From Paenibacillus rubinfantis (GTDB lineage Bacteria > Bacillota > Bacilli > Paenibacillales > Paenibacillaceae): a stretch of DNA of 64,000 bases. The position numbers and the translations under genes were made by a program. The stretch covers positions 372,001-436,000 of the forward strand of contig NZ_LN909064.1 of assembly GCF_001486505.1 (NCBI RefSeq), written 5' to 3'. Shown here one piece after another: positions 1 through 64,000 of the stretch (within the stretch, counting starts at the first letter, position 1; each line of letters begins with the position of its first letter). Under the pieces are notes generated by a model. The model saw nothing but the letters and a program-made list of their open reading frames with translations. It made no database searches and was not told the origin of the DNA.

Positions 1-73
1 TTCCTCACCCTTTTCAATAGTCCCCATCCTTTCCTTTCCCTAGCGAATTTGCCCCTTAGCCATTCGCTGACAC

Positions 74-89
74 GTTCGTTATAACGAAC
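74..89. promoter_or_regulatory. Perfect 16-bp palindrome, possible operator
   Basis: GTTCGTTATAACGAAC is a perfect 16-bp palindrome in the non-coding first 159 bases. It looks like a dimeric repressor site (TetR- or MarR-like half-sites are typical of such symmetry). Its target is probably a gene left of the window, because the only neighbour here, the FemAB-like gene, reads toward it and ends at 160. No coding sequence is seen in 1-159. Confidence 0.4.
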
Positions 90-159
90 CGTTACTTATG
101 TCTATTATATCTAATTTTTATTAAATGGGAAGGGGGAAATCGGGTGGACTTTGAGTTCC

Positions 160-1083
160 TTATGTGCGAAGAGTGCCCCGGACAAACCGCAACCAATCGC
201 GCCCCGCGCGAAAAATCTCTTTTACCCCCGGAGGCCGGACAAGATAGTAGGGCGTGACCTGGCCGCCCCAATTGATTTTGGAGTAGGCGACGGTCGGAAG
301 GTTGGCCCCGGCAAAGTCGAATTCGGCAAAGCCGGCGTCCGACAGGTCCTGGAGGGCGAAGCTTTGTGATTGTTGAACCACGCCTCGGTTTAAATGTTCC
401 GTTTTGCTGCCTGCAACCCAGCCGAAGGCGCGCCGGTTGTCCAGGGCAACCACCACGCTGGCGCTGACCGGTTCTCCCGTTGGCGCATAACAGACGTAGG
501 CGCGGAAGGCTTGATCTCCAAGCAGATCCTGGGCCAGCTCAAGATCCTGCAGGGTGAGCTGGTGGCTGAAACCCTGCCTCGATTCCGTGCCTTGCAGGCA
601 CGGATGCACCTCGGACATCTTTCGCGACAACGCCGTCCGGTAGCCGGCGGCGGTCGCTTTTTTGATTTTCGCACGGATCTCCGTGCTGGCTTGATCCAGA
701 GTATAGGGGAGCTCCACAACGTACGTGTATTTCACCTCCGCTTTAAACCCGCTCCACAAAAAGGGACGGATGTCGGCGATCTCGGGCGGGAATACGAAGC
801 TGGCGCTGCACTGGGCCTTCCGTAAATCCGGGATTATCACCTTGGCGGTTTCATGCCATTGCCGGTTTAGCTTATAAGGTTTATCCGTTGGCGTTGGATG
901 GAAAGCGAAGGGGTGGTAAGGATTCAAAGGCGGCAAGTACAAGTGGCCTTTCCGGTTGAAGAAAAACAGGCTCTCCCCCCGCGCCGGCGAATTGGGGGCT
1001 TCCCAACGGACGAAACGTGCGCTGCAGCCCCATTTTCGAGTATGGAATTCCGCCCATTTTTCCCATAAATCGCGATTGTTCAT
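160..1083 (-). CDS. FemAB/GNAT-like acyltransferase
   Basis: The 307-residue protein has the look of a FemAB-like or GNAT-fold aminoacyl/acetyl transferase. A C-terminal stretch reads PVSASVVVALDNRRAFGWVAG and then HLNRGVVQQSQSFALQDL, followed by FDFAGANLPTVAYSKINWGG; this resembles the second GNAT subdomain of FemAB proteins, where the chain runs from a sheltering strand to a DF-G segment and a K-FG motif. There is no signal peptide, so it should act in the cytoplasm on a lipid- or nucleotide-linked precursor. GAGG lies about 8 bases before the ATG. It is divergent from the beta-helix gene that opens the polysaccharide locus, so a role in modifying the polymer or wall is inferred. The acceptor and donor cannot be told from sequence. 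Confidence 0.65.
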   Translation of the reverse strand: MNNRDLWEKWAEFHTRKWGCSARFVRWEAPNSPARGESLFFFNRKGHLYLPPLNPYHPFAFHPTPTDKPYKLNRQWHETAKVIIPDLRKAQCSASFVFPPEIADIRPFLWSGFKAEVKYTYVVELPYTLDQASTEIRAKIKKATAAGYRTALSRKMSEVHPCLQGTESRQGFSHQLTLQDLELAQDLLGDQAFRAYVCYAPTGEPVSASVVVALDNRRAFGWVAGSKTEHLNRGVVQQSQSFALQDLSDAGFAEFDFAGANLPTVAYSKINWGGQVTPYYLVRPPGVKEIFRAGRDWLRFVRGTLRT

Positions 1084-1253
1084 AGGATTACCTCGGGTTT
1101 CTTTTTAAGGCATACCGCGCCTCATTGCCAGACTATGATCTTGTCCCCCCGAATATGCGCAAAGACGTGCGTGTGCGGATCAAGGCACATGCCGCTCCCT
1201 CTGGGGAGACTTGGCATTATATATAAGCAAACGAACGAATAGGAGGGAAGACC

Positions 1254-2528
1254 ATGATATCGGTAGCGAATTTCGGGGCGAAGGGCAACGGAGTGACGGA
1301 CGATACCGCGGCGATTCAGCGAGCGCTCAATCAGGCCGCGGCAACCGGAGATACCGTTTATTTTCCCAAAGGGGTTTACCTGGTTAATCCGGCCAAGACG
1401 CTGAAGGTTGGCGGCAATACCACGATCAAGGGTGACGGCCGAAGCTCGGTCATTCGCGCATCGTCCAGCAGCTTTGGCTGGGAACTGATGCGGGTGACGG
1501 GCAAAGACATCCTGTTAACCGGCCTTGTCCTTGACGGCAACCGGCGGGTGAATCGGGTGCTGACGATTGCCGGGGGCAGTGTGCGAGTGACGGTTCAAGG
1601 GCTGCTCGTTCAAGGAGCCACGCATAGCAATGATCGCCGCAGCGACTATTACGCGGGTGTTGTGTCCGGCATCGTGGTGCTCGGCAATACCGAGTCGATA
1701 GCCATTCAGGGCTCGGAGATCGCGGATGTTGTCGCTCAAAACGGGGGCGGAATCGGCCTTGTCGCCCGGGGGATTTACGTCACAACCACCTGGGGGAGCA
1801 AGGAGCGGGCTGCAGTCAAGGTATCCATTACGGGATGCACGATTCATCATATCGGCCCGGCCGACGACGGTGACGGCATTTATTATGAAGACCCGGCGAT
1901 GGAAGAGAATTGCGGGACGGGGGTCGGCAGTCTGATCGTGGGTAACCGCTTCGATTATTGCGCCAAGCGGGCGATCAAAGTGTTTGCCAAAGGGGTCACG
2001 ATACGCGGCAATTCGATCAACAATCCTTACCGGAGCAATAACACCTATATGGGCGTGGAAAAAGGCCGACGGGCACCGGACATGTACGCGGCAATCAGCA
2101 TTTACGGAGGCGATAACGTTGTGGAGGGCAATCAAATTGCCGGCAGCGGCAGCTTCTACGCGGCCATCGAGGTCGGGGCCGGGGCATCCGTCGATAACGT
2201 AGTTATTCAAGGCAACTCCATCGTGATGGGCAGTCAAAGCGAGATCAAGGGGACAACGGCGATTCGCCTAGGGAATATCCGCGATTTTGTGATTGGAGGC
2301 AACGACCTGCAAAACGGCGAGCGCGGAATCTGGACCTGGCAAAACGCCGAAAACGGCCGCATCGAAAACAACGCCATCCGCATGCCGCGGGGCGGCGGGA
2401 TCGACTTGACGACGTATCTGCGGGGGTACACGCAAAAAAACATTCGCTGCACGGGGAACCGAATTACAGCCGGCTCCTATAAAGTGAACACCTCCTCGTT
2501 AACCAATTCGAACATAGTCGTTCAATAG
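1254..2528 (+). CDS. Right-handed parallel beta-helix (pectate-lyase-3 type) protein
   Basis: The 424-residue protein opens with NFGAKGNGVTDDTAAIQRAL, the hallmark start of Pectate_lyase_3 / tailspike-type beta-helices. It continues as short repeats rich in N, G, I and V (I-x-G-N-x-I) typical of solenoid coils. There is no signal peptide or membrane segment. A GGAGGG ribosome site precedes the ATG. It is clearly paralogous to the protein at 19980-21296: both carry a DGIY segment, an AKR-IK segment and DMYAAISIY followed by an AAIE segment. Such proteins act as polysaccharide lyases, epimerases or binding scaffolds. Position at the head of the exopolysaccharide genes suggests it acts on that polymer. 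The exact reaction is unknown. Confidence 0.75.
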   Translation: MISVANFGAKGNGVTDDTAAIQRALNQAAATGDTVYFPKGVYLVNPAKTLKVGGNTTIKGDGRSSVIRASSSSFGWELMRVTGKDILLTGLVLDGNRRVNRVLTIAGGSVRVTVQGLLVQGATHSNDRRSDYYAGVVSGIVVLGNTESIAIQGSEIADVVAQNGGGIGLVARGIYVTTTWGSKERAAVKVSITGCTIHHIGPADDGDGIYYEDPAMEENCGTGVGSLIVGNRFDYCAKRAIKVFAKGVTIRGNSINNPYRSNNTYMGVEKGRRAPDMYAAISIYGGDNVVEGNQIAGSGSFYAAIEVGAGASVDNVVIQGNSIVMGSQSEIKGTTAIRLGNIRDFVIGGNDLQNGERGIWTWQNAENGRIENNAIRMPRGGGIDLTTYLRGYTQKNIRCTGNRITAGSYKVNTSSLTNSNIVVQ

Positions 2529-2570
2529 GGATTGTATATGAGATCAATTTTTCAAATTTATACTACTAAT

Positions 2571-2600
2571 TTGGCAGAATCCTGAATATAAGACTATATA
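2571..2600 (+). promoter_or_regulatory. Candidate sigma-A promoter for the polysaccharide genes
   Basis: TTGGCA (2571) and TATATA (2595) are separated by 18 bases in the AT-rich 130-bp gap between the beta-helix gene and the deacetylase. It would start transcription about 50 bases before the deacetylase start. Confidence 0.4.
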
Positions 2601-2658
2601 GCAATCAACTTAGTAGACGGTAGAAGCCACAGCTTGACCCGAAAAGAGGTGAGTTCAT

Positions 2659-3726
2659 TTGGCGGAGGAAGCGGGAATTTTGGTTGTATCGATTGACTTC
2701 GAGCTATATTGGGGCGTCCGGGATCTTTATACCAAGGCGGAGTATGGGGCGAAATGGTTGCGAGAAAGGGAATGGATCCCCCACATACTAGAGTTATTCC
2801 GGGCGTCCGGCGTTCACGCAACTTGGGCGACGGTGGGGCTGCTGTTTTTTGCGGACCGGCGCGAGCTGCTGGCAGGCTTGCCGGCGCTTCAACCGAGTTA
2901 CGACGATCCCGGGCTCTCGCCCTACGGAGAGATTAATTCCGGCTCTGTTGGAGACGGAGAGGAAGAGGACCCCAGCTCCTTTGCACCAACGCTGATTGAG
3001 CAAATCCGTCAAACCCCGGGTCAAGCGATCGGCTCGCATACGTTTTCGCACTTTTATTGCATGGAGAAGGGGCAGTCCGTTGACGAGTTTTACAGTGATC
3101 TGCAGGCGGCGGTAGCCGCAGCGGAACTACGGGGAATCCCCCTTCAAAGCCTGGTGCTCCCGCGCAACCAGCTGCGCCGCCAGTATATGCGCAGATTGCC
3201 GGAGCTTGGGTTTAAGACGTATCGGGGAAATCCTCGCCATTCGCTGTACCGCGGCGGCTATTCCGTGTCCGATCACTTTCTGCGCCGGGCGCTGCGGCTG
3301 GCCGACAGCTACCTGAACCTGACGGGGCATCACACCTACCCGGTGGACTCAATCTCGTCCAGGCTTCCGATCGATCTGCCAGCCAGCTTCTTTTTTCGGA
3401 CGCCTCCCGAACCGCTCCGGCGGCTGGAGCCGCTTCGGCTGAAGCGCATCAAGGATGGCATGACTCAGGCCGCCCGGCAGGGACAGGTGTACCATCTCTG
3501 GCTTCATCCCTACAACGCGGCGGAGGCGGAGGCCTTTCGCTCGCTGGAAGAAGTCGTGCGTCACTACCGTTATTTGGCCGAACGATACGGAATGATCAGC
3601 TTGAATATGGAGGAGCTTGGCGAGCGAGTTTTGGCGGGGTCGGAGAACCAGGCAGCGGTCATACCGACGGAATCTGAGGAAAAGGAAATTGCCGAGAACC
3701 GAAGCTTGCAGGCATTAATCGAATGA
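2659..3726 (+). CDS. Polysaccharide deacetylase (NodB-like)
   Basis: This 355-residue NodB-homology protein should remove acetyl groups from an amino sugar in the surface polymer or its precursor. The first motif is VSIDFELYWG near residue 11 (metal-binding Asp region). The HxxxH metal motif is in GSHTFSHFY near residue 130. No signal peptide is visible, so it is cytoplasmic or non-classically exported. The start is TTG, chosen because AAAGAGGTGAG lies 5-10 bases upstream and the ATT-rich region before it has no better start. It is followed 11 bases later by the Wzz-like gene, which puts it at the head of the operon. Substrate is inferred from context only. Confidence 0.75.
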   Translation: MAEEAGILVVSIDFELYWGVRDLYTKAEYGAKWLREREWIPHILELFRASGVHATWATVGLLFFADRRELLAGLPALQPSYDDPGLSPYGEINSGSVGDGEEEDPSSFAPTLIEQIRQTPGQAIGSHTFSHFYCMEKGQSVDEFYSDLQAAVAAAELRGIPLQSLVLPRNQLRRQYMRRLPELGFKTYRGNPRHSLYRGGYSVSDHFLRRALRLADSYLNLTGHHTYPVDSISSRLPIDLPASFFFRTPPEPLRRLEPLRLKRIKDGMTQAARQGQVYHLWLHPYNAAEAEAFRSLEEVVRHYRYLAERYGMISLNMEELGERVLAGSENQAAVIPTESEEKEIAENRSLQALIE

Positions 3727-3737
3727 GGTGAACAACT

Positions 3738-4430
3738 ATGGATATGGTAGCCGTTTGGAACGCCGTCCGTCGGCATATTCTCGCATTTTCTATCGTTCTG
3801 GCGACTTGCGTCGGACTGGCTGTGCTTTTGAACGAAGTGGTGACTCCCTCCTACCGGGCTAACGTAAGTCTGGTCGCCAATATCGCGTCGAATCCGGGAT
3901 CGAGTACCTACAACGAGTTCTTGGCCAGCCAGATGTTGACCAAAACCTATGAGGATACGATCCAAAGCCGCTATATCGCTACGGAAGTCAAAAGGAAGGT
4001 CCCCACCCCAGACACGGTCATTCAAATGCTAAAAAAGGTGAAGGTTCGCACCGATCCCGGAACGTTGGTCATTATGCTGTCCTATACGGGAGACGAGCCG
4101 AAGCAGGCGGTTCAGATCGCGAATGCCTTTGCCGATACGTTTATCGCCAAATCGAAGGAGATCGTGGACGGCGCCAACGTCTCCATTTTGGATTACGCCA
4201 GCCTGGAGGAGACCCAGAAACCGGTCAGCCCTCGCAAAGCGCTCAACCTCGCGCTCGCTGCCTTCGTGGGCCTGTTCGCGGGACTCAGCCTGGCGCTGAT
4301 CCGGGATGCCCGGCACCTGCGCAACAAGAAAAACCGCCAGGCGCGGCGGCATCTGCCGGAGGATTACTCGGAGCTTGGCGACGCCCTGGTCCGGATCGAG
4401 AAGAAATATCAAGGGAGGGCGGTCAAATGA
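3738..4430 (+). CDS. Wzz/YveK-like chain-length determinant protein
   Basis: The 230-residue protein has the polysaccharide co-polymerase layout. A transmembrane helix is near residues 14-32, then an extracytoplasmic domain, then the Pro-rich stretch KPVSPRKALNLA leading into a second helix near residues 160-180. A basic cytoplasmic tail follows. Proteins of this family set polymer length and in Firmicutes usually partner with a separate tyrosine kinase; none is encoded in the window. The stop codon overlaps the next start (ATGA), so translation is probably coupled to the oxidoreductase. Confidence 0.75.
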   Translation: MDMVAVWNAVRRHILAFSIVLATCVGLAVLLNEVVTPSYRANVSLVANIASNPGSSTYNEFLASQMLTKTYEDTIQSRYIATEVKRKVPTPDTVIQMLKKVKVRTDPGTLVIMLSYTGDEPKQAVQIANAFADTFIAKSKEIVDGANVSILDYASLEETQKPVSPRKALNLALAAFVGLFAGLSLALIRDARHLRNKKNRQARRHLPEDYSELGDALVRIEKKYQGRAVK

Positions 4431-5446
4431 TGAATTTCGCCATCGCGGGCTGCGGGCATATTGCCTACAAGCATATCGACGCGATTGAAAAAACGGAAGG
4501 AGCCCGCCTTGTAGCTCTATGCGACCCGAACCCGGACCGGCTGGCGGAGCTGCAGGTGATCACGCCAGCCGCGTCATATCCGGATCTCGGCACGATGCTG
4601 GCACATCAGCCGGATATTGACGCCGTCTGCATCTGCGCGCCCAGCGGACTGCACGGGGCGCTGGCGCTCGAGGCGCTCCGGGCGGGCAAGCATCTCGTGC
4701 TGGAGAAGCCGGTGACGCTGGATCTGAGGGAGGCGGAGCAGCTGCGCCAAGCCGTTCGCTTAAGCGGCGTAAAGGCGACGGTGGTTCACCCGAATCGGTA
4801 CCGTCCGGCGATGCGGGTGCTCCAGGCGGCGCTGGCGGAGCAGCGATTCGGCAAGCTGAGCCACGTCAACATGACCGTGCGCTGGAATCGCAGCCAAGCC
4901 TATTACGACCAAGCGGCTTGGCGCGGCACGAAGGCGATGGACGGCGGTGTGCTGCTCAATCAAGCGATCCACGGCCTGGACTTGCTGCAATGGCTGTTTG
5001 GCCCGGTTGCGGAGGTCAAATCGCTGACGGCGACGAGACTGAAGCGGATCGAGGCGGAGGATGTAGCGATTGCGGCGATCCGGCTGGACAGCGGCGCATT
5101 AGGCGTGATCGAGGCGGCCACCACGGTGTACGGACATAACCTGGAGGAGAGCCTCTCTGTATTCGGCGAGGAAGGTTATGCCGTGATCGGCGGCAAGACG
5201 GCCAACTGGATCCGCCATTGGGTCTGCGCTTCGATGTCGCGGGAAGAAACGGAAGCGCTGATTCGCAGCGTGGACAAGGATCCCTACGGCGTACCGGGGC
5301 ATCAATGCATCATCGCCGATCTCGTCCAAGCCGTTCAGGAGGACCGGGAACCGGAAATCACGCTGGAGGACGGCATACGCGCCGTGAAGCTGGCGCTGGA
5401 CATGACCGGCGGGGGGAGCGGTGAACCTGCTCATACCCTCGGATAG
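4427..5446 (+). CDS. Gfo/Idh/MocA oxidoreductase (WlbA/WbpB-like)
   Basis: This 339-residue NAD-dependent oxidoreductase has the N-terminal Rossmann motif AGCGHIA near residue 7 and the family EKPVTLDL motif near residue 88. In pathways to UDP-2,3-diacetamido uronic acids the WlbA/WbpB member oxidises C3 of UDP-GlcNAcA to a 3-keto sugar. That role is inferred here because the dehydrogenase, acetyltransferase and aminotransferase of the same pathway are next to it. The ATG overlaps the Wzz stop by 4 bases; GGGAGGG lies upstream. Other Gfo/Idh/MocA sugars (inositol, for example) are possible but poorly fit the neighbourhood. Confidence 0.75.
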   Translation: MMNFAIAGCGHIAYKHIDAIEKTEGARLVALCDPNPDRLAELQVITPAASYPDLGTMLAHQPDIDAVCICAPSGLHGALALEALRAGKHLVLEKPVTLDLREAEQLRQAVRLSGVKATVVHPNRYRPAMRVLQAALAEQRFGKLSHVNMTVRWNRSQAYYDQAAWRGTKAMDGGVLLNQAIHGLDLLQWLFGPVAEVKSLTATRLKRIEAEDVAIAAIRLDSGALGVIEAATTVYGHNLEESLSVFGEEGYAVIGGKTANWIRHWVCASMSREETEALIRSVDKDPYGVPGHQCIIADLVQAVQEDREPEITLEDGIRAVKLALDMTGGGSGEPAHTLG

Positions 5447-5463
5447 GAAGGAGACGAGACGTT

Positions 5464-6825
5464 ATGCATAGCGGAATGCAGAGTCAATGGATACCGGAGA
5501 CGGAAGGCTCCGGGAACGAGCAAGCCGGGCTGCTGCGCAAGCTCAAGGACAAAACCGCGGTGATCGGCGTGATTGGGCTAGGGTATGTGGGGCTGCCGCT
5601 GGCCGTCGAAAAGGCGAAAGCCGGCTACCGCGTCATCGGATTTGACGTGCAGAGCCGGAAGATCGAGATGCTAAACCGCGGTCATAACTACATAGGGGAC
5701 GTCGTGGATGAGGATTTGCGCGGCATGGTGGAGGACGGACGGCTGCGGGCGACCGCGGAGTATGCGTTTTTGCGCGAGGTAGATGCCGTGGCGATCTGCG
5801 TGCCAACGCCGCTGGATATTTATCAGCAGCCGGATACGAGCTACGTAGAGAATTCCACGCGGGAAATCGCTCGGTTTCTGCACCCGGGGATGCTGGTCGT
5901 GCTGGAGAGCACCACCTACCCCGGGACGACGGAGGAGTTGGTGCGGCCGATCCTGGAAGCGACGGGACTGCGCTGCGGGGTTGATTTTTTTCTGGCGTAT
6001 TCCCCGGAACGGGTGGATCCCGGCAACAAAACCTACAACACGAAAAACACGCCCAAAGTGGTGGGCGGCGTCACGCCGGCATGCTCGAAGGTGGCCGAGG
6101 CATTGTATCGCCAGGTCCTGAACGGCGACGTGCACGTGGTATCCAGTCCGGCGGTGGCGGAAATGGAGAAGATTTATGAGAACACGTTCCGTCATATCAA
6201 CATCGCCTTAGCCAATGAGATGGCCGTTCTCTGCAGCCGGATGGGGATTAACGTGTGGGAAGTCATCGATGCAGCAAAGTCCAAGCCCTATGGGTTTATG
6301 GCTTTTTATCCGGGGCCGGGGCTAGGCGGGCATTGTATCCCGGTTGATCCGTTTTACCTGACCTGGAAAGCGCGGGAGTACGGGTATCATACCCGACTGA
6401 TCGAGTTGGCGGGGGAGATCAATAATGCGATGCCGGAGTTCGTGGTACGGCGGATCGGCGATATCTTAAACGGCGACCGTAAGTCGCTGAGCGGTTCGAC
6501 CGTCTATTTGCTGGGTGTCGCGTACAAAAAAGACATCGACGATTACCGCGAATCGCCGGTGCTGAAAATGATCGGACTGCTGGAGGAGCGCGGCGCCACC
6601 GTATGGACGAGTGACACGCATATTGCGGAGTTCAAACATCAGGGCCTCGCTTATACGTGCGAGGAACTGACCGAGCAGCGGCTGAGGGACGCCGATATTG
6701 CGGTCATCACAACCGATCATTCGGGCTTTGACTACGAACTGATCGGGCGCGCCAGCGGCTGCCTGCTTGACACTCGAAACGCCATGAGGGAGCAGGTCAA
6801 GCCGGAGCGGTATTACTTGCTGTAG
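5464..6825 (+). CDS. UDP-N-acetylhexosamine 6-dehydrogenase (WbpA/WbpO type)
   Basis: The 453-residue protein belongs to the UDP-glucose/UDP-HexNAc dehydrogenase family, which oxidises C6 of the nucleotide sugar to a uronic acid using two NAD. The N-terminal NAD motif is GLGYVGLPLA near residue 38. The catalytic Cys is in GGHCIPVDPFYL near residue 290; the IPVDP context is typical of HexNAc rather than glucose dehydrogenases. The C-terminal domain starts around LGVAYKKDIDD. It should supply UDP-GlcNAcA to the upstream oxidoreductase. A 300-bp repeat array separates it from the acetyltransferase downstream. Confidence 0.85.
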   Translation: MHSGMQSQWIPETEGSGNEQAGLLRKLKDKTAVIGVIGLGYVGLPLAVEKAKAGYRVIGFDVQSRKIEMLNRGHNYIGDVVDEDLRGMVEDGRLRATAEYAFLREVDAVAICVPTPLDIYQQPDTSYVENSTREIARFLHPGMLVVLESTTYPGTTEELVRPILEATGLRCGVDFFLAYSPERVDPGNKTYNTKNTPKVVGGVTPACSKVAEALYRQVLNGDVHVVSSPAVAEMEKIYENTFRHINIALANEMAVLCSRMGINVWEVIDAAKSKPYGFMAFYPGPGLGGHCIPVDPFYLTWKAREYGYHTRLIELAGEINNAMPEFVVRRIGDILNGDRKSLSGSTVYLLGVAYKKDIDDYRESPVLKMIGLLEERGATVWTSDTHIAEFKHQGLAYTCEELTEQRLRDADIAVITTDHSGFDYELIGRASGCLLDTRNAMREQVKPERYYLL

Positions 6826-6910
6826 CGATTGGCCCGTGTCATATGGCTTGCGGCCAGCGGGTGGGCTCGGGCGGCAGGCGGTGCATCGACGTCTCTCCGG
6901 CCTCTGGCGC

Positions 6911-7091
6911 AAATGTTGTATTTATTGCATCATTTGGACTCCAAATGGCGGGTGGCGCGCGGAAATGTTGCACTTCCTGCAACATTTATGCTCCAAATCG
7001 GGTTGGAGCCGCCCAATTGTTGTACTTATTGCAACATTTCCGGCCAACGCAGCTCATTTTGTCGCTAAATGTTGCACCTTTTACAACAAAT
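6911..7091. repeat. Array 1: four 25-bp palindromes at exact 52-bp period
   Basis: Four copies start at 6911, 6963, 7015 and 7067, each built as 10-base arm, 5-base loop, 10-base arm. The consensus is AAATGTTGYA, loop, TRCAACATTT. Loops differ (TTTAT, CTTCC, CTTAT, CCTTT). The copy at 6963 is a perfect palindrome. Spacers are all 27 bases and differ, though the first two share CTCCAAAT. The array fills most of the 300-bp gap inside the polysaccharide operon. Transcribed, it would form four consecutive hairpins. Confidence 0.9.
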
Positions 7092-7125
7092 CTCACCCAA
7101 TTTACCTTAAGAGGAGCTAACAAAC

Positions 7126-7707
7126 ATGGATGGATCGATTCATGAAACCGCGGTTGTGGATCCGGGAGCGCAGGTTGGGGAAGGGACGAGAATTTGGCAT
7201 TTTACTCATGTGTCGTCAGACGCGGTTATCGGCAGCCGGTGCAGCTTGGGGCAAAACGTCTATATCGCCAATCGCGTTCGCATCGGCAACGGGGTGAAGA
7301 TCCAAAATAACGTCTCCGTCTACGAAGGCGTTATTTTGGAGGACGAGGTGTTTTGCGGGCCAAGCATGGTCTTTACCAATGTGCGGACTCCGCGCGCGGC
7401 GTTTCCACGTAACCGCAGCGAGGATTATCTCAAGACGCGGGTGGGGCGCGGCGCGTCGATCGGGGCGAACGCCACCATCGTCTGCGGGATCACGATCGGC
7501 GAATGGGCCTTGATCGCGGCCGGGGCCGTCGTCACCCGCGATGTGCAGCCCTACGCGCTGATCGCCGGGGTGCCCGGGCGGCGCATCGGCTGGGTGTGCC
7601 GCTGCGGGAAGACGCTGGGCTTTAGCGGCGGGGCCGGACAATGCAGCGACTGCGGCCGGGAATACCGGCTGGAGCAGGACGTCGTAGCGATCATGAAGGA
7701 AGGGTGA
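7126..7707 (+). CDS. Left-handed beta-helix N-acetyltransferase (WbpD/WlbB-like)
   Basis: The 193-residue acetyltransferase carries hexapeptide repeats, for example IGSRCSLGQNVYIANRVRIG and later ASIGANATIVCGITIG, which form the trimeric left-handed helix that binds acetyl-CoA. WbpD/WlbB members acetylate the C3 amine of UDP-GlcNAc3NA. The C-terminal tail has paired cysteines (CRCG, then CSDCG), a small zinc-ribbon-like end that I associate with this subfamily. AAGAGGAG lies before the ATG. It sits directly ahead of its partner aminotransferase, and the two genes abut. Confidence 0.8.
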   Translation: MDGSIHETAVVDPGAQVGEGTRIWHFTHVSSDAVIGSRCSLGQNVYIANRVRIGNGVKIQNNVSVYEGVILEDEVFCGPSMVFTNVRTPRAAFPRNRSEDYLKTRVGRGASIGANATIVCGITIGEWALIAAGAVVTRDVQPYALIAGVPGRRIGWVCRCGKTLGFSGGAGQCSDCGREYRLEQDVVAIMKEG

Positions 7708-8910
7708 GTGAACGGGATGGAGCCACTACGGATCAAAGGAGATCAAACGAACGGTATCGCTGGAAATCTCAAGGGGTCGGGGACGACGACGGCCCCGGAG
7801 AAGCTGCCGACAATCCCCCTGCTGGATTTGAAGCGGGAGGTAGCGGAGCTGAAGCCGCAGCTGCTTCAGGCGATCGAAGGGGTGTTGGATGAGGCGGCGT
7901 TTATTATGGGCAATCAGGTGAAGCAGCTGGAGCGGGAGGTAGCCGAGTATCTGGGGACGAAGCACGCCATTGCGCTGAATTCCGGGACGGACGCGTTGGT
8001 CATCGCTTTGCTGGCGGCCGGGATCGGGCCTGGCGACGAAGTGGTAACAACGCCGTTTACGTTCTTTGCCACGGCGGAGGCAATTAGCCGCGTAGGGGCG
8101 GAACCGGTTTTTGCCGACGTCGACCCGCTGACCTACAATCTCGACTTGGACGATCTGGAGGCGGTCATCACGCCGCGTACCAAGGCAATCCTCCCCGTGC
8201 ACCTGTTCGGCCGCCCGCTGGACATGGAACGGCTGATGGAGTTGGCTCGCCGCCGCGGGTTGGTCGTTATCGAGGATACGGCCCAAGCGTTTGGCGCGGA
8301 GGCGGGAGGACGCAAGACCGGGACGATCGGGGACATGGGCTGCTATTCCTTTTTTCCATCAAAGAATCTCGGAGCGTATGGTGACGGCGGATTGCTGGTC
8401 ACGGACGACCCGGAACTGGCCGAGGCGGCGGCAATGCTGCGGACGCACGGCTCGAAGCGCAAATATTACAACGAGCGGGTGGGCTTTAATTCCCGGCTCG
8501 ACGAGATCCAGGCGGCGATCCTGCGGGTCAAGCTGCCCTACATTGAGGATTGGAACGAAGGTCGCCGCCAGGCTGCGGCACGCTATCATGAGCTGCTGCG
8601 GAATATCCCCGGGTTGATGCTTCCTAGCGAGGTTCCGGACGGAGATAAGCAGGTGTTTCACCAATACACGGCACGCGTGCTGAATGGCCGGCGGGACGCG
8701 GTCCAGGCAGGGTTAGCGGAAGCCGGGATCAGCAGTTACGTGTACTACCCGTTGCCGGTGCATCAACTCCCCGTCTACGCTGACCGCAACCTGACATTCC
8801 CGCTGGCGGAGCGGTTGTCGCAGGAAGTGCTGTCGCTGCCTATTTGGCCGCAGATCAGCGCAGAGGTGCAGGAGTATATCGCAGGGCACATTCGCCGACT
8901 GATGGGCTAA
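7708..8910 (+). CDS. DegT/DnrJ/EryC1/StrS aminotransferase (WbpE-like)
   Basis: This PLP-dependent sugar aminotransferase should place an amine on the 3-keto nucleotide sugar. Seen in the sequence are NSGTDALVIALLAAG, which makes the phosphate-binding cup, VIEDTAQAFGAE with the PLP-ring Asp, and YSFFPSKNLGAYGDGG with the Schiff-base Lys. The first roughly 30 residues are a non-conserved, low-complexity leader. The start is GTG at 7708, 7 bases after AAGGA; ATG at 7717 is an alternative. It completes a dehydrogenase-oxidoreductase-aminotransferase-acetyltransferase set. Confidence 0.85.
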   Translation: MNGMEPLRIKGDQTNGIAGNLKGSGTTTAPEKLPTIPLLDLKREVAELKPQLLQAIEGVLDEAAFIMGNQVKQLEREVAEYLGTKHAIALNSGTDALVIALLAAGIGPGDEVVTTPFTFFATAEAISRVGAEPVFADVDPLTYNLDLDDLEAVITPRTKAILPVHLFGRPLDMERLMELARRRGLVVIEDTAQAFGAEAGGRKTGTIGDMGCYSFFPSKNLGAYGDGGLLVTDDPELAEAAAMLRTHGSKRKYYNERVGFNSRLDEIQAAILRVKLPYIEDWNEGRRQAAARYHELLRNIPGLMLPSEVPDGDKQVFHQYTARVLNGRRDAVQAGLAEAGISSYVYYPLPVHQLPVYADRNLTFPLAERLSQEVLSLPIWPQISAEVQEYIAGHIRRLMG

Positions 8911-8932
8911 TCTTTTTAATCAAAGGACGATT

Positions 8933-10387
8933 ATGGCAAACATGATAAAGAAACTCTCCTCCCAATTCATCCGCTATCTCAGGCAACTCTTGGAGCTGCT
9001 TCGCATCCAGAGCCTGCCCGGCTTACTGCGTAAGCTTAAGAACGACGGGTTCCTGAGAAACGTGGCCGTGCTGGCCAGCGGGACGGTAATCAGCCAAGTC
9101 ATCGTGATGGCGACATTGCCGGTGTTGACGCGCCTCTACTCGCCAACCGAATATGGCACTTACTCCATGTACCTGTCGATCATCGGGATTTTGCTGATGG
9201 TTATCTCTTTTTCCTACGAAAATGCCATTACGCTGCCGGAAGACGACCGAACCGCCTCCAATGTGCTGAGCCTGTCCCTGCGCATCTGCATTGGGGTCAG
9301 CATCGCCAGCGGCATCGGGATTCATATCCTGGAGGAGCCGCTGTCCGCATGGTTGCACGAGTCGTATTTGACGCACTACTACATGTTCTTCATCGTCAGC
9401 CTGTTCGGTGCGGGGTTTTATCAAATCCTGAACTACTGGTCGATCCGCAAAAAATACTTCAAACAGCTGGCGCGAACGAAATATACGCAAAGCCTCAGCC
9501 AGGTCTCCTCGCAAATTGGGCTTAGCCTGTTTCACCTGGGTCCGCTGGGGCTGATCATCGGCGATATCGTTGGCCGCTTCGGTGGATTACTGCCGCAGTG
9601 GAAGCTGTGGCGCCGGGATGTGAAAAGTCAGGCCATCACTTCGGATTGGGCCGACTTGAAGGAGAGCGCTTATCGGTACCGGCGGTTTCCGTTCCTGTCG
9701 ATGGCTGCCGGGCTGCTGAACAGCGTTGTGCTGTACGTGCCTACGATCCTGCTCGCCTCGTTCTACGGCCCGCAGGTGGCCGGCTGGTTCGCGCTCTGCC
9801 AGCGCATTCTCGGCTCACCGATGACGCTGATTATGACCTCCGTCCGCAACGTGTATTTAGCGGAATCCGCTGACTCCATGATCAACCATCCCCACAGACT
9901 GTATCCTTTGTTCCGCAAAACGGTCCGCAACGTTTTTCTGTTTGGCGCTTTGGTCATTTTTGCCATCGTCGCTGTGGGTCCTTACATGTTCGCCTTCCTG
10001 TTCGGCGAGGAATGGGCCCAGTCGGGCAGCTTTATCCGCATCTTGTCGATCATGTACCTGAGCCAATTCGTGGCCAACTCCGTCGGCTCCACGATTGACG
10101 TTATGGAGCGTCAGGACCTGCATTTGTATCGGGAGATCATACGGACGGTGCTCATCCTGGGCTCGCTGTACTTCGCTTGGCATACGCAGCAATCGGCGGA
10201 CGTCGCGATCGGGTTGTTCAGCGCCGCATCCACATTGGGATATGCGCTGCATCTGGGGCTGTCGTGGCATTCGGTACGGAAATACAAAGGAGCGGTTAGC
10301 GAGGGAGAGGTTGTTCTGGAAACCTCCGAGGAAGCTTCCGAAGAAGCTTTGGCGGAGAGATCACTACTGGGCAAGGAGCGAGGATGA
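8933..10387 (+). CDS. Wzx-type polysaccharide flippase
   Basis: The 484-residue protein is a polytopic membrane protein of the oligosaccharide flippase (Polysacc_synt) family. Hydrophobic helices begin near residue 40 (VAVLASGTVISQVIVMATLP) and recur to about residue 450, consistent with 12-14 segments, and the tail is acidic. It should turn undecaprenyl-diphosphate-linked repeat units across the membrane. AAAGGA lies 5 bases before the ATG. The Wzy polymerase and initiating transferase are in the same operon, which supports a Wzx/Wzy-dependent pathway. Confidence 0.85.
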   Translation: MANMIKKLSSQFIRYLRQLLELLRIQSLPGLLRKLKNDGFLRNVAVLASGTVISQVIVMATLPVLTRLYSPTEYGTYSMYLSIIGILLMVISFSYENAITLPEDDRTASNVLSLSLRICIGVSIASGIGIHILEEPLSAWLHESYLTHYYMFFIVSLFGAGFYQILNYWSIRKKYFKQLARTKYTQSLSQVSSQIGLSLFHLGPLGLIIGDIVGRFGGLLPQWKLWRRDVKSQAITSDWADLKESAYRYRRFPFLSMAAGLLNSVVLYVPTILLASFYGPQVAGWFALCQRILGSPMTLIMTSVRNVYLAESADSMINHPHRLYPLFRKTVRNVFLFGALVIFAIVAVGPYMFAFLFGEEWAQSGSFIRILSIMYLSQFVANSVGSTIDVMERQDLHLYREIIRTVLILGSLYFAWHTQQSADVAIGLFSAASTLGYALHLGLSWHSVRKYKGAVSEGEVVLETSEEASEEALAERSLLGKERG

Positions 10388-10391
10388 CGGG

Positions 10392-11846
10392 ATGTTGATG
10401 ATTTATTCGCCTCCAGCAAGGGCCGCCGAGAGAGAATACATCTACCGCGTGATTCTAGGCGAGTTCCTGGGTCTGGATTATACCATCGCCTACCGAGAAG
10501 GAGAGCATGTTGAACTGGTATGGACTTCGGATGAGGATACGCCAGCGAAAAAAGAGGGCTCCCCGGTCCGCCGACTCCGAATGCCGGATGTACTTTTGCA
10601 GACGCCTGACTCTTTATGGCTGAGCCCGGCTTCCCTGCCTAAGCTGCCGTTGGATCGATTTGCACCACCTGCGGGGGAACCGGAAGGGGAGCCGCTGCCG
10701 GTGATCTACGGCGCGAGAGGCCGAACCGGCCGCTACATCGAGCGGCTTGGCGAAGAGGGGGAGGAAGGGTATTATCTCGGCATCGATGTGTTTGGCAGCA
10801 GTTTGTTTATGCTGACTCGGTATGAAGAGGTCGCATGCCGGGAGAAGGACCGGCACGGGCGGTTTCCCGCCCGCCGATCCCTGGCTTGGCGCGAGTCCTT
10901 CCTGCATCGTCCGATCATAAACGAATATGTGGAGCTGCTGTGGGAATTGCTGCACAAGCTGTGGCCGGGGCTGTCACGCAGGAAGCGGGAAGCGGCCGTC
11001 GTCCTCAGCCATGACGTGGATTATCCGTTTTACGTCTATGGCCGGAGTCGGTTGCGTATGATTCGCGACATGAGCATGGACCTCGTCCGCCGAAGGGATT
11101 TCGAATCCGCCCGTCAAAAAGCGGGGGTGCTTCTCCGCTCCCGGCGCGCGCTGGACCGAGACCCGTACAACACGTTCGGCTGGCTGATGGAGCTAAGCGA
11201 GCAAGCCGGACTGCGCAGCGCTTTTTACTTCATTACCGAGGAGCACCGGGCGAAATCCGGTCTGGACGGGAACTATTCCATCGACGACCCCGCGATCCAG
11301 CGTCTCCTGCGGGAGATTCACGCCCGGGGGCACGAGATCGGTCTGCATCCGGGATATCATACCTTTTTGAACCCCGCGCGCATCCGCAGGCAATTCGAAA
11401 AGCTGCGGCAGATCGCGGAAACCAACGGGATCCGCCAGGATGTCTGGGGCGGGCGTCAGCATTATTTGCGCTGGCAGGCCCCGGATACGTGGCAGTTCTG
11501 GGAGGATGCCGGCCTGGATTACGACAGCACGCTCAGCTATGCCGACCGGGCGGGCTTCCGCTGCGGCGTCTGCTACGAGTTCCCGGTGTTTAACCTGACA
11601 ACTCGCCGTGAGCTGGCGCTTCGCGAACGTCCGCTTATCGTTATGGATCAGACGATTCTGCATCCGGAATACATGGGGCTTGGCCCCGAAGAAGCCTATG
11701 AAACGATCCGCCAACTGTACCTGGAATGCCGAAGATATAACGGCGTTTTCACCTTGCTCTGGCATAATAGCCAGCTCGTGAAATCGTCGGACCGGTCCGT
11801 TTACCGCAAGCTGGTGCTGGAGCTGCTGGGACAGCACCAGCCGTAA
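10392..11846 (+). CDS. DUF7033-type polysaccharide deacetylase family protein
   Basis: The protein is 484 residues from the chosen ATG, which follows the flippase stop by 4 bases and an AAGGAG; reading further upstream would overlap the flippase by nearly 300 bases. An N-terminal half of about 190 residues resembles the domain that precedes deacetylase modules in cell-surface loci (I recall it as DUF7033). The C-terminal half is NodB-like: VVLSHDVDYPF near residue 202 has the metal Asp, and GHEIGLHPGYH near residue 315 has the HxxxH pair. It is the second deacetylase in this locus and may act on a different sugar or stage. Confidence 0.7.
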   Translation: MLMIYSPPARAAEREYIYRVILGEFLGLDYTIAYREGEHVELVWTSDEDTPAKKEGSPVRRLRMPDVLLQTPDSLWLSPASLPKLPLDRFAPPAGEPEGEPLPVIYGARGRTGRYIERLGEEGEEGYYLGIDVFGSSLFMLTRYEEVACREKDRHGRFPARRSLAWRESFLHRPIINEYVELLWELLHKLWPGLSRRKREAAVVLSHDVDYPFYVYGRSRLRMIRDMSMDLVRRRDFESARQKAGVLLRSRRALDRDPYNTFGWLMELSEQAGLRSAFYFITEEHRAKSGLDGNYSIDDPAIQRLLREIHARGHEIGLHPGYHTFLNPARIRRQFEKLRQIAETNGIRQDVWGGRQHYLRWQAPDTWQFWEDAGLDYDSTLSYADRAGFRCGVCYEFPVFNLTTRRELALRERPLIVMDQTILHPEYMGLGPEEAYETIRQLYLECRRYNGVFTLLWHNSQLVKSSDRSVYRKLVLELLGQHQP

Positions 11847-11858
11847 GGGGGAGAGCGT

Positions 11859-13004
11859 GTGAGAATCGCCTATCTGATCCATTGGAACGAAGGGCCGGAG
11901 AGCGGTGTGTTCAAAAAAATCATCAGCCAGGCGCTCAGTTGGCAAGCGTTAGGCCATGAAACGGCGCTGTTCCTGTTCAGCCGCGAATCCGCAGCCGTAT
12001 GGACGGAGGCGGAAACCGGGGGGCTGCCTGTCTTCCGTGAGGCGTATCGCGGCAAGCTGGGCCGGACTCCCCGCTTTAGAGCGCTAACCGCCCGGGTGCG
12101 GGCTTGGCAGCCGGACGTCATCTATCATCGCTTCGACCTGTATTACCCCTCCCTGCCCAAGCTGCTCCGCGAGTATCCGTCTGCGCTGGAGATCAATACG
12201 AACGATGTCGCTGAGTTGGCGCTGGAAGGGGGGGGATTGGGCCGCTTCCGCCGCATGTACCACTGGCTGACGCGCCGCCTTGTGCTGAAGGCCGCCGGGG
12301 GTTTTGTGTTCGTCAGCGGCGAGCTGGCCCGGGCGGACGGTTTTCGCCGGTATGCGAATGCGAAGAACCACGTGGTCATCGGCAACGGCATCCCGTTAGA
12401 GATGTTTGCGGCGGGACGGCATATGGGGGCACGCCAGGACGAGGGACCCGTCCGCTTCGTATTCATCAGCTCGCCGGGCCAAGCTTGGCAAGGCTTGGAC
12501 GAGATCGCCCGGCTAGCTGCCAACAAACCGGATTGGCGATTTGACATCATCGGACCGGAGCGCAGCGAACTGGAGGCGTCCGGCCTGCCGGTGCCAAGCA
12601 ACATGGCGTTTCACGGTCAGCTGACGCGCGATCATTATCAACCGTTGCTGGATGAGGCCGATATCGCCATCGGCACGCTGGCGTTGTACCGCAAAGGCAT
12701 GGAGGAGGCCTCGCCGCTGAAGGTTCGCGAGTATTTGGCTAACGGCTTGCCGGTGATTGCCGCTTATCGCGAGACGGATTTTCCCGAACCGGTCCCGTTC
12801 TTTCTCCAACTGCCGGGCGAGCCGGAGAACACGATCCGCCATCTCCTTGCGATCGAAAGCTTTGCCCGCGACTGGCGTGGGCGGCGGGTGGAGCGCGAGC
12901 AAGTGAGCCATTTGGACGTGACCGTCAAAGAGGCGGCACGGGTTGCCTACTTGCACCGGCTTGCCGGAGAACGGAGACGAGGTGACGGAGGTGGGGACGG
13001 ATAA
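11859..13004 (+). CDS. Glycosyltransferase, GT4-like
   Basis: The 381-residue protein looks like a GT-B fold glycosyltransferase. The N-terminal acceptor domain begins MRIAYLIHWNEGPESGVFKK. The donor half contains FDIIGPERSELEASG and the region MEEASPLKVREYLANGLPVIA, the family 4 signature with Glu residues that contact the nucleotide sugar. GTG is taken as start because AAGGGGGAGAG lies just ahead and the upstream stop is only 12 bases away. Its stop overlaps the polymerase start by one base (TAATG). The sugar it adds is unknown. Confidence 0.8.
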   Translation: MRIAYLIHWNEGPESGVFKKIISQALSWQALGHETALFLFSRESAAVWTEAETGGLPVFREAYRGKLGRTPRFRALTARVRAWQPDVIYHRFDLYYPSLPKLLREYPSALEINTNDVAELALEGGGLGRFRRMYHWLTRRLVLKAAGGFVFVSGELARADGFRRYANAKNHVVIGNGIPLEMFAAGRHMGARQDEGPVRFVFISSPGQAWQGLDEIARLAANKPDWRFDIIGPERSELEASGLPVPSNMAFHGQLTRDHYQPLLDEADIAIGTLALYRKGMEEASPLKVREYLANGLPVIAAYRETDFPEPVPFFLQLPGEPENTIRHLLAIESFARDWRGRRVEREQVSHLDVTVKEAARVAYLHRLAGERRRGDGGGDG

Positions 13005-14284
13005 TGGAGCTCAGCCTGCTATGGATTGCATTGCTTGTTATCGCCGTCGTAGGTTTCACGCTCCAATGCCTGCTGTCGCTAAAAATGAAGGTGGACGCCG
13101 CCTACCTGTTTGCGTTTTGCATCTATTTCGATTTCTTCGCTTACTTCTACAAGCTGGCCGTTCCCGGCGAATCCTTAATCCTGTTGATTGGGGCACCGTT
13201 GCTGCTTGTAGGGTCCGCATGGCTGCTGAAGCCGTCAATCGTTCTTGAGACACTACGGGATCAAGGGATATGGCTGTGGGGGATATTTCTCGCGTATGCT
13301 TTGATCTCGATCACCTGGGCCCCATCCGAGTCAAACGGGCTTATGAAAGAAGTGATTCTACTTGCCCACGGGGTCGTCCCGGCGCTTTATGTGTATCTGG
13401 TTTACCGAAAATACGGCCGATTCTCCTGGACCATCGTCGCCTGGGTCGGCCTCGCCTATGCGCTGTTGCATCTGCTGCTCGGGGAGTACAGCGAGGAATA
13501 TCCAGGCCGGTTGACGTTGCCCGGAGGGAACCCGATCTTTAACGCTCGGACCTCGCTGATCACCGTAACGGTCTGTCTATGGGCGCCGCGGATCCCGTTG
13601 CCGGTCCGACTCCTGTCGCTGGGCGTCGCGATGGCTTCGGCGCTGGCTACGCAGTCCAGGGGGCCGCTGGCCGCTTTTTTGCTGGCCAATGGGCTTTATT
13701 TCGGCGTCTGGTTGATCCGCAAATTTCGCGAGCAGAAGCTTGGGAAACTGTCGCGCTTGGCAGTGCCTTTACTATTCCTGCTGATCGTCGCGGGCGGTAC
13801 GGCCTCGGCTTATGCAGAGCAGCTAAAAACTTGGGTGGAAAGCAGCCGGTTTATGGTGCTGTTCGATCGGAACCAGCTGCAGGGCGACGATAACTACATC
13901 GGCCGAATGGATTTGCAGACCCGGGCCTTGGAGAAGCTGGAGGCCTCGCCGTTTCTCGGCGCTGGACTAGGCAGCGTCACGCCGCCGTTGGCCCGGGATT
14001 TTCCGCATAATTTGGTGTTGGAGATCGCTGCGGAAGGGGGATTCGTAGGACTGACGTTATGGACGTTTGCGGTGCTGTTCTCCTTATGGGCCGCTTTTCG
14101 ACGTACGCCGGTGCTGGCGATTCTGCTGATTCAAGCGGTGGGTTACGCCTTGGCCAGCGGGGACTTCGGCTACAACTACGAATATGTGGTGATGGCCATG
14201 ACGGCTTTGGCGCTGCTGCCGCTTAAGGAACGGGAAGGAGTGGGGATCCAACGTGAAGCTCTTGTTTTTGATCACCGGATTTGA
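13004..14284 (+). CDS. Wzy / O-antigen ligase-family polymerase
   Basis: The 426-residue polytopic membrane protein has about 10-12 hydrophobic helices. Its main periplasmic-type loop contains RFMVLFDRNQLQGDDNYIGR and ends near FLGAGLGSVTPPLARDFPHN, matching the Wzy_C pattern of Gly-rich turn then H-N-L. It probably joins repeat units on the outer membrane face. The start overlaps the previous stop by one base. The 3' end overlaps the next glycosyltransferase by 32 bases. Confidence 0.75.
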   Translation: MELSLLWIALLVIAVVGFTLQCLLSLKMKVDAAYLFAFCIYFDFFAYFYKLAVPGESLILLIGAPLLLVGSAWLLKPSIVLETLRDQGIWLWGIFLAYALISITWAPSESNGLMKEVILLAHGVVPALYVYLVYRKYGRFSWTIVAWVGLAYALLHLLLGEYSEEYPGRLTLPGGNPIFNARTSLITVTVCLWAPRIPLPVRLLSLGVAMASALATQSRGPLAAFLLANGLYFGVWLIRKFREQKLGKLSRLAVPLLFLLIVAGGTASAYAEQLKTWVESSRFMVLFDRNQLQGDDNYIGRMDLQTRALEKLEASPFLGAGLGSVTPPLARDFPHNLVLEIAAEGGFVGLTLWTFAVLFSLWAAFRRTPVLAILLIQAVGYALASGDFGYNYEYVVMAMTALALLPLKEREGVGIQREALVFDHRI

Positions 14285-15479
14285 TTATGCCGGGGCGGAG
14301 AACCAGGTGCTGCTGCTGTGCCGCGAGCTGCGGGCCAGGGGCTGCGAGGTCCGTCTGGTCACGATGATACCGCCGGTTGCGTATTTGGAGGAGCTGAAGG
14401 AACTGGGAGTCGAGGTGGTCAGCCTTGGCATGAAAAAGGGCGTGCCCGACCCCAGGGCTGTTTTTCGTCTAGCTGCCCTGATTCGGCGGATGCGGCCCGA
14501 CGTCGTCCACAGTCATCTGGTGCATGCCAACCTACTGGCTCGGGTCACGCGGTTGTTCGTCCGTATTCCGTATTTGATATGCACCGCCCATAACGTTAAC
14601 GAGGGAGGGTGGCGGCGGGAGATGCTGTACCGGCTTACCGATCCGCTCGGAGACCTGCTCACCAACGTCAGCCGGGAAGCGGTGCGCGCTTATACGGAGC
14701 GGCGAATTGCTCCAGCCCGGAAAATTCGGCTAATAGAGAACGGCATTGACCTTAGCCGATTTACCGGGGACGAGCGGGGGCGCATGCAGCTGCGGGCGGA
14801 GCTAGGGCTGCTGGGTCTGAGGGGGGAGGAAGAGCTGGAGGCGGAAGGGAATGGAGGCGTAGCCCAGCCATCCGTTGCTAGCCCAAGCCCCTTCATCTGG
14901 CTGGCTGCCGGACGTTTCGTCCCCGAAAAAGACTACCCCGCCATGCTGCACGCCTTTGCCGAAGTGCGGCGGAGCTTCTCGGACAGCATGCTGTGGATTG
15001 CTGGCATCGGACCGGAGCGGCCGCAGATCGAACGGCAAGCGGAGGAGCTGGGCTTAACCGGCCAGGTGCGGTTCCTCGGGATTCGCACGGATATGCCGGC
15101 CTTGCTGCACGCCGCTGACGGCTTTGTGCTCTCCTCGAAGTGGGAGGGCCTGCCGATCGTGTTGCTGGAGGCTTGCGCCGGCCGGCTGCCGATCGTTGCT
15201 ACCGCGGTGGGCGGCAACGCCGAGGTGGTGCTGGACGACGTGAACGGCTACCTCGTACCGCCGGAGGATCCGGCCGCGCTCGCCCGCGCGATGGAGCGAG
15301 TGATGGCTTTGCCGCCGGAGGAGCGCCAAGCGATGGGGGACCGTGGCTGGGAACACGCCGCCGCGAATTATGCCATGTCCCGCGTCGCCGGGAAATGGAT
15401 CGAACTGTACGAGCAGGCGTCCGGACGGAAGCTGTCCGCCGTCCGGGCGGCGATGCCTAAGGAGGCGCATGAAGGATGA
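14253..15479 (+). CDS. Glycosyltransferase, GT4 family
   Basis: The 408-residue GT4 enzyme begins MKLLFLITGFDYAGAENQVL, the usual start with a Gly-Ala-E acceptor loop. The donor site shows LAAGRFVPEKDYPAML, then RFLGIRTDMPALL and SSKWEGLPIVLLEACAG, which carries the E-x7-E motif. GTG start with GGAAGGAG upstream, inside the end of the polymerase gene. A Gly/Glu-rich insert lies near residues 190-205. Stop and next start overlap as ATGA. Sugar specificity is unknown. Confidence 0.85.
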   Translation: MKLLFLITGFDYAGAENQVLLLCRELRARGCEVRLVTMIPPVAYLEELKELGVEVVSLGMKKGVPDPRAVFRLAALIRRMRPDVVHSHLVHANLLARVTRLFVRIPYLICTAHNVNEGGWRREMLYRLTDPLGDLLTNVSREAVRAYTERRIAPARKIRLIENGIDLSRFTGDERGRMQLRAELGLLGLRGEEELEAEGNGGVAQPSVASPSPFIWLAAGRFVPEKDYPAMLHAFAEVRRSFSDSMLWIAGIGPERPQIERQAEELGLTGQVRFLGIRTDMPALLHAADGFVLSSKWEGLPIVLLEACAGRLPIVATAVGGNAEVVLDDVNGYLVPPEDPAALARAMERVMALPPEERQAMGDRGWEHAAANYAMSRVAGKWIELYEQASGRKLSAVRAAMPKEAHEG

Positions 15480-16487
15480 CGCAGACGCGAAAAGGAAAAG
15501 TTGCCTATATCGCCACGGTTTACACCCATCTTGCGGCGTTCCATCTGCCTTTTATGAGCGACCTGCGGGCTGCCGGGTTTACGGTCCATGCCTACGCTGC
15601 CCCGGATCACGGGCGGGGGGAGGTAGATGCCGCCGGGTTTGAATGCCGGGATCTGCCGTTTAGCCGCAACCCTTTGGCTCTCGGGAATTTAAGGGCCATG
15701 CGGGAGCTCATCGGCTGGTTGAAAAGAGAGCGGTACGACCTGATCCACGTGCATACGCCTAACGCGAGCGTGGTTTGCCGGGTGGCTGCCCGTCTGGCGG
15801 GTCAACCAGCACCCCAAATCGTATATACAGCGCATGGCTTTCATTTCTACTCCGGGGCTCCTTGGCGAAACTGGCTGTTGTATTATCCGCTGGAACGATT
15901 CCTGTCGCGTTGGACCGATGTGCTGGTCACGATTAACCGGGAGGATGAACGGCGGGCGGTCGCTTTTCCGGTTCGCGGCCGTTCGGTATACGTTCCCGGG
16001 GTTGGGGTTGACCGGTCTTTGCACGCGGCTTGGGAGGGCGATGAACGCGAACGGCTGCGTCGCGACCTTGGCTTGGCTCCGGACGAATTCGCCGTGCTTT
16101 GCATTGCGGAGCTGAATCGCAACAAAAATCAGGGGCAGCTGATTAGTGCCATCGCGGAGCTGCGCCGCCGGGGCCTCCCCGCCGTGCTGCTGCTGGCCGG
16201 GGTTGGCCGGGAGGAAGCGCGGTAACGGATACCTCGTTGCGGTCGGGGACGTGGCGGCGGCAGCCGATGCGCTCGAGCAGTTGCAGCAGGACGCCGCGCG
16301 GCGGCGGCGTATGGGCGAGTACAGCCGCAAGCTGGCGGGGCTGTACGATTTGGAGCAGATCCGCCGCGATGTGGCGGCGGTCTATGCGGGGCTCGGGTTG
16401 ATGGAGCGTACGGAAGTTTGCAGGGAACAGCCTAGCTTGGGAGGCGCGGAGGAGGGGAAAGTTTATGATCAAGCTATACCGGAATAA
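15476..16487 (+). pseudogene. GT4 glycosyltransferase, broken by internal deletion and frameshift
   Basis: The first frame gives 249 residues with a normal GT4 N-terminal half (KVAYIATVYTHLAAFHLPFM, then VYTAHGFHFYSG) up to LLLAGVGREEAR, where it stops at 16225. The typical C-terminal end, NGYLVAVGDVAAAADALEQL onward to YDLEQIRRDVAAVYAGL, follows at once in another frame (from about 16221). About 80-85 residues normally found between these points, including the REGLP-x-LLEA donor motif, are missing. So the gene has both a deletion and a frame change and should be inactive. The relict end overlaps the sugar transferase start by 23 bases. Confidence 0.8.
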
Positions 16488-17901
16488 CGGGATGAAGGGA
16501 GTGCTCCTGCTGCTGGACCTGCTGGTGATCTATGTCAGTTACCGGTTTGCAGCCGGACTGTTGCCGGAGGGGAATTGGAGCTCGCCCGTCATTCTGGGGG
16601 ACTCCCCCTTCCGCAGCGCGCCATGGCTGGGGATGTTTACGGTGATGACATATTATTTCTTCAATCTGTACGATTTGGCTGGACGGCGGAAGCCGGCCCA
16701 ATTCCTGTGGAACTTGCTGTTGGCGCAACTGTTCGTCGCCGCGGGGCTGATCGTGTTCGGCTATGCGAGCAAATTGTTCAGCTTGACCCCAAACCTGCTG
16801 TTAATCGCGTTTAGTACCCAGTTGCTGTTGTCGTTTGGATTACGCCTGCTGCTGTTTTATATCCAAAGTAAGGGGTTCAGCCGCAAAAGCACGCTGGCCA
16901 TCATCGGTAATGAAGCTCCGGGAGACAAGGTGCTGCGCAGCGTGCTGGAGCAGGGGCGGCCGTGGTTCCGCATTGAACGGATCGTTCGAACAGATGAGCG
17001 AGGGGATGGCGCAGGGTTGCCGGAGGAAGCTTGGGCGGGCATAGAGACGCTGCTGATCGGTCCGGGGCTGGCCCCCGAAACGAAAGCCGAGTGGGCCCGG
17101 ACGGCGGGGCAACGGAATATGGAAGTGGTCATTGTTCCGGACTTTTACGAGCTCTATTTAGCCGACGCCGAACCGCAGCAAATTGGCGATCTGCTTGTTT
17201 ACTCGCTGATGCCGCCGCAGCTGACGCTGCCGGAGCGGTTATTCAAGCGTCTGTTTGATCTGGTCGCATCTTCGCTCCTGCTGCTGGCGGCGTCGCCTGT
17301 AATGCTGGCGATGTTCGTTTTGATCCCGTTGACGTCGCGGGGGAAGGCGTTGTATGTCCAGGAGCGTATCGGCCTGCAGGAAAAACCGTTCCCGCTGTAT
17401 AAGTTCCGCAGCATGGTCGACGGGGCGGAAACGGCGACCGGCCCTGTGCTGGCCGGACGGAACGATGCGCGGGTGACCCGGCTGGGCCAATGGATCCGGG
17501 CTACGCGTATCGACGAGCTGCCGCAGTTATTTAATGTGCTGCTGGGTCATATGAGCTTAGTGGGCCCGCGGCCGGAGCGGGCGTTCTTCATTAACCGTTT
17601 CAAGGAAGAACTTCCGCACTACACTTACCGGTTGATGGTGAAGCCGGGGTTAACCGGATATGCGCAGGTCATGGCGGGGTATGCGACCACACCGTCCGAC
17701 AAGCTGCGTTACGACCTGATGTACATCAAAAGATACTCGCTGCTGCTCGACCTCAAAATCCTGTTTCAGACGATCCGAGTTGTGGTTCAGCGAGAACAGG
17801 CTAAAGGCGTAGCGGCAGCTGGAGGAGGGGCGGATGCGACCATGGGGACGCTAGGCGGTGCTGGTTCCTCTGCATCCGGCGAAACGGCGGCGGGTACTTA
17901 G
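16465..17901 (+). CDS. Polyprenyl-phosphate sugar-1-phosphate transferase (initiating)
   Basis: The 478-residue protein should start repeat-unit assembly by moving a sugar-1-phosphate onto undecaprenyl phosphate. The N-terminal half has about four membrane helices and a CoA-binding-like nucleotide fold (STLAIIGNEAPGDKVL). A further helix near residue 265 leads into the catalytic module: YVQERIGLQEKPFPLYKFRSM, then RIDELPQLFNVLLGHMSLVG and PGLTGYAQ, all hallmarks of the Bac_transf family. The tail is Gly/Ala-rich. GGAGGGG precedes the ATG. It is the last gene of the rightward operon. Confidence 0.85.
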   Translation: MIKLYRNNGMKGVLLLLDLLVIYVSYRFAAGLLPEGNWSSPVILGDSPFRSAPWLGMFTVMTYYFFNLYDLAGRRKPAQFLWNLLLAQLFVAAGLIVFGYASKLFSLTPNLLLIAFSTQLLLSFGLRLLLFYIQSKGFSRKSTLAIIGNEAPGDKVLRSVLEQGRPWFRIERIVRTDERGDGAGLPEEAWAGIETLLIGPGLAPETKAEWARTAGQRNMEVVIVPDFYELYLADAEPQQIGDLLVYSLMPPQLTLPERLFKRLFDLVASSLLLLAASPVMLAMFVLIPLTSRGKALYVQERIGLQEKPFPLYKFRSMVDGAETATGPVLAGRNDARVTRLGQWIRATRIDELPQLFNVLLGHMSLVGPRPERAFFINRFKEELPHYTYRLMVKPGLTGYAQVMAGYATTPSDKLRYDLMYIKRYSLLLDLKILFQTIRVVVQREQAKGVAAAGGGADATMGTLGGAGSSASGETAAGT

Positions 17902-18003
17902 ATGGCTCCAACGTTGAGCTTGCGCCTGCGCTTGCGCCGCTTTAAGGCCCCGTACTCTATCTCTAGCTTGCCGTGCCTACCGGTACGACACGACACTAAG
18001 CGA

Positions 18004-18122
18004 AAATGTTGTATTTTATGCAACAATTTTTTTCGGTTCTCGTGAGTTTAGGCCGAAATGTTGCATAAAGTACAACAATTTAAGGGTGTTATCGCAAATT
18101 GGCCCTAAAATGTTGTATAAAA
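18004..18122. repeat. Array 2, left part: 25-bp palindromes at 52-bp period
   Basis: Complete copies at 18004-18028 and 18056-18080 and the left arm plus loop of a third at 18108-18122 follow the same 10-5-10 design as array 1. Starts are 52 bases apart. The third is split by the insertion sequence and resumes at 19784. The rest of the 220-bp gap after the sugar transferase gene shows no gene. Confidence 0.9.
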
Positions 18123-19778
18123 GAGTCAATTTCATAATTCAGTTTGCTGGAGGGCATGCTTGCCCAAAATTCGAGATCGTTTTTTATAAAAATCAGGCGA
18201 CTTGCCGGTGCTGACTCAACTGCTTGTTCAACTTGTCTAAGGCAAACTTACTGAGATTATAAGCCAACGTGCTTAACTGAAAGTCGACGCTCGCTCGAAC
18301 ACCGCGGTGACGTGTGCGTCTCATTCCGAAATACTCCTTGAGGTAGGCAAATACGCGCTCCACAGCAGTTCGTTTCTTGTACAGCTTCACAAAGCTCTCG
18401 CTTCCTCTTGCCGGATAGGTGTGCTTGCGCAGATCCGTTTCAATGCGGATCTTAAAGACCTTCTGGCAGCTGGACTCGGCAAATGGGCAATCCTTGCACT
18501 CGTTTGGCCGAGTATATCGAAGTGTCTCGTATTTGGTGTCAAAACTGTCATAGCGGTAGGCATGCCCCTCCTTGCAAACGGGACTGTAATCCCGGTTCAT
18601 TCCCTCGGGAGGTTCCGTATGGTGGATTATATCAATGACCGGGTAGGCGCCTAGCGAGTGAATTAACTGGTAGACCGCCTTGCTGTCGTAGCCTTTGTCT
18701 CCTAAGACGTGCTTCACTTTAAGCATAGGGAACTTCAGCGGCAGGCCCTTAAGCAGCAAAATCGCCATTCGTTGGTCGTTTGGGTTCGCCGAGCTGAACA
18801 CACCGCTGAGAATGTATTGGCTGTCGGTATCCACTAATATATTCGCCTTGAAACCATACCAGCTGGTGAGCCTGCCTTTAGAGTTCTTTTTGTCACAGCG
18901 TGCGGCCTGCCTAGGCAATGCAGCGAGCAGTTCATCGTATGTGGAGGACAGCATGTCCTCCACTTTCTTCTCAAACGGCCCTAGGCTCGCTTCGTAAGCC
19001 TCCCGTTCCTTACGCCGACGCTCTGTTTCTTCAGCAGAGGCGCGCCCGCGCGGGTAGGTCGGTTTCCTAGGCCGTTCGCTCACGGGTGGGGGTTGCGACT
19101 CGGTGACATCCAATTTGAGTTGTTCTAACTCCGGTGTCTTACTTTGTTTTTTGGAACGTCGAGCGGCCCGTCGCTTGGATGCGGACTCGCTGAATTGGCA
19201 GTCCCAAGCTTCGACGATCGAGGAGTCGACGGCGATATGCGTACCAGATACGAATCCTTCTTCTAAGGCGGACAGTACTAGACGGTCCTGTAACTTCTCA
19301 AGAAGTCCATTTTGTTGCAGCGCATGGATCAGTCTCGAATAGGAAGCTTCGCTCGGTATGCGATTGGAACCGGTAAACCGACACTGGATTCGAAATTCTT
19401 CGCTGGACTTGAGCCGCTTAACCAGGGCGGACACAAATTCTATACCTTCCATTTTTGCGATGAGCAGCGAATAGATCATGGCCGGCACGTTCAATTCCTC
19501 CGGTCGCCCACGGCCGTGTTTTTTACTTAGCGATTGCATAACCGGAGCGAGGTTCAAATGCTCGAAGATCTGGCTATATCTATCTTCAGGTTGCATTTGT
19601 AACAATTCCTCGAAGGAAAACAGTTCTATTTGGCGAATTGAATAGATAGGGGTTACCTCCTTTTTTTTCTCTCGGGTTTGGTTTGGTTACCTGTTAATTC
19701 GAGATTTGGGGAGGTACTCCCTTTTCTATGACCAAAATATCCAGCTAGATCAACGGCTTTGAATTATGAAATTGACTC
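18123..19778 (-). mobile_element. IS1182-like insertion sequence
   Basis: The element is 1656 bp, bounded by perfect 19-bp terminal inverted repeats (18123-18141 and 19760-19778, GAGTCAATTTCATAATTCA reading inward). It is flanked by the direct repeat TAAAA (18118-18122 and 19779-19783). One transposase gene fills it on the minus strand. The intact ends and full-length gene suggest a recent insertion. The target is the five-base loop of a palindromic repeat. Confidence 0.9.
18193..19596 (-). CDS. IS1182-family DDE transposase
   Basis: The transposase is 467 residues from the ATG that follows GAGGA by 10 bases; a TTG three codons earlier is less likely because it would leave no spacing. The catalytic triad can be placed: the first Asp in HIAVDSSIVEAW near residue 124, the second in VLGDKGYDSKAVY near residue 300, the Glu in KRTAVERVFAYLK near residue 430. 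The central region is basic and repetitive (SKRRAARRSKKQSK). A CDCPF-type cysteine cluster precedes the last domain, a common trait of IS1182/IS5-like transposases. It appears intact. Confidence 0.85.
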   Translation of the reverse strand: MQPEDRYSQIFEHLNLAPVMQSLSKKHGRGRPEELNVPAMIYSLLIAKMEGIEFVSALVKRLKSSEEFRIQCRFTGSNRIPSEASYSRLIHALQQNGLLEKLQDRLVLSALEEGFVSGTHIAVDSSIVEAWDCQFSESASKRRAARRSKKQSKTPELEQLKLDVTESQPPPVSERPRKPTYPRGRASAEETERRRKEREAYEASLGPFEKKVEDMLSSTYDELLAALPRQAARCDKKNSKGRLTSWYGFKANILVDTDSQYILSGVFSSANPNDQRMAILLLKGLPLKFPMLKVKHVLGDKGYDSKAVYQLIHSLGAYPVIDIIHHTEPPEGMNRDYSPVCKEGHAYRYDSFDTKYETLRYTRPNECKDCPFAESSCQKVFKIRIETDLRKHTYPARGSESFVKLYKKRTAVERVFAYLKEYFGMRRTRHRGVRASVDFQLSTLAYNLSKFALDKLNKQLSQHRQVA

Positions 19779-19783
19779 TAAAA

Positions 19784-19845
19784 TGCAATACTTTAGGGCC
19801 TCTGAGCAAATAGTCGTCTGAAATGTTGTACTTAATACAACATTT
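19784..19845. repeat. Array 2, right part: palindrome remainder and fourth copy
   Basis: TGCAATACTT at 19784-19793 is the right arm of the copy interrupted at 18122. A full copy lies at 19821-19845. Removing the IS and one target duplication puts this copy 52 bases after the third, restoring the period. The rest of the 19846-19979 gap holds no recognisable gene. Confidence 0.85.
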
Positions 19846-19979
19846 TCTTGCCAAACAGGCACCTAACAACCTCCCTATTTACTTTAAACCTCCGCACAGA
19901 CTGATCTAGCCTCCTCCAACTCATCTAACTCCGTACTTAGCCGCCCCCATACTTATCCATCTCTAAACTGCCCCTTGCT

Positions 19980-21296
19980 CTAATCCCCAATTACTTCCTT
20001 CGATATATTCTCCGCCAGCGTCCCGGCTCCGGAGACGAGCGCGGCCTGAGCTTCCTCCGAGAGGCGGATGGGGGTTTCAGCGCCGCGGATCGTGTTTCCG
20101 ATGATCCGGAAACCGCCGATCTCGCCGAGACGGATTCCGCTCGTATTGGGGAACGGGGGGCCTGCGGCGCCTTCGATGACATTGTGTTCAATAACGACAC
20201 CGCTTGCCGTGCCGACGTCCGCTTCAATGGCGGCATAGTAGCTGCCGAGTCCCCCGATGATATTGCCGGATACGGTCACATCGCCGGCATAAATGGAGAT
20301 GGCGGCGTACATGTCCTGCGGCAAAGGGTCCTTAGGTGTAACGAGGTAGTGGTTATCCCCGGAAAACGAGTTTAGGATTCGGTTGTTTTTTACGATAACG
20401 CCGGGAGCGGAGATTTTGATGCCGCGTTTAGCGGCGTGATGGATGATATTGTCCGAGATCACGGAATCCGATAACGGCGAGGAGGACGGCGGCTGATCGA
20501 AGTAGATACCGTCCGCATCCTCCCGCGGTGAAATATAAGAGATCAGGTTGCCCGTCATGCTGACGCGGCGGGCAATCGTTCGTCCGGGCTCGCTCCACAC
20601 CATAATTCCCCGGGCGACCGGCGCGGCTTCGCGTGCGGAGATGCTGGTCAGCGTGCAGCCGAGGATCGAGATATTGGTGGTATCGCCATAGATCATGATG
20701 CCGGCGACAACGGTGGTCGCCAACGGGTGATGGGGCTCGGCCGGTTGATTCAAGTCCCGGACCGTGCTGCTTACGATCTGCACGTCGGATGAACCGCTAT
20801 GGATGCCGATGCCGCGGGTCAGCCGTGCGCCACCGTCGATAACGACGCTGTCGATGCGAATCTGGCGTCCCTGTACGGAGAGGGCCTCGAACCCGTATCG
20901 AGCCCCGGAGATCGCGCGGAACTTCAATACCGGCCGGCCCAGGCCGCGGAGGGTGACGCCGCTGCGGATCGGCAGCGGCTCGTCCAGGGCGAGCAGGTAC
21001 GTACCGGGAGGCACGATGACGGACGTGCTGCGGCCGGTGGCAGCGGCCTGTCTCAGCACGCGCAAAAATACGGCCGTATCGTCCGTAACCCCATCGCCCT
21101 TTGCGCCGGCCTCCTTCACGTTAAAGGTGGGGGTGGGGAAGGGGGATACCGGTCCCCACCGCAGCAGCAGGGCCCAACTCAAGCCTAGCGTCAACAGGAT
21201 GAGGAGGAGTATCCGGAGCTGACGCCGGCGCGGGCCGCCACCGCCTCCATTCGGGCGAAACCGGCCGTTAAGTTGGGGCAAGGCCGGTTTATTCAT
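19980..21296 (-). CDS. Membrane-anchored beta-helix protein
   Basis: The 438-residue protein has an N-terminal basic segment and one hydrophobic helix near residues 26-46 (LRILLLILLTLGLSWALLL), then a Pectate_lyase_3-type opening VKEAGAKGDGVTDDTAVF and a long beta-solenoid. It is a paralogue of the protein at 1254-2528. The start at 21296 is preferred over 21305 because AGGGG sits 9 bases upstream of the former and none fits the latter. It overlaps the LCP stop by 8 bases (ATGAATAA), so the two are probably translated together. The anchor would place the solenoid outside the cell. A lyase, epimerase or binding role on the polymer is inferred. Confidence 0.7.
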   Translation of the reverse strand: MNKPALPQLNGRFRPNGGGGGPRRRQLRILLLILLTLGLSWALLLRWGPVSPFPTPTFNVKEAGAKGDGVTDDTAVFLRVLRQAAATGRSTSVIVPPGTYLLALDEPLPIRSGVTLRGLGRPVLKFRAISGARYGFEALSVQGRQIRIDSVVIDGGARLTRGIGIHSGSSDVQIVSSTVRDLNQPAEPHHPLATTVVAGIMIYGDTTNISILGCTLTSISAREAAPVARGIMVWSEPGRTIARRVSMTGNLISYISPREDADGIYFDQPPSSSPLSDSVISDNIIHHAAKRGIKISAPGVIVKNNRILNSFSGDNHYLVTPKDPLPQDMYAAISIYAGDVTVSGNIIGGLGSYYAAIEADVGTASGVVIEHNVIEGAAGPPFPNTSGIRLGEIGGFRIIGNTIRGAETPIRLSEEAQAALVSGAGTLAENISKEVIGD

Positions 21297-22365
21297 CGGG
21301 CGCATCCCCTAGGATTTGACGGGAAAGCTCGGCCCAGGCCGTCATATTCGGGATCCAGTAATAAAGCTCGGCGCCTACTAGCGGATCCTTCGCCTTGCCG
21401 CTGCTCCCCGGAAACTGCACGAAATACATCTCCTCGGGATCGACGCCGCGAACCATCCAGGCCAGGCTAAGCATATCGGCATCGGTTAAATTGGAATCCA
21501 GGATATCCTCTTTGACTAGGCGGATCAGCTCGGGCAGCCGAGCCAGGTTGTCCGGAACAAGCAGTTTGCGGGCGATTGCCTGAATAACCAGCGCCTGGTT
21601 ACGCTGCCGGGCATTATCGCCATCATCCAGCGACTTGCGTTCGCGGACGAAATCCAAGGCGGTTTCGCCGTTCCAATGCTGCTTTCCTGCAGGCAGGGTC
21701 CGATAGTTATAAGTCAGCTTGACGGGAGTATCCAGCTCGACTTCAATGCCGCCGATCGTATCAACGAAATGCTCGAATCCGTCGAAGTTCGTTTTAACGT
21801 AATAGTTGATGGAGCAACGGCATAAGTTGCTGACCGCTTGAATCGCGGCAAGCGTTCCGGCGTGTCCGCCTTGACCGTTCGCTTCCGCCATCGCATGCGC
21901 ATGGTTGATCTTGGTCAAACCGATGCCGGGCAGGTTGACCTGAGTGTCGCGGGGGATGGATACAAGACTAACCGTATTTTGCTCGGGGTTCACGTGGGCC
22001 AGCATCAGCACGTCCGTGCGCGAAGCTTCGTCCGCCCGGGCATCCGTGGCGAGCAGCAGCAGGTTGAAGCTGCCCCGGGCTCCGCGGATCCCTTCCGTTG
22101 GTTCAGGCTTCGCCGCCGCGGCCTCTCCGGCAGTCCCGGTGCGGGTTCCGCCGGCTGGCTCGGGGGGTTCCACCTCCTTGACGGCCTCGGTTGCCGGACG
22201 CACCTCGATCCCGGCCGCCGACTCCGGCGTAGCCAATACCGGGATATCGGCGTTTCGAAAATGCCGGGACGGCTCGTATTTTAAATAGGCTGTCAGCAGA
22301 CCGCCGGCCATGAGGAGCAGAAGGATCGCGGGTATCGCAACTTTTTTGCGTATTTTCATTTTCAT
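21289..22365 (-). CDS. LytR-CpsA-Psr (LCP) family wall-polymer ligase
   Basis: The 358-residue protein has a single membrane helix near residues 8-26 and a Pro/Glu-rich linker. Then comes the LCP catalytic domain: NLLLLATDARADEASRTDVL, SLVSIPRDTQVNLPG with the lipid-phosphate Arg, and INYYVKTNFDGFEHFVDTIGG. LCP enzymes attach undecaprenyl-linked polymers to peptidoglycan. Its place beside the exopolysaccharide locus suggests the product is wall-linked. It is divergent from the epimerase across a 256-bp gap with no gene. Confidence 0.85.
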   Translation of the reverse strand: MKMKIRKKVAIPAILLLLMAGGLLTAYLKYEPSRHFRNADIPVLATPESAAGIEVRPATEAVKEVEPPEPAGGTRTGTAGEAAAAKPEPTEGIRGARGSFNLLLLATDARADEASRTDVLMLAHVNPEQNTVSLVSIPRDTQVNLPGIGLTKINHAHAMAEANGQGGHAGTLAAIQAVSNLCRCSINYYVKTNFDGFEHFVDTIGGIEVELDTPVKLTYNYRTLPAGKQHWNGETALDFVRERKSLDDGDNARQRNQALVIQAIARKLLVPDNLARLPELIRLVKEDILDSNLTDADMLSLAWMVRGVDPEEMYFVQFPGSSGKAKDPLVGAELYYWIPNMTAWAELSRQILGDAPDE

Positions 22366-22621
22366 CTCATTCCACTCCGTCTCTAGCGAAAATAGTAAGG
22401 GTCTCGTTAAAGGGATTCATAGCAGTATATTAGCGGAATCGTTATTCTATACGCAGAAAACGAGGCAACGAGACACTTGTCAGTCTCACTTTTTAACTCG
22501 TGAATACGTGCGATAATGACGAAATTCCAACGCTTTACCAGTCTATTCCGTTCCCGTCCTACATAAGGTGGTTGAAACGGGGCAAATGCCAGTACTTTTT
22601 GGGAATAGGGGAGTCGAGACG

Positions 22622-23590
22622 ATGAAAGTGCTAGTCACAGGAGGAGCGGGGTTTATCGGCCGCCACACGGTTCAGCGGCTGGTAGATCAGGGAGACGAGG
22701 TGGTTGTGGTCGATACGGGCCTGGCCGGAAATCCGAGGAAAATGGACGAGTCGGTCCGCGGTTATGCGGTGGATATCGTTTCGGAGGAACTGGAGCGAAT
22801 TTTTGCCGAGGAACGTCCGGAGGCGGTCATTCACTTGGCAGCTCAAACGAGCGTTCGCCGCTCCTTGCATAACCCGACGGGGGATGCCGAGACGAACATC
22901 CTGGGAACGATCCGATTGCTTCAGCAATGCGTCCGGTACGAGGTGCGGCGGATCGTATTCGCTTCGTCGGCAGCGGTTTACGGGAATCCGGAGCATTTGC
23001 CGATCGAGGAATCGCATGCGACGGAGCCCTTGTCTTTTTACGGCGTATCCAAGCGGGTTTCCGAGATGTACATTCAATCGTTCAATGAACGCTATGGGTT
23101 GAATTATTCCATCCTGCGGTATGCCAATGTATACGGGATTCGGGAACGGCGGACCGGAGAAGACGGAGTATTGACGGCTTTTGTGGAGCGGCTGATGGCG
23201 GGGCTTCCCTTGGAGGTGTACGGAGACGGCCTGCAGACGCGGGATTTTGTTTACGTCAAAGATGTTGCGGAGGCGAACGTGCTGGCGCTGCGGTGTACCG
23301 GCAGCCAGGTCCTGAATGTCAGCAGCGGCCGCGGGATTTCGCTCCTTGAGGCACTCGGAATGCTGAAGGAGATGTCAGGGCGCAATGTGCAGCCGCAGTT
23401 TCGTCCAGCCCAGGCGGGGGATATCGAGCAAAGCGTGTTGGATAACGGCAAAGCCCGGGACGTCCTCTGGTGGGAACCGCGATATTCGCTGTATGACGGG
23501 CTGTTGGAGATGATGGAGTTCGAATCGGAAGCGCGTAAAAATCCCATGCTTGTCGAACGAACCAGCTACAGCAAAACCTCAGCGATTTAG
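22622..23590 (+). CDS. NAD-dependent sugar epimerase (GalE-like)
   Basis: The 322-residue extended short-chain dehydrogenase begins MKVLVTGGAGFIGRHTV with the NAD-binding GxxGxxG. SSAAVYGNP carries the catalytic Ser and YGVSKRVSE the Tyr-x3-Lys pair. It most resembles UDP-glucose or UDP-GlcNAc 4-epimerases and would supply a nucleotide sugar. ATG 22622 is chosen for GGGGAG 8 bases upstream and because it starts the conserved fold; a GTG 18 codons earlier adds unconserved residues. A terminator follows directly. Confidence 0.8.
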   Translation: MKVLVTGGAGFIGRHTVQRLVDQGDEVVVVDTGLAGNPRKMDESVRGYAVDIVSEELERIFAEERPEAVIHLAAQTSVRRSLHNPTGDAETNILGTIRLLQQCVRYEVRRIVFASSAAVYGNPEHLPIEESHATEPLSFYGVSKRVSEMYIQSFNERYGLNYSILRYANVYGIRERRTGEDGVLTAFVERLMAGLPLEVYGDGLQTRDFVYVKDVAEANVLALRCTGSQVLNVSSGRGISLLEALGMLKEMSGRNVQPQFRPAQAGDIEQSVLDNGKARDVLWWEPRYSLYDGLLEMMEFESEARKNPMLVERTSYSKTSAI

Positions 23591-23596
23591 TCGCTT

Positions 23597-23633
23597 CCCC
23601 CCGCCTCATCTGCGAGGAGCGGGGTCTTTTTTT
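23597..23633 (+). terminator. Rho-independent terminator after the epimerase
   Basis: CCCCGCCTC pairs with GAG-GA-GCGGGG (two-base bulge), followed by a run of T after TC. Confidence 0.8.
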
Positions 23634-23774
23634 GCACAGCTCCCCGTTGTCATGCCACTGATCAGCCGGGGACAAACGACGCTTGCAGTGGTATGATGGT
23701 GTTAAGAAGAGGGATCTTCCGTTCGGATGGAAAGAAGGAAGAGGACCTCGCAGGATATCGGGAGGGATTGCGGC

Positions 23775-25337
23775 ATGGGCAGCAGAGGGGAATATGATCC
23801 TCGGCATAACGAAGCAGTGAAGAAGGACAGACCTACTGGCATAAGCCATAGCGACGAGAAAAATGAATCCGCTTACCTTGTAGAAACGCTGCGGTTATGG
23901 CTGGCCTGCCTGATGGAATACGTCTTGCTGTTACCGGCTTGGATACTGTACGCGGTGTACCTTCGGCCGACGGAGCTCCCGACCGCGGCGCTGGGTCTGC
24001 TGCCGTTGTTGTCGCTGGCCGGCATCCTGCTCGGCGGTCGCCTGCTCAAGCTGTGGCAGCGTGGGGCGGCGGCTCTCGCGTTTGGCACAGCTTTCGCCGG
24101 GGTCGCCTTCGCTTGGGCAGGAGGCGCGGAGGCGCTTGGTTTCGGCAGCGCGCCGTCCGCAGGTCAGACTCCCGTGCAGACCCTCGTCGTCGCGGTGTTG
24201 CAATCCACCGCGTTGCTTGCTGCAGGAGTGTTCTGCTCCTTGCAGGGGATGACGATTCGAAATCGTTGGGGCAGTTTTCGGCTGTATTGGGCCGGGCTGG
24301 GCCTTTATTTCCTGGCGGGGATTTTTTACCCGCGGATCGGAGCGCTTCAAGGAACCGTCTCGTTGATCACCTGGTCCGGCGTCTTCTGCTTAGCCACCGC
24401 GTTATTTGTGACCAACCACCAGTACTTGCGTTACACCTCGCATTCTGGTGATTCGGGAGAGCGGCTGCCCGCCGGGCTCCGTCGCCATAATCGACTGTTC
24501 ATCGGCATCATCATTGCGGTAGCCTTACTGCTGGCTGCCGGCGTTGGCCGCTGGATCGGCGGGCTTCTGATGTCGTTGCTCCGAGCGGTTGTGGGCTGGC
24601 TGCTCCGGCAGCCGAAAGAACCCGAGCCGCTGGAGCAGTCTGACATGGAGGCCCCGCCGATGGAGCCCATGCTGCCGCCGGTGGAGTCCCATGATTCCGA
24701 TTTGCTGGTGCAGATCTTAAATTATGCATTTTATGTTTTTGGCGGATTGCTTATAGCCGCATTGTTGGGTTTCGCGTTGTATTGGCTCTACAAGAACGCC
24801 GGGGGAATCTGGCGTAAGGCCATAGACCGCTTGCTATCCCTACTGCGCCGGGAAAGTGCCCCAGCGGAGCAGGCGGCCTTCCGCGATGAGGAGACGAGCC
24901 TGTTCACGTGGGAGTCGGCCTTGCAGGGATGGCGCAAGATCGGCGAACGACTGCTGCGGACCGGGAAACCTTTGGAGCGGTGGGAGGATATGAAGGACAA
25001 CCGGGAGCGGGTTCGTTATTTGTACCGGATGTTTTTGCGGAAAGAGCATGAGCAGGGTTACCGGATTCAACCGCATTTGACCCCGCGGGAAACGGTGGAG
25101 GAGCTCAAACAGGAGACGGCCCGGCAGGCGGCGGAAGCCGCTAAATCGTCCAGAGCCGGGAAGCGAAAACGGCTTGTGGGTACCGGCGGCGGTACCGAGG
25201 CGGCGGGAGAAGCCGTCCGGGGAGAACTGGAGTCCGCGACGGGACCGTTGCTCCAACTGTATTATGGAACTCGATACGGTGAGGAGAACCCCGGAGACGA
25301 GGAAGTGGCGGAGCTGCGTCGGCGCCTGCTGCGGTAA
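23775..25337 (+). CDS. DUF4129 membrane protein
   Basis: The 520-residue protein has about six hydrophobic helices in the N-terminal 220 residues, two more around residues 245-265 and 320-345, then a cytoplasmic C-terminal domain. That domain (VRYLYRMFLRKEHEQGYRI, LTPRETVEEL and a final LYYGTRYGE) matches DUF4129, often found in operons with transglutaminase-like and MoxR ATPase genes. Those partners are absent here. ATG 23775 is taken because GGGAGGG lies 8 bases ahead; an ATG 16 codons upstream has no ribosome site. Function is unknown. Confidence 0.7.
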   Translation: MGSRGEYDPRHNEAVKKDRPTGISHSDEKNESAYLVETLRLWLACLMEYVLLLPAWILYAVYLRPTELPTAALGLLPLLSLAGILLGGRLLKLWQRGAAALAFGTAFAGVAFAWAGGAEALGFGSAPSAGQTPVQTLVVAVLQSTALLAAGVFCSLQGMTIRNRWGSFRLYWAGLGLYFLAGIFYPRIGALQGTVSLITWSGVFCLATALFVTNHQYLRYTSHSGDSGERLPAGLRRHNRLFIGIIIAVALLLAAGVGRWIGGLLMSLLRAVVGWLLRQPKEPEPLEQSDMEAPPMEPMLPPVESHDSDLLVQILNYAFYVFGGLLIAALLGFALYWLYKNAGGIWRKAIDRLLSLLRRESAPAEQAAFRDEETSLFTWESALQGWRKIGERLLRTGKPLERWEDMKDNRERVRYLYRMFLRKEHEQGYRIQPHLTPRETVEELKQETARQAAEAAKSSRAGKRKRLVGTGGGTEAAGEAVRGELESATGPLLQLYYGTRYGEENPGDEEVAELRRRLLR

Positions 25338-25388
25338 GGCCCGGCAGGGGCTTACGTCGGTCTTTTGGACCACCGAACTAAGCGCAAA

Positions 25389-25434
25389 AAACGCGAGCCT
25401 GCAGAGAATTTACTCTGCGCTCGCGTTTATTTTT
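25389..25434. terminator. Bidirectional terminator between convergent genes
   Basis: AAACGCGAGC-CT-GCAGAG, loop AATTTA, CTCTGC-GCTCGCGTTT is a 16-bp stem with a two-base bulge and A/T tracts on both sides, serving the DUF4129 gene and the HlyC/CorC-type gene. Confidence 0.85.
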
Positions 25435-25437
25435 ACA

Positions 25438-26751
25438 TTATGAGCCGTGCTTTACGATCTCAAGCTTCTTGAAACGGTGGGGTTCCTTCTCCAGCAGCTT
25501 GAAGGTCAAATCCTCATGCTCCAGTGTGTCTCCTACGTCCATGGACGGGTTCCTGCCGTAGAGCCAGCCGCCGATCGTATCGACTTCCTCCGTGCTCAGG
25601 TCGGTCAGCAGCACATCGTTGATCTGGTTCACGGTCACCGTACCGAGGGCCACCACATGCGATTCGTCCAGCTGGACGATTGGATCTTCCTCTTCTTTAT
25701 CGAATTCGTCGCGGATTTCCCCAACGAGCTCCTCCAGAATGTCCTCCAACGTGACCAGACCGGCCGTTCCTCCGTATTCATCGATCAGGATAGCCATATG
25801 GTTGCCTTCCTGTTGCATTTTTTTCAGCAACTCATTTACCGGCGTCACTTCGGATACGGCCATCACAGATTGCAGCAAAGCGGCGAAATCCAAATTCGGA
25901 TTGCCTTCATAGGACAGGAAAAACTGCTTCGTATTGATGATACCGATCACGTTGTCCTTGCTGCCTTCGACGACGGGGAAACGGGTATATTGCTGCTCCC
26001 GGATAATCTCCAGATTCTCCTGCAGCGTCTTGTCCGTATATAAACACACCATATCGGTGCGCGGTACCATGATTTCTTTGGCGAGCAAATTATCAAATGC
26101 AAAAATCCTGTTCACATAGCCGAACTCGCTTTGATTGATTTTCCCGCTTTCGAAGCTTTCGTTGATGATGATCTGCAGCTCTTCCTCCGAGTGCGCTTCT
26201 TCATGCTCGGAAGCCGGCTTCACGCCGAACAGGCGCACCAGTTGGTTGGCCGAGCCGTTCAAGGCCCAAATAAAGGGGCGCATAATTTTGGTAAAAAGAA
26301 TTAAAGGTTTGGCTGTAACGATGGCAATCTCCTCGGCCTTGCGGATGGCTACCGTTTTGGGGGCCAACTCGCCCACCACAACGTGAAAATACGTGATGAC
26401 GACAAACGCGATGATAAATGAAAGCGCGCTGCCAACCGCCTCAGGTATCTCCAGCCTGTGGAACAACGGATGCAGCATGCTCTCCACCGTTGGTTCACCA
26501 AGCCATCCAAGCCCCAGCGCGGTAATCGTAATCCCGAGCTGGCAAGCCGATAAGAATCCGTCCAGATTGGAGGTGACCTGTTTCACGGCGACGGCGCCTT
26601 TCCGTCCTTCCGCAATCAACTGGTCGACCCGGCTGCCCCGGACCCGGACGATCGCAAACTCTACCGCAACGAAAAACGCCGTTAACGCGATAAGGATCAC
26701 GACCATCACCAAATTTAAAACCAAATACCTGTCACTGTCCATTCGATGCAT
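25438..26751 (-). CDS. HlyC/CorC (CNNM)-family transporter-like protein
   Basis: The 437-residue protein has the three-part CNNM/CorC layout. The DUF21 membrane domain covers about residues 8-200 (LNLVMVVILIALTAFFVAVEFAI and GITITALGLGWLGEPTVE). A CBS pair follows at about 215-335 (IMVPRTDMVCLYTD, IDEYGGTAGLVTLEDILEEL). A C-terminal CorC_HlyC transporter-associated domain ends the protein. Relatives are linked to magnesium or cobalt efflux, and the old name hemolysin is misleading. GAGGAG lies 3 bases before this ATG and 12 before a second ATG at 26742, so the start is uncertain by three codons. Confidence 0.85.
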   Translation of the reverse strand: MHRMDSDRYLVLNLVMVVILIALTAFFVAVEFAIVRVRGSRVDQLIAEGRKGAVAVKQVTSNLDGFLSACQLGITITALGLGWLGEPTVESMLHPLFHRLEIPEAVGSALSFIIAFVVITYFHVVVGELAPKTVAIRKAEEIAIVTAKPLILFTKIMRPFIWALNGSANQLVRLFGVKPASEHEEAHSEEELQIIINESFESGKINQSEFGYVNRIFAFDNLLAKEIMVPRTDMVCLYTDKTLQENLEIIREQQYTRFPVVEGSKDNVIGIINTKQFFLSYEGNPNLDFAALLQSVMAVSEVTPVNELLKKMQQEGNHMAILIDEYGGTAGLVTLEDILEELVGEIRDEFDKEEEDPIVQLDESHVVALGTVTVNQINDVLLTDLSTEEVDTIGGWLYGRNPSMDVGDTLEHEDLTFKLLEKEPHRFKKLEIVKHGS

Positions 26752-26950
26752 CTACTCCTCAATTTTTTAATATAAAGACGTTAAACACTCTCTATTATAT
26801 AATACAACCCCGGATAAACGCGAATTTCAGATGAGCCATATGACCTAACTTTTCAATGCTAATGTTCGTGATTTGTAATATTGGTGTTAAAATAGCTAAA
26901 AGATATCGTTTATAACTCAGCTAAACACGAATATTAATTCGAATTCAAGC

Positions 26951-26979
26951 TTGACGTATCCGTTTATTCCACTTATACT
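26951..26979 (+). promoter_or_regulatory. Promoter of the purine riboswitch transcript
   Basis: TTGACG (26951-26956), 17-base spacer, TATACT (26974-26979). A start near 26986 would lead straight into the aptamer. Upstream, 26752-26950 holds only AT-rich sequence and a weak TTCGTG/CACGAA inverted repeat. Confidence 0.75.
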
Positions 26980-27019
26980 CAGGTTGTTGCAAAAACGCAG
27001 ATTATATCAAACTATCAAG

Positions 27020-27126
27020 TTCGTATATCCTCAGTAATATGGATTGAGGGTCTCTACAAGGAACCATAAATTCCTGACTACGAATAGGGTGCTTTCGCAT
27101 ACCTATGAGGGGTCGGGAATTTTTTT
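27020..27126 (+). promoter_or_regulatory. Guanine-type purine riboswitch with intrinsic terminator
   Basis: P1 is TTCGTA (27020-27025) with TACGAA (27079-27084). The J1/2 and J2/3 cores (TATCCTCAGTAATATGG and GTCTCTAC) and the AACCATAAATT of the P3 loop match the purine aptamer. The specificity base is C (position 27078, equivalent to C74 of xpt), which predicts guanine/hypoxanthine rather than adenine. AATTCCTGAC (27070-27078 region) can instead pair with GTCGGGAATT before seven T residues, forming a terminator exclusive with the aptamer. The layout predicts guanine-dependent shut-off of the next gene. Confidence 0.9.
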
Positions 27127-27164
27127 GTAATTGCGCGAATTCATATCATCTCAGGAGGATACAG

Positions 27165-28604
27165 ATGAGCAAATATGATGTCATTGTAGTAGGGGCGGGG
27201 CCCGCCGGGATTTTCGCTTGTTATGAGCTAACTCGCAAAGCGCCGCATTGGAAGGTGCTTCTGGTGGACAAGGGGCATGATATCTATCGCCGCCGTTGTC
27301 CGATTTTGGAGGAGAAGATTACGCTTTGTCCGCCTGCGGCGGGGCGCAAGGAATTTGCCGGATGCCTGCCGGCCTGCTCGATCACTGCGGGATTTGGCGG
27401 GGCGGGAGCCTACAGCGATGGGAAATTTAATATCACGACGGAATTTGGCGGCTGGCTAAGCGATTATATCGCGCCTTCCAAGGTACTAGACCTGATTCAG
27501 TACGTCGATGCGATTAACTTGGAGCATGGGGCTACGACTGCGGTCACCGATCCGTTGACCGATGCCGTGCGGGAGATCGAACAACGCGGATACGCAGCGG
27601 GACTAAAGCTGCTGCGGGCGCAGGTACGGCATCTGGGGACGGAGCAGAATCTGGAGATCCTGAAATCGATATATGAGTACTTGAATACCCGTTTGGATAT
27701 GCTGTTCAAGGCGGAAGTTGAGGACTTGATCACGGAGAAAATCGACGGAAGCCACCAGGTGCGCGGCATCACGCTGAAAAATGGCGAAACTTACGAAGCC
27801 GGTCTGGTGATGGTTGCTCCGGGCCGGGACGGTTCGGCTTGGCTGACTGATATTCTCAAGAAGCGCCGGCTGAAGATGACAAACAACCAGGTGGATGTGG
27901 GGGTTCGCGTCGAAACCTCCGACGTCGTGATGCGGGAGATCAACGAGCATCTGTATGAAGGGAAGTTTATCTATAATACGTCGGTGGGCACGCGGGTTCG
28001 TACATTCTGCAGCAACCCATCCGGACATGTCGTGGTCGAAAACCACAGCGGCGTCATGGCGGCCAACGGCCATTCCTACAAGGATCCGGCGCTGGGATCG
28101 CACAATACGAACTTTGCATTACTCGTTTCGCACCGCTTCACCGAACCGTTTGATAAACCCAACGAATACGCGCGGGAGATTTGCCAACGGGCGAATGATC
28201 TGTCAAACGGCGGGGTTATCGTGCAAAAATACGGCGATATTCTACGCGGACGCCGCTCCACGGCGGCTCGCATCTCCGAAGGCTTCCTGGAGCCAACGCT
28301 GAAGGAAGCGGTGCCGGGCGACCTTGGCCTTGTGCTTCCGTACAATACGATGAAAAGCCTGATCGAAATGGTCGAGGCCCTCGATAAGGTCACGCCGGGT
28401 ATCGCTTCCGAGCATACGTTGTTTTACGGCGTGGAAGCAAAGTTCTACTCGGCCCGGCCGAAGTTAAGCGAATCGCTGGAAACGGAAATCCACGGTTTGT
28501 TCTGCGGCGGCGACGGCGCGGGGATCACCCGCGGTTTAGCCCAGGCAGGAGCGGCCGGCGTATGGATCGCTCGCGGGATGATCGAGAAAGCAGGAGTGGT
28601 ATAG
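27165..28604 (+). CDS. NAD(P)/FAD-dependent dehydrogenase (COG2509-like)
   Basis: The 479-residue flavoprotein opens YDVIVVGAGPAGIFACYEL, the dinucleotide-binding GxGxxG. It then has a Cys-rich stretch (RRRCPI, CPPAAGRKEFAGCLPACS) and FGGAGAYSDGKFN, a pattern I associate with uncharacterised FAD-dependent dehydrogenases. A final GLFCGGDGAGITRGLAQAGAAG contacts the flavin. The start is ATG 27165 with AGGAGG 8 bases ahead; an in-frame ATG at 27105 lies inside the riboswitch terminator and is not used. Guanine control suggests a purine-linked redox role, which is inference. Confidence 0.75.
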   Translation: MSKYDVIVVGAGPAGIFACYELTRKAPHWKVLLVDKGHDIYRRRCPILEEKITLCPPAAGRKEFAGCLPACSITAGFGGAGAYSDGKFNITTEFGGWLSDYIAPSKVLDLIQYVDAINLEHGATTAVTDPLTDAVREIEQRGYAAGLKLLRAQVRHLGTEQNLEILKSIYEYLNTRLDMLFKAEVEDLITEKIDGSHQVRGITLKNGETYEAGLVMVAPGRDGSAWLTDILKKRRLKMTNNQVDVGVRVETSDVVMREINEHLYEGKFIYNTSVGTRVRTFCSNPSGHVVVENHSGVMAANGHSYKDPALGSHNTNFALLVSHRFTEPFDKPNEYAREICQRANDLSNGGVIVQKYGDILRGRRSTAARISEGFLEPTLKEAVPGDLGLVLPYNTMKSLIEMVEALDKVTPGIASEHTLFYGVEAKFYSARPKLSESLETEIHGLFCGGDGAGITRGLAQAGAAGVWIARGMIEKAGVV

Positions 28605-28618
28605 GAACACATGCAAAT

Positions 28619-28661
28619 ACGGGTACAGCCCTTGAAGGATGGGGCGGTACCCGTTTTTTTT
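28619..28661 (+). terminator. Terminator after the FAD dehydrogenase
   Basis: ACGGGTAC (28619-28626) pairs with GTACCCGT (28647-28654), followed by eight T. An outer CACATGC/GCATGTG pair extends the fold, so it could also serve the convergent DUF2628 gene. Confidence 0.85.
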
Positions 28662-28688
28662 GCGCATGTGGAGCGGAAGAACCCACTA

Positions 28689-29372
28689 TTATTGCTGCAG
28701 TTGTCTGATTTCCGTTTGGATTTGCTTGTAGTAGTGAAGATAAGTGAACGCTCCGAATACGAGGGAGATCAGCAACGGCAGTACAGCTAACGCGATCGGA
28801 ATATACAGGCTGGTTTCTCCGGCTTGAGCGATTTTTTCCTCGCGGGTATCATTATCCGAGGGATACCGCTGATAAAGTGCGTTGATTTTACGTCTGGCAT
28901 GACTTAGATACAGCGTATTTGCGGAGATGGCCAAACCGATCCTGATCGCCAAGCAAATGGTAAATAGCGCTGCCACTATTCCGCCTGAAAAGGTATTACC
29001 TGAAATTGCATATAATAGGGACCCAGCAAGGTTAATGACTAGAGAGCCCGCAACAAGATAAAGGAGCAGATACAAGTACATTCCGCGATACAACAGCCAA
29101 TATCCGCCGAACACAAAGGCCGGCCAATTCCAGCGGGAATCTTCTCTCCACTTCTGTAAATAAACCTCCGTCCGTGGTCCTACAAATTGTCTTAAATCCT
29201 CTTCAGAGACTCCGAACTCAGCCGTGTTCCGAATGCGTTCGGAAAACGGATCGGTTATGTGTTGGGAGGGTAGAAGGTTATCCGCATCGATGTGCGTCTT
29301 TGGCGGCGTGCCGCAGTTTGCGCAAAACCGATCTCCTTCATAGAGGATTTTTCCACAGTAAGTACAGTACAT
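28689..29372 (-). CDS. Zinc-ribbon DUF2628 membrane protein
   Basis: The 227-residue protein begins MYCTYCGKILYEGDRFCANCG, a four-Cys zinc ribbon. A DUF2628-type segment follows (FVGPRTEVYLQKW, RWNWPAFVFGGYWLLYRGMY). Then come about four hydrophobic helices, the last near the C terminus ending in a short charged tail. Function is unknown; such proteins are widespread in Firmicutes as single genes. GGAGG lies upstream on the minus strand. The following 237-bp gap shows nothing recognisable except ribosome sites for the next gene. Confidence 0.65.
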   Translation of the reverse strand: MYCTYCGKILYEGDRFCANCGTPPKTHIDADNLLPSQHITDPFSERIRNTAEFGVSEEDLRQFVGPRTEVYLQKWREDSRWNWPAFVFGGYWLLYRGMYLYLLLYLVAGSLVINLAGSLLYAISGNTFSGGIVAALFTICLAIRIGLAISANTLYLSHARRKINALYQRYPSDNDTREEKIAQAGETSLYIPIALAVLPLLISLVFGAFTYLHYYKQIQTEIRQLQQ

Positions 29373-29609
29373 ATACAGCCTCCGTCCAGTTCTTCATAGA
29401 TCGCATGTCGGTAGTTCCAAAGAACTATGCCTAAAATGTTTATCGGAGGATCATGACGGCGGATGTAGAGTGATACTCGATTTAGTGCAGAACCCAAAGG
29501 GGATTTTTACATTATTTTAACCTGCAGGAAATAATCTGCAATTCTCTAATAAATATGATGAGGAGGTAAGTCCAATAAAATAAAGCGCATGGGGAGGAAT
29601 CGATGATTT

Positions 29610-32600
29610 ATGGGTAAGGGCAACGCGAACGCTTGGCGCAACAAATGGCTAGGTCTCTTATTAGCCGGGGCATTGGCCGTAACTGGTCTGCCGGGATGGA
29701 CACCGCAGGCGGCAGCGCAGCCTGCCGATCCGACGGTCGTGCTGGAGGCGGATGGACCACAGCAGGCTGGAGCAGAAACACAGCTCGAAGCAGCACCAAA
29801 CGGTGGAGAGGCCTCGCTGCACATCGCGAATGCTTCGCTTAGCGTCGCTGAAGCGATCGCCAAAGGGAACAGCGGTGAAGCCGTGGAAGTGGCCGGCATT
29901 ATAGTGGGCCATGCGACGGGATCGCTGACCGCGGACTTTGAGGCACCTTTCGGCAATGATTTTAACTTTCTGATTGCCGATACGGCCGGGGAACAGGATA
30001 AAGCCAAGCTGATCGACGTGCAAGTCGCTTCCGGCTTCAGAGCCGAGTTTGGCTTGCAAAGCAATTCGGACTTGATCGGGAAGTCGGTGATCGTATCGGG
30101 ATCGCTTGCGGCGTACAACAATTTTGCCGGATTAAAAAGCGTAACCGCGATTTCTTTATCGCAAGACCAGCCGGGGGATCCTGGCGAAGATCCGGGGGAA
30201 GAGCCTGGTGAGGATCCCGGTGAGGACCCGGGTCAAGATCCAGATCCGGGAGATATCCCGCAGCTTCCGGATGGCACCGGCAAAAAGGTGCTGTTTGACA
30301 ACGCCCACGGTCAAACCGCCGGCGCGGCAGACTGGGTCATTGATGGCGGATTTTCCGACTTTGCTGCGGGGCTGCGGGCCGCCGGCTTTACGGTAGACTC
30401 GCTGGATCGACCGATACCGTATACGTTTGGGGAAACGGCAATCACCTACGGGGCGTTGGAGCCTTATGACGTTTTCGTAATCCCCGAGGCCAACGTTCCG
30501 TTTAAGGTCGCCGAGCAAGAGGCCTTGGTGCAGTATGTGGAAAATGGCGGCGCCGTATTTTTCATCTCCGACCATTATAATGCCGACCGTAACAAGAACC
30601 GCTGGGACGCCTCGGAGGTGTTTAACGGGTACCGCCGCGGGGCTTACGAAAATCCGGCCAAAGGCATGACAGCCGAAGAGGCAAATGCTCCGGCGATGCA
30701 AGGATTAAACAGCTCCGACTGGTTAGCCGACAACTTTGGGGTTCGCTTCCGTTATAACGCCTTGGGTGACGTCAATGCAACGGATATCGTCAGCCCGTCG
30801 CAGTCCTTTGGCATTACGGCGGACGTAGATGCCGTCGCCATGCATGCGGGATCAACCGTGGCGATTCTGGATCCGAACAAAGCCAAAGGGCTTGTTTATG
30901 TACCGACTGGCGTTCCGGCCTGGGGCAATGCGGTTGATGAAGGCGTCTACGATGGCGGCGGTCGGGCGGAAGGACCCTATGCGGCTATCGCCAAGCTGGG
31001 CCTAGGCAAAGCAGCATTTATCGGCGATTCCTCGCCGGTAGAAGACGCCACTCCGAAGTATGTACGGGAAGAAAACGGCCAGAAGAAAACAACCTATGAC
31101 GGCTTTAAGGAAGTGGACGACGGCTTGTTCCTTGTACAAACGGTGAAATGGCTGGCGTATGACGAGAGCTACACCTCCTTTGACCAGGTGCCGGGGCTAG
31201 CGCTGGATGTGCCAACCGCGCTGGGTGCGGATGAAGAGCCAGCGGCAACAACGGAGCCGCAGCCCGAGCCGTGGTCGCAGCCGGCCGCCGGGTATAAATG
31301 GTATGATCCGGCTACCTTTAAGCCGGGTTCGTACGGCTCATCGCAAGCGCCGGAAACGGAGCCGACGTTTGCCTTTGTTCATCAAGCGCAGCTGCCAAGC
31401 CAGCAGGAATTTCAAATCCGCGTGACCGCGGACGGCTTGACCCCGGGACAGACGGAGTCCGATTTACGGGTGGGCATCTACCTGGCCGGCGGCGAACAGA
31501 TCGCCCGGTTCCAGAATGCGGACGGCAGCTGGTCGGATTACAATTACAGCCCGGCGTTTTCGTTGACGGGCGATGCCCAAGGGCATGCGTCCAAGGACTT
31601 GACTGTGCAACTGAAACCGGGGGTAACAGCTACAAGCGCTAACTTGCGTTTGAAGCAAGGCAGCGCAAATGAGATCACGAAGCAGGTCGAGATCGCTAAT
31701 GTGGATGCCGAGCCGTTGCCGGGCGATCATCCGCCGGTGCCGGAGCTGAGCACGATTGCCGCAGCGCGTGAGGCAGCGGAAGGGACGGTCGTCACGGTTC
31801 AGGGAGTGATTACTTCCGAACCGGGTGTGTTTGGGGGTCAAGGCTTCTATTTGCAGGATGAGACGGCCGGCATTTACGTCTTCCAAACGGCGGCGGATTA
31901 TCATGCCGGGGACCTTATCCGGATCAGTGCAACCCGCACGTTGTACAACGGAGAAGTCGAACTGGAGAATCCGGTTCTAATCGAGAAGCGGGGGACGGCT
32001 CTGTTACCGCAGCCGCAGGTCCAGGAGGCTGTGACGGAGGCTAACCAAGGTCAGCTGATCACGCTAACCAATGTGGCCGTGGAGGACGTTGTTGCCGCCA
32101 CCCCGGCAGGTTCTTTTGAATTTAACGCCGTCCGTGAAGACGGCAGTTTGACCCGGGTTCGGTTTGATGGCCGAACCGGGGTGACGATGGATTCTTTCTT
32201 GGCGTTGTATCCGGCAGGTACACGCGTGGATATCAGCGGGATCGCTTCGGTATACCGAGGGACCTACCAGTTGAAGCCGCTGGCCTTGGCTGATGTCGTG
32301 CCAAGCCCAACCGAAGCGGATCTAGCAGCTCCGGTGACGGAGCGCGATGTCACCGGTGTTGAGGGAATGGATGTTTACAATCAGACGGAAGTGACGGTGG
32401 CTTTTTACGCGGAGGATGAAGGCGGCAGCGGTCTGGACCGGACCGAGTACCGGACGAATGGCGGGGAGTGGGTTCGCTATACCGAACCGCTGGTGTTGTC
32501 GGCCGACGGGAAATATACGATCGAATATCGCTCCGTTGATCAGGCAGGTAACGAGGAAGAGACCCAGACTCTGTATATCAATGTGGATCGCCTCGCGCCA

Positions 32601-33095
32601 GAGGTGACGTTCACCGGGGAGCCCCAAGTACTTCAGGTTGCCTCGAGTGTTCCTTTCACGATTGCCGTAAATGACGCGGTCAGCGGACCCAAATCTACGG
32701 CTTACCGGCTGGACGGCCGTACTATTATGGGGGTTGCGGATATCGTTCCGTTCTCGCTGCCGGTTGGTACGCACAAGCTGAAGATCCAGGCAACGGATGC
32801 GGCGGGACATACCGCGTCAGTAGAATTTACATTCCAGGTGACAATCGACATTGCGCATTTGGATGAGCTGGTGGATTTGGGCCAAGCTCACGGCTATTTT
32901 CTGACCAAGGGTACGGCAACCAGCTTACAAGCCCAGATCACCTCGCTGCAAAAGGCCAAAAACCCGCTGGAGCGAGACATCAAACTCAAGGCGTTGAAGC
33001 TGACCATCAGCATCCAGAGCGGATTAACCATCAAGGAAAGTTTTGCTGAGCTGATGTTGGAAGATCTGGAGTATATCGGGGGGAAGGCTGCGTAA
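29610..33095 (+). CDS. Large secreted multidomain protein (DUF6359, OB-like, FIMAH)
   Basis: The 1161-residue protein has a signal peptide (basic start, helix LGLLLAGALAVTGL, cleavage after an AAAQ region near residue 36). Order after that: a DUF6359-like OB domain (about 70-185), an acidic Pro/Gly linker of DPGE repeats (188-215), a GldG/DUF4350-like alpha/beta domain (about 225-520, KKVLFDNAHGQ to LVQTVKWLAYD), a second OB-like pair (about 700-900), an OmpL47-type Ig-like domain (YNQTEVTVAFYAEDEGGSG) and a C-terminal FIMAH-like helical domain. No LPXTG or SLH anchor is seen. It may be a secreted binding or nuclease-related protein; no nuclease motif was found. GGGGAGG precedes the ATG. Confidence 0.7.
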   Translation: MGKGNANAWRNKWLGLLLAGALAVTGLPGWTPQAAAQPADPTVVLEADGPQQAGAETQLEAAPNGGEASLHIANASLSVAEAIAKGNSGEAVEVAGIIVGHATGSLTADFEAPFGNDFNFLIADTAGEQDKAKLIDVQVASGFRAEFGLQSNSDLIGKSVIVSGSLAAYNNFAGLKSVTAISLSQDQPGDPGEDPGEEPGEDPGEDPGQDPDPGDIPQLPDGTGKKVLFDNAHGQTAGAADWVIDGGFSDFAAGLRAAGFTVDSLDRPIPYTFGETAITYGALEPYDVFVIPEANVPFKVAEQEALVQYVENGGAVFFISDHYNADRNKNRWDASEVFNGYRRGAYENPAKGMTAEEANAPAMQGLNSSDWLADNFGVRFRYNALGDVNATDIVSPSQSFGITADVDAVAMHAGSTVAILDPNKAKGLVYVPTGVPAWGNAVDEGVYDGGGRAEGPYAAIAKLGLGKAAFIGDSSPVEDATPKYVREENGQKKTTYDGFKEVDDGLFLVQTVKWLAYDESYTSFDQVPGLALDVPTALGADEEPAATTEPQPEPWSQPAAGYKWYDPATFKPGSYGSSQAPETEPTFAFVHQAQLPSQQEFQIRVTADGLTPGQTESDLRVGIYLAGGEQIARFQNADGSWSDYNYSPAFSLTGDAQGHASKDLTVQLKPGVTATSANLRLKQGSANEITKQVEIANVDAEPLPGDHPPVPELSTIAAAREAAEGTVVTVQGVITSEPGVFGGQGFYLQDETAGIYVFQTAADYHAGDLIRISATRTLYNGEVELENPVLIEKRGTALLPQPQVQEAVTEANQGQLITLTNVAVEDVVAATPAGSFEFNAVREDGSLTRVRFDGRTGVTMDSFLALYPAGTRVDISGIASVYRGTYQLKPLALADVVPSPTEADLAAPVTERDVTGVEGMDVYNQTEVTVAFYAEDEGGSGLDRTEYRTNGGEWVRYTEPLVLSADGKYTIEYRSVDQAGNEEETQTLYINVDRLAPEVTFTGEPQVLQVASSVPFTIAVNDAVSGPKSTAYRLDGRTIMGVADIVPFSLPVGTHKLKIQATDAAGHTASVEFTFQVTIDIAHLDELVDLGQAHGYFLTKGTATSLQAQITSLQKAKNPLERDIKLKALKLTISIQSGLTIKESFAELMLEDLEYIGGKAA

Positions 33096-33121
33096 TTCGT
33101 AGGCCACAGTTTATGAAGAAC

Positions 33122-33157
33122 CGCTCAGGATGGAGTTCATTCCTGGGCGTTTTTTTT
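33122..33157 (+). terminator. Terminator after the secreted protein
   Basis: CGCTCAGGA pairs with TCCTGGGCG across a ten-base loop, then eight T. Confidence 0.85.
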
Positions 33158-33182
33158 CTCTTGCGATAGAAAAAAACCAAGC

Positions 33183-33231
33183 TTGCCAAGAATGAAAGCG
33201 TTTTGTATAATGGGTTATGCAACCGGTTGCA
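33183..33231 (+). promoter_or_regulatory. Promoter with LacI-type operator and cre-like box
   Basis: TTGCCA (33183-33188), 17-base spacer, TATAAT (33206-33211). The perfect 14-bp palindrome TGCAACCGGTTGCA (33218-33231) covers the expected start point. TGAAAGCGTTTTG (33193-33205) in the spacer resembles a CcpA cre site with an imperfect right end. Together they suggest autorepression by the LacI-type protein plus possible catabolite control. Confidence 0.7.
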
Positions 33232-33250
33232 GATTAAGGAGAGATCAATC

Positions 33251-34243
33251 TTGTCAAAGATAACTATTCAGGAAATTGCCATTTTGGCAGGTGTAAACAA
33301 AGCGACTGTTTCCCGCGTGATCAACGGGAATCGGAACATTTCCGAGAAAACTCGGAAGAAGGTCGAAGACATCATGAAGCAGTATAACTACGTCCCCAAC
33401 TCCATTGCGCGTGGATTGGCGACAAACAAGACGTTTACGGTCGGCTTTTGCTTTGATTACACCAATAAACAGGCTTATGCCAACCCGTACTTTTACAAAG
33501 TTCTGCAAGGAATTGAAGAGGTCGTATACAATCATGACCACATGTTTCTGATGATGAGCGATCATGACGGGAAGACCGGTAGATCAACATTTGAGCGGGT
33601 GGTAGTTGAGCACCGGGTTGACGGTGTCATTATCCCCAATACGCTGCTTAATGAACGGAATTATGAACTGCTAACCAAACATGAGATGCCGTTTGTCGTG
33701 TCCGGTGAAAATACGTTGACGCAGGCGGACGCACCTTGGGTGGATATCGATAACGTTCAGGCCGGTCGAATTCTCACGGAGCACCTGATCGATTTAGACT
33801 GCCGCAACATCATGATTTATGCCGGCGGGTCAGCCGCCCAGCGGGACAAGTTCCTGGGTGATCGACTGAACGGCTACCAGGAAGCGATGCGTCATCACCA
33901 TTTGGAACCTCAAGTGATCGAGCACGCCGATGTCCTGAAGAAGCTTTACGACTCCCCACGATCCGGTTCTGAAGCGCAACGGCCCGATGCTCTGATTTGC
34001 TGTACGCATGAACAGCTTTTCGAAATCTTGGACTGGGAGAACGGTAACCCCCTCTTGGCCGAGTTGGCTTTAGCTACATTTGACAGCTTTCCGATGTCTA
34101 AATACTTGAAATACCCGGTGCATTTCGTGGAGATCGATCTGGAAATGATGGGGAAGCAAGCGGCGCAAATGCTGTTTTCGCGGATGAATAAGGAATCGGA
34201 AGTACCGCCATTTATCTCGATTCAGACGCAAATCGGGAAATGA
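33251..34243 (+). CDS. LacI-family transcriptional regulator
   Basis: The 330-residue regulator has the LacI helix-turn-helix ITIQEIAILAGVNKATVSRVING at residues 4-26, a hinge region and a periplasmic-binding-like sensor domain. The TTG start is chosen because AGGAGAG lies 8 bases upstream and the fold begins here; reading 16 codons further upstream would enter the operator. It is followed by a GH13 enzyme and an ABC importer, so the ligand is probably a malto-oligosaccharide. The operator in its own promoter suggests autorepression. Confidence 0.85.
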   Translation: MSKITIQEIAILAGVNKATVSRVINGNRNISEKTRKKVEDIMKQYNYVPNSIARGLATNKTFTVGFCFDYTNKQAYANPYFYKVLQGIEEVVYNHDHMFLMMSDHDGKTGRSTFERVVVEHRVDGVIIPNTLLNERNYELLTKHEMPFVVSGENTLTQADAPWVDIDNVQAGRILTEHLIDLDCRNIMIYAGGSAAQRDKFLGDRLNGYQEAMRHHHLEPQVIEHADVLKKLYDSPRSGSEAQRPDALICCTHEQLFEILDWENGNPLLAELALATFDSFPMSKYLKYPVHFVEIDLEMMGKQAAQMLFSRMNKESEVPPFISIQTQIGK

Positions 34244-34276
34244 TCGAACAAACTAAACATAAGAGGTAATAAATTG

Positions 34277-36007
34277 ATGACCCAATATCTGTATCACGAC
34301 CCGGTAGTAGATGCTACCCTAATTTCTCTGAATGAACTAGAAGTTCGCTTAAAGCTTCCTGCCGATGCGAATCAAGTCACGCTAAACTATTGGAACAAAT
34401 ATAAGCCGGAGTATGGTATTCGGAAGCAAGCGATGACGCTATGGGCGGAATCGGAGGGATTTAAGTTCTATCGCACGATATTGACGGGTATGGAGTCTCG
34501 CATTCGATACCTTCAATATAAATTCGAGTTTGATGCAAAGGGGGAATCCTACTGGCTGGGTGCCGAGGGATTGCGTAAGACGGAGGGAGCCAAAGGCAGC
34601 TATTCGTATGCCTATGCGGGAGATCGTGATAGGGTGAACTCTCCGGATTGGATTGGGAACCGCGTATGGTATCAAATCTTTCCTGAACGCTTCTGCAATG
34701 GAGATCCCGGGAATGATCCGGAGTCGGTGGAACCTTGGGGAAGCGTTCCAACGCGGGACAATTATATGGGAGGTGATCTTCAAGGAATCATCAAGCAATT
34801 GGATTACCTGAGCGGACTTGGCATCAATGCGTTGTACTTAAATCCGATATTTGCGGCTACGTCGAACCATAAATACGACACCGTGGATTACTTGCAGATC
34901 GATCCGCAATTCGGGACGGTACAAGACTTGCAAGAGCTTGTCCAAAAATGCCACGAACGCGATATCAAAGTCATTCTCGACCTGGTGATCAATCATTGCG
35001 GGTTCTATCATCCGTATTTCCAAGACGTTGTTCAAAAAGGAGAAGCTTCGGATTATAAAGACTGGTTCTATATTAACCGGTATCCGATTCACCGAAGTGA
35101 AGATGGTTACGACTCCGTAGGTTATTATCAGTGGATGCCTAAGCTGCGGACATCGAATCCCGAAGTTCAGCAGTACGTATACGATATCGTTTCCTTTTGG
35201 CAGAAGGAGACGGGCATCGACGGCTGGAGAATCGATGTCGCAGATGAGGTGGAAATCAGCTTCTTGCGGGAGCTGAAATCCTGTGTCAAGAAATTAAATC
35301 CTAACGCTATCATTATTGCAGAAATCTGGGATGATGCCAAGCGCCTGATGGCGTCTGGCGGCGTGGACAGCGTGATGAACTATGAGCTGCGAACGATCCT
35401 GTTCGATTATTGCCTGGATCGTTCGATCCCGCTAGCGGAGTTCCACTCCAGATTGGTGAGCTTCCTTCACCGTTATTCCCTGACTGAACTTGATCAAATG
35501 TTTAACCTGCTGGGAAGCCATGATACGGAACGTATCTTGACGCGCTGCGGGAAGGATGAAAGCAAATTACAGCAGTTGCTGGCCCTTCAATTCTTCTTGC
35601 CGGGGAATCCTACCGTCTATTACGGGGACGAACTGGGAATGACCGGGGAGAATGACCCGGGATGCCGCGGGAGCCTGCCTTGGGAGCTCGTCTCATCAGA
35701 ACCGCCGTTGTTAAGAGAGTTCCAAACTTGGATTCAGCGTAAAACAACCGCTCCGGTACTGCATCACGGCAACACGGAGCTTAGATACCGGGAAGACTCG
35801 GAATGTTACGTCATTCGACGCTACACCGAAACCGAGGAAGCGGTGCTGCTGATTAATTTTTCGCCTGACCGGCAAGATTTGAACTCCGTGATGAAGCGGT
35901 TTGACTTAATTGGCTCATATTCAATGAATCATTCACAGCAGGATTCCGGGAACTTGCCCGAATTCATCGGCCCCGGAGAGACGATTCTTTTCCAAAAACG
36001 GGATTAA
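34277..36007 (+). CDS. GH13 neopullulanase/cyclomaltodextrinase-like enzyme
   Basis: The 576-residue intracellular glycosidase has an N-terminal CBM34-like domain (about 1-120) and a GH13 barrel. Conserved regions are LDLVINHCG, GWRIDVADEV (nucleophile Asp near residue 319), IIAEIWDD (acid Glu near 349) and LGSHDTERI (transition-state Asp near 415). Such enzymes cut cyclodextrins, pullulan or maltodextrins to short products. There is no signal peptide, consistent with import by the ABC genes that follow. ATG 34277 is preferred to an adjacent TTG; AGAGGT lies 10 bases ahead. Confidence 0.85.
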   Translation: MTQYLYHDPVVDATLISLNELEVRLKLPADANQVTLNYWNKYKPEYGIRKQAMTLWAESEGFKFYRTILTGMESRIRYLQYKFEFDAKGESYWLGAEGLRKTEGAKGSYSYAYAGDRDRVNSPDWIGNRVWYQIFPERFCNGDPGNDPESVEPWGSVPTRDNYMGGDLQGIIKQLDYLSGLGINALYLNPIFAATSNHKYDTVDYLQIDPQFGTVQDLQELVQKCHERDIKVILDLVINHCGFYHPYFQDVVQKGEASDYKDWFYINRYPIHRSEDGYDSVGYYQWMPKLRTSNPEVQQYVYDIVSFWQKETGIDGWRIDVADEVEISFLRELKSCVKKLNPNAIIIAEIWDDAKRLMASGGVDSVMNYELRTILFDYCLDRSIPLAEFHSRLVSFLHRYSLTELDQMFNLLGSHDTERILTRCGKDESKLQQLLALQFFLPGNPTVYYGDELGMTGENDPGCRGSLPWELVSSEPPLLREFQTWIQRKTTAPVLHHGNTELRYREDSECYVIRRYTETEEAVLLINFSPDRQDLNSVMKRFDLIGSYSMNHSQQDSGNLPEFIGPGETILFQKRD

Positions 36008-36019
36008 GGAGATCAACCT

Positions 36020-37303
36020 ATGATAAATAAATGGAGCAAACTATTGCCGATTATTCTTGCCCTAACCCTGGTCTTGGCCGGCTGTGGTTCCAAGGGGAAC
36101 CAAGGGACGGCGAACGAGACAAGCTCGGGCGCGAAGCCAGGCAAGGATGTCACTTTAACGTTCTGGCATCACTACAGTACCGCATCTCCAGAAGAGAAGA
36201 CGCTGAAAGAGGTGTTGATTCCGAAATTTGAACAGGAGAATCCTGGAGTTAAGGTCAACCCGGTTGCCTTTACTTGGGAGGACCTCCATAAGAAGCTGCA
36301 GATCAGCGGCAGCGCTGGCGATTTGCCGGACGTCGCCCGGTTAGACATCATCTGGGTACCGGAGTTCCAGAAGAGCGGATTGCTGCAGGAGCTTGACGCA
36401 TTCGAAGATTTTGACGAGATTGCCGGAAGCTTGCTGGAAGGCCCGCTGTCTACAGCGAAGGTAGGCGATCACTATTACGGACTTCCTCTCAATACGAATA
36501 CCAAGGTATTGTTCTGGAATAAGGAAATGCTGTCGCAAAGCGGTGTAGAACAAGCTCCGGCAACGGCAGAGCAGTTCTTTGAAGCTTTGGGCAAAATCAA
36601 GAGCAAGTATGCAAAGAGCTGGGGCTTCGGTGAACCGGCCCTTCAGGGCTGGAACGTTTTGCCGTGGATTTGGAGCAACGGTGGGGATGTGCTCTCACCG
36701 GACTTCACAACGGCTGAAGGTTATTTGAACAGCCCGGCTTCGGTAGACATTTTGACGAAACTCAAGGATGCCTACAACGCCGGCCAGATTTCCGGATTTA
36801 AGCCGGGTGACGTCGCGGTCACAGAAGGTCATGCGAGCGGAAGCTATGCCATGATGGCGGAAGGACCGTGGGCGGTCGCTCAATTCCAGTCGCAATTCCC
36901 TGATTTTGACGTTGAAATGGCTTCTTTCCCGGCGGGATCGGCGGGATCCATTCAAGTACTGGGCGGAGAGGATATCGGGATCTTTAGTAAAGATAAACAG
37001 GAGGAATCCTGGAAATTTGTGAAGTTCATGGTGTCTGAGGCCGCTCAGATCGAGATGGGCAAAATCGGCCAAATTCCGGTGAACCTCGCGTCGATGGAGA
37101 ATGCCGATGTCAAGGCGATCGATTATTATCCGCCGTTTCTTGAACAGTTAAAGACGGCGAAAGCTCGTCCGCCGGTAAGCGCTTGGCCGCAAATCGACGG
37201 CGTGATAAATGATGCGATGAGTAAAATTTTCATGACGGATGCGGATGTAAAAACGGAGCTGGACGCGGCAGTTAGTGCCATCGATGCTTTGTTGAAGGAG
37301 TAG
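36020..37303 (+). CDS. Sugar ABC transporter solute-binding lipoprotein
   Basis: The 427-residue protein has a lipoprotein signal with lipobox LAGC at about residues 18-21 and a low-complexity spacer. A family 1 solute-binding fold follows (VTLTFWHHYSTASPEE, SYAMMAEGPWAVAQF, a late GEDIGIFSKD). It would sit on the outer membrane face and feed the two permeases downstream. Gene order with GH13 and debranching enzymes points to malto-oligosaccharides. It follows the GH13 gene by 12 bases with TAAGGAG ahead. The 64-bp gap after it holds a GGGAG/CTCCC hairpin that may protect its mRNA. Confidence 0.85.
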   Translation: MINKWSKLLPIILALTLVLAGCGSKGNQGTANETSSGAKPGKDVTLTFWHHYSTASPEEKTLKEVLIPKFEQENPGVKVNPVAFTWEDLHKKLQISGSAGDLPDVARLDIIWVPEFQKSGLLQELDAFEDFDEIAGSLLEGPLSTAKVGDHYYGLPLNTNTKVLFWNKEMLSQSGVEQAPATAEQFFEALGKIKSKYAKSWGFGEPALQGWNVLPWIWSNGGDVLSPDFTTAEGYLNSPASVDILTKLKDAYNAGQISGFKPGDVAVTEGHASGSYAMMAEGPWAVAQFQSQFPDFDVEMASFPAGSAGSIQVLGGEDIGIFSKDKQEESWKFVKFMVSEAAQIEMGKIGQIPVNLASMENADVKAIDYYPPFLEQLKTAKARPPVSAWPQIDGVINDAMSKIFMTDADVKTELDAAVSAIDALLKE

Positions 37304-37367
37304 TCCATTATCGGGAGAGCGTTTTCCGCACGGGAGGCGCTCCCTTTTACGAAGGAGTCAACATGAC

Positions 37368-38237
37368 ATGCGCAAAAAAAACGGAGCGGCCGGATACTTG
37401 TTCTTTTTGCCCGGATTTTTATTTTTTGCCTTATTTATTCTCTACCCGTTGATCCGGAATTTGATCTACAGCTTTTATGATTTTCGCCTCACGAACATCA
37501 ATCACCTTGAATTTGTGGGATTGGATAATTATAAGCATGTGTTCGGGGATGAAGTGTTCTGGATTTCGATACGAAATATTTTTATCTACGGGATCATATC
37601 CGTGCCCGGCCAAATGATTTTGGGGTTTCTGGTTGCCTATGCGCTTTATCAGAATCGCCCCGGTACCAAGACGTTTCGGGTCCTTTATTTCTTACCGGTT
37701 ATCACGTCGTGGGTTGTAGCTTCTTTAATATTTAAATATGTATTTGCCGACCAAGGCTATTTGAATTACGCCATTACGGATATCCTTCATCTGACGGATC
37801 AGACGATCAGTTGGTTAAGTGAACCGGGGAAAGCCTTGATCGTGATTGGAGCTCTGGGAATCTGGAAAGGGGTCGGCTGGGCGATGGTTATCTACATGGC
37901 CGCGCTGCAAGGGGTACCCAAAGATCAATATGAGGCGGCTTCCCTGGACGGATGCAACGCGTGGAACCAGATCCGTTACATCACGCTACCCTCGATTCGA
38001 AATACGACGTTTTTTATTCAAATGATGTTAATTATCGGTGCGTTTAACGTGTTTACATCCGTGTATCTTGTTACCAATGGCGGACCGATGCATCAGACCG
38101 AAGTGATGTTGACGAGAATGTATCAGAAGGCGTTCTCCGAATATGATCTGGGTTACGCCTCGGCGTTATCCTATGTGTTTGCGGTGATCATTGCCGGATT
38201 AACGGCGGTGCAGTTCCGTCTGAACAAACAGGAATAG
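37368..38237 (+). CDS. Sugar ABC transporter permease (MalF-like)
   Basis: The 289-residue inner-membrane permease has six predicted helices. The EAA loop that meets the ATPase is at EAASLDGCNAWNQIRYITLPSI near residues 186-207. Length and pattern match the short MalF/UgpA type of Firmicutes. GAAGGAG lies 10 bases before the ATG. It pairs with the next permease. No ATP-binding subunit is encoded nearby, so a shared MsmX-type ATPase is needed. Confidence 0.85.
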   Translation: MRKKNGAAGYLFFLPGFLFFALFILYPLIRNLIYSFYDFRLTNINHLEFVGLDNYKHVFGDEVFWISIRNIFIYGIISVPGQMILGFLVAYALYQNRPGTKTFRVLYFLPVITSWVVASLIFKYVFADQGYLNYAITDILHLTDQTISWLSEPGKALIVIGALGIWKGVGWAMVIYMAALQGVPKDQYEAASLDGCNAWNQIRYITLPSIRNTTFFIQMMLIIGAFNVFTSVYLVTNGGPMHQTEVMLTRMYQKAFSEYDLGYASALSYVFAVIIAGLTAVQFRLNKQE

Positions 38238-38249
38238 GGGGCGAACCAT

Positions 38250-39074
38250 ATGCGCTCGCTGAAAACATTTTGCATCTACGCCCTGCTTGTCGCGGGCGGA
38301 CTGATTTCCATTTACCCGTTAGTGTACATGCTGTTAACCGCGCTCAAACCTATGACGCTATTGTTTGAGTTTCCACCTCGTTTTTTGCCTTCGGAAATGA
38401 CCTGGTCCAACTTTCGTGAGGCGTGGGGAAGCCAGAATTTCGCTTTATATTTGTTGAATAGCCTGCTGGTAACCTTGGCTAGCTTTGCGCTGATCTTTCT
38501 GCTGTCGTCCATGTTGGCCTTTGCCTACTCGCGGTTTGATTTTAAGGGAAAAAGCCTAAGCTTTGCGATTATTATGGGGGGGTTGGTGATCCCAAGCTTG
38601 ACGTTGCTGATCCCTCAGTTTGTCCTGATTCGCCAACTGGGCCTATTCGATTCGCGGTGGGGACTTATCGTGGTCTACGCTGCAGGTGCCATTCCGTTTA
38701 CAACCTTCTTGCTTAAAGGCTTTTTTGATTCCATTTCCCGTGATATCGACGAATCGGTTGAGATGGAAGGGGGAGGTGCGTGGACGTTATTCGCTTCCAT
38801 TATTTTGCCACTCTCCAAACCGGCATTTGTACCAGCTACGATCTTTAACGCGCTGACAGTGTGGGAAGAGTTCCCTTGGGCGTTGACCATTATCAATGAT
38901 CCGCTGAAAAGGACGCTTCCCATAGCCCTGGCCAATTTCCAAGGGCAATATACGACGCAATGGGGTATCGTGTTCGCCGGTTCACTGATCGCTGTAATCC
39001 CTATCATCTTGCTGTTCCTATTGTTGCAGCGTTACTTTATCGCCGGCATTACGGCCGGAGCGGTGAAGGGGTAA
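38250..39074 (+). CDS. Sugar ABC transporter permease (MalG-like)
   Basis: The 274-residue permease has six hydrophobic helices. The EAA-type loop is ESVEMEGGGAWTLFASIILP near residue 170, with the conserved Gly seven residues after the Glu. It is 12 bases downstream of its partner and is the last gene of the transporter operon. The next gene has its own promoter and operator. Confidence 0.85.
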   Translation: MRSLKTFCIYALLVAGGLISIYPLVYMLLTALKPMTLLFEFPPRFLPSEMTWSNFREAWGSQNFALYLLNSLLVTLASFALIFLLSSMLAFAYSRFDFKGKSLSFAIIMGGLVIPSLTLLIPQFVLIRQLGLFDSRWGLIVVYAAGAIPFTTFLLKGFFDSISRDIDESVEMEGGGAWTLFASIILPLSKPAFVPATIFNALTVWEEFPWALTIINDPLKRTLPIALANFQGQYTTQWGIVFAGSLIAVIPIILLFLLLQRYFIAGITAGAVKG

Positions 39075-39137
39075 ACAAAGGGAGATAAGCGAGTAAACCA
39101 AGTGGGAGCAAGCGCAATCCTCCTTTTGTGCAAACGA

Positions 39138-39199
39138 TTGACCTAGTCTTACCAACGGTGATATAATCCAGCACATATAGGAAAGTAAACGTTTACTTT
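39138..39199 (+). promoter_or_regulatory. Promoter and 18-bp operator for the debranching operon
   Basis: TTGACC (39138-39143), 18-base spacer, TATAAT (39162-39167). AAAGTAAACGTTTACTTT (39182-39199) is a perfect 18-bp palindrome with the AACGTT centre of LacI-family sites, placed just after the start point. A second site-like sequence, GTGCAAACGATTG, overlaps the -35 box. Repression by a LacI-type regulator is likely. Confidence 0.75.
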
Positions 39200-39280
39200 G
39201 AGGGTGGAGACAACTTCAACTTTCGTTTGAACAGAGTTGTTGTTCACTTCTCGGGATTGCGGAAGGAGAGAGCTTGGCTT

Positions 39281-41395
39281 ATGGATACCAAGTTTACAAA
39301 TGGAGGAAACGAGGAAGGTTATACCTGCGGCAAAGCGCCATCGAACAACCGGGCCTACGTCCTGGGGCGTAACACCTGGCGGACGATTGAGGAAGGGAAC
39401 GAGCGGGAGTGGTTGATCGGCAACGGTATCGGTGGGTATGCCAACCATTCCGTGCCGGGCGGCGGTTACCGCATGTCCCATGGCTACTTGGTGGCTTCGG
39501 CGAAAGCGCCGGTGAACCGGATGTTGGTATTTACGCGCTCGCAGGAGCAGGTGGATATCGGCGATCGCAGCTATGATCTGACTTCTCAACAATATATCAA
39601 CTGGCAAAAAAACGGCCAACGCTACCTGCGCCGCTTCAAGCTAGACACTGTGCCGGAATACGACTACCAGGTCGAAGACGTGCGGATCGTGAAGACGATT
39701 GCGCTGGAGTACGGTCACAATACGGTGGCGGTTTGTTACGACATCACCGGAGGCAAAGAACCCGCAAGGATAAAGCTGGTTCCTCTGTTCAATTACCGCT
39801 CGCCGGGGGACGTCTCGGAGAAGGGGGAGTTACGGTTTGAGAAACGCCTGGAGGGCCGGTTGCTGCAACTGGTTCCCGAGCGGGATCCGGGAGTGACGAT
39901 ATCCTTCCTAGCCTCGGAAGGGGAATTCCTGGATCGTTCCACGCTGCCGGTTACGATGGCGACGCCAAACTATTTGATTGAAGAAGGGCATTATTATCCG
40001 TTTGAGAACCGGAACGGCTTTTTGGGCATCGATAATCACTATACGCCTTACGAAATTCATGTGAACGTGGAGCCTTACGAACGCAAACGAATCTACCTGA
40101 AGTGTTCCACCGAGGCGTTGACGCCGGATGGCAAGGACGGCTTCACGATCGTGCGCGAATACCGCGAGCGGATGGAACGACTGGTGCAAACAGCGGGATA
40201 TGGCGATCGGCTGGCCGACCGGTTGGTGGAGGCAGCGGATCATTTTATCGTGGATCGGGCGTCCACCGGACTCAAAACCGTACTGGCCGGTTACCCTTGG
40301 TTCACCGATTGGGGCCGGGATACGATGATTGCCTTCCAGGGGGTGGCGCTGGCCACCAAACGGTTTGCGGAGGCTCGCGAGATTTTGGAATCTTTTGCCC
40401 ATTATGTGCGGGGTGGACTTATTCCGAATATGTTCCCGGACGACGGACAGGAGCCGTTGTACAACACGGTAGATGCGTCATTGTGGTATGTCCACGCGGT
40501 CTACGAATATTTGAAACACACCGGTGGGGAAGATGATTACAGGTTCATTCGCGACAAAATTTACCCCAAATTGAAGGAAATCATCGCCGCTTACCAGGGC
40601 GGCACCGATTTCTCCATCGGGATGGATGAGGACGGCTTGATTCATGCCGGTGGCGGGCTGGATCAGGTCACGTGGATGGACGTGCGGGTTGGCGAATGGG
40701 TGGTCACGCCGCGGCACGGCAAACCGGTGGAGATCAATGCGTTGTGGTACAACGCGCTGCGGATTATGGCACAGCTGGCGGAACGTTTTGAAGAAAAGCT
40801 GCCATATGATGAATTAGCACAGAAAGTGCGGGAATCGTTCTGTCGCCGCTTCTGGAACGAGGCGGATCAATGCCTGTACGATGTGGTGGATGTGCCGCAA
40901 GAAGGCGGCGGTTTGGAGGATGACCCTTCCATTCGGCCGAATCAGATTTGGGCGGTATCGCTGCCGTTTACAATGCTGCCTCCCGAGCAGGAGAAGGCGG
41001 TGGTGGGTACGGTATATCAGCACTTGTACACGCCTTACGGACTTCGTTCATTGTCCAACCGGGATCCCCGCTTTCAGTCAAGCTACATCGGGAAGCTGAT
41101 TGACCGGGACGGCGCTTATCATATGGGAACGACGTGGGCTTTCCCGCTTGGCGGGTTGATCACTGCCTATTGCAAAGTGAATGGCTACAGCCGGGAAGCT
41201 GTACTTACGGCGAAGGACATGTGCCTCGTGTTTGAGGACCATATGCATGACGGCGGAATTGGCGGTATTGCTGAGATTTTTGATGGGGAACATGCTTTAA
41301 CCGGGCGAGGATGCTTTACGCAGGCTTGGAGCGTAGGCGAAATCCTTCGCGCCTATACGGAGGATGTGCTGCCGAATTTGACGGGATTGGAGTGA
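39281..41395 (+). CDS. Amylo-alpha-1,6-glucosidase (glycogen debranching enzyme)
   Basis: The 704-residue protein looks like a bacterial GDE-type debranching enzyme. An N-terminal domain begins about EREWLIGNGIGGYANHSV, and a C-terminal (alpha/alpha)6 barrel contains LAGYPWFTDWGRDTMIAF, IPNMFPDDGQEPLYNTVDASLW and GGLDQVTWMDVRVGEWVVTPR, with acidic catalytic residues. It should hydrolyse alpha-1,6 branch points. No signal peptide is visible. ATG 39281 is taken because AAGGAGAG lies 10 bases upstream; an in-frame TTG 18 codons earlier has none. Six bases separate it from the pullulanase. Confidence 0.8.
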   Translation: MDTKFTNGGNEEGYTCGKAPSNNRAYVLGRNTWRTIEEGNEREWLIGNGIGGYANHSVPGGGYRMSHGYLVASAKAPVNRMLVFTRSQEQVDIGDRSYDLTSQQYINWQKNGQRYLRRFKLDTVPEYDYQVEDVRIVKTIALEYGHNTVAVCYDITGGKEPARIKLVPLFNYRSPGDVSEKGELRFEKRLEGRLLQLVPERDPGVTISFLASEGEFLDRSTLPVTMATPNYLIEEGHYYPFENRNGFLGIDNHYTPYEIHVNVEPYERKRIYLKCSTEALTPDGKDGFTIVREYRERMERLVQTAGYGDRLADRLVEAADHFIVDRASTGLKTVLAGYPWFTDWGRDTMIAFQGVALATKRFAEAREILESFAHYVRGGLIPNMFPDDGQEPLYNTVDASLWYVHAVYEYLKHTGGEDDYRFIRDKIYPKLKEIIAAYQGGTDFSIGMDEDGLIHAGGGLDQVTWMDVRVGEWVVTPRHGKPVEINALWYNALRIMAQLAERFEEKLPYDELAQKVRESFCRRFWNEADQCLYDVVDVPQEGGGLEDDPSIRPNQIWAVSLPFTMLPPEQEKAVVGTVYQHLYTPYGLRSLSNRDPRFQSSYIGKLIDRDGAYHMGTTWAFPLGGLITAYCKVNGYSREAVLTAKDMCLVFEDHMHDGGIGGIAEIFDGEHALTGRGCFTQAWSVGEILRAYTEDVLPNLTGLE

Positions 41396-41400
41396 GGACG

Positions 41401-43440
41401 TTGTCCGTACAAAAAGAATACCATGGCACCATCGATTACGGAGATTTGACGGTCACCGACGGGATTTCCGTGTTCGATCCCGCGTTTGACGAGAGGTTTG
41501 TCTATGATGGAGATGATCTGGGGGCGGTATATTCGCCGGAGCGCACGCGCTTTCGCCTATGGGCGCCAACCGCTTCAGAGGCGAAGGTCGTTCTGTATGA
41601 CACTTGGGATGGTACGGCGGTCAATGAGCTGCCGATGCAGCGGGATGTGAAGGGAACATGGACGCTTACGGTGGAGGAAGATTGCCGGGGGTTATTTTAT
41701 ACGTATCGCGTTAAGGTGGGCCAGTCGTGGAATGAAGCGGTGGACCCTTACGCAAAAGCGGTGGGGGTCAACGGAGAGAAAGCCGCGATCCTCGATTTAC
41801 GGAGCACCGATCCGCAAGGATGGGAGCAGGATGTAAAGCCGTCGCTAGCATCGCCGGTGGACGCGGTCATTTATGAGCTGCATCTCCGCGATTTGTCGAT
41901 TCATCCGCACAGCGGGATTCGCCAGAAGAGCAAGTTTCTGGGCCTGACGGAGGAAGGAACCCGGGGACCGGAGGGGATCCCGACGGGCCTGGATCATATC
42001 GCCGGGTTAGGCGTGACGCATGTGCAGCTGCTGCCGGTGTTTGACTATTCCCGGGAGAGCGTGGACGAGAGCCGGTTGGATGAACCCCATTACAACTGGG
42101 GATACGATCCACAGAATTATAATGTGCCGGAAGGCTCCTATGCCACAGATCCGTATGATCCGGCCAAACGCATTACCGAGCTGAAACAACTCGTTCAGAC
42201 ACTGCATGCCCGCGGGCTCCGGGTGATTATGGATGTGGTGTACAACCACGTGTACGACGGGTATTTGATTCATTTCACCAAGCTGGTGCCGGGGTATTAC
42301 TTGCGGTATAAAGCGGACGGGACGTTATCGGACGGGGCGTTTTGCGGGAACGAGTGCGCATCGGAACGGCCGATGATGTCGAAATATATCGTGGAGTCGA
42401 TCCTGCATTGGGTGCGAGAGTACCACATCGACGGGTTCCGCTTTGACCTATTGGGCCTGATCGATATCGAGACGATGAATGAAATCCGCCGCCGCCTGGA
42501 CGAGATCGACCCTTCGATCCTAATGATCGGCGAAGGCTGGATGATGGAAACGGTACTTCCCAAGGAGCGCCGGGCCAACCAGGAGAACGCCGGCAAGCTG
42601 CCGGGTATCGGGATGTTTAACGACGGGATGCGGGATGCGGTGAAGGGGGACATCTTCATCTTTGACCGCAAAGGCTTCATCAGCGCCGGCGAAGGGTTCG
42701 AGGATGGAGTGAAGCGCGGCGTGGCCGGGGGGATCGACTATGACGGGGCAGAGCTTAAGCAATTTGCCGTAGAGCCGATCCAGTCGGTCAACTTCGTCGA
42801 ATGCCATGATAATCATACCTTATGGGACAAAATCGAGCTGTCCACGCCGGACGCCTCGGACGACGAACGCCGGGCCATGCACCGGCTCGCCTCGGCGATC
42901 GTGCTGACGAGCCAAGGCATCCCGTTCCTCCACGCCGGCCAGGAATTTATGCGCACGAAGGGCGGCGTGGAGAACAGCTATAAATCGCCGATCGAGACCA
43001 ACTGGCTCGATTGGGAGCGCTGCGCTGCGCACCAGGACGACGTGTCCTACCTGCGCAGCCTGATCGCCTTGCGCCAAGCGCATCCCGCGTTCCGCCTGCG
43101 GACGGCGGACGAGATCCGCGCGCATTTGCGCTTTGAGGCAGCGCCGCCGCACGCCGTGGCGTACACGCTGCGCGACCACGCCGGTGGCGACCCCGATCGC
43201 GCAGGGCGACCGGCCGGGAGGACCCCAGCCGGTCGCCCTGCGCGGCCAGCCCCACAAATAAGGGTAAAAAACACCCTTATTTCCGCAAAAAAGCCCTTTT
43301 TGAACAAAATAGCGGTATATCATGGCCTTATTTTTCCGCAGGCGCCCCCAAAGGGGCGGTTTTGCTCCTGCCGGACCGAAATAAGGCCATTTTTTACCTC
43401 TATTTGTTCAATAAAAGCTAAATCACCGGAAATAAGGTGA
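41401..43440 (+). pseudogene. pulA: Type I pullulanase with C terminus replaced by repeat DNA
   Basis: The protein has a CBM48-like domain (RTRFRLWAPTASEAKVVLYD) and an intact GH13 barrel: VIMDVVYNHVYDG, GFRFDLLGL (nucleophile near residue 346), IGEGW (acid near 376) and ECHDNHTLWDK. Homology runs to YTLRDHAGGDP near residue 595. There the final beta-sandwich segment, about 60-65 residues in AmyX-type enzymes, is absent and the frame runs 85 codons into palindromic repeats. TTG start after GGAG with 8-base spacing. Catalytic residues remain, so partial activity is possible, but stability is doubtful. Confidence 0.75.
43199..43243. repeat. 16-bp perfect inverted repeat at the pullulanase break
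   Basis: GCGCAGGGCGACCGGC (43199-43214) and its exact complement (43228-43243) flank a 13-base loop. It starts where pullulanase homology ends. Confidence 0.85.
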
Positions 43441-43460
43441 TTTTATACTGCTATTTCCGA
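43252..43460. repeat. Composite AATAAGG-type palindromic repeats
   Basis: A short AAATAAGGGT/ACCCTTATTT hairpin (43256-43283) is followed by a long imperfect inverted repeat. Its arms are 43302-43338 and 43372-43409, both holding ATGGCCTTATTT, and it encloses CGCCCC-CAAA-GGGGCG (43343-43358). Another CGGAAATAAGGTG unit follows. The region has no gene except the read-through tail of pullulanase. Similar blocks are, in my recollection, frequent between Paenibacillus genes. Confidence 0.75.
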
Positions 43461-43494
43461 GGCGAAGCCGCCGCGCCCGCTCGCCCGCCTACGC

Positions 43495-43527
43495 AAAAGC
43501 CCCCACCGCCAAGCGGTGAGGGCTTTT
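43495..43527. terminator. Bidirectional terminator, pullulanase / maltose phosphorylase
   Basis: AAAAGCCC-CC-ACCGC, loop CAA, GCGGT-GA-GGGCTTTT, with A and T tracts at the two ends, between the convergent genes. Confidence 0.85.
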
Positions 43528-43542
43528 GACTTGATTATACCT

Positions 43543-45867
43543 TTAGCTCAGCGCCGATGGCTCCAAACGCTGCGCTTGCACTTGGCTGTTCGCATCGACC
43601 GTGTAGCTTTGGTCGTAGATGCGGATGGCAGCCGGTGTGCTGGACTCGTTGGTTACGATAATGCTGTCCGCAGTGGCGTTCACTTGCAGCAGGGAGCCGC
43701 GGAACATCACCTTAAACGAGAACGAGGTCCAGTGCGACGGGATGAACGGACGCAGCACGAGCTCGCCTTCGCGGACGCGCAGGCCGCCGAAGCCTTGCAC
43801 GATCGCCATCCACGTGCCGGCCATACTGGTCGTATGACAGCCGTCTTCGGTGTCATTGTTATAGTTGTCGAGGTCCAGGCGCGCGGTGCGCAGGTACATC
43901 TCGTAGGCCTTCTCTTGATAACCCAGCTCGCAAGCGAGGATCGCGTGCACGCAAGGGGAGAGGGAGGACTCGTGAACGGTCATCGGCTCGTAGAAGTCGA
44001 AGTTGCGTTTCTTCGTGTCCAGGTCGTAACGGTCGCTCAGGAAGAACAAACCTTGCAGCACGTCCGCCTGCTTGATGAAGCACGAACGCAAGATGCGGTC
44101 CCAAGACCAGTTTTGGTTGATCGGCAGATGCTTTGGATCCATATCCTTGACGGCGATCAGTTCCTTGTCGAGGAAGCCGTCCTGTTGCAGGAACACGCCG
44201 CGCTCTTCGTCGTACGGGTAGTACATGTTGTCGATGATGTCCTGCCATTGCTTGGTTTCCGACTCTTCAAGCCCAAGCTTCTCAATCAGCGCCGTATAGT
44301 GCGCGGAATCCTGCGACTTAAGCTCAGCCAGCACTTCCAGCGTGTATTCGAGCGTCCAGACCGCGATCCGGTTCGTGTACCAGTTGTTGTTGACGTTGTT
44401 CTCGTATTCGTTTGGCCCGGTTACGCCCAGCATGACGTATTTGCCTTTCGCCTGCGAGAAGTTTACGCGTTGCTCCCAGAAGCGGGAAATTTCAACGAGC
44501 ACCTCCAAGCCGTATTCGCCCAGGTAGGATTTATCGCCTGTATAATTTACATAGTTAAAAATCGCGTAAGCGATCGCCCCGTTCCGATGGATCTCTTCAA
44601 ACGTGATTTCCCATTCGTTGTGGCATTCCTCGCCGTTCATCGTCACCATCGGGTAGAGCGCGCCTTTCGTAAAGCCAAGCTTACGGGCGTTCTCCTTCGC
44701 CTTCTCCAGATGCTTATAGCGGTAGATCAGCAGGTTGCGGGCGATGTCGGACTCCGCCGTGCTGAGGTAGAACGGCAGGCAGTAGGCTTCCGTATCCCAA
44801 TAGGTGCTGCCGCCGTATTTTTCCCCGGTGAAGCCTTTCGGCCCGATGTTCAGACGGTCGTCCTCGCCGCTGTAGGTTTGGTTCAATTGGAAAATATTAA
44901 AGCGAATCGCTTGCTGCGCCGCTACGTCACCTTCGATGATGATGTCGCTCATTTCCCATTTTTTCGCCCAGGCTTCGGCCTGCTCGCGTTTCAGGGTGTC
45001 GAAACCGGCTTGCTTCGCCGCGTGCAGCGCTTCCGTCCCGACTTTCACCAACTCGCCTAACCCGTGATCGCGGGAGGTGACATTGGCTACGTATTTATAC
45101 AACGTAACCGTCTGGTTAGTGGACGCGGTTACCGCCACTTCAGCGGAGACGAATTTCTCCTGCTCGTGGAACGCCGGAGCCAGCTCCAGCCGCTGTCCGC
45201 CTTGCTCCACATCAAACGCCATGATCGACGTAACGTGGAAGTCGAGCTTTTTCGTTTTAACCGTCAAATAGGAGAGGTCGGCACCGGCGGCTTTTTCAAC
45301 CTCCAGCCAGAATTTCTCCTCATAGTTGGAGTCCTTGTTCTTCACATCGCCGTCGAGGTAAGGCGCAAACCGCAGCTCCCCGTTGAAGTTGAGCGGCGTA
45401 ACCGCATAGCGGATCGCTCCGATTTCATGGCGCACGATGCTGACGAACCGCACCGCTTCCACTGCCAGCTCTTTACCGTCTTTCATAACGGCGGTGAAGC
45501 GACGAGAGAGATAGCCTTCCTTCATGTTCAGCTCACGGACGAAATCCTTCACCTGACATTCGGCTAAATCCAGCGCCACACCGTCCACGAACACATTGAT
45601 ACCGATCCAGTTCGTGCTGTTCAGCACTTTGGCGAAGTATTCAGGATAGCCGTTTTTCCACCAGCCCACCCGGGTTTTGTCCGGATAATACACGCCGGCC
45701 ATGTAGCTGCCTTGCAGGGAAGTGCCGCTGTATTGTTCCTCAAAGTTCGCACGCTGGCCCATATATCCGTTGCCGATACTGAAAATACTTTCCGAAATCT
45801 CATGATTCGCCGGATCAAAGGATTCTTCAATGATGGACCACGGATCTACCTTCAAATACTGTTTCAC
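43543..45867 (-). CDS. Maltose phosphorylase (glycoside hydrolase family 65)
   Basis: The 774-residue GH65 phosphorylase should convert maltose and phosphate to glucose plus beta-glucose-1-phosphate in the cytoplasm. An N-terminal beta-sandwich (SIFSIGNGYMGQRANFEE) leads into an (alpha/alpha)6 barrel. The catalytic acid Glu is in VTGPNEYENNVNNNWYTN near residue 484. The length and that motif fit maltose phosphorylases better than trehalose or kojibiose enzymes. The gene upstream encodes beta-phosphoglucomutase, which uses its product. A 104-bp gap separates the two with no terminator. Confidence 0.85.
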   Translation of the reverse strand: MKQYLKVDPWSIIEESFDPANHEISESIFSIGNGYMGQRANFEEQYSGTSLQGSYMAGVYYPDKTRVGWWKNGYPEYFAKVLNSTNWIGINVFVDGVALDLAECQVKDFVRELNMKEGYLSRRFTAVMKDGKELAVEAVRFVSIVRHEIGAIRYAVTPLNFNGELRFAPYLDGDVKNKDSNYEEKFWLEVEKAAGADLSYLTVKTKKLDFHVTSIMAFDVEQGGQRLELAPAFHEQEKFVSAEVAVTASTNQTVTLYKYVANVTSRDHGLGELVKVGTEALHAAKQAGFDTLKREQAEAWAKKWEMSDIIIEGDVAAQQAIRFNIFQLNQTYSGEDDRLNIGPKGFTGEKYGGSTYWDTEAYCLPFYLSTAESDIARNLLIYRYKHLEKAKENARKLGFTKGALYPMVTMNGEECHNEWEITFEEIHRNGAIAYAIFNYVNYTGDKSYLGEYGLEVLVEISRFWEQRVNFSQAKGKYVMLGVTGPNEYENNVNNNWYTNRIAVWTLEYTLEVLAELKSQDSAHYTALIEKLGLEESETKQWQDIIDNMYYPYDEERGVFLQQDGFLDKELIAVKDMDPKHLPINQNWSWDRILRSCFIKQADVLQGLFFLSDRYDLDTKKRNFDFYEPMTVHESSLSPCVHAILACELGYQEKAYEMYLRTARLDLDNYNNDTEDGCHTTSMAGTWMAIVQGFGGLRVREGELVLRPFIPSHWTSFSFKVMFRGSLLQVNATADSIIVTNESSTPAAIRIYDQSYTVDANSQVQAQRLEPSALS

Positions 45868-45971
45868 TATAACCGCTCCTTTAGTCTTTTCTAATAGATT
45901 ATTTATGCAGAAAAAGAACGATAGCTATTCGCCGCGATCGGCTTGCGTACATCCAACGAGTGCGCTTGCGT

Positions 45972-46637
45972 TTATTTCGCGGCCAGCTGCTGCAGCAAGT
46001 CAACCGAGACGTCGCCCAGCGAAGAGACCACCCGGTCGGCCTCGCTGAGGGTGTCCGGGGAACCGATGCCGATGCAGCGCATGCCCGCGCGGCGAGCGGC
46101 TTCGATCCCGGCCTCGGCATCCTCGAATACGACGCACGCTTCTGGAGCAACGCCTACTTCCGCAGCGCCGAGCAGGAAGACCTCGGGGTCGGGTTTGGCG
46201 CTGGAGGTGCGGGTGCCGTCGATGATCGCATCGAAGTACGGCGTAAGGCCGGTATTTTTCAGGATGATCGGCGCGTTCTTGCTGGCCGAGCCCAGCGCGG
46301 TCTTTAACCCGTTCTCGCGGCACTGCTGCAGGAACTCAAGCGCCCCCGGCAGAATTTCCGAAGCATCCATACGGGAGATATACTCGACGTACCAGTTGTT
46401 TTTGCGCTCGGCCAGCTCCTGCTTGACGGGGTCTTCCAGTTGAAGGCCGCCAACACCGAGCAAAATGTCCAGCGAAGCCATACGGCTCACGCCTTTCAGC
46501 TTCTCATTATCCTGCTCGGTGAACACGAAACCCAGTTCCTCAGCCAATCGTTTCCAAGCCAGGTAATGGTATTTCGCGGTATCGACGAGCACGCCGTCGA
46601 GATCAAATAAACAAGCTTGAATCGGATTCATAATCAA
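45972..46637 (-). CDS. pgmB: Beta-phosphoglucomutase
   Basis: The 221-residue HAD-family mutase turns beta-glucose-1-phosphate into glucose-6-phosphate. The catalytic pair of Asp is in CLFDLDGVLVDTAKYHYLAW near residues 11-13. LGSASKNAPIILKNTGL has motif II, and a late VVFEDAEAGIEAARRAGM has motif IV. AGGAGG precedes the ATG, and the operator GCGCAAACGTTTGAAC lies about 25 bases upstream. It links maltose phosphorolysis to glycolysis. Confidence 0.9.
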   Translation of the reverse strand: MIMNPIQACLFDLDGVLVDTAKYHYLAWKRLAEELGFVFTEQDNEKLKGVSRMASLDILLGVGGLQLEDPVKQELAERKNNWYVEYISRMDASEILPGALEFLQQCRENGLKTALGSASKNAPIILKNTGLTPYFDAIIDGTRTSSAKPDPEVFLLGAAEVGVAPEACVVFEDAEAGIEAARRAGMRCIGIGSPDTLSEADRVVSSLGDVSVDLLQQLAAK

Positions 46638-46659
46638 CCTCCTGTGAAGAGTGAAATTA

Positions 46660-46675
46660 GCGCAAACGTTTGAAC
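46660..46675 (-). promoter_or_regulatory. LacI-type operator before pgmB
   Basis: GCGCAAACGTTTGAAC has the AACGTT core of LacI-family sites. It lies between the lacI-type terminator and the pgmB ribosome site. Similar sites recur at 47794, 47940, 50186, 50315, 57915 and 58108. Confidence 0.65.
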
Positions 46676-46683
46676 AGAAGTCG

Positions 46684-46717
46684 AAAAATAAAGGAAGCTT
46701 CAGCTTCCGTTTATTTT
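46684..46717 (-). terminator. Terminator after the LacI-type gene
   Basis: AAAATAAA-GGAAGC, loop TTCA, GCTTCC-G-TTTATTTT. On the minus strand it follows the regulator gene and ends in a T-rich run, so pgmB probably has a separate promoter. Confidence 0.75.
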
Positions 46718-46739
46718 CATCAAATGACCCCGACAGCCT

Positions 46740-47777
46740 TCAGGGGTTCTTGGGGACTGAATACATGGACGAATCGCGGACCATTAGGCGGTGCGGAATG
46801 ATCTGCCGCTTCGGATACACCTTGTCGCTGTTGTTTTGAATCGATTGAATCAACACCTGAGAAGCGGTGTAACCCAAGTTGTAAATGCCGATATCCATGC
46901 TGCTGAGCGGTGGCGTAGAAAGCTCCGACAGCGGGATATTGTTGAAGCTGACCAGGCACAAATCTTCAGGCACTTTGAATTTCAGTTCATGCAAGCCGCG
47001 AAGCACGCCAAAGGCTACAACATCGTCAATCATGACCAGAGCCGTCGGGCGGTCCGGAAGATTCATGAAGAACGACATGGCCCGATAGCCGCTGTCCTGT
47101 AAAAACTCACCTTCGACAATCCATTCGGGCCGGCACTCCAGGCCTGAATCTTTAAGTGCATCCTGATAGCCCTTCAACCGGTCTTTCGAGACGACGAGCT
47201 CCGGCGGTCCGCTGACGAACCCAATCCGCTCATGTCCCAACGCGATTAAATGTTTCGTGGCGTCGTACGACGCCTGGATATTATCATTATCCACCGTTAA
47301 AATATCAGGATATTCCTCACTGCGTCCGATTAGCACGAACGGGTGACCGCCTTCATGAAGAAAATCGATCACGGGATCGTTTTGCCGCGAATACAGCAAA
47401 ATGACCCCGTCCACCCGGCGTCCGTTTAATAATCTGGAGACGCTTTCGAGTTCCTCTTTCTCATTAGCTCCAGAGCTGATCAGCACGTCGTAACCTAAGC
47501 GGCTGGCTTGGGTTACAATGCCGCGAATCAGTTCCATAAAGAAGAAGTTGGAAAACAATTCCTCGGCGGACTTTGGCAGCATGATGCAAATACTGTTTGT
47601 CGTTTTGGAGACCAAGCTCTTGGCCATGATGTTTGGATGGTAGCCAAGCTGGTCCATAATGAGCTTCACTTTGCGCGAAGTTTCCGCGCTGATTCTGGGA
47701 TGATTGGACAGCACCCGGGACACGGTAGAGGGCGATACTCCGGCCTTTTTGGCAACATCCTTAATGGTGACAGCCAT
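46740..47777 (-). CDS. LacI-family regulator (MalR-like)
   Basis: The 345-residue regulator has the helix-turn-helix VTIKDVAKKAGVSPSTVSRVL at residues 3-23, then the hinge and a sensor domain (SICIMLPKSAEELFSNFFF, VDNDNIQASYDATKHLI, FVSGPPE). It most resembles maltose-responsive MalR-type repressors by context: maltose phosphorylase, GH13 enzymes and a maltodextrin importer surround it. GAGGAGG precedes the ATG. A promoter and overlapping operator lie just upstream. Ligand and sites remain inference. Confidence 0.85.
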   Translation of the reverse strand: MAVTIKDVAKKAGVSPSTVSRVLSNHPRISAETSRKVKLIMDQLGYHPNIMAKSLVSKTTNSICIMLPKSAEELFSNFFFMELIRGIVTQASRLGYDVLISSGANEKEELESVSRLLNGRRVDGVILLYSRQNDPVIDFLHEGGHPFVLIGRSEEYPDILTVDNDNIQASYDATKHLIALGHERIGFVSGPPELVVSKDRLKGYQDALKDSGLECRPEWIVEGEFLQDSGYRAMSFFMNLPDRPTALVMIDDVVAFGVLRGLHELKFKVPEDLCLVSFNNIPLSELSTPPLSSMDIGIYNLGYTASQVLIQSIQNNSDKVYPKRQIIPHRLMVRDSSMYSVPKNP

Positions 47778-47793
47778 AAAAAACCTCCTCTGT

Positions 47794-47845
47794 GGAACCG
47801 TTTGCTTTACACTGTAATATTAATCTAAAGATTTCGGAAAGTAAA
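47794..47845 (-). promoter_or_regulatory. Promoter and operator of the MalR-like gene
   Basis: On the minus strand, TTTACT (47840-47845), 17 bases, TAATAT (47817-47822). GCAAACGGTTCC (47794-47805) lies just past the expected start, placed for autorepression. Another site, GCGCAAACGTTTTAC, is at 47940-47954. Confidence 0.6.
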
Positions 47846-47960
47846 TAGAGAATCTAGGGAGAACCCTTACGCAGCCGCGCATTGAACCTCATTTTCCATC
47901 GAAAATAGGAATCAAAGGGAATAAATGACTCTTCCCATTGCGCAAACGTTTTACCTTTCG

Positions 47961-48007
47961 AAAAGAAAGACGGCCGACCTATTCTGAGGAAACATAGGGT
48001 CGGCCGT
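47961..48007 (-). terminator. Terminator after the GH13 gene
   Basis: ACGGCCGACC-TAT and ATA-GGGTCGGCCGT form a 13-bp stem. On the minus strand it is followed by CTTTCTTTT. It ends the GH13 transcript before the regulator promoter. Confidence 0.8.
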
Positions 48008-48038
48008 AAGGCGGTGTTGCTTGTTGTCGTAAGTTTTT

Positions 48039-49781
48039 TTACGCTTGCGTTAATACGGCATAACCGTAAGCCGGAAGCTTAACGGCGAGCTTGCCGTCGG
48101 TGGTGCTGTAGGTTTGACCGCTGAAGGCATCGCTCCAGGATTGACCTGTCGCAGGAATCTGGATGGTTTGACCCGCATCGTAGTTATTCAGCAGGACGAG
48201 CACCTTTTCTCCGTCTAATACACGTTCGTAAGCCAGCTTCGAGCCGCCTTTCTCCGCTTGCAGGAACTTCAGGCTGCCGGTGCGCAGCGGAGCCAGCTCC
48301 TTGCGGACTGCGATCAGCTTCTGGTAGAACGTAAACAAGTCATGGTCCTGGCGTTTTGGATCCCACTCCATGCATTTGCGGCAATCCGGATCCGGTCCTC
48401 CGTCGAGGCCCACTTCATCGCCATAATAAATGCAAGGCGTTCCGCTGTATGTAAACTGGAACAGCGCCGCCAGCTTCATCTGGGCTTTGTTGCCTTCGCA
48501 TAACGTTAAGAGACGTGGAGTATCGTGGCTGTCCAGCAGATTGAAAGCCACTTCGCTGGCCTGCAGCGGATAACGGGACAACTGCTTGCCGATTGCATTC
48601 GCGAAGCCTTCGGCATCCAGGGTACCGCGAACGACGAAATCCAGCACCGCTTCCGTAAACGGATAGTTCATGACGGCGTCGAATTGATCCCCTTGCAGCC
48701 AGCCGGACGACTCGTGCCAAATTTCGCCCAAGATGTAGGCATCCGGGTTGGCGGCCTTCACCGTTTTGCGGAAATCGCGCCAGAAGGCATGATCCACTTC
48801 GTTGGCTACGTCCAGCCGCCAGCCGTCGATCCCCACTTCCTTAATCCAGAATTCAGCAACTTTCAGCAAATATTCTTTCACTTCCGGATTCTCGGTGTTC
48901 AGCTTTGGCATCAGCGGTTCAAATGCAAACGTGTCATACGTAGGAACGCGGTCCTTGACTTGCAACGGATATTCACGTACGTAGAACCAATCTTTGTAGC
49001 GGGATTTTTCGCCTTTTTCCATCACGTCGACGAATGGGGCAAACGTCTTGCCCGAATGGTTGAATACCGCGTCGAACAACACCTTGATTCCCCGCTCGTG
49101 GCAGGCTTGAACCAGCTTCTTGATCGTGGCGATATCGCCGAAATGCGGGTCGATCTTCATATAGTCGGCCGTATCGTATTTATGGTTGGTCGTGGCTTCG
49201 AACAACGGGGTGAAATAGATGCCCGTAATGCCAAGCTCGCTTAGATGGTCGAGATGATCGATCACGCCTTGCAGATCCCCGCCGAAGAAGTTGTCGCGTT
49301 CCGGTTTGCCGCCCCAAGGCATTACATCTTTTGGATCATTGCTCGGGTCGCCGTTCGCGAAGCGTTCCGGGAAGATTTGATAGAAGATGGCATCCTTCAC
49401 CCAAGCCGGCGGCGTAAATACGTCAACCGGATTGATGAACGGGAACTCGAACAGCCGCTCTGGGCCTGCCGGACGTTCCTTCGTAAATTCGCTTTCCGTC
49501 ATCCAGATCTGCTCATCGCCGGATTTCAGCAGGAAGCCGTATCGCGTCCGACGCAGTGGCGGCTGATAGGAGCATTCCCAATAATCGAACATCTCGTCGC
49601 TGATCATCAAGGTCATTGGAATCAGCTCTTTGCTATCATCCCACATGTATTTATCCCCCACGTAGGCGTACACCTCGGTGAGGTCGTTCTTTTTGGCGCG
49701 CAGGCGCAGATGGAGCGTTTTGTTGTCGTAAGCATAAGTCCAGTTGAGTTTGGGACGGTGATATACCGCTTCGAGTAACAT
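48039..49781 (-). CDS. GH13 maltogenic amylase/neopullulanase-like enzyme
   Basis: The 580-residue enzyme has a CBM34-like N domain (about 1-125) and a GH13 barrel: KVLFDAVFNHSG, GWRLDVANEVD (nucleophile near residue 318), YILGEIWHES (acid near 355) and LLDSHDTPRLL (near 420). A C-terminal beta-domain ends the chain. The N domain and MPWGGKP stretch are typical of cyclomaltodextrinase / maltogenic amylase. Cytoplasmic: no signal peptide. It is about 40% similar in pattern to the GH13 at 34277, by eye only. AGGAGGG precedes the ATG, and the leader carries a terminator hairpin. Confidence 0.85.
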   Translation of the reverse strand: MLLEAVYHRPKLNWTYAYDNKTLHLRLRAKKNDLTEVYAYVGDKYMWDDSKELIPMTLMISDEMFDYWECSYQPPLRRTRYGFLLKSGDEQIWMTESEFTKERPAGPERLFEFPFINPVDVFTPPAWVKDAIFYQIFPERFANGDPSNDPKDVMPWGGKPERDNFFGGDLQGVIDHLDHLSELGITGIYFTPLFEATTNHKYDTADYMKIDPHFGDIATIKKLVQACHERGIKVLFDAVFNHSGKTFAPFVDVMEKGEKSRYKDWFYVREYPLQVKDRVPTYDTFAFEPLMPKLNTENPEVKEYLLKVAEFWIKEVGIDGWRLDVANEVDHAFWRDFRKTVKAANPDAYILGEIWHESSGWLQGDQFDAVMNYPFTEAVLDFVVRGTLDAEGFANAIGKQLSRYPLQASEVAFNLLDSHDTPRLLTLCEGNKAQMKLAALFQFTYSGTPCIYYGDEVGLDGGPDPDCRKCMEWDPKRQDHDLFTFYQKLIAVRKELAPLRTGSLKFLQAEKGGSKLAYERVLDGEKVLVLLNNYDAGQTIQIPATGQSWSDAFSGQTYSTTDGKLAVKLPAYGYAVLTQA

Positions 49782-49835
49782 AGAGAATCCCTCCTGAAGA
49801 ATTAGTGGACGGCTTCGTCGCTAGGCTTCCTAAGC

Positions 49836-49877
49836 AAAAAAAGCACATCCAAGCCGAGTAGCAGGCCGAGGATGTAC
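49836..49877 (-). terminator. Leader terminator (possible attenuator) of the GH13 gene
   Basis: On the minus strand GTACATCC pairs with GGATGTGC (8 bp with one G-U), with an inner GCC/GGC, then seven T. It lies between the promoter at 49946 and the ribosome site. Confidence 0.6.
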
Positions 49878-49945
49878 CTTTCGATAACAGCGCCTTCAAA
49901 TTATTGAACCAAGCAACAAAGCTAGTATTGCTCTTATTGATCCGG

Positions 49946-49974
49946 ATTATAACACTGTTCAAACCATTGCACAA
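49946..49974 (-). promoter_or_regulatory. Promoter of the minus-strand GH13 gene
   Basis: On the minus strand TTGTGC (49969-49974), 17 bases, TATAAT (49946-49951). A start near 49939 gives a leader of about 158 bases. The rest of the 583-bp gap (49782-50364) holds the leader terminator, two operator-like sites and a coding-like but startless plus-strand stretch (49888-50103). Confidence 0.65.
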
Positions 49975-50185
49975 GATACGAAAGAAACGACGAGAATTAC
50001 GGATGAAAATGATCCGAGATCATGGACAGATAGTGCCAAAAATCGCTTGATACATAGAGAAAAAACGCACAATCGTGCCATATGTGCGATCGTATGGCAA
50101 TGACATAAACCAATAAAAAATGCGAATTATAGAGAAAATGAAAGTAAAAGAGAGATCGGGATTGATTTTACCCGGTTTAAGCTCT

Positions 50186-50328
50186 GTGCAAACGTTTTTA
50201 CAAGTTCCATAGCATGATGTATGATGTGTTACGTGGATAAAGCGCTTTCGGGCAGGGAATACTAAACTAACGCAGAAAGAAGCCGTAAAAAGCAAAAAGT
50301 TTCAGGTATTTTCTGAAAACGTTTGCGC
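50186..50328 (+). promoter_or_regulatory. Operators and candidate promoter of the maltodextrin importer
   Basis: GTGCAAACGTTTTTAC (50186-50201) overlaps a candidate -35 TTACAA (50198), with TATGAT 16 bases on (50220-50225). GAAAACGTTTGCGC (50315-50328) lies just before the ribosome site. Two sites 128 bases apart could allow looping by a LacI-type repressor. Confidence 0.55.
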
Positions 50329-50364
50329 AACACCGTCTATATAATATTAGGAGGGGTTATTGTA

Positions 50365-51684
50365 ATGAAATTCAAAAAGGCATTGACCTTGATTGCGGCA
50401 CTGTCCTTGGTGGTTTCGATCACTGCTTGCGGATCAAGCAATAGCGGCAACAACGGAAGCGCGAATGCGCCGGCCAACCAAACCGAAAACACGGGTAATG
50501 CAGGCACTGGCGAGAACACTTCGGCTGACTCGATCGTTCCGGAAGACGGCGCTGAGCTGATCATTTGGGAAAGTAAAGAAGAGAAAGTATTTACGGAAGA
50601 AATCGCGAAGCAATTTACAGAGAAATACGGCGTTAACGTAAAAATTGAAGAAGTAGCTCCTACTGACCAAATCGGTAAGTTGACGCAGGACGGTCCTTCC
50701 GGACTTGCTGCCGACGTCCTGATCGTCCCTCACGATCACTTGGGTAATGCGGCAACCTCCGGCTTAATCCTGCCGAACGACGTGTTTGCCGAAGAAACGA
50801 CGAAGAACAATACCGAAGCCTCCATTCAAGGGGCAACCTATGACGGCCTGCTGTACGGTTATCCGAGAGCAGCCGAAACGATGGCTCTGTATTACAATAA
50901 ATCGCTACTTCCTGAGGCTCCTAAAGACTTCAGCGATGTGCTGGAATTTAGCAAAACCTTCACAGATAAGTCCAAAAACAAATACGGCATTATGTGGGAA
51001 GTTGGCAACATGTACTTCAACTATCCGTTTATCGCAAGCGCTGGCGGTTACCTGTTTGGCGATAACGGTACGAACCCAGCAGATATCGGGTTGGCAAATG
51101 ATGGAGCAATTGAAGGCCTGAAAGTATTCCAAAGCATTAAAGCCGCTTTGCCGATCAACAGCGGCGACATCAACCCGGACATCAAACGCAGCTTGTTTAA
51201 CGAAGGCGACGTTGCGATGGACATCAACGGTCCTTGGGAATTGGCAGGATATAAAGCCGCTCTCGGCGACAACCTGGGTCTGGCTCCGTATCCGACGGTC
51301 AATGGTAAAACGGCGATCACATTCTCCGGGATTAAAGTGTGGGTGGTTAACTCCTTTACGAAATATCCAAACGCAGCGAAATTGTTCGCGAACTTTGCTT
51401 CTTCGAAAGATGCTCAGCTCTTGCTGAACGAAAAGGTCGGCGCGGTTCCGACGAACCTTGAAGCGCTGGAAGCCGATCAAATCAAAAACGATCCGTACGT
51501 ATCGGCCTTTGCTGAACAAGCGAAAAACTCGCAACCGATGCCTTCTATTCCGGAAATGTCCAACGTTTGGGCTCCTGTAAACGCAGCGTTCCCAGAAATC
51601 TGGAATAATAATGCGGATCCGAAACAAGCTATGGAAGGTGCCATTAAGCAAATTCAAGAGTTGAACAGCGGGGCAGCTGAGTAA
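50365..51684 (+). CDS. Maltodextrin-binding lipoprotein (MalE/MdxE-like)
   Basis: The 439-residue protein has a lipoprotein signal ending in ITAC (Cys near residue 23) and an Asn/Gly-rich spacer. The MalE fold follows: ELIIWESKEEKVFTEEIAKQ, YGYPRAAETMALYYNKSLLP and DVAMDINGPWELAGY. It delivers maltodextrins to MalF and MalG. ATG 50365 is chosen for AGGAGGGG 8 bases ahead; an in-frame TTG at 50323 lies inside the operator. A large hairpin (51713-51750) follows the stop and may hold its mRNA level above the permeases. Confidence 0.9.
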   Translation: MKFKKALTLIAALSLVVSITACGSSNSGNNGSANAPANQTENTGNAGTGENTSADSIVPEDGAELIIWESKEEKVFTEEIAKQFTEKYGVNVKIEEVAPTDQIGKLTQDGPSGLAADVLIVPHDHLGNAATSGLILPNDVFAEETTKNNTEASIQGATYDGLLYGYPRAAETMALYYNKSLLPEAPKDFSDVLEFSKTFTDKSKNKYGIMWEVGNMYFNYPFIASAGGYLFGDNGTNPADIGLANDGAIEGLKVFQSIKAALPINSGDINPDIKRSLFNEGDVAMDINGPWELAGYKAALGDNLGLAPYPTVNGKTAITFSGIKVWVVNSFTKYPNAAKLFANFASSKDAQLLLNEKVGAVPTNLEALEADQIKNDPYVSAFAEQAKNSQPMPSIPEMSNVWAPVNAAFPEIWNNNADPKQAMEGAIKQIQELNSGAAE

Positions 51685-51712
51685 GTCAGAACTTACTTTC
51701 ACCCAGTGAGGA

Positions 51713-51750
51713 AAGGTTGAGCCCGCCGCTTCTAGCGGCGGGTCAACCTT
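51713..51750 (+). promoter_or_regulatory. Stable intercistronic hairpin after malE
   Basis: AAGGTTGA-G-CCCGCCGC, loop TTCTA, GCGGCGGG-TCAACCTT is a 16-bp stem with one bulged G. Only AATTT follows, so it looks like an mRNA-stabilising or partial terminator structure. Confidence 0.75.
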
Positions 51751-51781
51751 AATTTCCCAAGGGAGAGGAGAAGGAAGGGAA

Positions 51782-53086
51782 ATGGACCGACACCAACATC
51801 GGGATCGGGCGACGCTATTGTCGATATTGTGCATGGGCCTGGGACAACTCTACAATCGACAATATATCAAAGGGTTGTTGTTCGTCCTATTTGAAGCTTT
51901 TAGCGTCATTTATTTCATTCGGAACTTAGGATATGCGGTTTGGGGGATCATCACGCTCGGGGAGACGCCTAGAACCGGTGCCAATATGAACGGCAACTGG
52001 GATCACTCGATCTTCATCATGATCCAAAGTTTGATTACGCTGCTGTTTGTGGCGGTTTTTATCCTTGTGTATGTCATGAACGTCCGCGACGCCCGCAAAA
52101 TCGGGCAGGAACGGGACAACGGCAAGAAACCAAATAACTTTAAACAATCGGTACGTTATGTATTGGACTACAAATTCGCTGTTGCATTTTTGAGTATTCC
52201 CGCTCTCGGGATTTTATTTTTTACCGTCATGCCGATCATTTTCATGATCTTGCTTGCGTTTACCAACTATTCAGCGCCTAAACATATCCCGCCGGCCATG
52301 CTGGTCGATTGGGTTGGATTCGGAACGTTTAAGAATCTGGTGGCGCTCAAGACCTGGAGCCATACCTTTTACGGCGTATTGACCTGGACGATTATCTGGG
52401 CGATTTTGTCGACGGTAACAACCTACTTCGGTGGTCTACTCGTAGCTTTGCTGATCAATCAGAAGGGCATTCGCTTTAAAGGGCTGTGGAGAACGATCTT
52501 AATTCTTCCTTACGCCATTCCGCAGCTGATCTCGCTGCTTGTGATGAAAAATATGTTTAACGGCCAGTTTGGTCCGATTAACCAGTATCTTGGATACTTC
52601 GGGCTGGGCGGACTGCCTTGGCTGACCGACCCGTTCTGGGCCAAAGTAACGGTGATTATCGTTAATATGTGGGTGGGGATTCCGGTCTCCATGCTGCTGA
52701 TCCTGGGCGTGCTGACAACGATTCCGAAGGACCTGTACGAGGCGGCCGAAGTGGATGGAGCTACCGGGTATCAAAAATTCAGAATCGTCACGCTGCCGAT
52801 GATCCTGTTTACGACGGCGCCAACGCTGATTACCCAATTTGCCGGTAACATCAACAACTTTAATGCCATCTTCCTGTTGACGGGTGGCGATCCGGTGAAA
52901 GGGGATTATCAGTATGCCGGGGCAACCGACCTGCTGGTTACCTGGCTCTACAAACTGACGTTGAACCAAAATAAATACAACATGGCCTCTGCTATCGGGA
53001 TCATCATTTTCATCATTATCGCTTCGTTCTCGATTTACAACTACCGCAGAACCAAGTCGTTTAAAGAGGAGGATATGATCCAATGA
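51782..53086 (+). CDS. Maltodextrin ABC permease (MalF/MdxF-like)
   Basis: The 434-residue permease is longer than the partner in the first cluster because of an N-terminal extension of about 140 residues. The extension holds GLGQLYNRQYIKGLLFVLFE and two to three helices, a small TM2-like motif common in Firmicute MdxF. The core shows the EAA loop YEAAEVDGATGYQKFRIVTLP near residue 318. GGAGAAGGAAGGG precedes the ATG. It overlaps MalG by 4 bases (ATGA). Confidence 0.9.
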   Translation: MDRHQHRDRATLLSILCMGLGQLYNRQYIKGLLFVLFEAFSVIYFIRNLGYAVWGIITLGETPRTGANMNGNWDHSIFIMIQSLITLLFVAVFILVYVMNVRDARKIGQERDNGKKPNNFKQSVRYVLDYKFAVAFLSIPALGILFFTVMPIIFMILLAFTNYSAPKHIPPAMLVDWVGFGTFKNLVALKTWSHTFYGVLTWTIIWAILSTVTTYFGGLLVALLINQKGIRFKGLWRTILILPYAIPQLISLLVMKNMFNGQFGPINQYLGYFGLGGLPWLTDPFWAKVTVIIVNMWVGIPVSMLLILGVLTTIPKDLYEAAEVDGATGYQKFRIVTLPMILFTTAPTLITQFAGNINNFNAIFLLTGGDPVKGDYQYAGATDLLVTWLYKLTLNQNKYNMASAIGIIIFIIIASFSIYNYRRTKSFKEEDMIQ

Positions 53087-53928
53087 GCGGACGGAAAATA
53101 CGAAACGCGATTCGGTTGGGCGCCAGCTATATTGTCCTAGTCATTCTGTGTATTGCCGCCGTCTACCCAGTGCTTTGGGTCGTCTTCGGTTCTTTGCGGC
53201 CGGGTAAATCGCTGTATAGTAAGACGCTGATTCCGGAGAAATTTACGCTTGACCATTATATCGAACTGTTTACATCGAAAACTTATCTGTTTGGGACCTG
53301 GTATTTGAACACGCTGAAAATCGCAGTATTCTCGATGCTCTTGGGCGTACTGCTGACGTTGCTCACCAGTTATGCGATCTCCCGGTTCCGGTTCCGCGGA
53401 CGCAAAACAGCGCTGTCGGGCTTGCTCGTTCTGGGCATGTTCCCGGGCTTCATGAGTATGATCGCCATTTACCTGCTGCTGCGGGAGCTGCAACTGCTTG
53501 ATACGCATTTGGCGCTCATCATCGTATATGCGGCGGGTGCGCCGCTTGGCGGGACGTTTATTGCCAAAGGCTTTCTCGATACGATCCCACGATCGCTGGA
53601 TGAGGCGGCGCGGATTGACGGGGCCAGCAACTTCTTGATCTTCCGGCGGATTATTCTTCCGCTGTCTAAGCCGATGTTGACGTATATGGCGTTAACCCAG
53701 TTTGTCGGTCCATGGGTTGACTTCATCTTTGCCCGGCTCGTGCTGCGGACGAAGGAGAATTGGACGCTGGCCGTCGGGATGTGGGATATGGTCAGCAGTA
53801 ACCAAAACAGTAACTTTACCTTGTTTGCCGCAGGGGCGGTTCTGATCGCTCTCCCGATCACCATCCTGTTCATGTTCCTGCAGCGGCTGCTTGTTGACGG
53901 CTTAACTTCAGGCGCCAGCAAAGGATAA
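53083..53928 (+). CDS. Maltodextrin ABC permease (MalG/MdxG-like)
   Basis: The 281-residue permease has six helices and the loop DEAARIDGASNFLIFRRIILP near residue 168, which docks the ATPase. The end SGASKG is typical of MalG. It starts inside the MalF stop. With MalE and MalF it completes the membrane part of the importer. A terminator follows at 53954. Confidence 0.9.
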   Translation: MSGRKIRNAIRLGASYIVLVILCIAAVYPVLWVVFGSLRPGKSLYSKTLIPEKFTLDHYIELFTSKTYLFGTWYLNTLKIAVFSMLLGVLLTLLTSYAISRFRFRGRKTALSGLLVLGMFPGFMSMIAIYLLLRELQLLDTHLALIIVYAAGAPLGGTFIAKGFLDTIPRSLDEAARIDGASNFLIFRRIILPLSKPMLTYMALTQFVGPWVDFIFARLVLRTKENWTLAVGMWDMVSSNQNSNFTLFAAGAVLIALPITILFMFLQRLLVDGLTSGASKG

Positions 53929-53953
53929 TGCAGTAAGCGGGTTAAAGACACCT

Positions 53954-53992
53954 GGGTATGGCCTCAGTCTTGCGGGGCTATGCCCTTTTTTT
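53954..53992 (+). terminator. Terminator between malG and the chemoreceptor
   Basis: GGGTATGGCC pairs with GGCTATGCCC (two G-U pairs) across a 12-base loop, then seven T. Confidence 0.75.
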
Positions 53993-54020
53993 ATACATAT
54001 TTCAAAAGGGGATGCGGGGT

Positions 54021-56096
54021 ATGAAGAAGCTTCGCGATCATAAAAATTGGAATTCCGTGGGCTTAAAAATGTTTGTCATCGTATTTGCGGCGGTTGTGAC
54101 GTTATCAGCGGTGTTGGGGTTCAGCTCCTACCGGGCGTCGCGGGACATCATCCGGGAACAGGTGGCCTCGGCTTCCACTCAAGCAGTGGAACAGGCGGCG
54201 GACAAGCTTGATTTCCTGTTGGAACAATACGAAGCTTCCTCTCGGCAATTGGCTGTGGATCAGACGCTGCGGAGCGATCTGGAGACGGTCACCCAGCCGG
54301 GAATCGGAACGGTCGCTAAAACGCAAGCCGAGGACCGAATCCGCAAAAAGCTTGATGGGCTGAAGGGAACCGACAATCGCCTGCAGGGGGTACGTCTGGT
54401 CGCCAAAGGTCTGGAAGACGTCAAGTCGTATAAGTCCTCGGGCGTAAGTTCGATTCGCTCGGACGAGGCGGTGGAAGGCCGGGTGAAAGCCGTGCTGGAG
54501 GCGGAAGGCGAACCCGTATGGTTTCCGGCACTGCAGAAAGGCTTCTTCGACGCTTATACCGAGCCTACGATTACGATGGCCCGCCTGCTGCGGAACATGA
54601 ACCATCCGGAGGCGGAATACATTCTGCTGTTCGAGATCAAAGCGCAGGCGCTGGGGGACATTCTAGGCAACCTGCAAATCGGGAAGTCCGGTCAGGTGCG
54701 GGTGCTTACCGCCGACAACCAAATTGTCCATGCGGTCGATCCAACTCTTTTGGAGACGGAATCCGTGATTAAGGTGGATGCCCAGTTGGCTGAAACGGGA
54801 GAAAGCTCATTCCAGGCGGTGGACGAGCAGGGGGTACAGCAGCTCGTCGTATTTCGGCCGCTGAAAACGGTCGATTGGCGGATCGTCGGGTATGCCCCGG
54901 AGAGCGACTTCTTGAGCGCGGCTGATCGGCTGCTGGTGGTGATGGGATTTGTTTTACTGGGTGCCGTGGTGGTTGCGGTGCTGATTGGATACTTGCTGGT
55001 GCGCATGGTCGGTCGGCCTTTGGAGAAGCTCTGCCGGTTGATGGAGGAAGGCGAGCGCGGGAATCTGCAGGTTCGCACGCGTTTTAAGGGGAAAGACGAA
55101 ATCGGGCGACTGGGACACAGCTTCAATCGAATGCTGGAGCAAATCTCCAAGCTGGTGGAACGAACCAGCGTGTCGGCCGTGGAATTGTTGGCTACTGCGG
55201 AGAATCTGACCAAAGCGTCGCGTGACACGTCACAAACCGCCGCCGAAATCGCGCAGGCTACCGGAGAAATTGCAGCGGGAGCCGAAAGCTTGGCCGCGGA
55301 GGCGGAGAAAGGAACCGAGACGGCGGAGCGGATCGGCGATCAAATGGGCCGGGTCGCTCGCCTCAACGCTGCGATGGATGCGTCCGCCGGCCGCGTCATC
55401 GAGGTCAGCCACAAAGGGGAAGCGTATATGGAGCAGTTGGTGGAGAAGACCGAATCGGTGTCTCACATGACAACGCTGCTGGAGGAAAATTCGGACAAGC
55501 TGAGCCAAAGCACCCGCTCAATCCGCTCAATCCTTGCGCCGATGGTGGAGATGACGAAGCAAACGAATATTTTGTCGCTGAACGCGTCGATCGAAGCGTC
55601 CCGCGCCGGCTCGGCCGGCAAAGGGTTTATGGTCATCGCCGGGGAAATCCGCGAGCTCGCTGCCGCTTCGGGGGAATCGATCCAAACCGTATCGGCGATT
55701 ACCGAGGAGATCCAGGAGGCGATTGGACAAACGGTCGAGGTGCTGACGGGAATATCTCCGCTGTTTGCGGCGCAAACGGAGGCTGTCAAAGAGGCGGCCG
55801 GCATCTTCCAGAATGTCAAAGGGGAAATGGAGCGATTCGTGACGGAAATCCGGAGCTCGTCCGCTTCCGTTCAGGAGCTGCTGCATTCGCAATCGATCCT
55901 GCAGGATTTTGTGGATACAGTGAGCTCGGTCGTAGAACAAACGAACGCCTCCACCGAAGAGGTCGCCTCCATGTCTCAAGAGCAGCACCGGGTCAGCGCC
56001 GGATTAGTGGATTTGTCTGCGCGGCTGGAGGATTTGGCAACGCAGCTGCAGCGCTCGCTAAGCGCGTTCCAGGGGGAGGGCGTCGCGAATTCATAA
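54021..56096 (+). CDS. Methyl-accepting chemotaxis protein
   Basis: The 691-residue receptor has a first helix near residues 14-36, an extracellular dCACHE-like sensor (about 40-300), a second helix near 305-327, a HAMP domain (about 328-380) and a cytoplasmic coiled coil. The hairpin tip reads KQTNILSLNASIEASRAGSAGKGF, split here only for description, with the usual Glu and Arg. ATG 54021 is chosen for AAAAGGGG 9 bases upstream; the ATG three codons earlier is possible. Placed after the maltodextrin importer, it may sense malto-oligosaccharides, but a terminator precedes it. Confidence 0.85.
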   Translation: MKKLRDHKNWNSVGLKMFVIVFAAVVTLSAVLGFSSYRASRDIIREQVASASTQAVEQAADKLDFLLEQYEASSRQLAVDQTLRSDLETVTQPGIGTVAKTQAEDRIRKKLDGLKGTDNRLQGVRLVAKGLEDVKSYKSSGVSSIRSDEAVEGRVKAVLEAEGEPVWFPALQKGFFDAYTEPTITMARLLRNMNHPEAEYILLFEIKAQALGDILGNLQIGKSGQVRVLTADNQIVHAVDPTLLETESVIKVDAQLAETGESSFQAVDEQGVQQLVVFRPLKTVDWRIVGYAPESDFLSAADRLLVVMGFVLLGAVVVAVLIGYLLVRMVGRPLEKLCRLMEEGERGNLQVRTRFKGKDEIGRLGHSFNRMLEQISKLVERTSVSAVELLATAENLTKASRDTSQTAAEIAQATGEIAAGAESLAAEAEKGTETAERIGDQMGRVARLNAAMDASAGRVIEVSHKGEAYMEQLVEKTESVSHMTTLLEENSDKLSQSTRSIRSILAPMVEMTKQTNILSLNASIEASRAGSAGKGFMVIAGEIRELAAASGESIQTVSAITEEIQEAIGQTVEVLTGISPLFAAQTEAVKEAAGIFQNVKGEMERFVTEIRSSSASVQELLHSQSILQDFVDTVSSVVEQTNASTEEVASMSQEQHRVSAGLVDLSARLEDLATQLQRSLSAFQGEGVANS

Positions 56097-56100
56097 CGCA

Positions 56101-56158
56101 AAAACGCTTCGGCGGAAGGAAGCCTGCGCTTTCCTTCGACGCCGAAGCGTTTTATTTT
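56101..56158. terminator. Bidirectional terminator, chemoreceptor / alpha-amylase
   Basis: AAAACGCTTCGGCG-GAAGGAA and TTCCTTC-GA-CGCCGAAGCGTTTT make a long stem with A and T tracts, between convergent genes. Confidence 0.85.
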
Positions 56159-56168
56159 TGATGGAGCC

Positions 56169-57857
56169 TTACTCCAAAATTGCTGTCGAGTATGCGGGGA
56201 GCGTCAGCGTGTTCCCGCTAAGCCCTGTTCCTTCCCCCGTTTCCGCCAGCACTTGGGTAAAGTTCTTGCCGCCCGCTTGACCCGGGCCCAAGGTGAACGT
56301 AAGCTCGCTGCCGGTTAAGTTGTGAGCGACCAGCACGGCCTGATCTTCGGTTACTCGTACATAAGCCGTAATCCCCGGCTGGTCCGTTGGATATTCCTGA
56401 ATTGCGCCGTCTTTAAGCGCGGGAATCCCGTTACGCATCCGGATCAATTTGCGGTAATGCGACAGCAGGGAGTCGGAGTTACCGGTTTGCTCGCTGACGC
56501 TGAGGCCTTTTTTGCCGGCATTGTTCTCTGCGGCCTCCCAGGTCGTTTGCCCTTCGCTGTCGTCCTGCGTCCAACGCATCGGCTCGCGGATTAGCTCGTC
56601 AGGCTTCGCGCCAAACATTCCGATCTCCTCGCCGTAATAAATAAACGGATTACCGGGAAGCGTCAGCAGCAGGCTCGCAGCCATCTTCGCATGCGGCACA
56701 TCTCCCTCCAGCTGGGTCATCACCCGGTTCTGGTCATGGTTGGTCAGGAACGTGGCATCAACGAAGGTGCCGCTGGACTTTTCGCTATACAGCTTATACG
56801 TACGCTCCAGTGTAAATGGGATGTTTGCGTCCTTTTCGTTCTTCACGCTGCTGAGGATCGTCTCGGCGAGGCTGAAGTTAAATCCGGAATCCAAGGCCCC
56901 GTCCAGATAAGAGGAAATCAGCGCCGCTGAAGGATCCCATACCTCTCCGACGAGATAAACGTCGGGTTTGGTTTCGTTGAGCCCGCTGCGGAACTCCTGC
57001 CACCAAGCTACGTTTTTGTTGGTGGTTTCCTGGCTTTTGTCCGTCTGCAGATCTTCGTAGATATGCTTCGCAGCGTCAAGGCGGAAGCCGTCCAGACCTT
57101 GCTCCAGCCAGAATTTTCCCGTCTCGATCATTTCTTTCCTCACTTCCGGGTTATCGAAATTGAGATCGGGCATCCCCTCCCAGAAAATCCCGAGGTAATG
57201 GTCACCGCGCAAGCTATGCCAAGGGTTGCCGCTGCCTGCGGCACTGGAGCCGGACGTGGCACGACCGCTGTCCTCGGCCCAGACGTACCAATCCCGGTAC
57301 GGACTGCTTGGATCGGCAGCCGATTCGGTGAACCAAGGGTGCTCCTTGCTGGTATGGTTCACAACCAAGTCCATAATGACTTTGATTCCACGCTTATGCG
57401 CTTCTTCCATAAAGGTGCGGAAGTCGTCCAGCGTACCGTATTCCGGGTTGATGTTGCGGTAGTCGGTGACGTCGTAGCCGTGATAGCTTGGCGAAGGATT
57501 GATCGGCATCAGCCAGATGCCGCCGATTCCCAGGTCGGTATCGGTGTCCGGGTTCCCGTCGTTTAAGTAGTCCAGCTTGCTCGTCAATCCCTTGAAGTCG
57601 CCGATGCCATCGCCGTTGGAGTCGGCAAAGGAACGGACAAACACTTCATAGAAAACCGTTGACGGCTGAGGGTCCACCGCATCGGCTTTTGCATTTTGAC
57701 TTGAATCTGCTGGTGTCTCAGCGGCGGGTTGGTTTGACTCCGAGGCGGCATCGGAACCGCTTGGAGATCCGGTGCAGCCCGCCAGCAGAAGCAGAATGAG
57801 GACAGCGCTTCCAAACCGCCGCAGCACCGTTCGCCGGGGGAGGTTATGGATTGGCAT
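56169..57857 (-). CDS. Secreted GH13 alpha-amylase lipoprotein
   Basis: The 562-residue enzyme starts MPIHNLPRRTVLRR and has a lipobox LAGC (Cys near residue 27), then a Ser/Ala-rich spacer. The GH13 barrel shows VIMDLVVNHTSKEHPWF, GFRLDAAKH (nucleophile near 259), VYLVGEVWD (acid near 290) and FLTNHDQNRV. It should hydrolyse starch or maltodextrin outside the cell. The ATG at 57857 is chosen because GGAAAGGAAG lies 8 bases before it and the signal begins there; in-frame ATGs at 57863 and 57896 are possible. An operator-like site is 58 bases upstream. Confidence 0.85.
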   Translation of the reverse strand: MPIHNLPRRTVLRRFGSAVLILLLLAGCTGSPSGSDAASESNQPAAETPADSSQNAKADAVDPQPSTVFYEVFVRSFADSNGDGIGDFKGLTSKLDYLNDGNPDTDTDLGIGGIWLMPINPSPSYHGYDVTDYRNINPEYGTLDDFRTFMEEAHKRGIKVIMDLVVNHTSKEHPWFTESAADPSSPYRDWYVWAEDSGRATSGSSAAGSGNPWHSLRGDHYLGIFWEGMPDLNFDNPEVRKEMIETGKFWLEQGLDGFRLDAAKHIYEDLQTDKSQETTNKNVAWWQEFRSGLNETKPDVYLVGEVWDPSAALISSYLDGALDSGFNFSLAETILSSVKNEKDANIPFTLERTYKLYSEKSSGTFVDATFLTNHDQNRVMTQLEGDVPHAKMAASLLLTLPGNPFIYYGEEIGMFGAKPDELIREPMRWTQDDSEGQTTWEAAENNAGKKGLSVSEQTGNSDSLLSHYRKLIRMRNGIPALKDGAIQEYPTDQPGITAYVRVTEDQAVLVAHNLTGSELTFTLGPGQAGGKNFTQVLAETGEGTGLSGNTLTLPAYSTAILE

Positions 57858-57914
57858 GATCATCTTCCTTTCCAAAGTACCTTTTTTCATCATCATACCT
57901 GACCTGACGAGAAA

Positions 57915-58122
57915 GATAAAACGTTTGCACAAATGAAAACAGCGAATAAGGTGCATTTACCAAGCTTTACCTGAATATATCTTAATTATTCTAAGGGATT
58001 CTTCTTATTTCAGAAGAATGCTGTCATTTGTTAAGGTAAAATCAAATATTGGCGCATAATTTAACTCAAAATCATCCAATTATGGAGACTTAACACTAAA
58101 ATAAGTCTGCGCAAACGTTATG
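57915..58122. promoter_or_regulatory. Two LacI-type sites between alpha-amylase and tcyP
   Basis: GATAAAACGTTTGCAC (57915-57930) and CTGCGCAAACGTTATG (58107-58122) share the core of the cluster's other sites. They flank the probable amylase promoter region, though no clear -35/-10 pair was found. The 411-bp gap also holds an imperfect palindrome TCGTAT/ATACGA (58167-58188) and an ATTCGCA/TGCGAAT hairpin (58195-58230) ahead of tcyP. Confidence 0.55.
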
Positions 58123-58268
58123 AATGGAGATGACAAGCCTTGTTAAAATTAATCCTATCAAAATACTCGTATATGTGATATCATACGATTTGTAATTCGC
58201 ATCCGGGCGTTTGCCTAGGTTGGTGCGAATACGAATTTATGGACTATTTTTCAGGGGGAGATTAGGTT

Positions 58269-59660
58269 ATGGATACCTTGCGTATCATCATTAATGTAGC
58301 CGTTATGCTGGTGCTGATCGGCGTGCTGATTTGGATGCAGAAGAAGCACGTTTCTTTTACAAAACGGGTATTTACCGGGCTGGGCCTTGGTCTGGTGTTT
58401 GGGGTTATTCTTCAATTGTCCTACGGAGCGGGCTCCGAGGTGATCGCGAAATCGACCGATTGGTTTAACCTGGCGGGCCGCGGTTACGTTGGGCTGCTGC
58501 AGATGGTCGTGATTCCGCTGATCATGGTTTCGATCATTTCGGCGATCATGAACCTCAAGGGCAAGCAAAACCTGGGGAAAATGAGCGGCTTGATCATCGC
58601 GGTACTGTTGATTACGACAGCTATCGCAGCGAGCGTCAGCATCGTGACGAGCTTGAGCTTCGATCTCAAGGCGATCGAAATCCAGGCGGGCGATCGGGAG
58701 CAGGCGCGCGGGACGGCGCTGGAGGAACGGCTTGGTTCGGTGGAAGACAAGACGATTCCGCAGCAAGTACTGGACTTCATCCCAACTAATCCGTTTGCGG
58801 ATATGACCGGCGCACGGAGTACTTCAACCTTGGCGGTCGTGATTTTCTCGGCATTTATCGGGGTGGCGGTACTGGGGCTGGATAAGAAGAAGCCAGAGCA
58901 AGCAGACACGTTCCGTAAAGTGGTTGAGGCGGTTTACGCGGTCGTTATGCGGATCGTTACGCTGGTATTGCGCTTAACGCCTTACGGCATCCTGGCGCTG
59001 ATCACAAACGTGGCAGCCACGACCAATGCCGAAGAGATTTTGAAGCTGATCAAGTTCGTGGGGGCTTCCTACGTCGCATTGATCGTGATGTTTATCATTC
59101 ATCTGATTTTGTTGGCTGCTTTCGGCTACAATCCGATTCAATATGTACGTAAAGTATTCCCAACATTGGTGTTTGCGTTCACCTCGCGTTCGAGCGCCGC
59201 AACGATTCCGCTGAATGTGGAAACGCAGACGAAACGACTGGGCGTTCCGGAAGGGATCGCCAACCTGTCGGCCTCGTTTGGCGCAACCATCGGGCAAAAC
59301 GGCTGCGCTGGGATTTATCCGGCGATGCTGGCCGTCATGATCGCTCCAACCGTAGGGATCAACCCGCTGAGCTGGGATTTCATCCTGACGCTGATCCTGG
59401 TCGTCACCATCAGTTCGTTTGGGGTTGCTGGTGTTGGCGGCGGGGCAACGTTCGCTTCGCTGATCGTATTGTCGACGATGAACCTGCCGGTTGCGTTGGC
59501 GGGCCTCTTGATCTCCGTCGAACCGTTGATCGACATGGGCCGGACCGCCCTGAACGTCAACGACTCGATCACCGCCGGCGTGATCACCGGTAAGATTCTG
59601 GGCGAGAACGACACCGAGGCGTTCAAACGCGACGTTGATCTGGATGTCGTGACCGCTTAA
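58269..59660 (+). CDS. tcyP: L-cystine symporter (TcyP, DAACS family)
   Basis: The 463-residue transporter belongs to the dicarboxylate/amino acid:cation symporter family and equals TcyP in length. About eight helices and two re-entrant hairpins are expected. FTSRSSAATIPLNVETQTKR is the first hairpin, and TIGQNGCAGIYPAML plus VAGVGGGATFASLIVLS follow in the substrate core. It should import cystine for sulfur supply. GGGGGAG precedes the ATG. It is a single gene with its own terminator; its link to the sugar cluster is only proximity. Confidence 0.9.
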   Translation: MDTLRIIINVAVMLVLIGVLIWMQKKHVSFTKRVFTGLGLGLVFGVILQLSYGAGSEVIAKSTDWFNLAGRGYVGLLQMVVIPLIMVSIISAIMNLKGKQNLGKMSGLIIAVLLITTAIAASVSIVTSLSFDLKAIEIQAGDREQARGTALEERLGSVEDKTIPQQVLDFIPTNPFADMTGARSTSTLAVVIFSAFIGVAVLGLDKKKPEQADTFRKVVEAVYAVVMRIVTLVLRLTPYGILALITNVAATTNAEEILKLIKFVGASYVALIVMFIIHLILLAAFGYNPIQYVRKVFPTLVFAFTSRSSAATIPLNVETQTKRLGVPEGIANLSASFGATIGQNGCAGIYPAMLAVMIAPTVGINPLSWDFILTLILVVTISSFGVAGVGGGATFASLIVLSTMNLPVALAGLLISVEPLIDMGRTALNVNDSITAGVITGKILGENDTEAFKRDVDLDVVTA

Positions 59661-59685
59661 TCAATAGCATAGGAATAGCAAAACG

Positions 59686-59718
59686 AACCGCTGGGCGTGG
59701 CCTGGCGGTTTTTTTTTA
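59686..59718 (+). terminator. Terminator after tcyP
   Basis: AACCGC-TG-GGC, loop GTG, GCC-TG-GCGGTT, followed by about nine T. Confidence 0.85.
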
Positions 59719-59759
59719 TTGCGAGTGTAATGAATGTTGTGTTTTAAACGTATTAACAT

Positions 59760-59817
59760 GCGGATGGCTTGAAGGCGGCATCCTGCCGCGCGGGGGAAGC
59801 GGCCTTACGCCATCCGT
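59760..59817 (+). promoter_or_regulatory. Structured leader before the sigma-factor gene
   Basis: CGGATGGC (59761-59768) pairs exactly with GCCATCCG (59809-59816), enclosing a GCGGC/GCCGC hairpin (59775-59789). No T tract follows; the ribosome site starts 10 bases later. It may shape translation of the sigma factor. Confidence 0.5.
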
Positions 59818-59844
59818 CCCTTGGAGAAAGGAGGGGGAAGAAGC

Positions 59845-60432
59845 ATGCTGCAGCAGCGCGCGCTGTATCCGGCGATGAACGAGCAGGACAAGCGGGATCA
59901 GGAAGAGCGGAGAGCCGTAACGGCCGAAACGGAGTTTGACGCGATTTTTGAAACCTACTATACCCGAATTTTTAAATATATCCGCTTCCGGGTGGACTGC
60001 GAGTATACGGCGGAGGATTTGACCAGCCAGGTGTTTGAGAAGGTGTTGACCCGTTATGATACCTTTCGTGCGGATCGCTCCCCGTTAGAGGCTTGGCTGA
60101 TTGCCATCGCCCGCAATACGGTCAACGATTATTACCGCAGGCAGCAGAGACGGAAGTTGTTTTGTCTGGATCTGTTTAGCGAGTCGGCCTCTCGGGAGCA
60201 AGGACCGGAGGCTCGATCCCTCACTCGGGAAACCGCGTCGGAATTGAACCGGGCCTTGCAAAAGTTAAAGCCCCAGGAACGGCATATTCTTGCGCTTAAA
60301 TATGGAGCGGGGCTGAAAAATGTCCAAATTGCCGAATTTACAGGCTTGCGTGAAAGTCATGTCGGCGTGATGTTGTTTCGCGCCACGAAAAAATTAAAGA
60401 TGGATCTCGAAAGGGAGAATGGAAATGGATAA
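59845..60432 (+). CDS. ECF-type RNA polymerase sigma factor
   Basis: The 195-residue sigma factor has region 2 (FETYYTRIFKYIRFRVDCEYTAEDLTSQVF, cited in pieces, with the DNA-melting basic helix AWLIAIARNTVNDYYRR) and region 4 (LKPQERHILALKYGAGLKNVQIAEF then a helix for the -35 element). No region 3 is present, as in ECF factors. ATG 59845 is 8 bases after AAGGAGGGGG; a TTG 8 codons earlier has no such site. It overlaps the next gene by 8 bases, the usual layout with an anti-sigma partner. Confidence 0.85.
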   Translation: MLQQRALYPAMNEQDKRDQEERRAVTAETEFDAIFETYYTRIFKYIRFRVDCEYTAEDLTSQVFEKVLTRYDTFRADRSPLEAWLIAIARNTVNDYYRRQQRRKLFCLDLFSESASREQGPEARSLTRETASELNRALQKLKPQERHILALKYGAGLKNVQIAEFTGLRESHVGVMLFRATKKLKMDLERENGNG

Positions 60433-61378
60433 CCAACAACCAGATCGTCATTTTGAGAAGGATTTGGACGCGGTGATGGATGGGCAGGAGGTCCCTGCCA
60501 GCGGATCTGGCGATTATGCAGAGGTGCTTGCCTTTGCAAATACACTTGCCGCAGCCGACTTCGGCGCGGGGGAACATAAAGAGGCCGTGAAGCAGCGGAT
60601 AGTGAGTCAGGCCGCCGCCCGGCGCGTGGCGCGCAGACTAACCGGTCGCAAGGTTGCCGGCGGCGCGGCAGTTGCTGCAGCGTTAGCCCTGGTGATCGGG
60701 ATCGGATTTGCGCCTTCGTCGTTTGCCAGCGGTCTTCTGGACCGGATCATCTCCACCGTGACGTTAGGGCATATTACCGTTTTTCAGGTAGCGGCACCTT
60801 CGGAGGAGGCCGCCTTCCCGTTGCCGGAAGCTTTGCAGGGCAAGGTGTTTACGGAGGACGGCCAACCCATCACCGAATGGAACTCGCAAACGGGGCCGTT
60901 GTATACAGCGGAAGGCGAGGAGATTGCCGGAGTGGCGAACGGGGAAATCGTAACCAAGGCTCAAGCCGAGGCGAGGGATAAAGAAGGGATTCGCACGCTG
61001 ACCAACCCGGCGGAATTAAGCAAATCTACTGCTTTCCAGGTGAAGCTGCCGTCGTACTTGCCAGAAGGGTATGCGTTTAGTCGAGCCGAGCTCTATCTGG
61101 ATGAACAAGGGATAGCGAGTCCGAAATACATCAGTTTGTATTTTGACGAAGCGGGCACCGGAAACGAAATCTACATGCAACAGCGGCTCGCCGATGAAGA
61201 AACCGCGTATTCCAGCTCTACGGAGAATGAGATCAAGCCCATCAAGATTGGCGATGCGGATGCGGTGATCATGGATGGGAACTCGATCGCCTGGGAAGCG
61301 GACGGAGTGATGTTTGACCTGGTCGCCCAAGGATTGGACGAGAGCGAATTGATCCGGGTCGCGGAGTCTTTGGAGTAG
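60425..61378 (+). CDS. Probable anti-sigma factor with DUF4367-like domain
   Basis: The 317-residue protein has a short cytoplasmic N-terminal part (about 1-78), a membrane helix near residues 80-102 (GGAAVAAALALVIGIGFAPS) and an outer domain. The C-terminal half (VKLPSYLPEGYAFSRAELYL to the final VAQGLDESELIRVAESL) fits DUF4367. This is a common shape for an anti-sigma factor of an ECF pair, though no ZAS zinc motif is seen. ATG 60425 is 7 bases after AAGGGAG. The signal it reads is unknown. Confidence 0.7.
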   Translation: MDNQQPDRHFEKDLDAVMDGQEVPASGSGDYAEVLAFANTLAAADFGAGEHKEAVKQRIVSQAAARRVARRLTGRKVAGGAAVAAALALVIGIGFAPSSFASGLLDRIISTVTLGHITVFQVAAPSEEAAFPLPEALQGKVFTEDGQPITEWNSQTGPLYTAEGEEIAGVANGEIVTKAQAEARDKEGIRTLTNPAELSKSTAFQVKLPSYLPEGYAFSRAELYLDEQGIASPKYISLYFDEAGTGNEIYMQQRLADEETAYSSSTENEIKPIKIGDADAVIMDGNSIAWEADGVMFDLVAQGLDESELIRVAESLE

Positions 61379-61407
61379 GGGGAGGTTGGCTTTTGTAGAT
61401 AGCAGAG

Positions 61408-61442
61408 AACAAACCGGCTCGCGATAGCGGCCGGTTTGTTTG
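61408..61442 (+). terminator. Terminator after the sigma operon
   Basis: AACAAACCGGC pairs with GCCGGTTTGTT across an 11-base loop, then TGT. Confidence 0.75.
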
Positions 61443-61473
61443 TGCTGCTGCAGAATCGTAGCAGGAAGTGGCT

Positions 61474-61741
61474 CGGATGAGTGACGGAATGTCCGGTCGG
61501 ATGAGTGACGGAATGACCAGTCTGGATGAGTGAAGGGATGACCAGTCTGGATGAGTGACGGATTGACCAGTCTGGATGACTGGGGGAGTGAGCAGTCGGA
61601 TGACTGGGGGAGTGAGCAGTCGGGTGAGTGGCGGAATGTTTGGTCGGATGACTAAGGGAGTGAACAGTCGGGTGACTGACGGAATGTCAGGTCGGATGAC
61701 AGACGGATTGTCCAGCTCGATGATTAACCGATTGCCTGACC
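61474..61741. repeat. Minisatellite of about eleven 24-25 bp units
   Basis: Units resembling CGGATGAGTGACGGAATGWCCAGT start at 61474, 61498, 61523, 61548, 61573, 61597, 61621, 61645, 61669, 61693 and 61718. Most steps are 24 bases (8 codons), four are 25. One frame from 61576 reads an octapeptide repeat like MTGGVSSR for about seven units, but no ribosome site precedes it and the shifts break the frame, so no gene is called. Confidence 0.85.
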
Positions 61742-61762
61742 TTTGTCCGACCGGACCTTTCG

Positions 61763-61947
61763 CTAACGGACCTGAGAGACCTTATTCGCCTGAAATAAGG
61801 CCGACTCCACTTCTAACGGACCTGAGCGCCGCTATTTGACCTCAAAAGCTACGTATGTCGCTCAAAAACCCCAAATAAGGTCTCTCAGGTCCGTTACATT
61901 TTGAGATACCGGCTTTTTAGCGAAATAACGGCGCTGTGGTCCGTTAG
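61763..61947. repeat. Interleaved inverted repeats of the CTAACGGACCTGAG family
   Basis: Unit A (61763-61786) and unit B (61813-61837) share CTAACGGACCTGAG but differ in the next ten bases. Their complements follow in the same order: A' at 61874-61896 and B' at 61923-61947. The rest of the 632-bp gap has no gene. Confidence 0.85.
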
Positions 61948-62010
61948 AGTGTTCAACCGGACATAATCACTTCCTTCATGGCATGAAGCTTTAGCCGGAA
62001 CGAAGAGGAA

Positions 62011-63318
62011 TCAGTTAATGACGATGTTCTTCTCCTCGAACTTGATCTCGGACGGTTTCTCGGGTGTAGTTGGGGGAGAAGTGGTGCCGTTGATGGTAAG
62101 TCCGCCATTTCCATTCATTGCGATTGCACCATTGGAGTAGATAGAACCGTTTAAAACTGCCGAAGAAGAATGACTATCCATAGTGACTGAACCATCCGCA
62201 TACAGCATAAATTGGTTGTCTGCCCCGCTTAGCTTAGGGTTAACAGCACCAGAGCTATAGAGGTTGCCGGCAACTAGATCGGAATCCAAGTTTAAGGTTT
62301 GTTGGGCTAAATAAAGCATCTCCCCGCCAATATACATATCGCCTTCGACCGTAGATTGTCTGTTCACGTCAGACTTTTGGAATGTAAACTGCTTTGCTGT
62401 CCAAATATATCCGTCTGCAGATAATGAGCCGTTAAAGGTGACATTTTCGAAGAAAAAAATATTCCCCGAGGCTTTGATCAAGGTTCCGGGAGAGATATTT
62501 GCATGACCGCGGATGATTAGGTCCCCATGAACTTCGATAGTCGATCTTCTATGAATATTAACGTTATTAAAAACGGTGGTTTGCGAATAACTTCTAGTCG
62601 TATTGGAGTCGTTCGAATTGATTGTAAGATCCGGATAATTGCCGTTCGAATATTTGTTTTTTACGATTGCGGCCTCCGAATTTACTTTAGAGAAAACAGT
62701 TGGAAAGTTGATTTTTTCGGGACTTTTTAAGCTGGTTCCGCCCGGTATAGTCGGAGATACGAGAACTCCATTAATGACGGATCGATTGTTGGCGACTGAT
62801 CCGTGTGAATAGACATTTCCATTGATCTTCATATCGTTTAACGTCAACGCTCCATAACTAACCACCGCATATCCCCCCGTTCCGGTTCCTGGTGAGGGGT
62901 TGCCGGGAGTGAAGGAAAGGGTGATCTCCACCTTCCGCCGATAGGTTTGCGTGACTTGGTCCGATACCCCGTCGGCTTTAACAATCGCAATGTACCGCTG
63001 GTTTTCGTTGTCCAAGGTTACCGTGCCGGGCTCCACGTATTTGTCGGCGGCGACTTTGACATCGTCGAGCGTCAACTTGTCTTTGTCCTTCAACGCCATC
63101 ACGGCTGCTCTGAGCTCGGAAAGCTTGATCAACAGCTTCGTTTCGCCGTCGGCCTGGGCGGAGACGATATCTTCGGAGACGTTCACCATGCCTTGGGAGT
63201 TCGTTACCGACTGCATGACCAACGTGCCGATCACGAGCAGTATCGCAACTAGCAGCAGCACGGAAACCAAGGCATACCCCTGCTCTTGGCGGATAACGGC
63301 TTGTCCTCGTCCTTTCAT
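62011..63318 (-). CDS. PilX-like minor pilin with beta-solenoid domain
   Basis: The 435-residue protein has a PilX-type N terminus: a basic leader, then G before YALVSVLLLVAILLVIGTLV, with no Glu at the fifth mature position. After about 150 residues of alpha/beta sequence and a PSPG-type linker comes a repetitive domain with GNVYS, GDLIIRG, GNIFFF and GNLYSSG strands, like a bactofilin or beta-solenoid. It probably sits at a type IV pilus tip or assembly site. It is 12 bases after the pilin gene upstream. Its distal part is clearly more AT-rich than its start. Confidence 0.7.
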   Translation of the reverse strand: MKGRGQAVIRQEQGYALVSVLLLVAILLVIGTLVMQSVTNSQGMVNVSEDIVSAQADGETKLLIKLSELRAAVMALKDKDKLTLDDVKVAADKYVEPGTVTLDNENQRYIAIVKADGVSDQVTQTYRRKVEITLSFTPGNPSPGTGTGGYAVVSYGALTLNDMKINGNVYSHGSVANNRSVINGVLVSPTIPGGTSLKSPEKINFPTVFSKVNSEAAIVKNKYSNGNYPDLTINSNDSNTTRSYSQTTVFNNVNIHRRSTIEVHGDLIIRGHANISPGTLIKASGNIFFFENVTFNGSLSADGYIWTAKQFTFQKSDVNRQSTVEGDMYIGGEMLYLAQQTLNLDSDLVAGNLYSSGAVNPKLSGADNQFMLYADGSVTMDSHSSSAVLNGSIYSNGAIAMNGNGGLTINGTTSPPTTPEKPSEIKFEEKNIVIN

Positions 63319-63330
63319 CCCTTAAGCACC

Positions 63331-63816
63331 TCACGATATCAGTTTTATCGAAACGAACAGATAGATCGGCTCCACCTTGGGCTCATCCTTCAGCGCCACT
63401 CGAAGGTTCACCTGTAAATCGTTGGGGCCCCTGGAGAAAGTAGTGCCGGTCAGGTCCAGCTTTTCGTCACTGAAACGGGTACCGTCCAGAAGAAGCTGGC
63501 CCCCATCCAACTTAACGCGGATTGTCTTGGTAGATTCCGTAAGTGCGTCGGTCACCACCTCGGCTTGAAACTGCGTAAACGTGCCGGAACTCGAGATCGA
63601 CACCGCATTCCGCAAGTTCGCCTGAAGCGCGGAGCTTAGCGTGATCGCTTTATTGCGCAGCTGCGCTTCATGATTCACCCGGCCGAAAGCAAACAGCGAC
63701 GTCGTCAGCACGGTTGACACTAAAATGACCAGCAGTCCGGATAAAGCTAAAGCGGCCAGCAGCTCTACCAACGTAATCCCGTCTTCTCTACGAAAGAACT
63801 GCAAACGCTGCTTCAT
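63331..63816 (-). CDS. Prepilin-type minor pilin (PilW-like)
   Basis: The 161-residue protein has a class III signal: REDG then ITLVELLAALALSGLLVILVSTV, with cleavage after Gly and Glu at mature position 5. The remainder is beta-rich with no recognised motif (FTQFQAEVVTDALTE, LDLTGTTFSRGPNDLQVNLRV). It fits the PilW/PulJ group of initiating minor pilins. It overlaps the upstream gene by 4 bases and precedes the PilX-like gene. Confidence 0.8.
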   Translation of the reverse strand: MKQRLQFFRREDGITLVELLAALALSGLLVILVSTVLTTSLFAFGRVNHEAQLRNKAITLSSALQANLRNAVSISSSGTFTQFQAEVVTDALTESTKTIRVKLDGGQLLLDGTRFSDEKLDLTGTTFSRGPNDLQVNLRVALKDEPKVEPIYLFVSIKLIS

Positions 63817-64000
63817 GGGGCGTTCCCTCCAGCGGCGGACATATAGGTCTTTTTGACGGCGCTGGTTACTGAGACGTGATGCCTATACTTGCCGGATCCC
63901 TGGGAAGGATCAGGCTGCCAGTAGGCCGTTACGGTGACATACAAGATGTCGGGATTTGAAGGATATTTAGAACTACGGTCACTGACCTCGGCCTTTAAGA
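63813..64000 (-). CDS. Minor pilin, PilV-like (partial, cut by window end)
   Basis: The last 62 codons of an open frame enter from the right edge and end in TGA at 63813, overlapping the next start (ATGA). The visible C terminus reads YVTVTAYWQPDPSQGSGKY, then VSVTSAVKKTYM, with alternating strands as in PilV-type minor pilins. Position as first gene of a V-W-X set supports this. The N-terminal cleavage site lies outside the window, so the family call is inferred. Confidence 0.6.
   Translation of the reverse strand, partial: LKAEVSDRSSKYPSNPDILYVTVTAYWQPDPSQGSGKYRHHVSVTSAVKKTYMSAAGGNAP

Follow-up and report, generated by a model that had tools for sequence, protein, structure and literature searches.

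The window, a 64,000-nucleotide stretch of the Paenibacillus rubinfantis genome, contains two copies of an element built from four near-identical palindromes (Table 1). Element 1 lies between a UDP-sugar dehydrogenase gene, which ends at 6825, and a hexapeptide transferase gene, which starts at 7126 and has a ribosome-binding-site-like stretch. These two genes and a sugar transferase gene are neighbours of the window elements. Element 2 is complete in its four palindromes once the 1656-bp insertion sequence (IS) and a 5-bp duplication are subtracted; its Paenibacillus mellifer counterpart (L110, with matching gene order) has four palindromes and is uninterrupted. The counterpart of element 1 in P. 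phocaensis (L095, 6138-6564) is an expanded form that repeats internally about every 207 bp.

The sequence-only reading had described eight palindromes at 52-bp steps, with changing loops and differing spacers. Seven of the eight were found at the predicted starts (at most three mismatches; 0.01 expected by chance). The eighth, at 18108, is the one cut by the IS, and the distance from P3 to P4 becomes 52 bp when the IS and the 5-bp duplication are discounted. The loops and spacers are as described. Both arrays do lie inside an exopolysaccharide locus, as that reading held, but the palindromes show no bias towards it: 137 of them, with at most one mismatch, are found genome-wide. Elsewhere in the window are a 24/48-bp tandem repeat (61473-61723; about ten copies of the 24-bp unit) and the sole Rfam match, a purine riboswitch (27001-27100; RF00167, 74 bits).

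Table 1. Features of the two window elements, and insertions of the same IS in palindrome loops
Feature	Position	Strand	Remarks
Element 1, four palindromes, 52-52-52	6911..7091		pattern search
Element 1, palindrome P1	6911..6935		
Element 1, spacer s1	6936..6962		27 bp
Element 1, palindrome P2	6963..6987		
Element 1, spacer s2	6988..7014		27 bp
Element 1, palindrome P3	7015..7039		
Element 1, spacer s3	7040..7066		27 bp
Element 1, palindrome P4	7067..7091		
Element 2, four palindromes, IS splitting P3	18004..19845		convergent intergenic region
Element 2, palindrome P1	18004..18028		
Element 2, palindrome P2	18056..18080		
Element 2, P3 left arm and first loop copy	18108..18122		arm 18108-18117; loop TAAAA 18118-18122, first duplication copy
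Insertion sequence in P3 loop, ends GAGTCAATTTCATAAT	18123..19778	-	1656 bp; foreign to the element
DDE transposase of the P3-loop IS	18193..19605	-	470 aa; DDE_Tnp_1 and DUF772 (Pfam)
Element 2, P3 second loop copy and right arm	19779..19793		loop 19779-19783; arm 19784-19793
Element 2, palindrome P4	19821..19845		
GAGTCAATTTCATAAT IS in palindrome loops	window 18108-19793; L166 2996-4683; L181 1228-2916; L269 (V4I3, near 948731)		

Copies, spacing and placement

The palindromes share the consensus TGTTGYA-N5-TRCAACA. Exact matches account for 109 of the 137 sites in the 5.37-Mb P. rubinfantis genome, and the 100 of these 109 that are listed fall into at least 33 loci on eight contigs. Three relatives carry 92-110 palindromes each, a fourth carries 34, and a genome from another family (G040) carries 12. 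Any palindrome match at all was found in 14 of 59 genomes, and none in 25 of the 36 genus genomes of the same search; the reversed-pattern control hit one and two places in two genomes and otherwise zero. A search for the paired pattern was positive in five of 40 genus genomes and in 13 of 196 family genomes (in five of 19 genera), with zero hits for the reversed control in all of them. Among the matches listed, named carriers are nearly all Paenibacillus, including P. timonensis, P. mellifer, P. phocaensis, P. ginsengihumi, P. phytorum, P. alginolyticus, and P. pectinilyticus. Three genome-scan matches outside Paenibacillus (L040, L059, and L082) were judged not to be elements. Searches of the open-licence literature, including Paenibacillus-specific and motif-letter searches, found no paper recognisably describing the element among those listed.

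Among the matches listed, exactly four palindromes occur in 95 of 160 chains. In the P. rubinfantis genome (loci from 100 of the 109 exact sites) the proportion is 27 of 40; nine of the other 13 chains are pieces of five IS-cut elements, and four are fragments. A few expanded copies exist, such as the P. phocaensis locus described above and L266.

The palindromes are set at whole helical turns. In the window's clade the palindromes follow one another at 52-52-52; a short-short-short order, of 51 or 52 bp, is also seen in P. phytohabitans, strain CAVE-418, and G040. The other Paenibacillus carriers examined are short-long-short, mostly 51/52-62-51/52. Among the matches listed, the 95 four-palindrome chains comprise 74 short-long-short, 20 short-short-short, and one other, counts that include orthologues and, for the long-spaced class, are not independent because ancestry is shared within subfamilies. 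The collection scan admitted every spacing from 37 to 67 bp, and of the 270 neighbour distances in this range (named loci listed), 183 measure 50-53 bp, 81 measure 61-64 bp, and six anything else. Fifty-two base pairs equal five turns of 10.4 bp, and 62 bp equal six turns of 10.3 bp; the element is accordingly 181 bp long (52-52-52) or about 191 bp (52-62-52). The outcome that would have refuted the sequence-only reading, genome-wide copies at random spacing with no locus bias, was seen by half: the locus bias is absent, but the spacing is strictly non-random.

Copies form subfamilies of dispersed, similar elements, and some loci show tandem growth. At L185 (2937-3899) the whole element is present in four tandem copies with a period of about 260 bp, and the P. 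timonensis counterpart (L034) is single. Tandem repeats of about 184 bp adjoin the element at L162 (4029-5388). In three elements of one subfamily (L043, L056, and L065) short GAATG-, GAGT-, or ATGG-like simple repeats lie directly upstream. A phage origin was considered and rejected: of four matching viral contigs, one carries a related array and the rest do not carry the element. This array (L266, 55-441, from a viral collection) runs at five steps of 51 bp, then 62 and 51, with the variant half-site TAGTTGYA. Two other proposals were also dropped. A lone palindrome at an orthologous place in G035 (L009) had suggested decay after loss of a protein; no remnants at 52-bp steps stand above background. 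Two half elements 7.5 kb apart in the genome V4I3 had suggested an insertion; they flank a sugar-transport-like gene run and are separate fragments.

By a simple reading-frame finder, the elements are intergenic. Among the matches listed, 133 of 154 elements have a callable context (21 do not): 57 lie between convergent genes (43%), 68 between tandem genes, and eight between divergent genes (6%), orthologues included. In 216 control gaps of at least 200 bp, approximately 29 are convergent and 65 divergent (counts rebuilt from rounded shares; p 1.6e-9 and 1.4e-8). The elements favour the 3' ends of genes and keep away from promoters. A silencing site was one suggestion of the sequence-only reading; one peculiar to the exopolysaccharide locus is not supported, because elements sit at 3' gene ends throughout the genome.

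Orientation relative to replication was followed in V4I3, whose genome is a single contig. GC skew in 20 sampled stretches (one of them, at 3.01 Mb, out of line) places the origin at about 0.91-1.05 Mb and the terminus at about 4.9-5.3 Mb. Among the 100 listed of 122 sites, one subfamily (loci L209-L260) is co-oriented with replication in 22 of 22 copies, 13 on the left arm and nine, facing the opposite way, on the right arm; a second cluster agrees in six of eight, and five of the 35 V4I3 elements are not oriented. By local GC skew, 33 of 34 copies of the first subfamily over five species are co-oriented (some of them orthologues); a separate count of copies outside V4I3 gives 14 of 14. Its convergent copies, which have no transcription direction, obey as well (12 of 13 over all species). 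The rule is weaker in P. ginsengihumi (16 of 20; p 0.01). Neither a second large subfamily, over all species (p 0.26), nor the short-spaced class (p 0.2) shows such a rule, although 15 of 20 convergent copies of the short-spaced class agree. Replication orientation is therefore not a general property, being strict in one subfamily and weak or absent in the others, and it was dropped as the main explanation. The bias is read as the trace of one subfamily's spread, not as a clue to what the element does.

Core conservation and the spacer wave

Ten orthologous pairs allow the parts of the element to be compared. Identical positions number 466 of 480 (97%) in the palindrome core, 544 of 808 (67%) in the spacers, and 314 of 508 (62%) in the 27-bp flanks; the Y/R position, the loops, and the outer bases agree at 52 of 80, 148 of 200, and 202 of 240 positions, respectively. 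Spacers at orthologous loci can be aligned between species, and their conservation is just slightly above that of the flanks (0.67 versus 0.62). The contrast between core and flanks indicates that purifying selection acts on the core in place. Within elements, too, there is variation in the loops, the Y/R positions, and the outer bases.

The Y/R position bears on how a half-site might be read. The left arm carries a pyrimidine in 615 of 616 palindromes and the right arm a purine in 607 of 616, both favoured by the finder's pattern. Yet the arms are non-complementary here in 79 of 179 palindromes of the short class (44%) and 173 of 427 of the long class (41%), and the tendency to match is weak (odds ratio 1.6, p 0.13, short; 1.7, p 0.009, long). 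This suggests that each half-site is largely kept independently, as a protein reading base pairs would require. The loops shun inner complementarity (0.19 and 0.13 versus 0.39 and 0.37 expected), and so are mostly short A-tracts (runs of A or T) and not palindrome centres. One strong link between arms, 2R with 3L in the long class (p 8e-8), tracks the subfamilies and is absent in the short class (p 0.36).

The spacers of P. rubinfantis (n = 61) are nearly unalignable with one another (mean identity 0.298 versus 0.255 shuffled). What they have in common is a wave of composition, in which AT-rich peaks recur roughly every ten bases, in phase with the palindromes. In spacers of 27 bp the inner AT peaks fall near positions 9 and 18, and spacers of 37 bp have one peak extra. 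Each of the six spacer sets has a Fourier power of 0.09-0.19 at 9-12 bp periods, against shuffle maxima of 0.026-0.047 (500 shuffles); the power is strongest near 9-10 bp in every set, a period that a 27-bp stretch fixes coarsely. For P. rubinfantis alone (61 spacers; periods of 9-11 bp) the power is 0.115 versus 0.041, above all 1000 shuffles. The 27-bp flanks yield a power of 0.019 in the short class, no higher than the shuffles, and of 0.033 in the long class, above the shuffle maximum of 0.019 but several times weaker than in the spacers. These low values indicate that the wave largely ends at the outer palindromes. Column profiles were drawn from four-palindrome chains with few mismatches and away from locus ends, with off-frame spacers cut or gapped in mid-spacer. 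The short words that the sequence-only reading saw shared among spacers are real, but a small part of this general wave. The simplest cause of such a wave would be DNA bent around something.

A proposed docking site and rival readings

Taken together, these features are probably best read, if by no wide measure of confidence, as a docking site for protein on double-stranded DNA, in which four putative dimers would occupy a single face of bent DNA where transcription units end, much like a BIME. Each palindrome would bind one dimer of a sequence-specific protein, which would read the half-site TGTTGYA as base pairs; all four dimers would lie on the same face of the DNA, and the AT/GC wave would permit bending or wrapping around the assembly. 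The most likely job of such a complex would be in chromosome architecture or supercoil control at transcription-unit ends, as proposed for Escherichia coli BIMEs. A phased protein-binding array was among the possibilities raised by the sequence-only reading; spacings that differ by whole turns, together with the helical AT/GC wave of the spacers, make it the one favoured here.

Several observations count against a docking site. With carriers in 13 of 196 family genomes, the element is patchily distributed and so serves nothing universal. It disperses and duplicates, as in the fourfold tandem at L185 and the expanded L095, which is what selfish repeats do. The weak arm matching at Y/R, the slight surplus of s2/s3 complementarity in the long class, the RNA fold of the window element, the weak flank wave of the long class, and the small margin by which spacer conservation exceeds that of the flanks also weigh on that side.

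A selfish repeat of REP or MITE type is the rival that survives best, though we consider it rather unlikely. Here the palindromes would be recognised by a mobilising enzyme, and copies would have spread to harmless 3' gene ends with no function for the host. Dispersed subfamilies of similar copies, the patchy distribution, tandem duplications, and the avoidance of divergent gaps are all as expected, and the co-orientation of one subfamily is what strand-biased copying at replication forks would give. However, the core is kept while the flanks diverge (97% versus 62%), which argues that selection holds old copies in place. The Y1 (REP/IS200) transposase PF01797, present in 20 of 39 genomes overall, is absent from the element-rich genomes G013 and G022. 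Neither an insertion duplication nor an empty site was seen, and the element's ends are themselves palindromes. Moreover, mobility alone leaves the helical quantisation and the spacer wave unexplained.

Tandem RNA hairpins were also suggested by the sequence-only reading; at 3' ends they could terminate transcription, stabilise mRNA, or bind protein as RNA. They now appear improbable: covariation is slight, and beyond the AT/GC pattern the spacers show no clear pairing. The location of the elements at 3' ends would suit RNA, as would the weak arm matching at Y/R. The window element folds as RNA with z -4.9, although any nest of four self-complementary palindromes would give such a value. In several sets the spacers are more self-complementary than simple shuffling would give (z up to 5.2), and against a null that preserves the AT/GC pattern no self-pairing was found (z -0.5 to 1.6). 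Pairing of s1 with s3 was likewise not found (z 1.1 for short-spaced and -5.7 for long-spaced elements). In the long class, s2 and s3 show a slight excess of complementarity (z 2.3 against the AT/GC-preserving null; z 4.7 against permutation). Against hairpins stand the many non-complementary Y/R arms; the lack of a terminator-like site at 6700-7200 of the window; the lack of an Rfam 15 match above gathering score at the element in a search of the window; and the spacing itself, since whole turns are meaningless for single strands. Two larger folds were tried and rejected. A giant nested hairpin joining s1 and s3, prompted by the fold of the window element, fails with s1/s3 complementarity at or below chance; a cloverleaf, in which P1L pairs with P4R to close three hairpins, had early hints at L038 that failed over the 108 elements tested.

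Operators through which a transcription regulator would control the element-adjacent genes are a very improbable reading. The 19-bp dyad with strict half-sites is operator-like, and element 1 directly precedes a gene with an apparent ribosome-binding site. But convergent gaps are enriched and divergent ones, where promoters lie, depleted (57 and eight of 133, among the matches listed); no promoter-like site was found at 6700-7200 of the window; and a fixed set of four phased sites exceeds what a regulator needs. A CRISPR array or relic, for which the regular 25-bp repeats and 27-bp spacers might be taken, is excluded: the repeats vary between and within copies, the units usually number four, at no fewer than 33 loci, the spacers align between species at orthologous loci, and Cas1 (PF01867) is absent from five of the six element-bearing genomes searched, including P. 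rubinfantis (it is present in G022). The element, in short, is not CRISPR, not exopolysaccharide-specific, and not tied to the Y1 (REP) transposase.

The docking-site reading invites comparison with other dispersed palindromes. E. coli BIMEs sit at 3' gene ends. Like the element, BIME/REP sequences supply many extragenic palindromes per genome in regular groups; unlike them, the element usually has four palindromes of one consensus set whole turns apart (52 or 62 bp), every spacer shows the wave, and two carriers (G013 and G022) lack the Y1 transposase. REP palindromes have a GTAG-type tetranucleotide beside them, which was not found here; the edges of the element's palindromes are AAAT/ATTT-like. 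Sites of the nucleoid occlusion proteins Noc and SlmA are dispersed palindromes that thin towards the terminus and, to our knowledge, are single, without fixed groups of four. The element's palindromes thin similarly in V4I3, where, among the 100 listed of 122 sites, the region around the terminus from 4.70 to 6.02 Mb contains no exact match; counted by locus, the bias towards the origin is weak, the proximal half of one arm having 19 of 27 (p 0.05). The BOX and RUP repeats of pneumococcus and STAR of staphylococci are likewise intergenic dispersed repeat families of one lineage, and we know of none that consists of four helically phased palindromes.

Gyrase is one candidate partner. As far as we know it is to be expected in all the relatives, and the element is not found in all. 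In E. coli, BIME-2 repeats contain more than their share of gyrase cleavage sites, and the enzyme's motif includes, next to the cut, two regions in which GC content is periodic (PMC6379681). It is this motif and preference that make gyrase a candidate, and the wave near 9-10 bp gives the Paenibacillus element the helical AT/GC periodicity of a gyrase-binding element. The motif spans about 130 bp with a distinct centre, however, and the element 181-191 bp; this length, the strict palindromes, and the absence from most relatives speak against gyrase alone.

A more specific version of the docking site can be offered only tentatively. In it, a dedicated, lineage-specific protein would form a positioned nucleoprotein particle, four dimers wrapping about 190 bp in a register encoded by the sequence at dozens of 3'-gene-end loci. 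The registers would be 52-52-52 or 52-62-52, each on one helical face. If true, the particle would be the nearest bacterial counterpart of a nucleosome position encoded by sequence, and its two alternative geometries would differ by one helical turn. Bacterial nucleoid elements seldom reveal their architecture in plain sequence; here the number four, the whole-turn spacing, the short-long-short symmetry, and the spacer wave can all be read. With a core conserved between species, this makes the hypothesis of a wrapped, phased complex directly testable. The element would offer a clean model in which to study the role of interspersed palindromic elements in chromosomes, and would supply a marker family for Paenibacillus genomes.

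Insertion sequences in the palindromes

The IS that splits element 2, which we take to belong to the IS1182 family, is present in four copies in P. rubinfantis. Three lie in the 5-bp loop of an element palindrome, and in each of these the loop is the 5-bp duplication (TAAAA, TTTAG, and TTTAG); the fourth lies elsewhere, with the duplication TTAAT. One of the two V4I3 copies is also in a palindrome loop (CATTA). Targeting of the exact palindrome centre leaves room for a cruciform reading of the element, a further point to set against the docking site.

A different IS of 1377 bp, with frames of 113 and 308 aa and presumably of IS3 type from its domains, occupies the same spot in two elements (L161, 3086-4462; L186, 3068-4444). 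The two copies are 99.7% identical, and each is flanked on both sides by the first three bases of the third palindrome: AAC in L161, and AAA in L186.

The loop insertions have a parallel in IS1272, which is reported to insert at inverted repeats; the same paper draws duplication of the loop alone as a model route (PMC5678879). IS1272/IS1182-type sequences target inverted repeats, as does the GAGTCAATTTCATAAT IS. The outcomes differ: IS1272 is reported to have replaced the inverted repeat without a duplication (PMC5678879), whereas the GAGTCAATTTCATAAT IS keeps both arms of the palindrome and duplicates the 5-bp loop.
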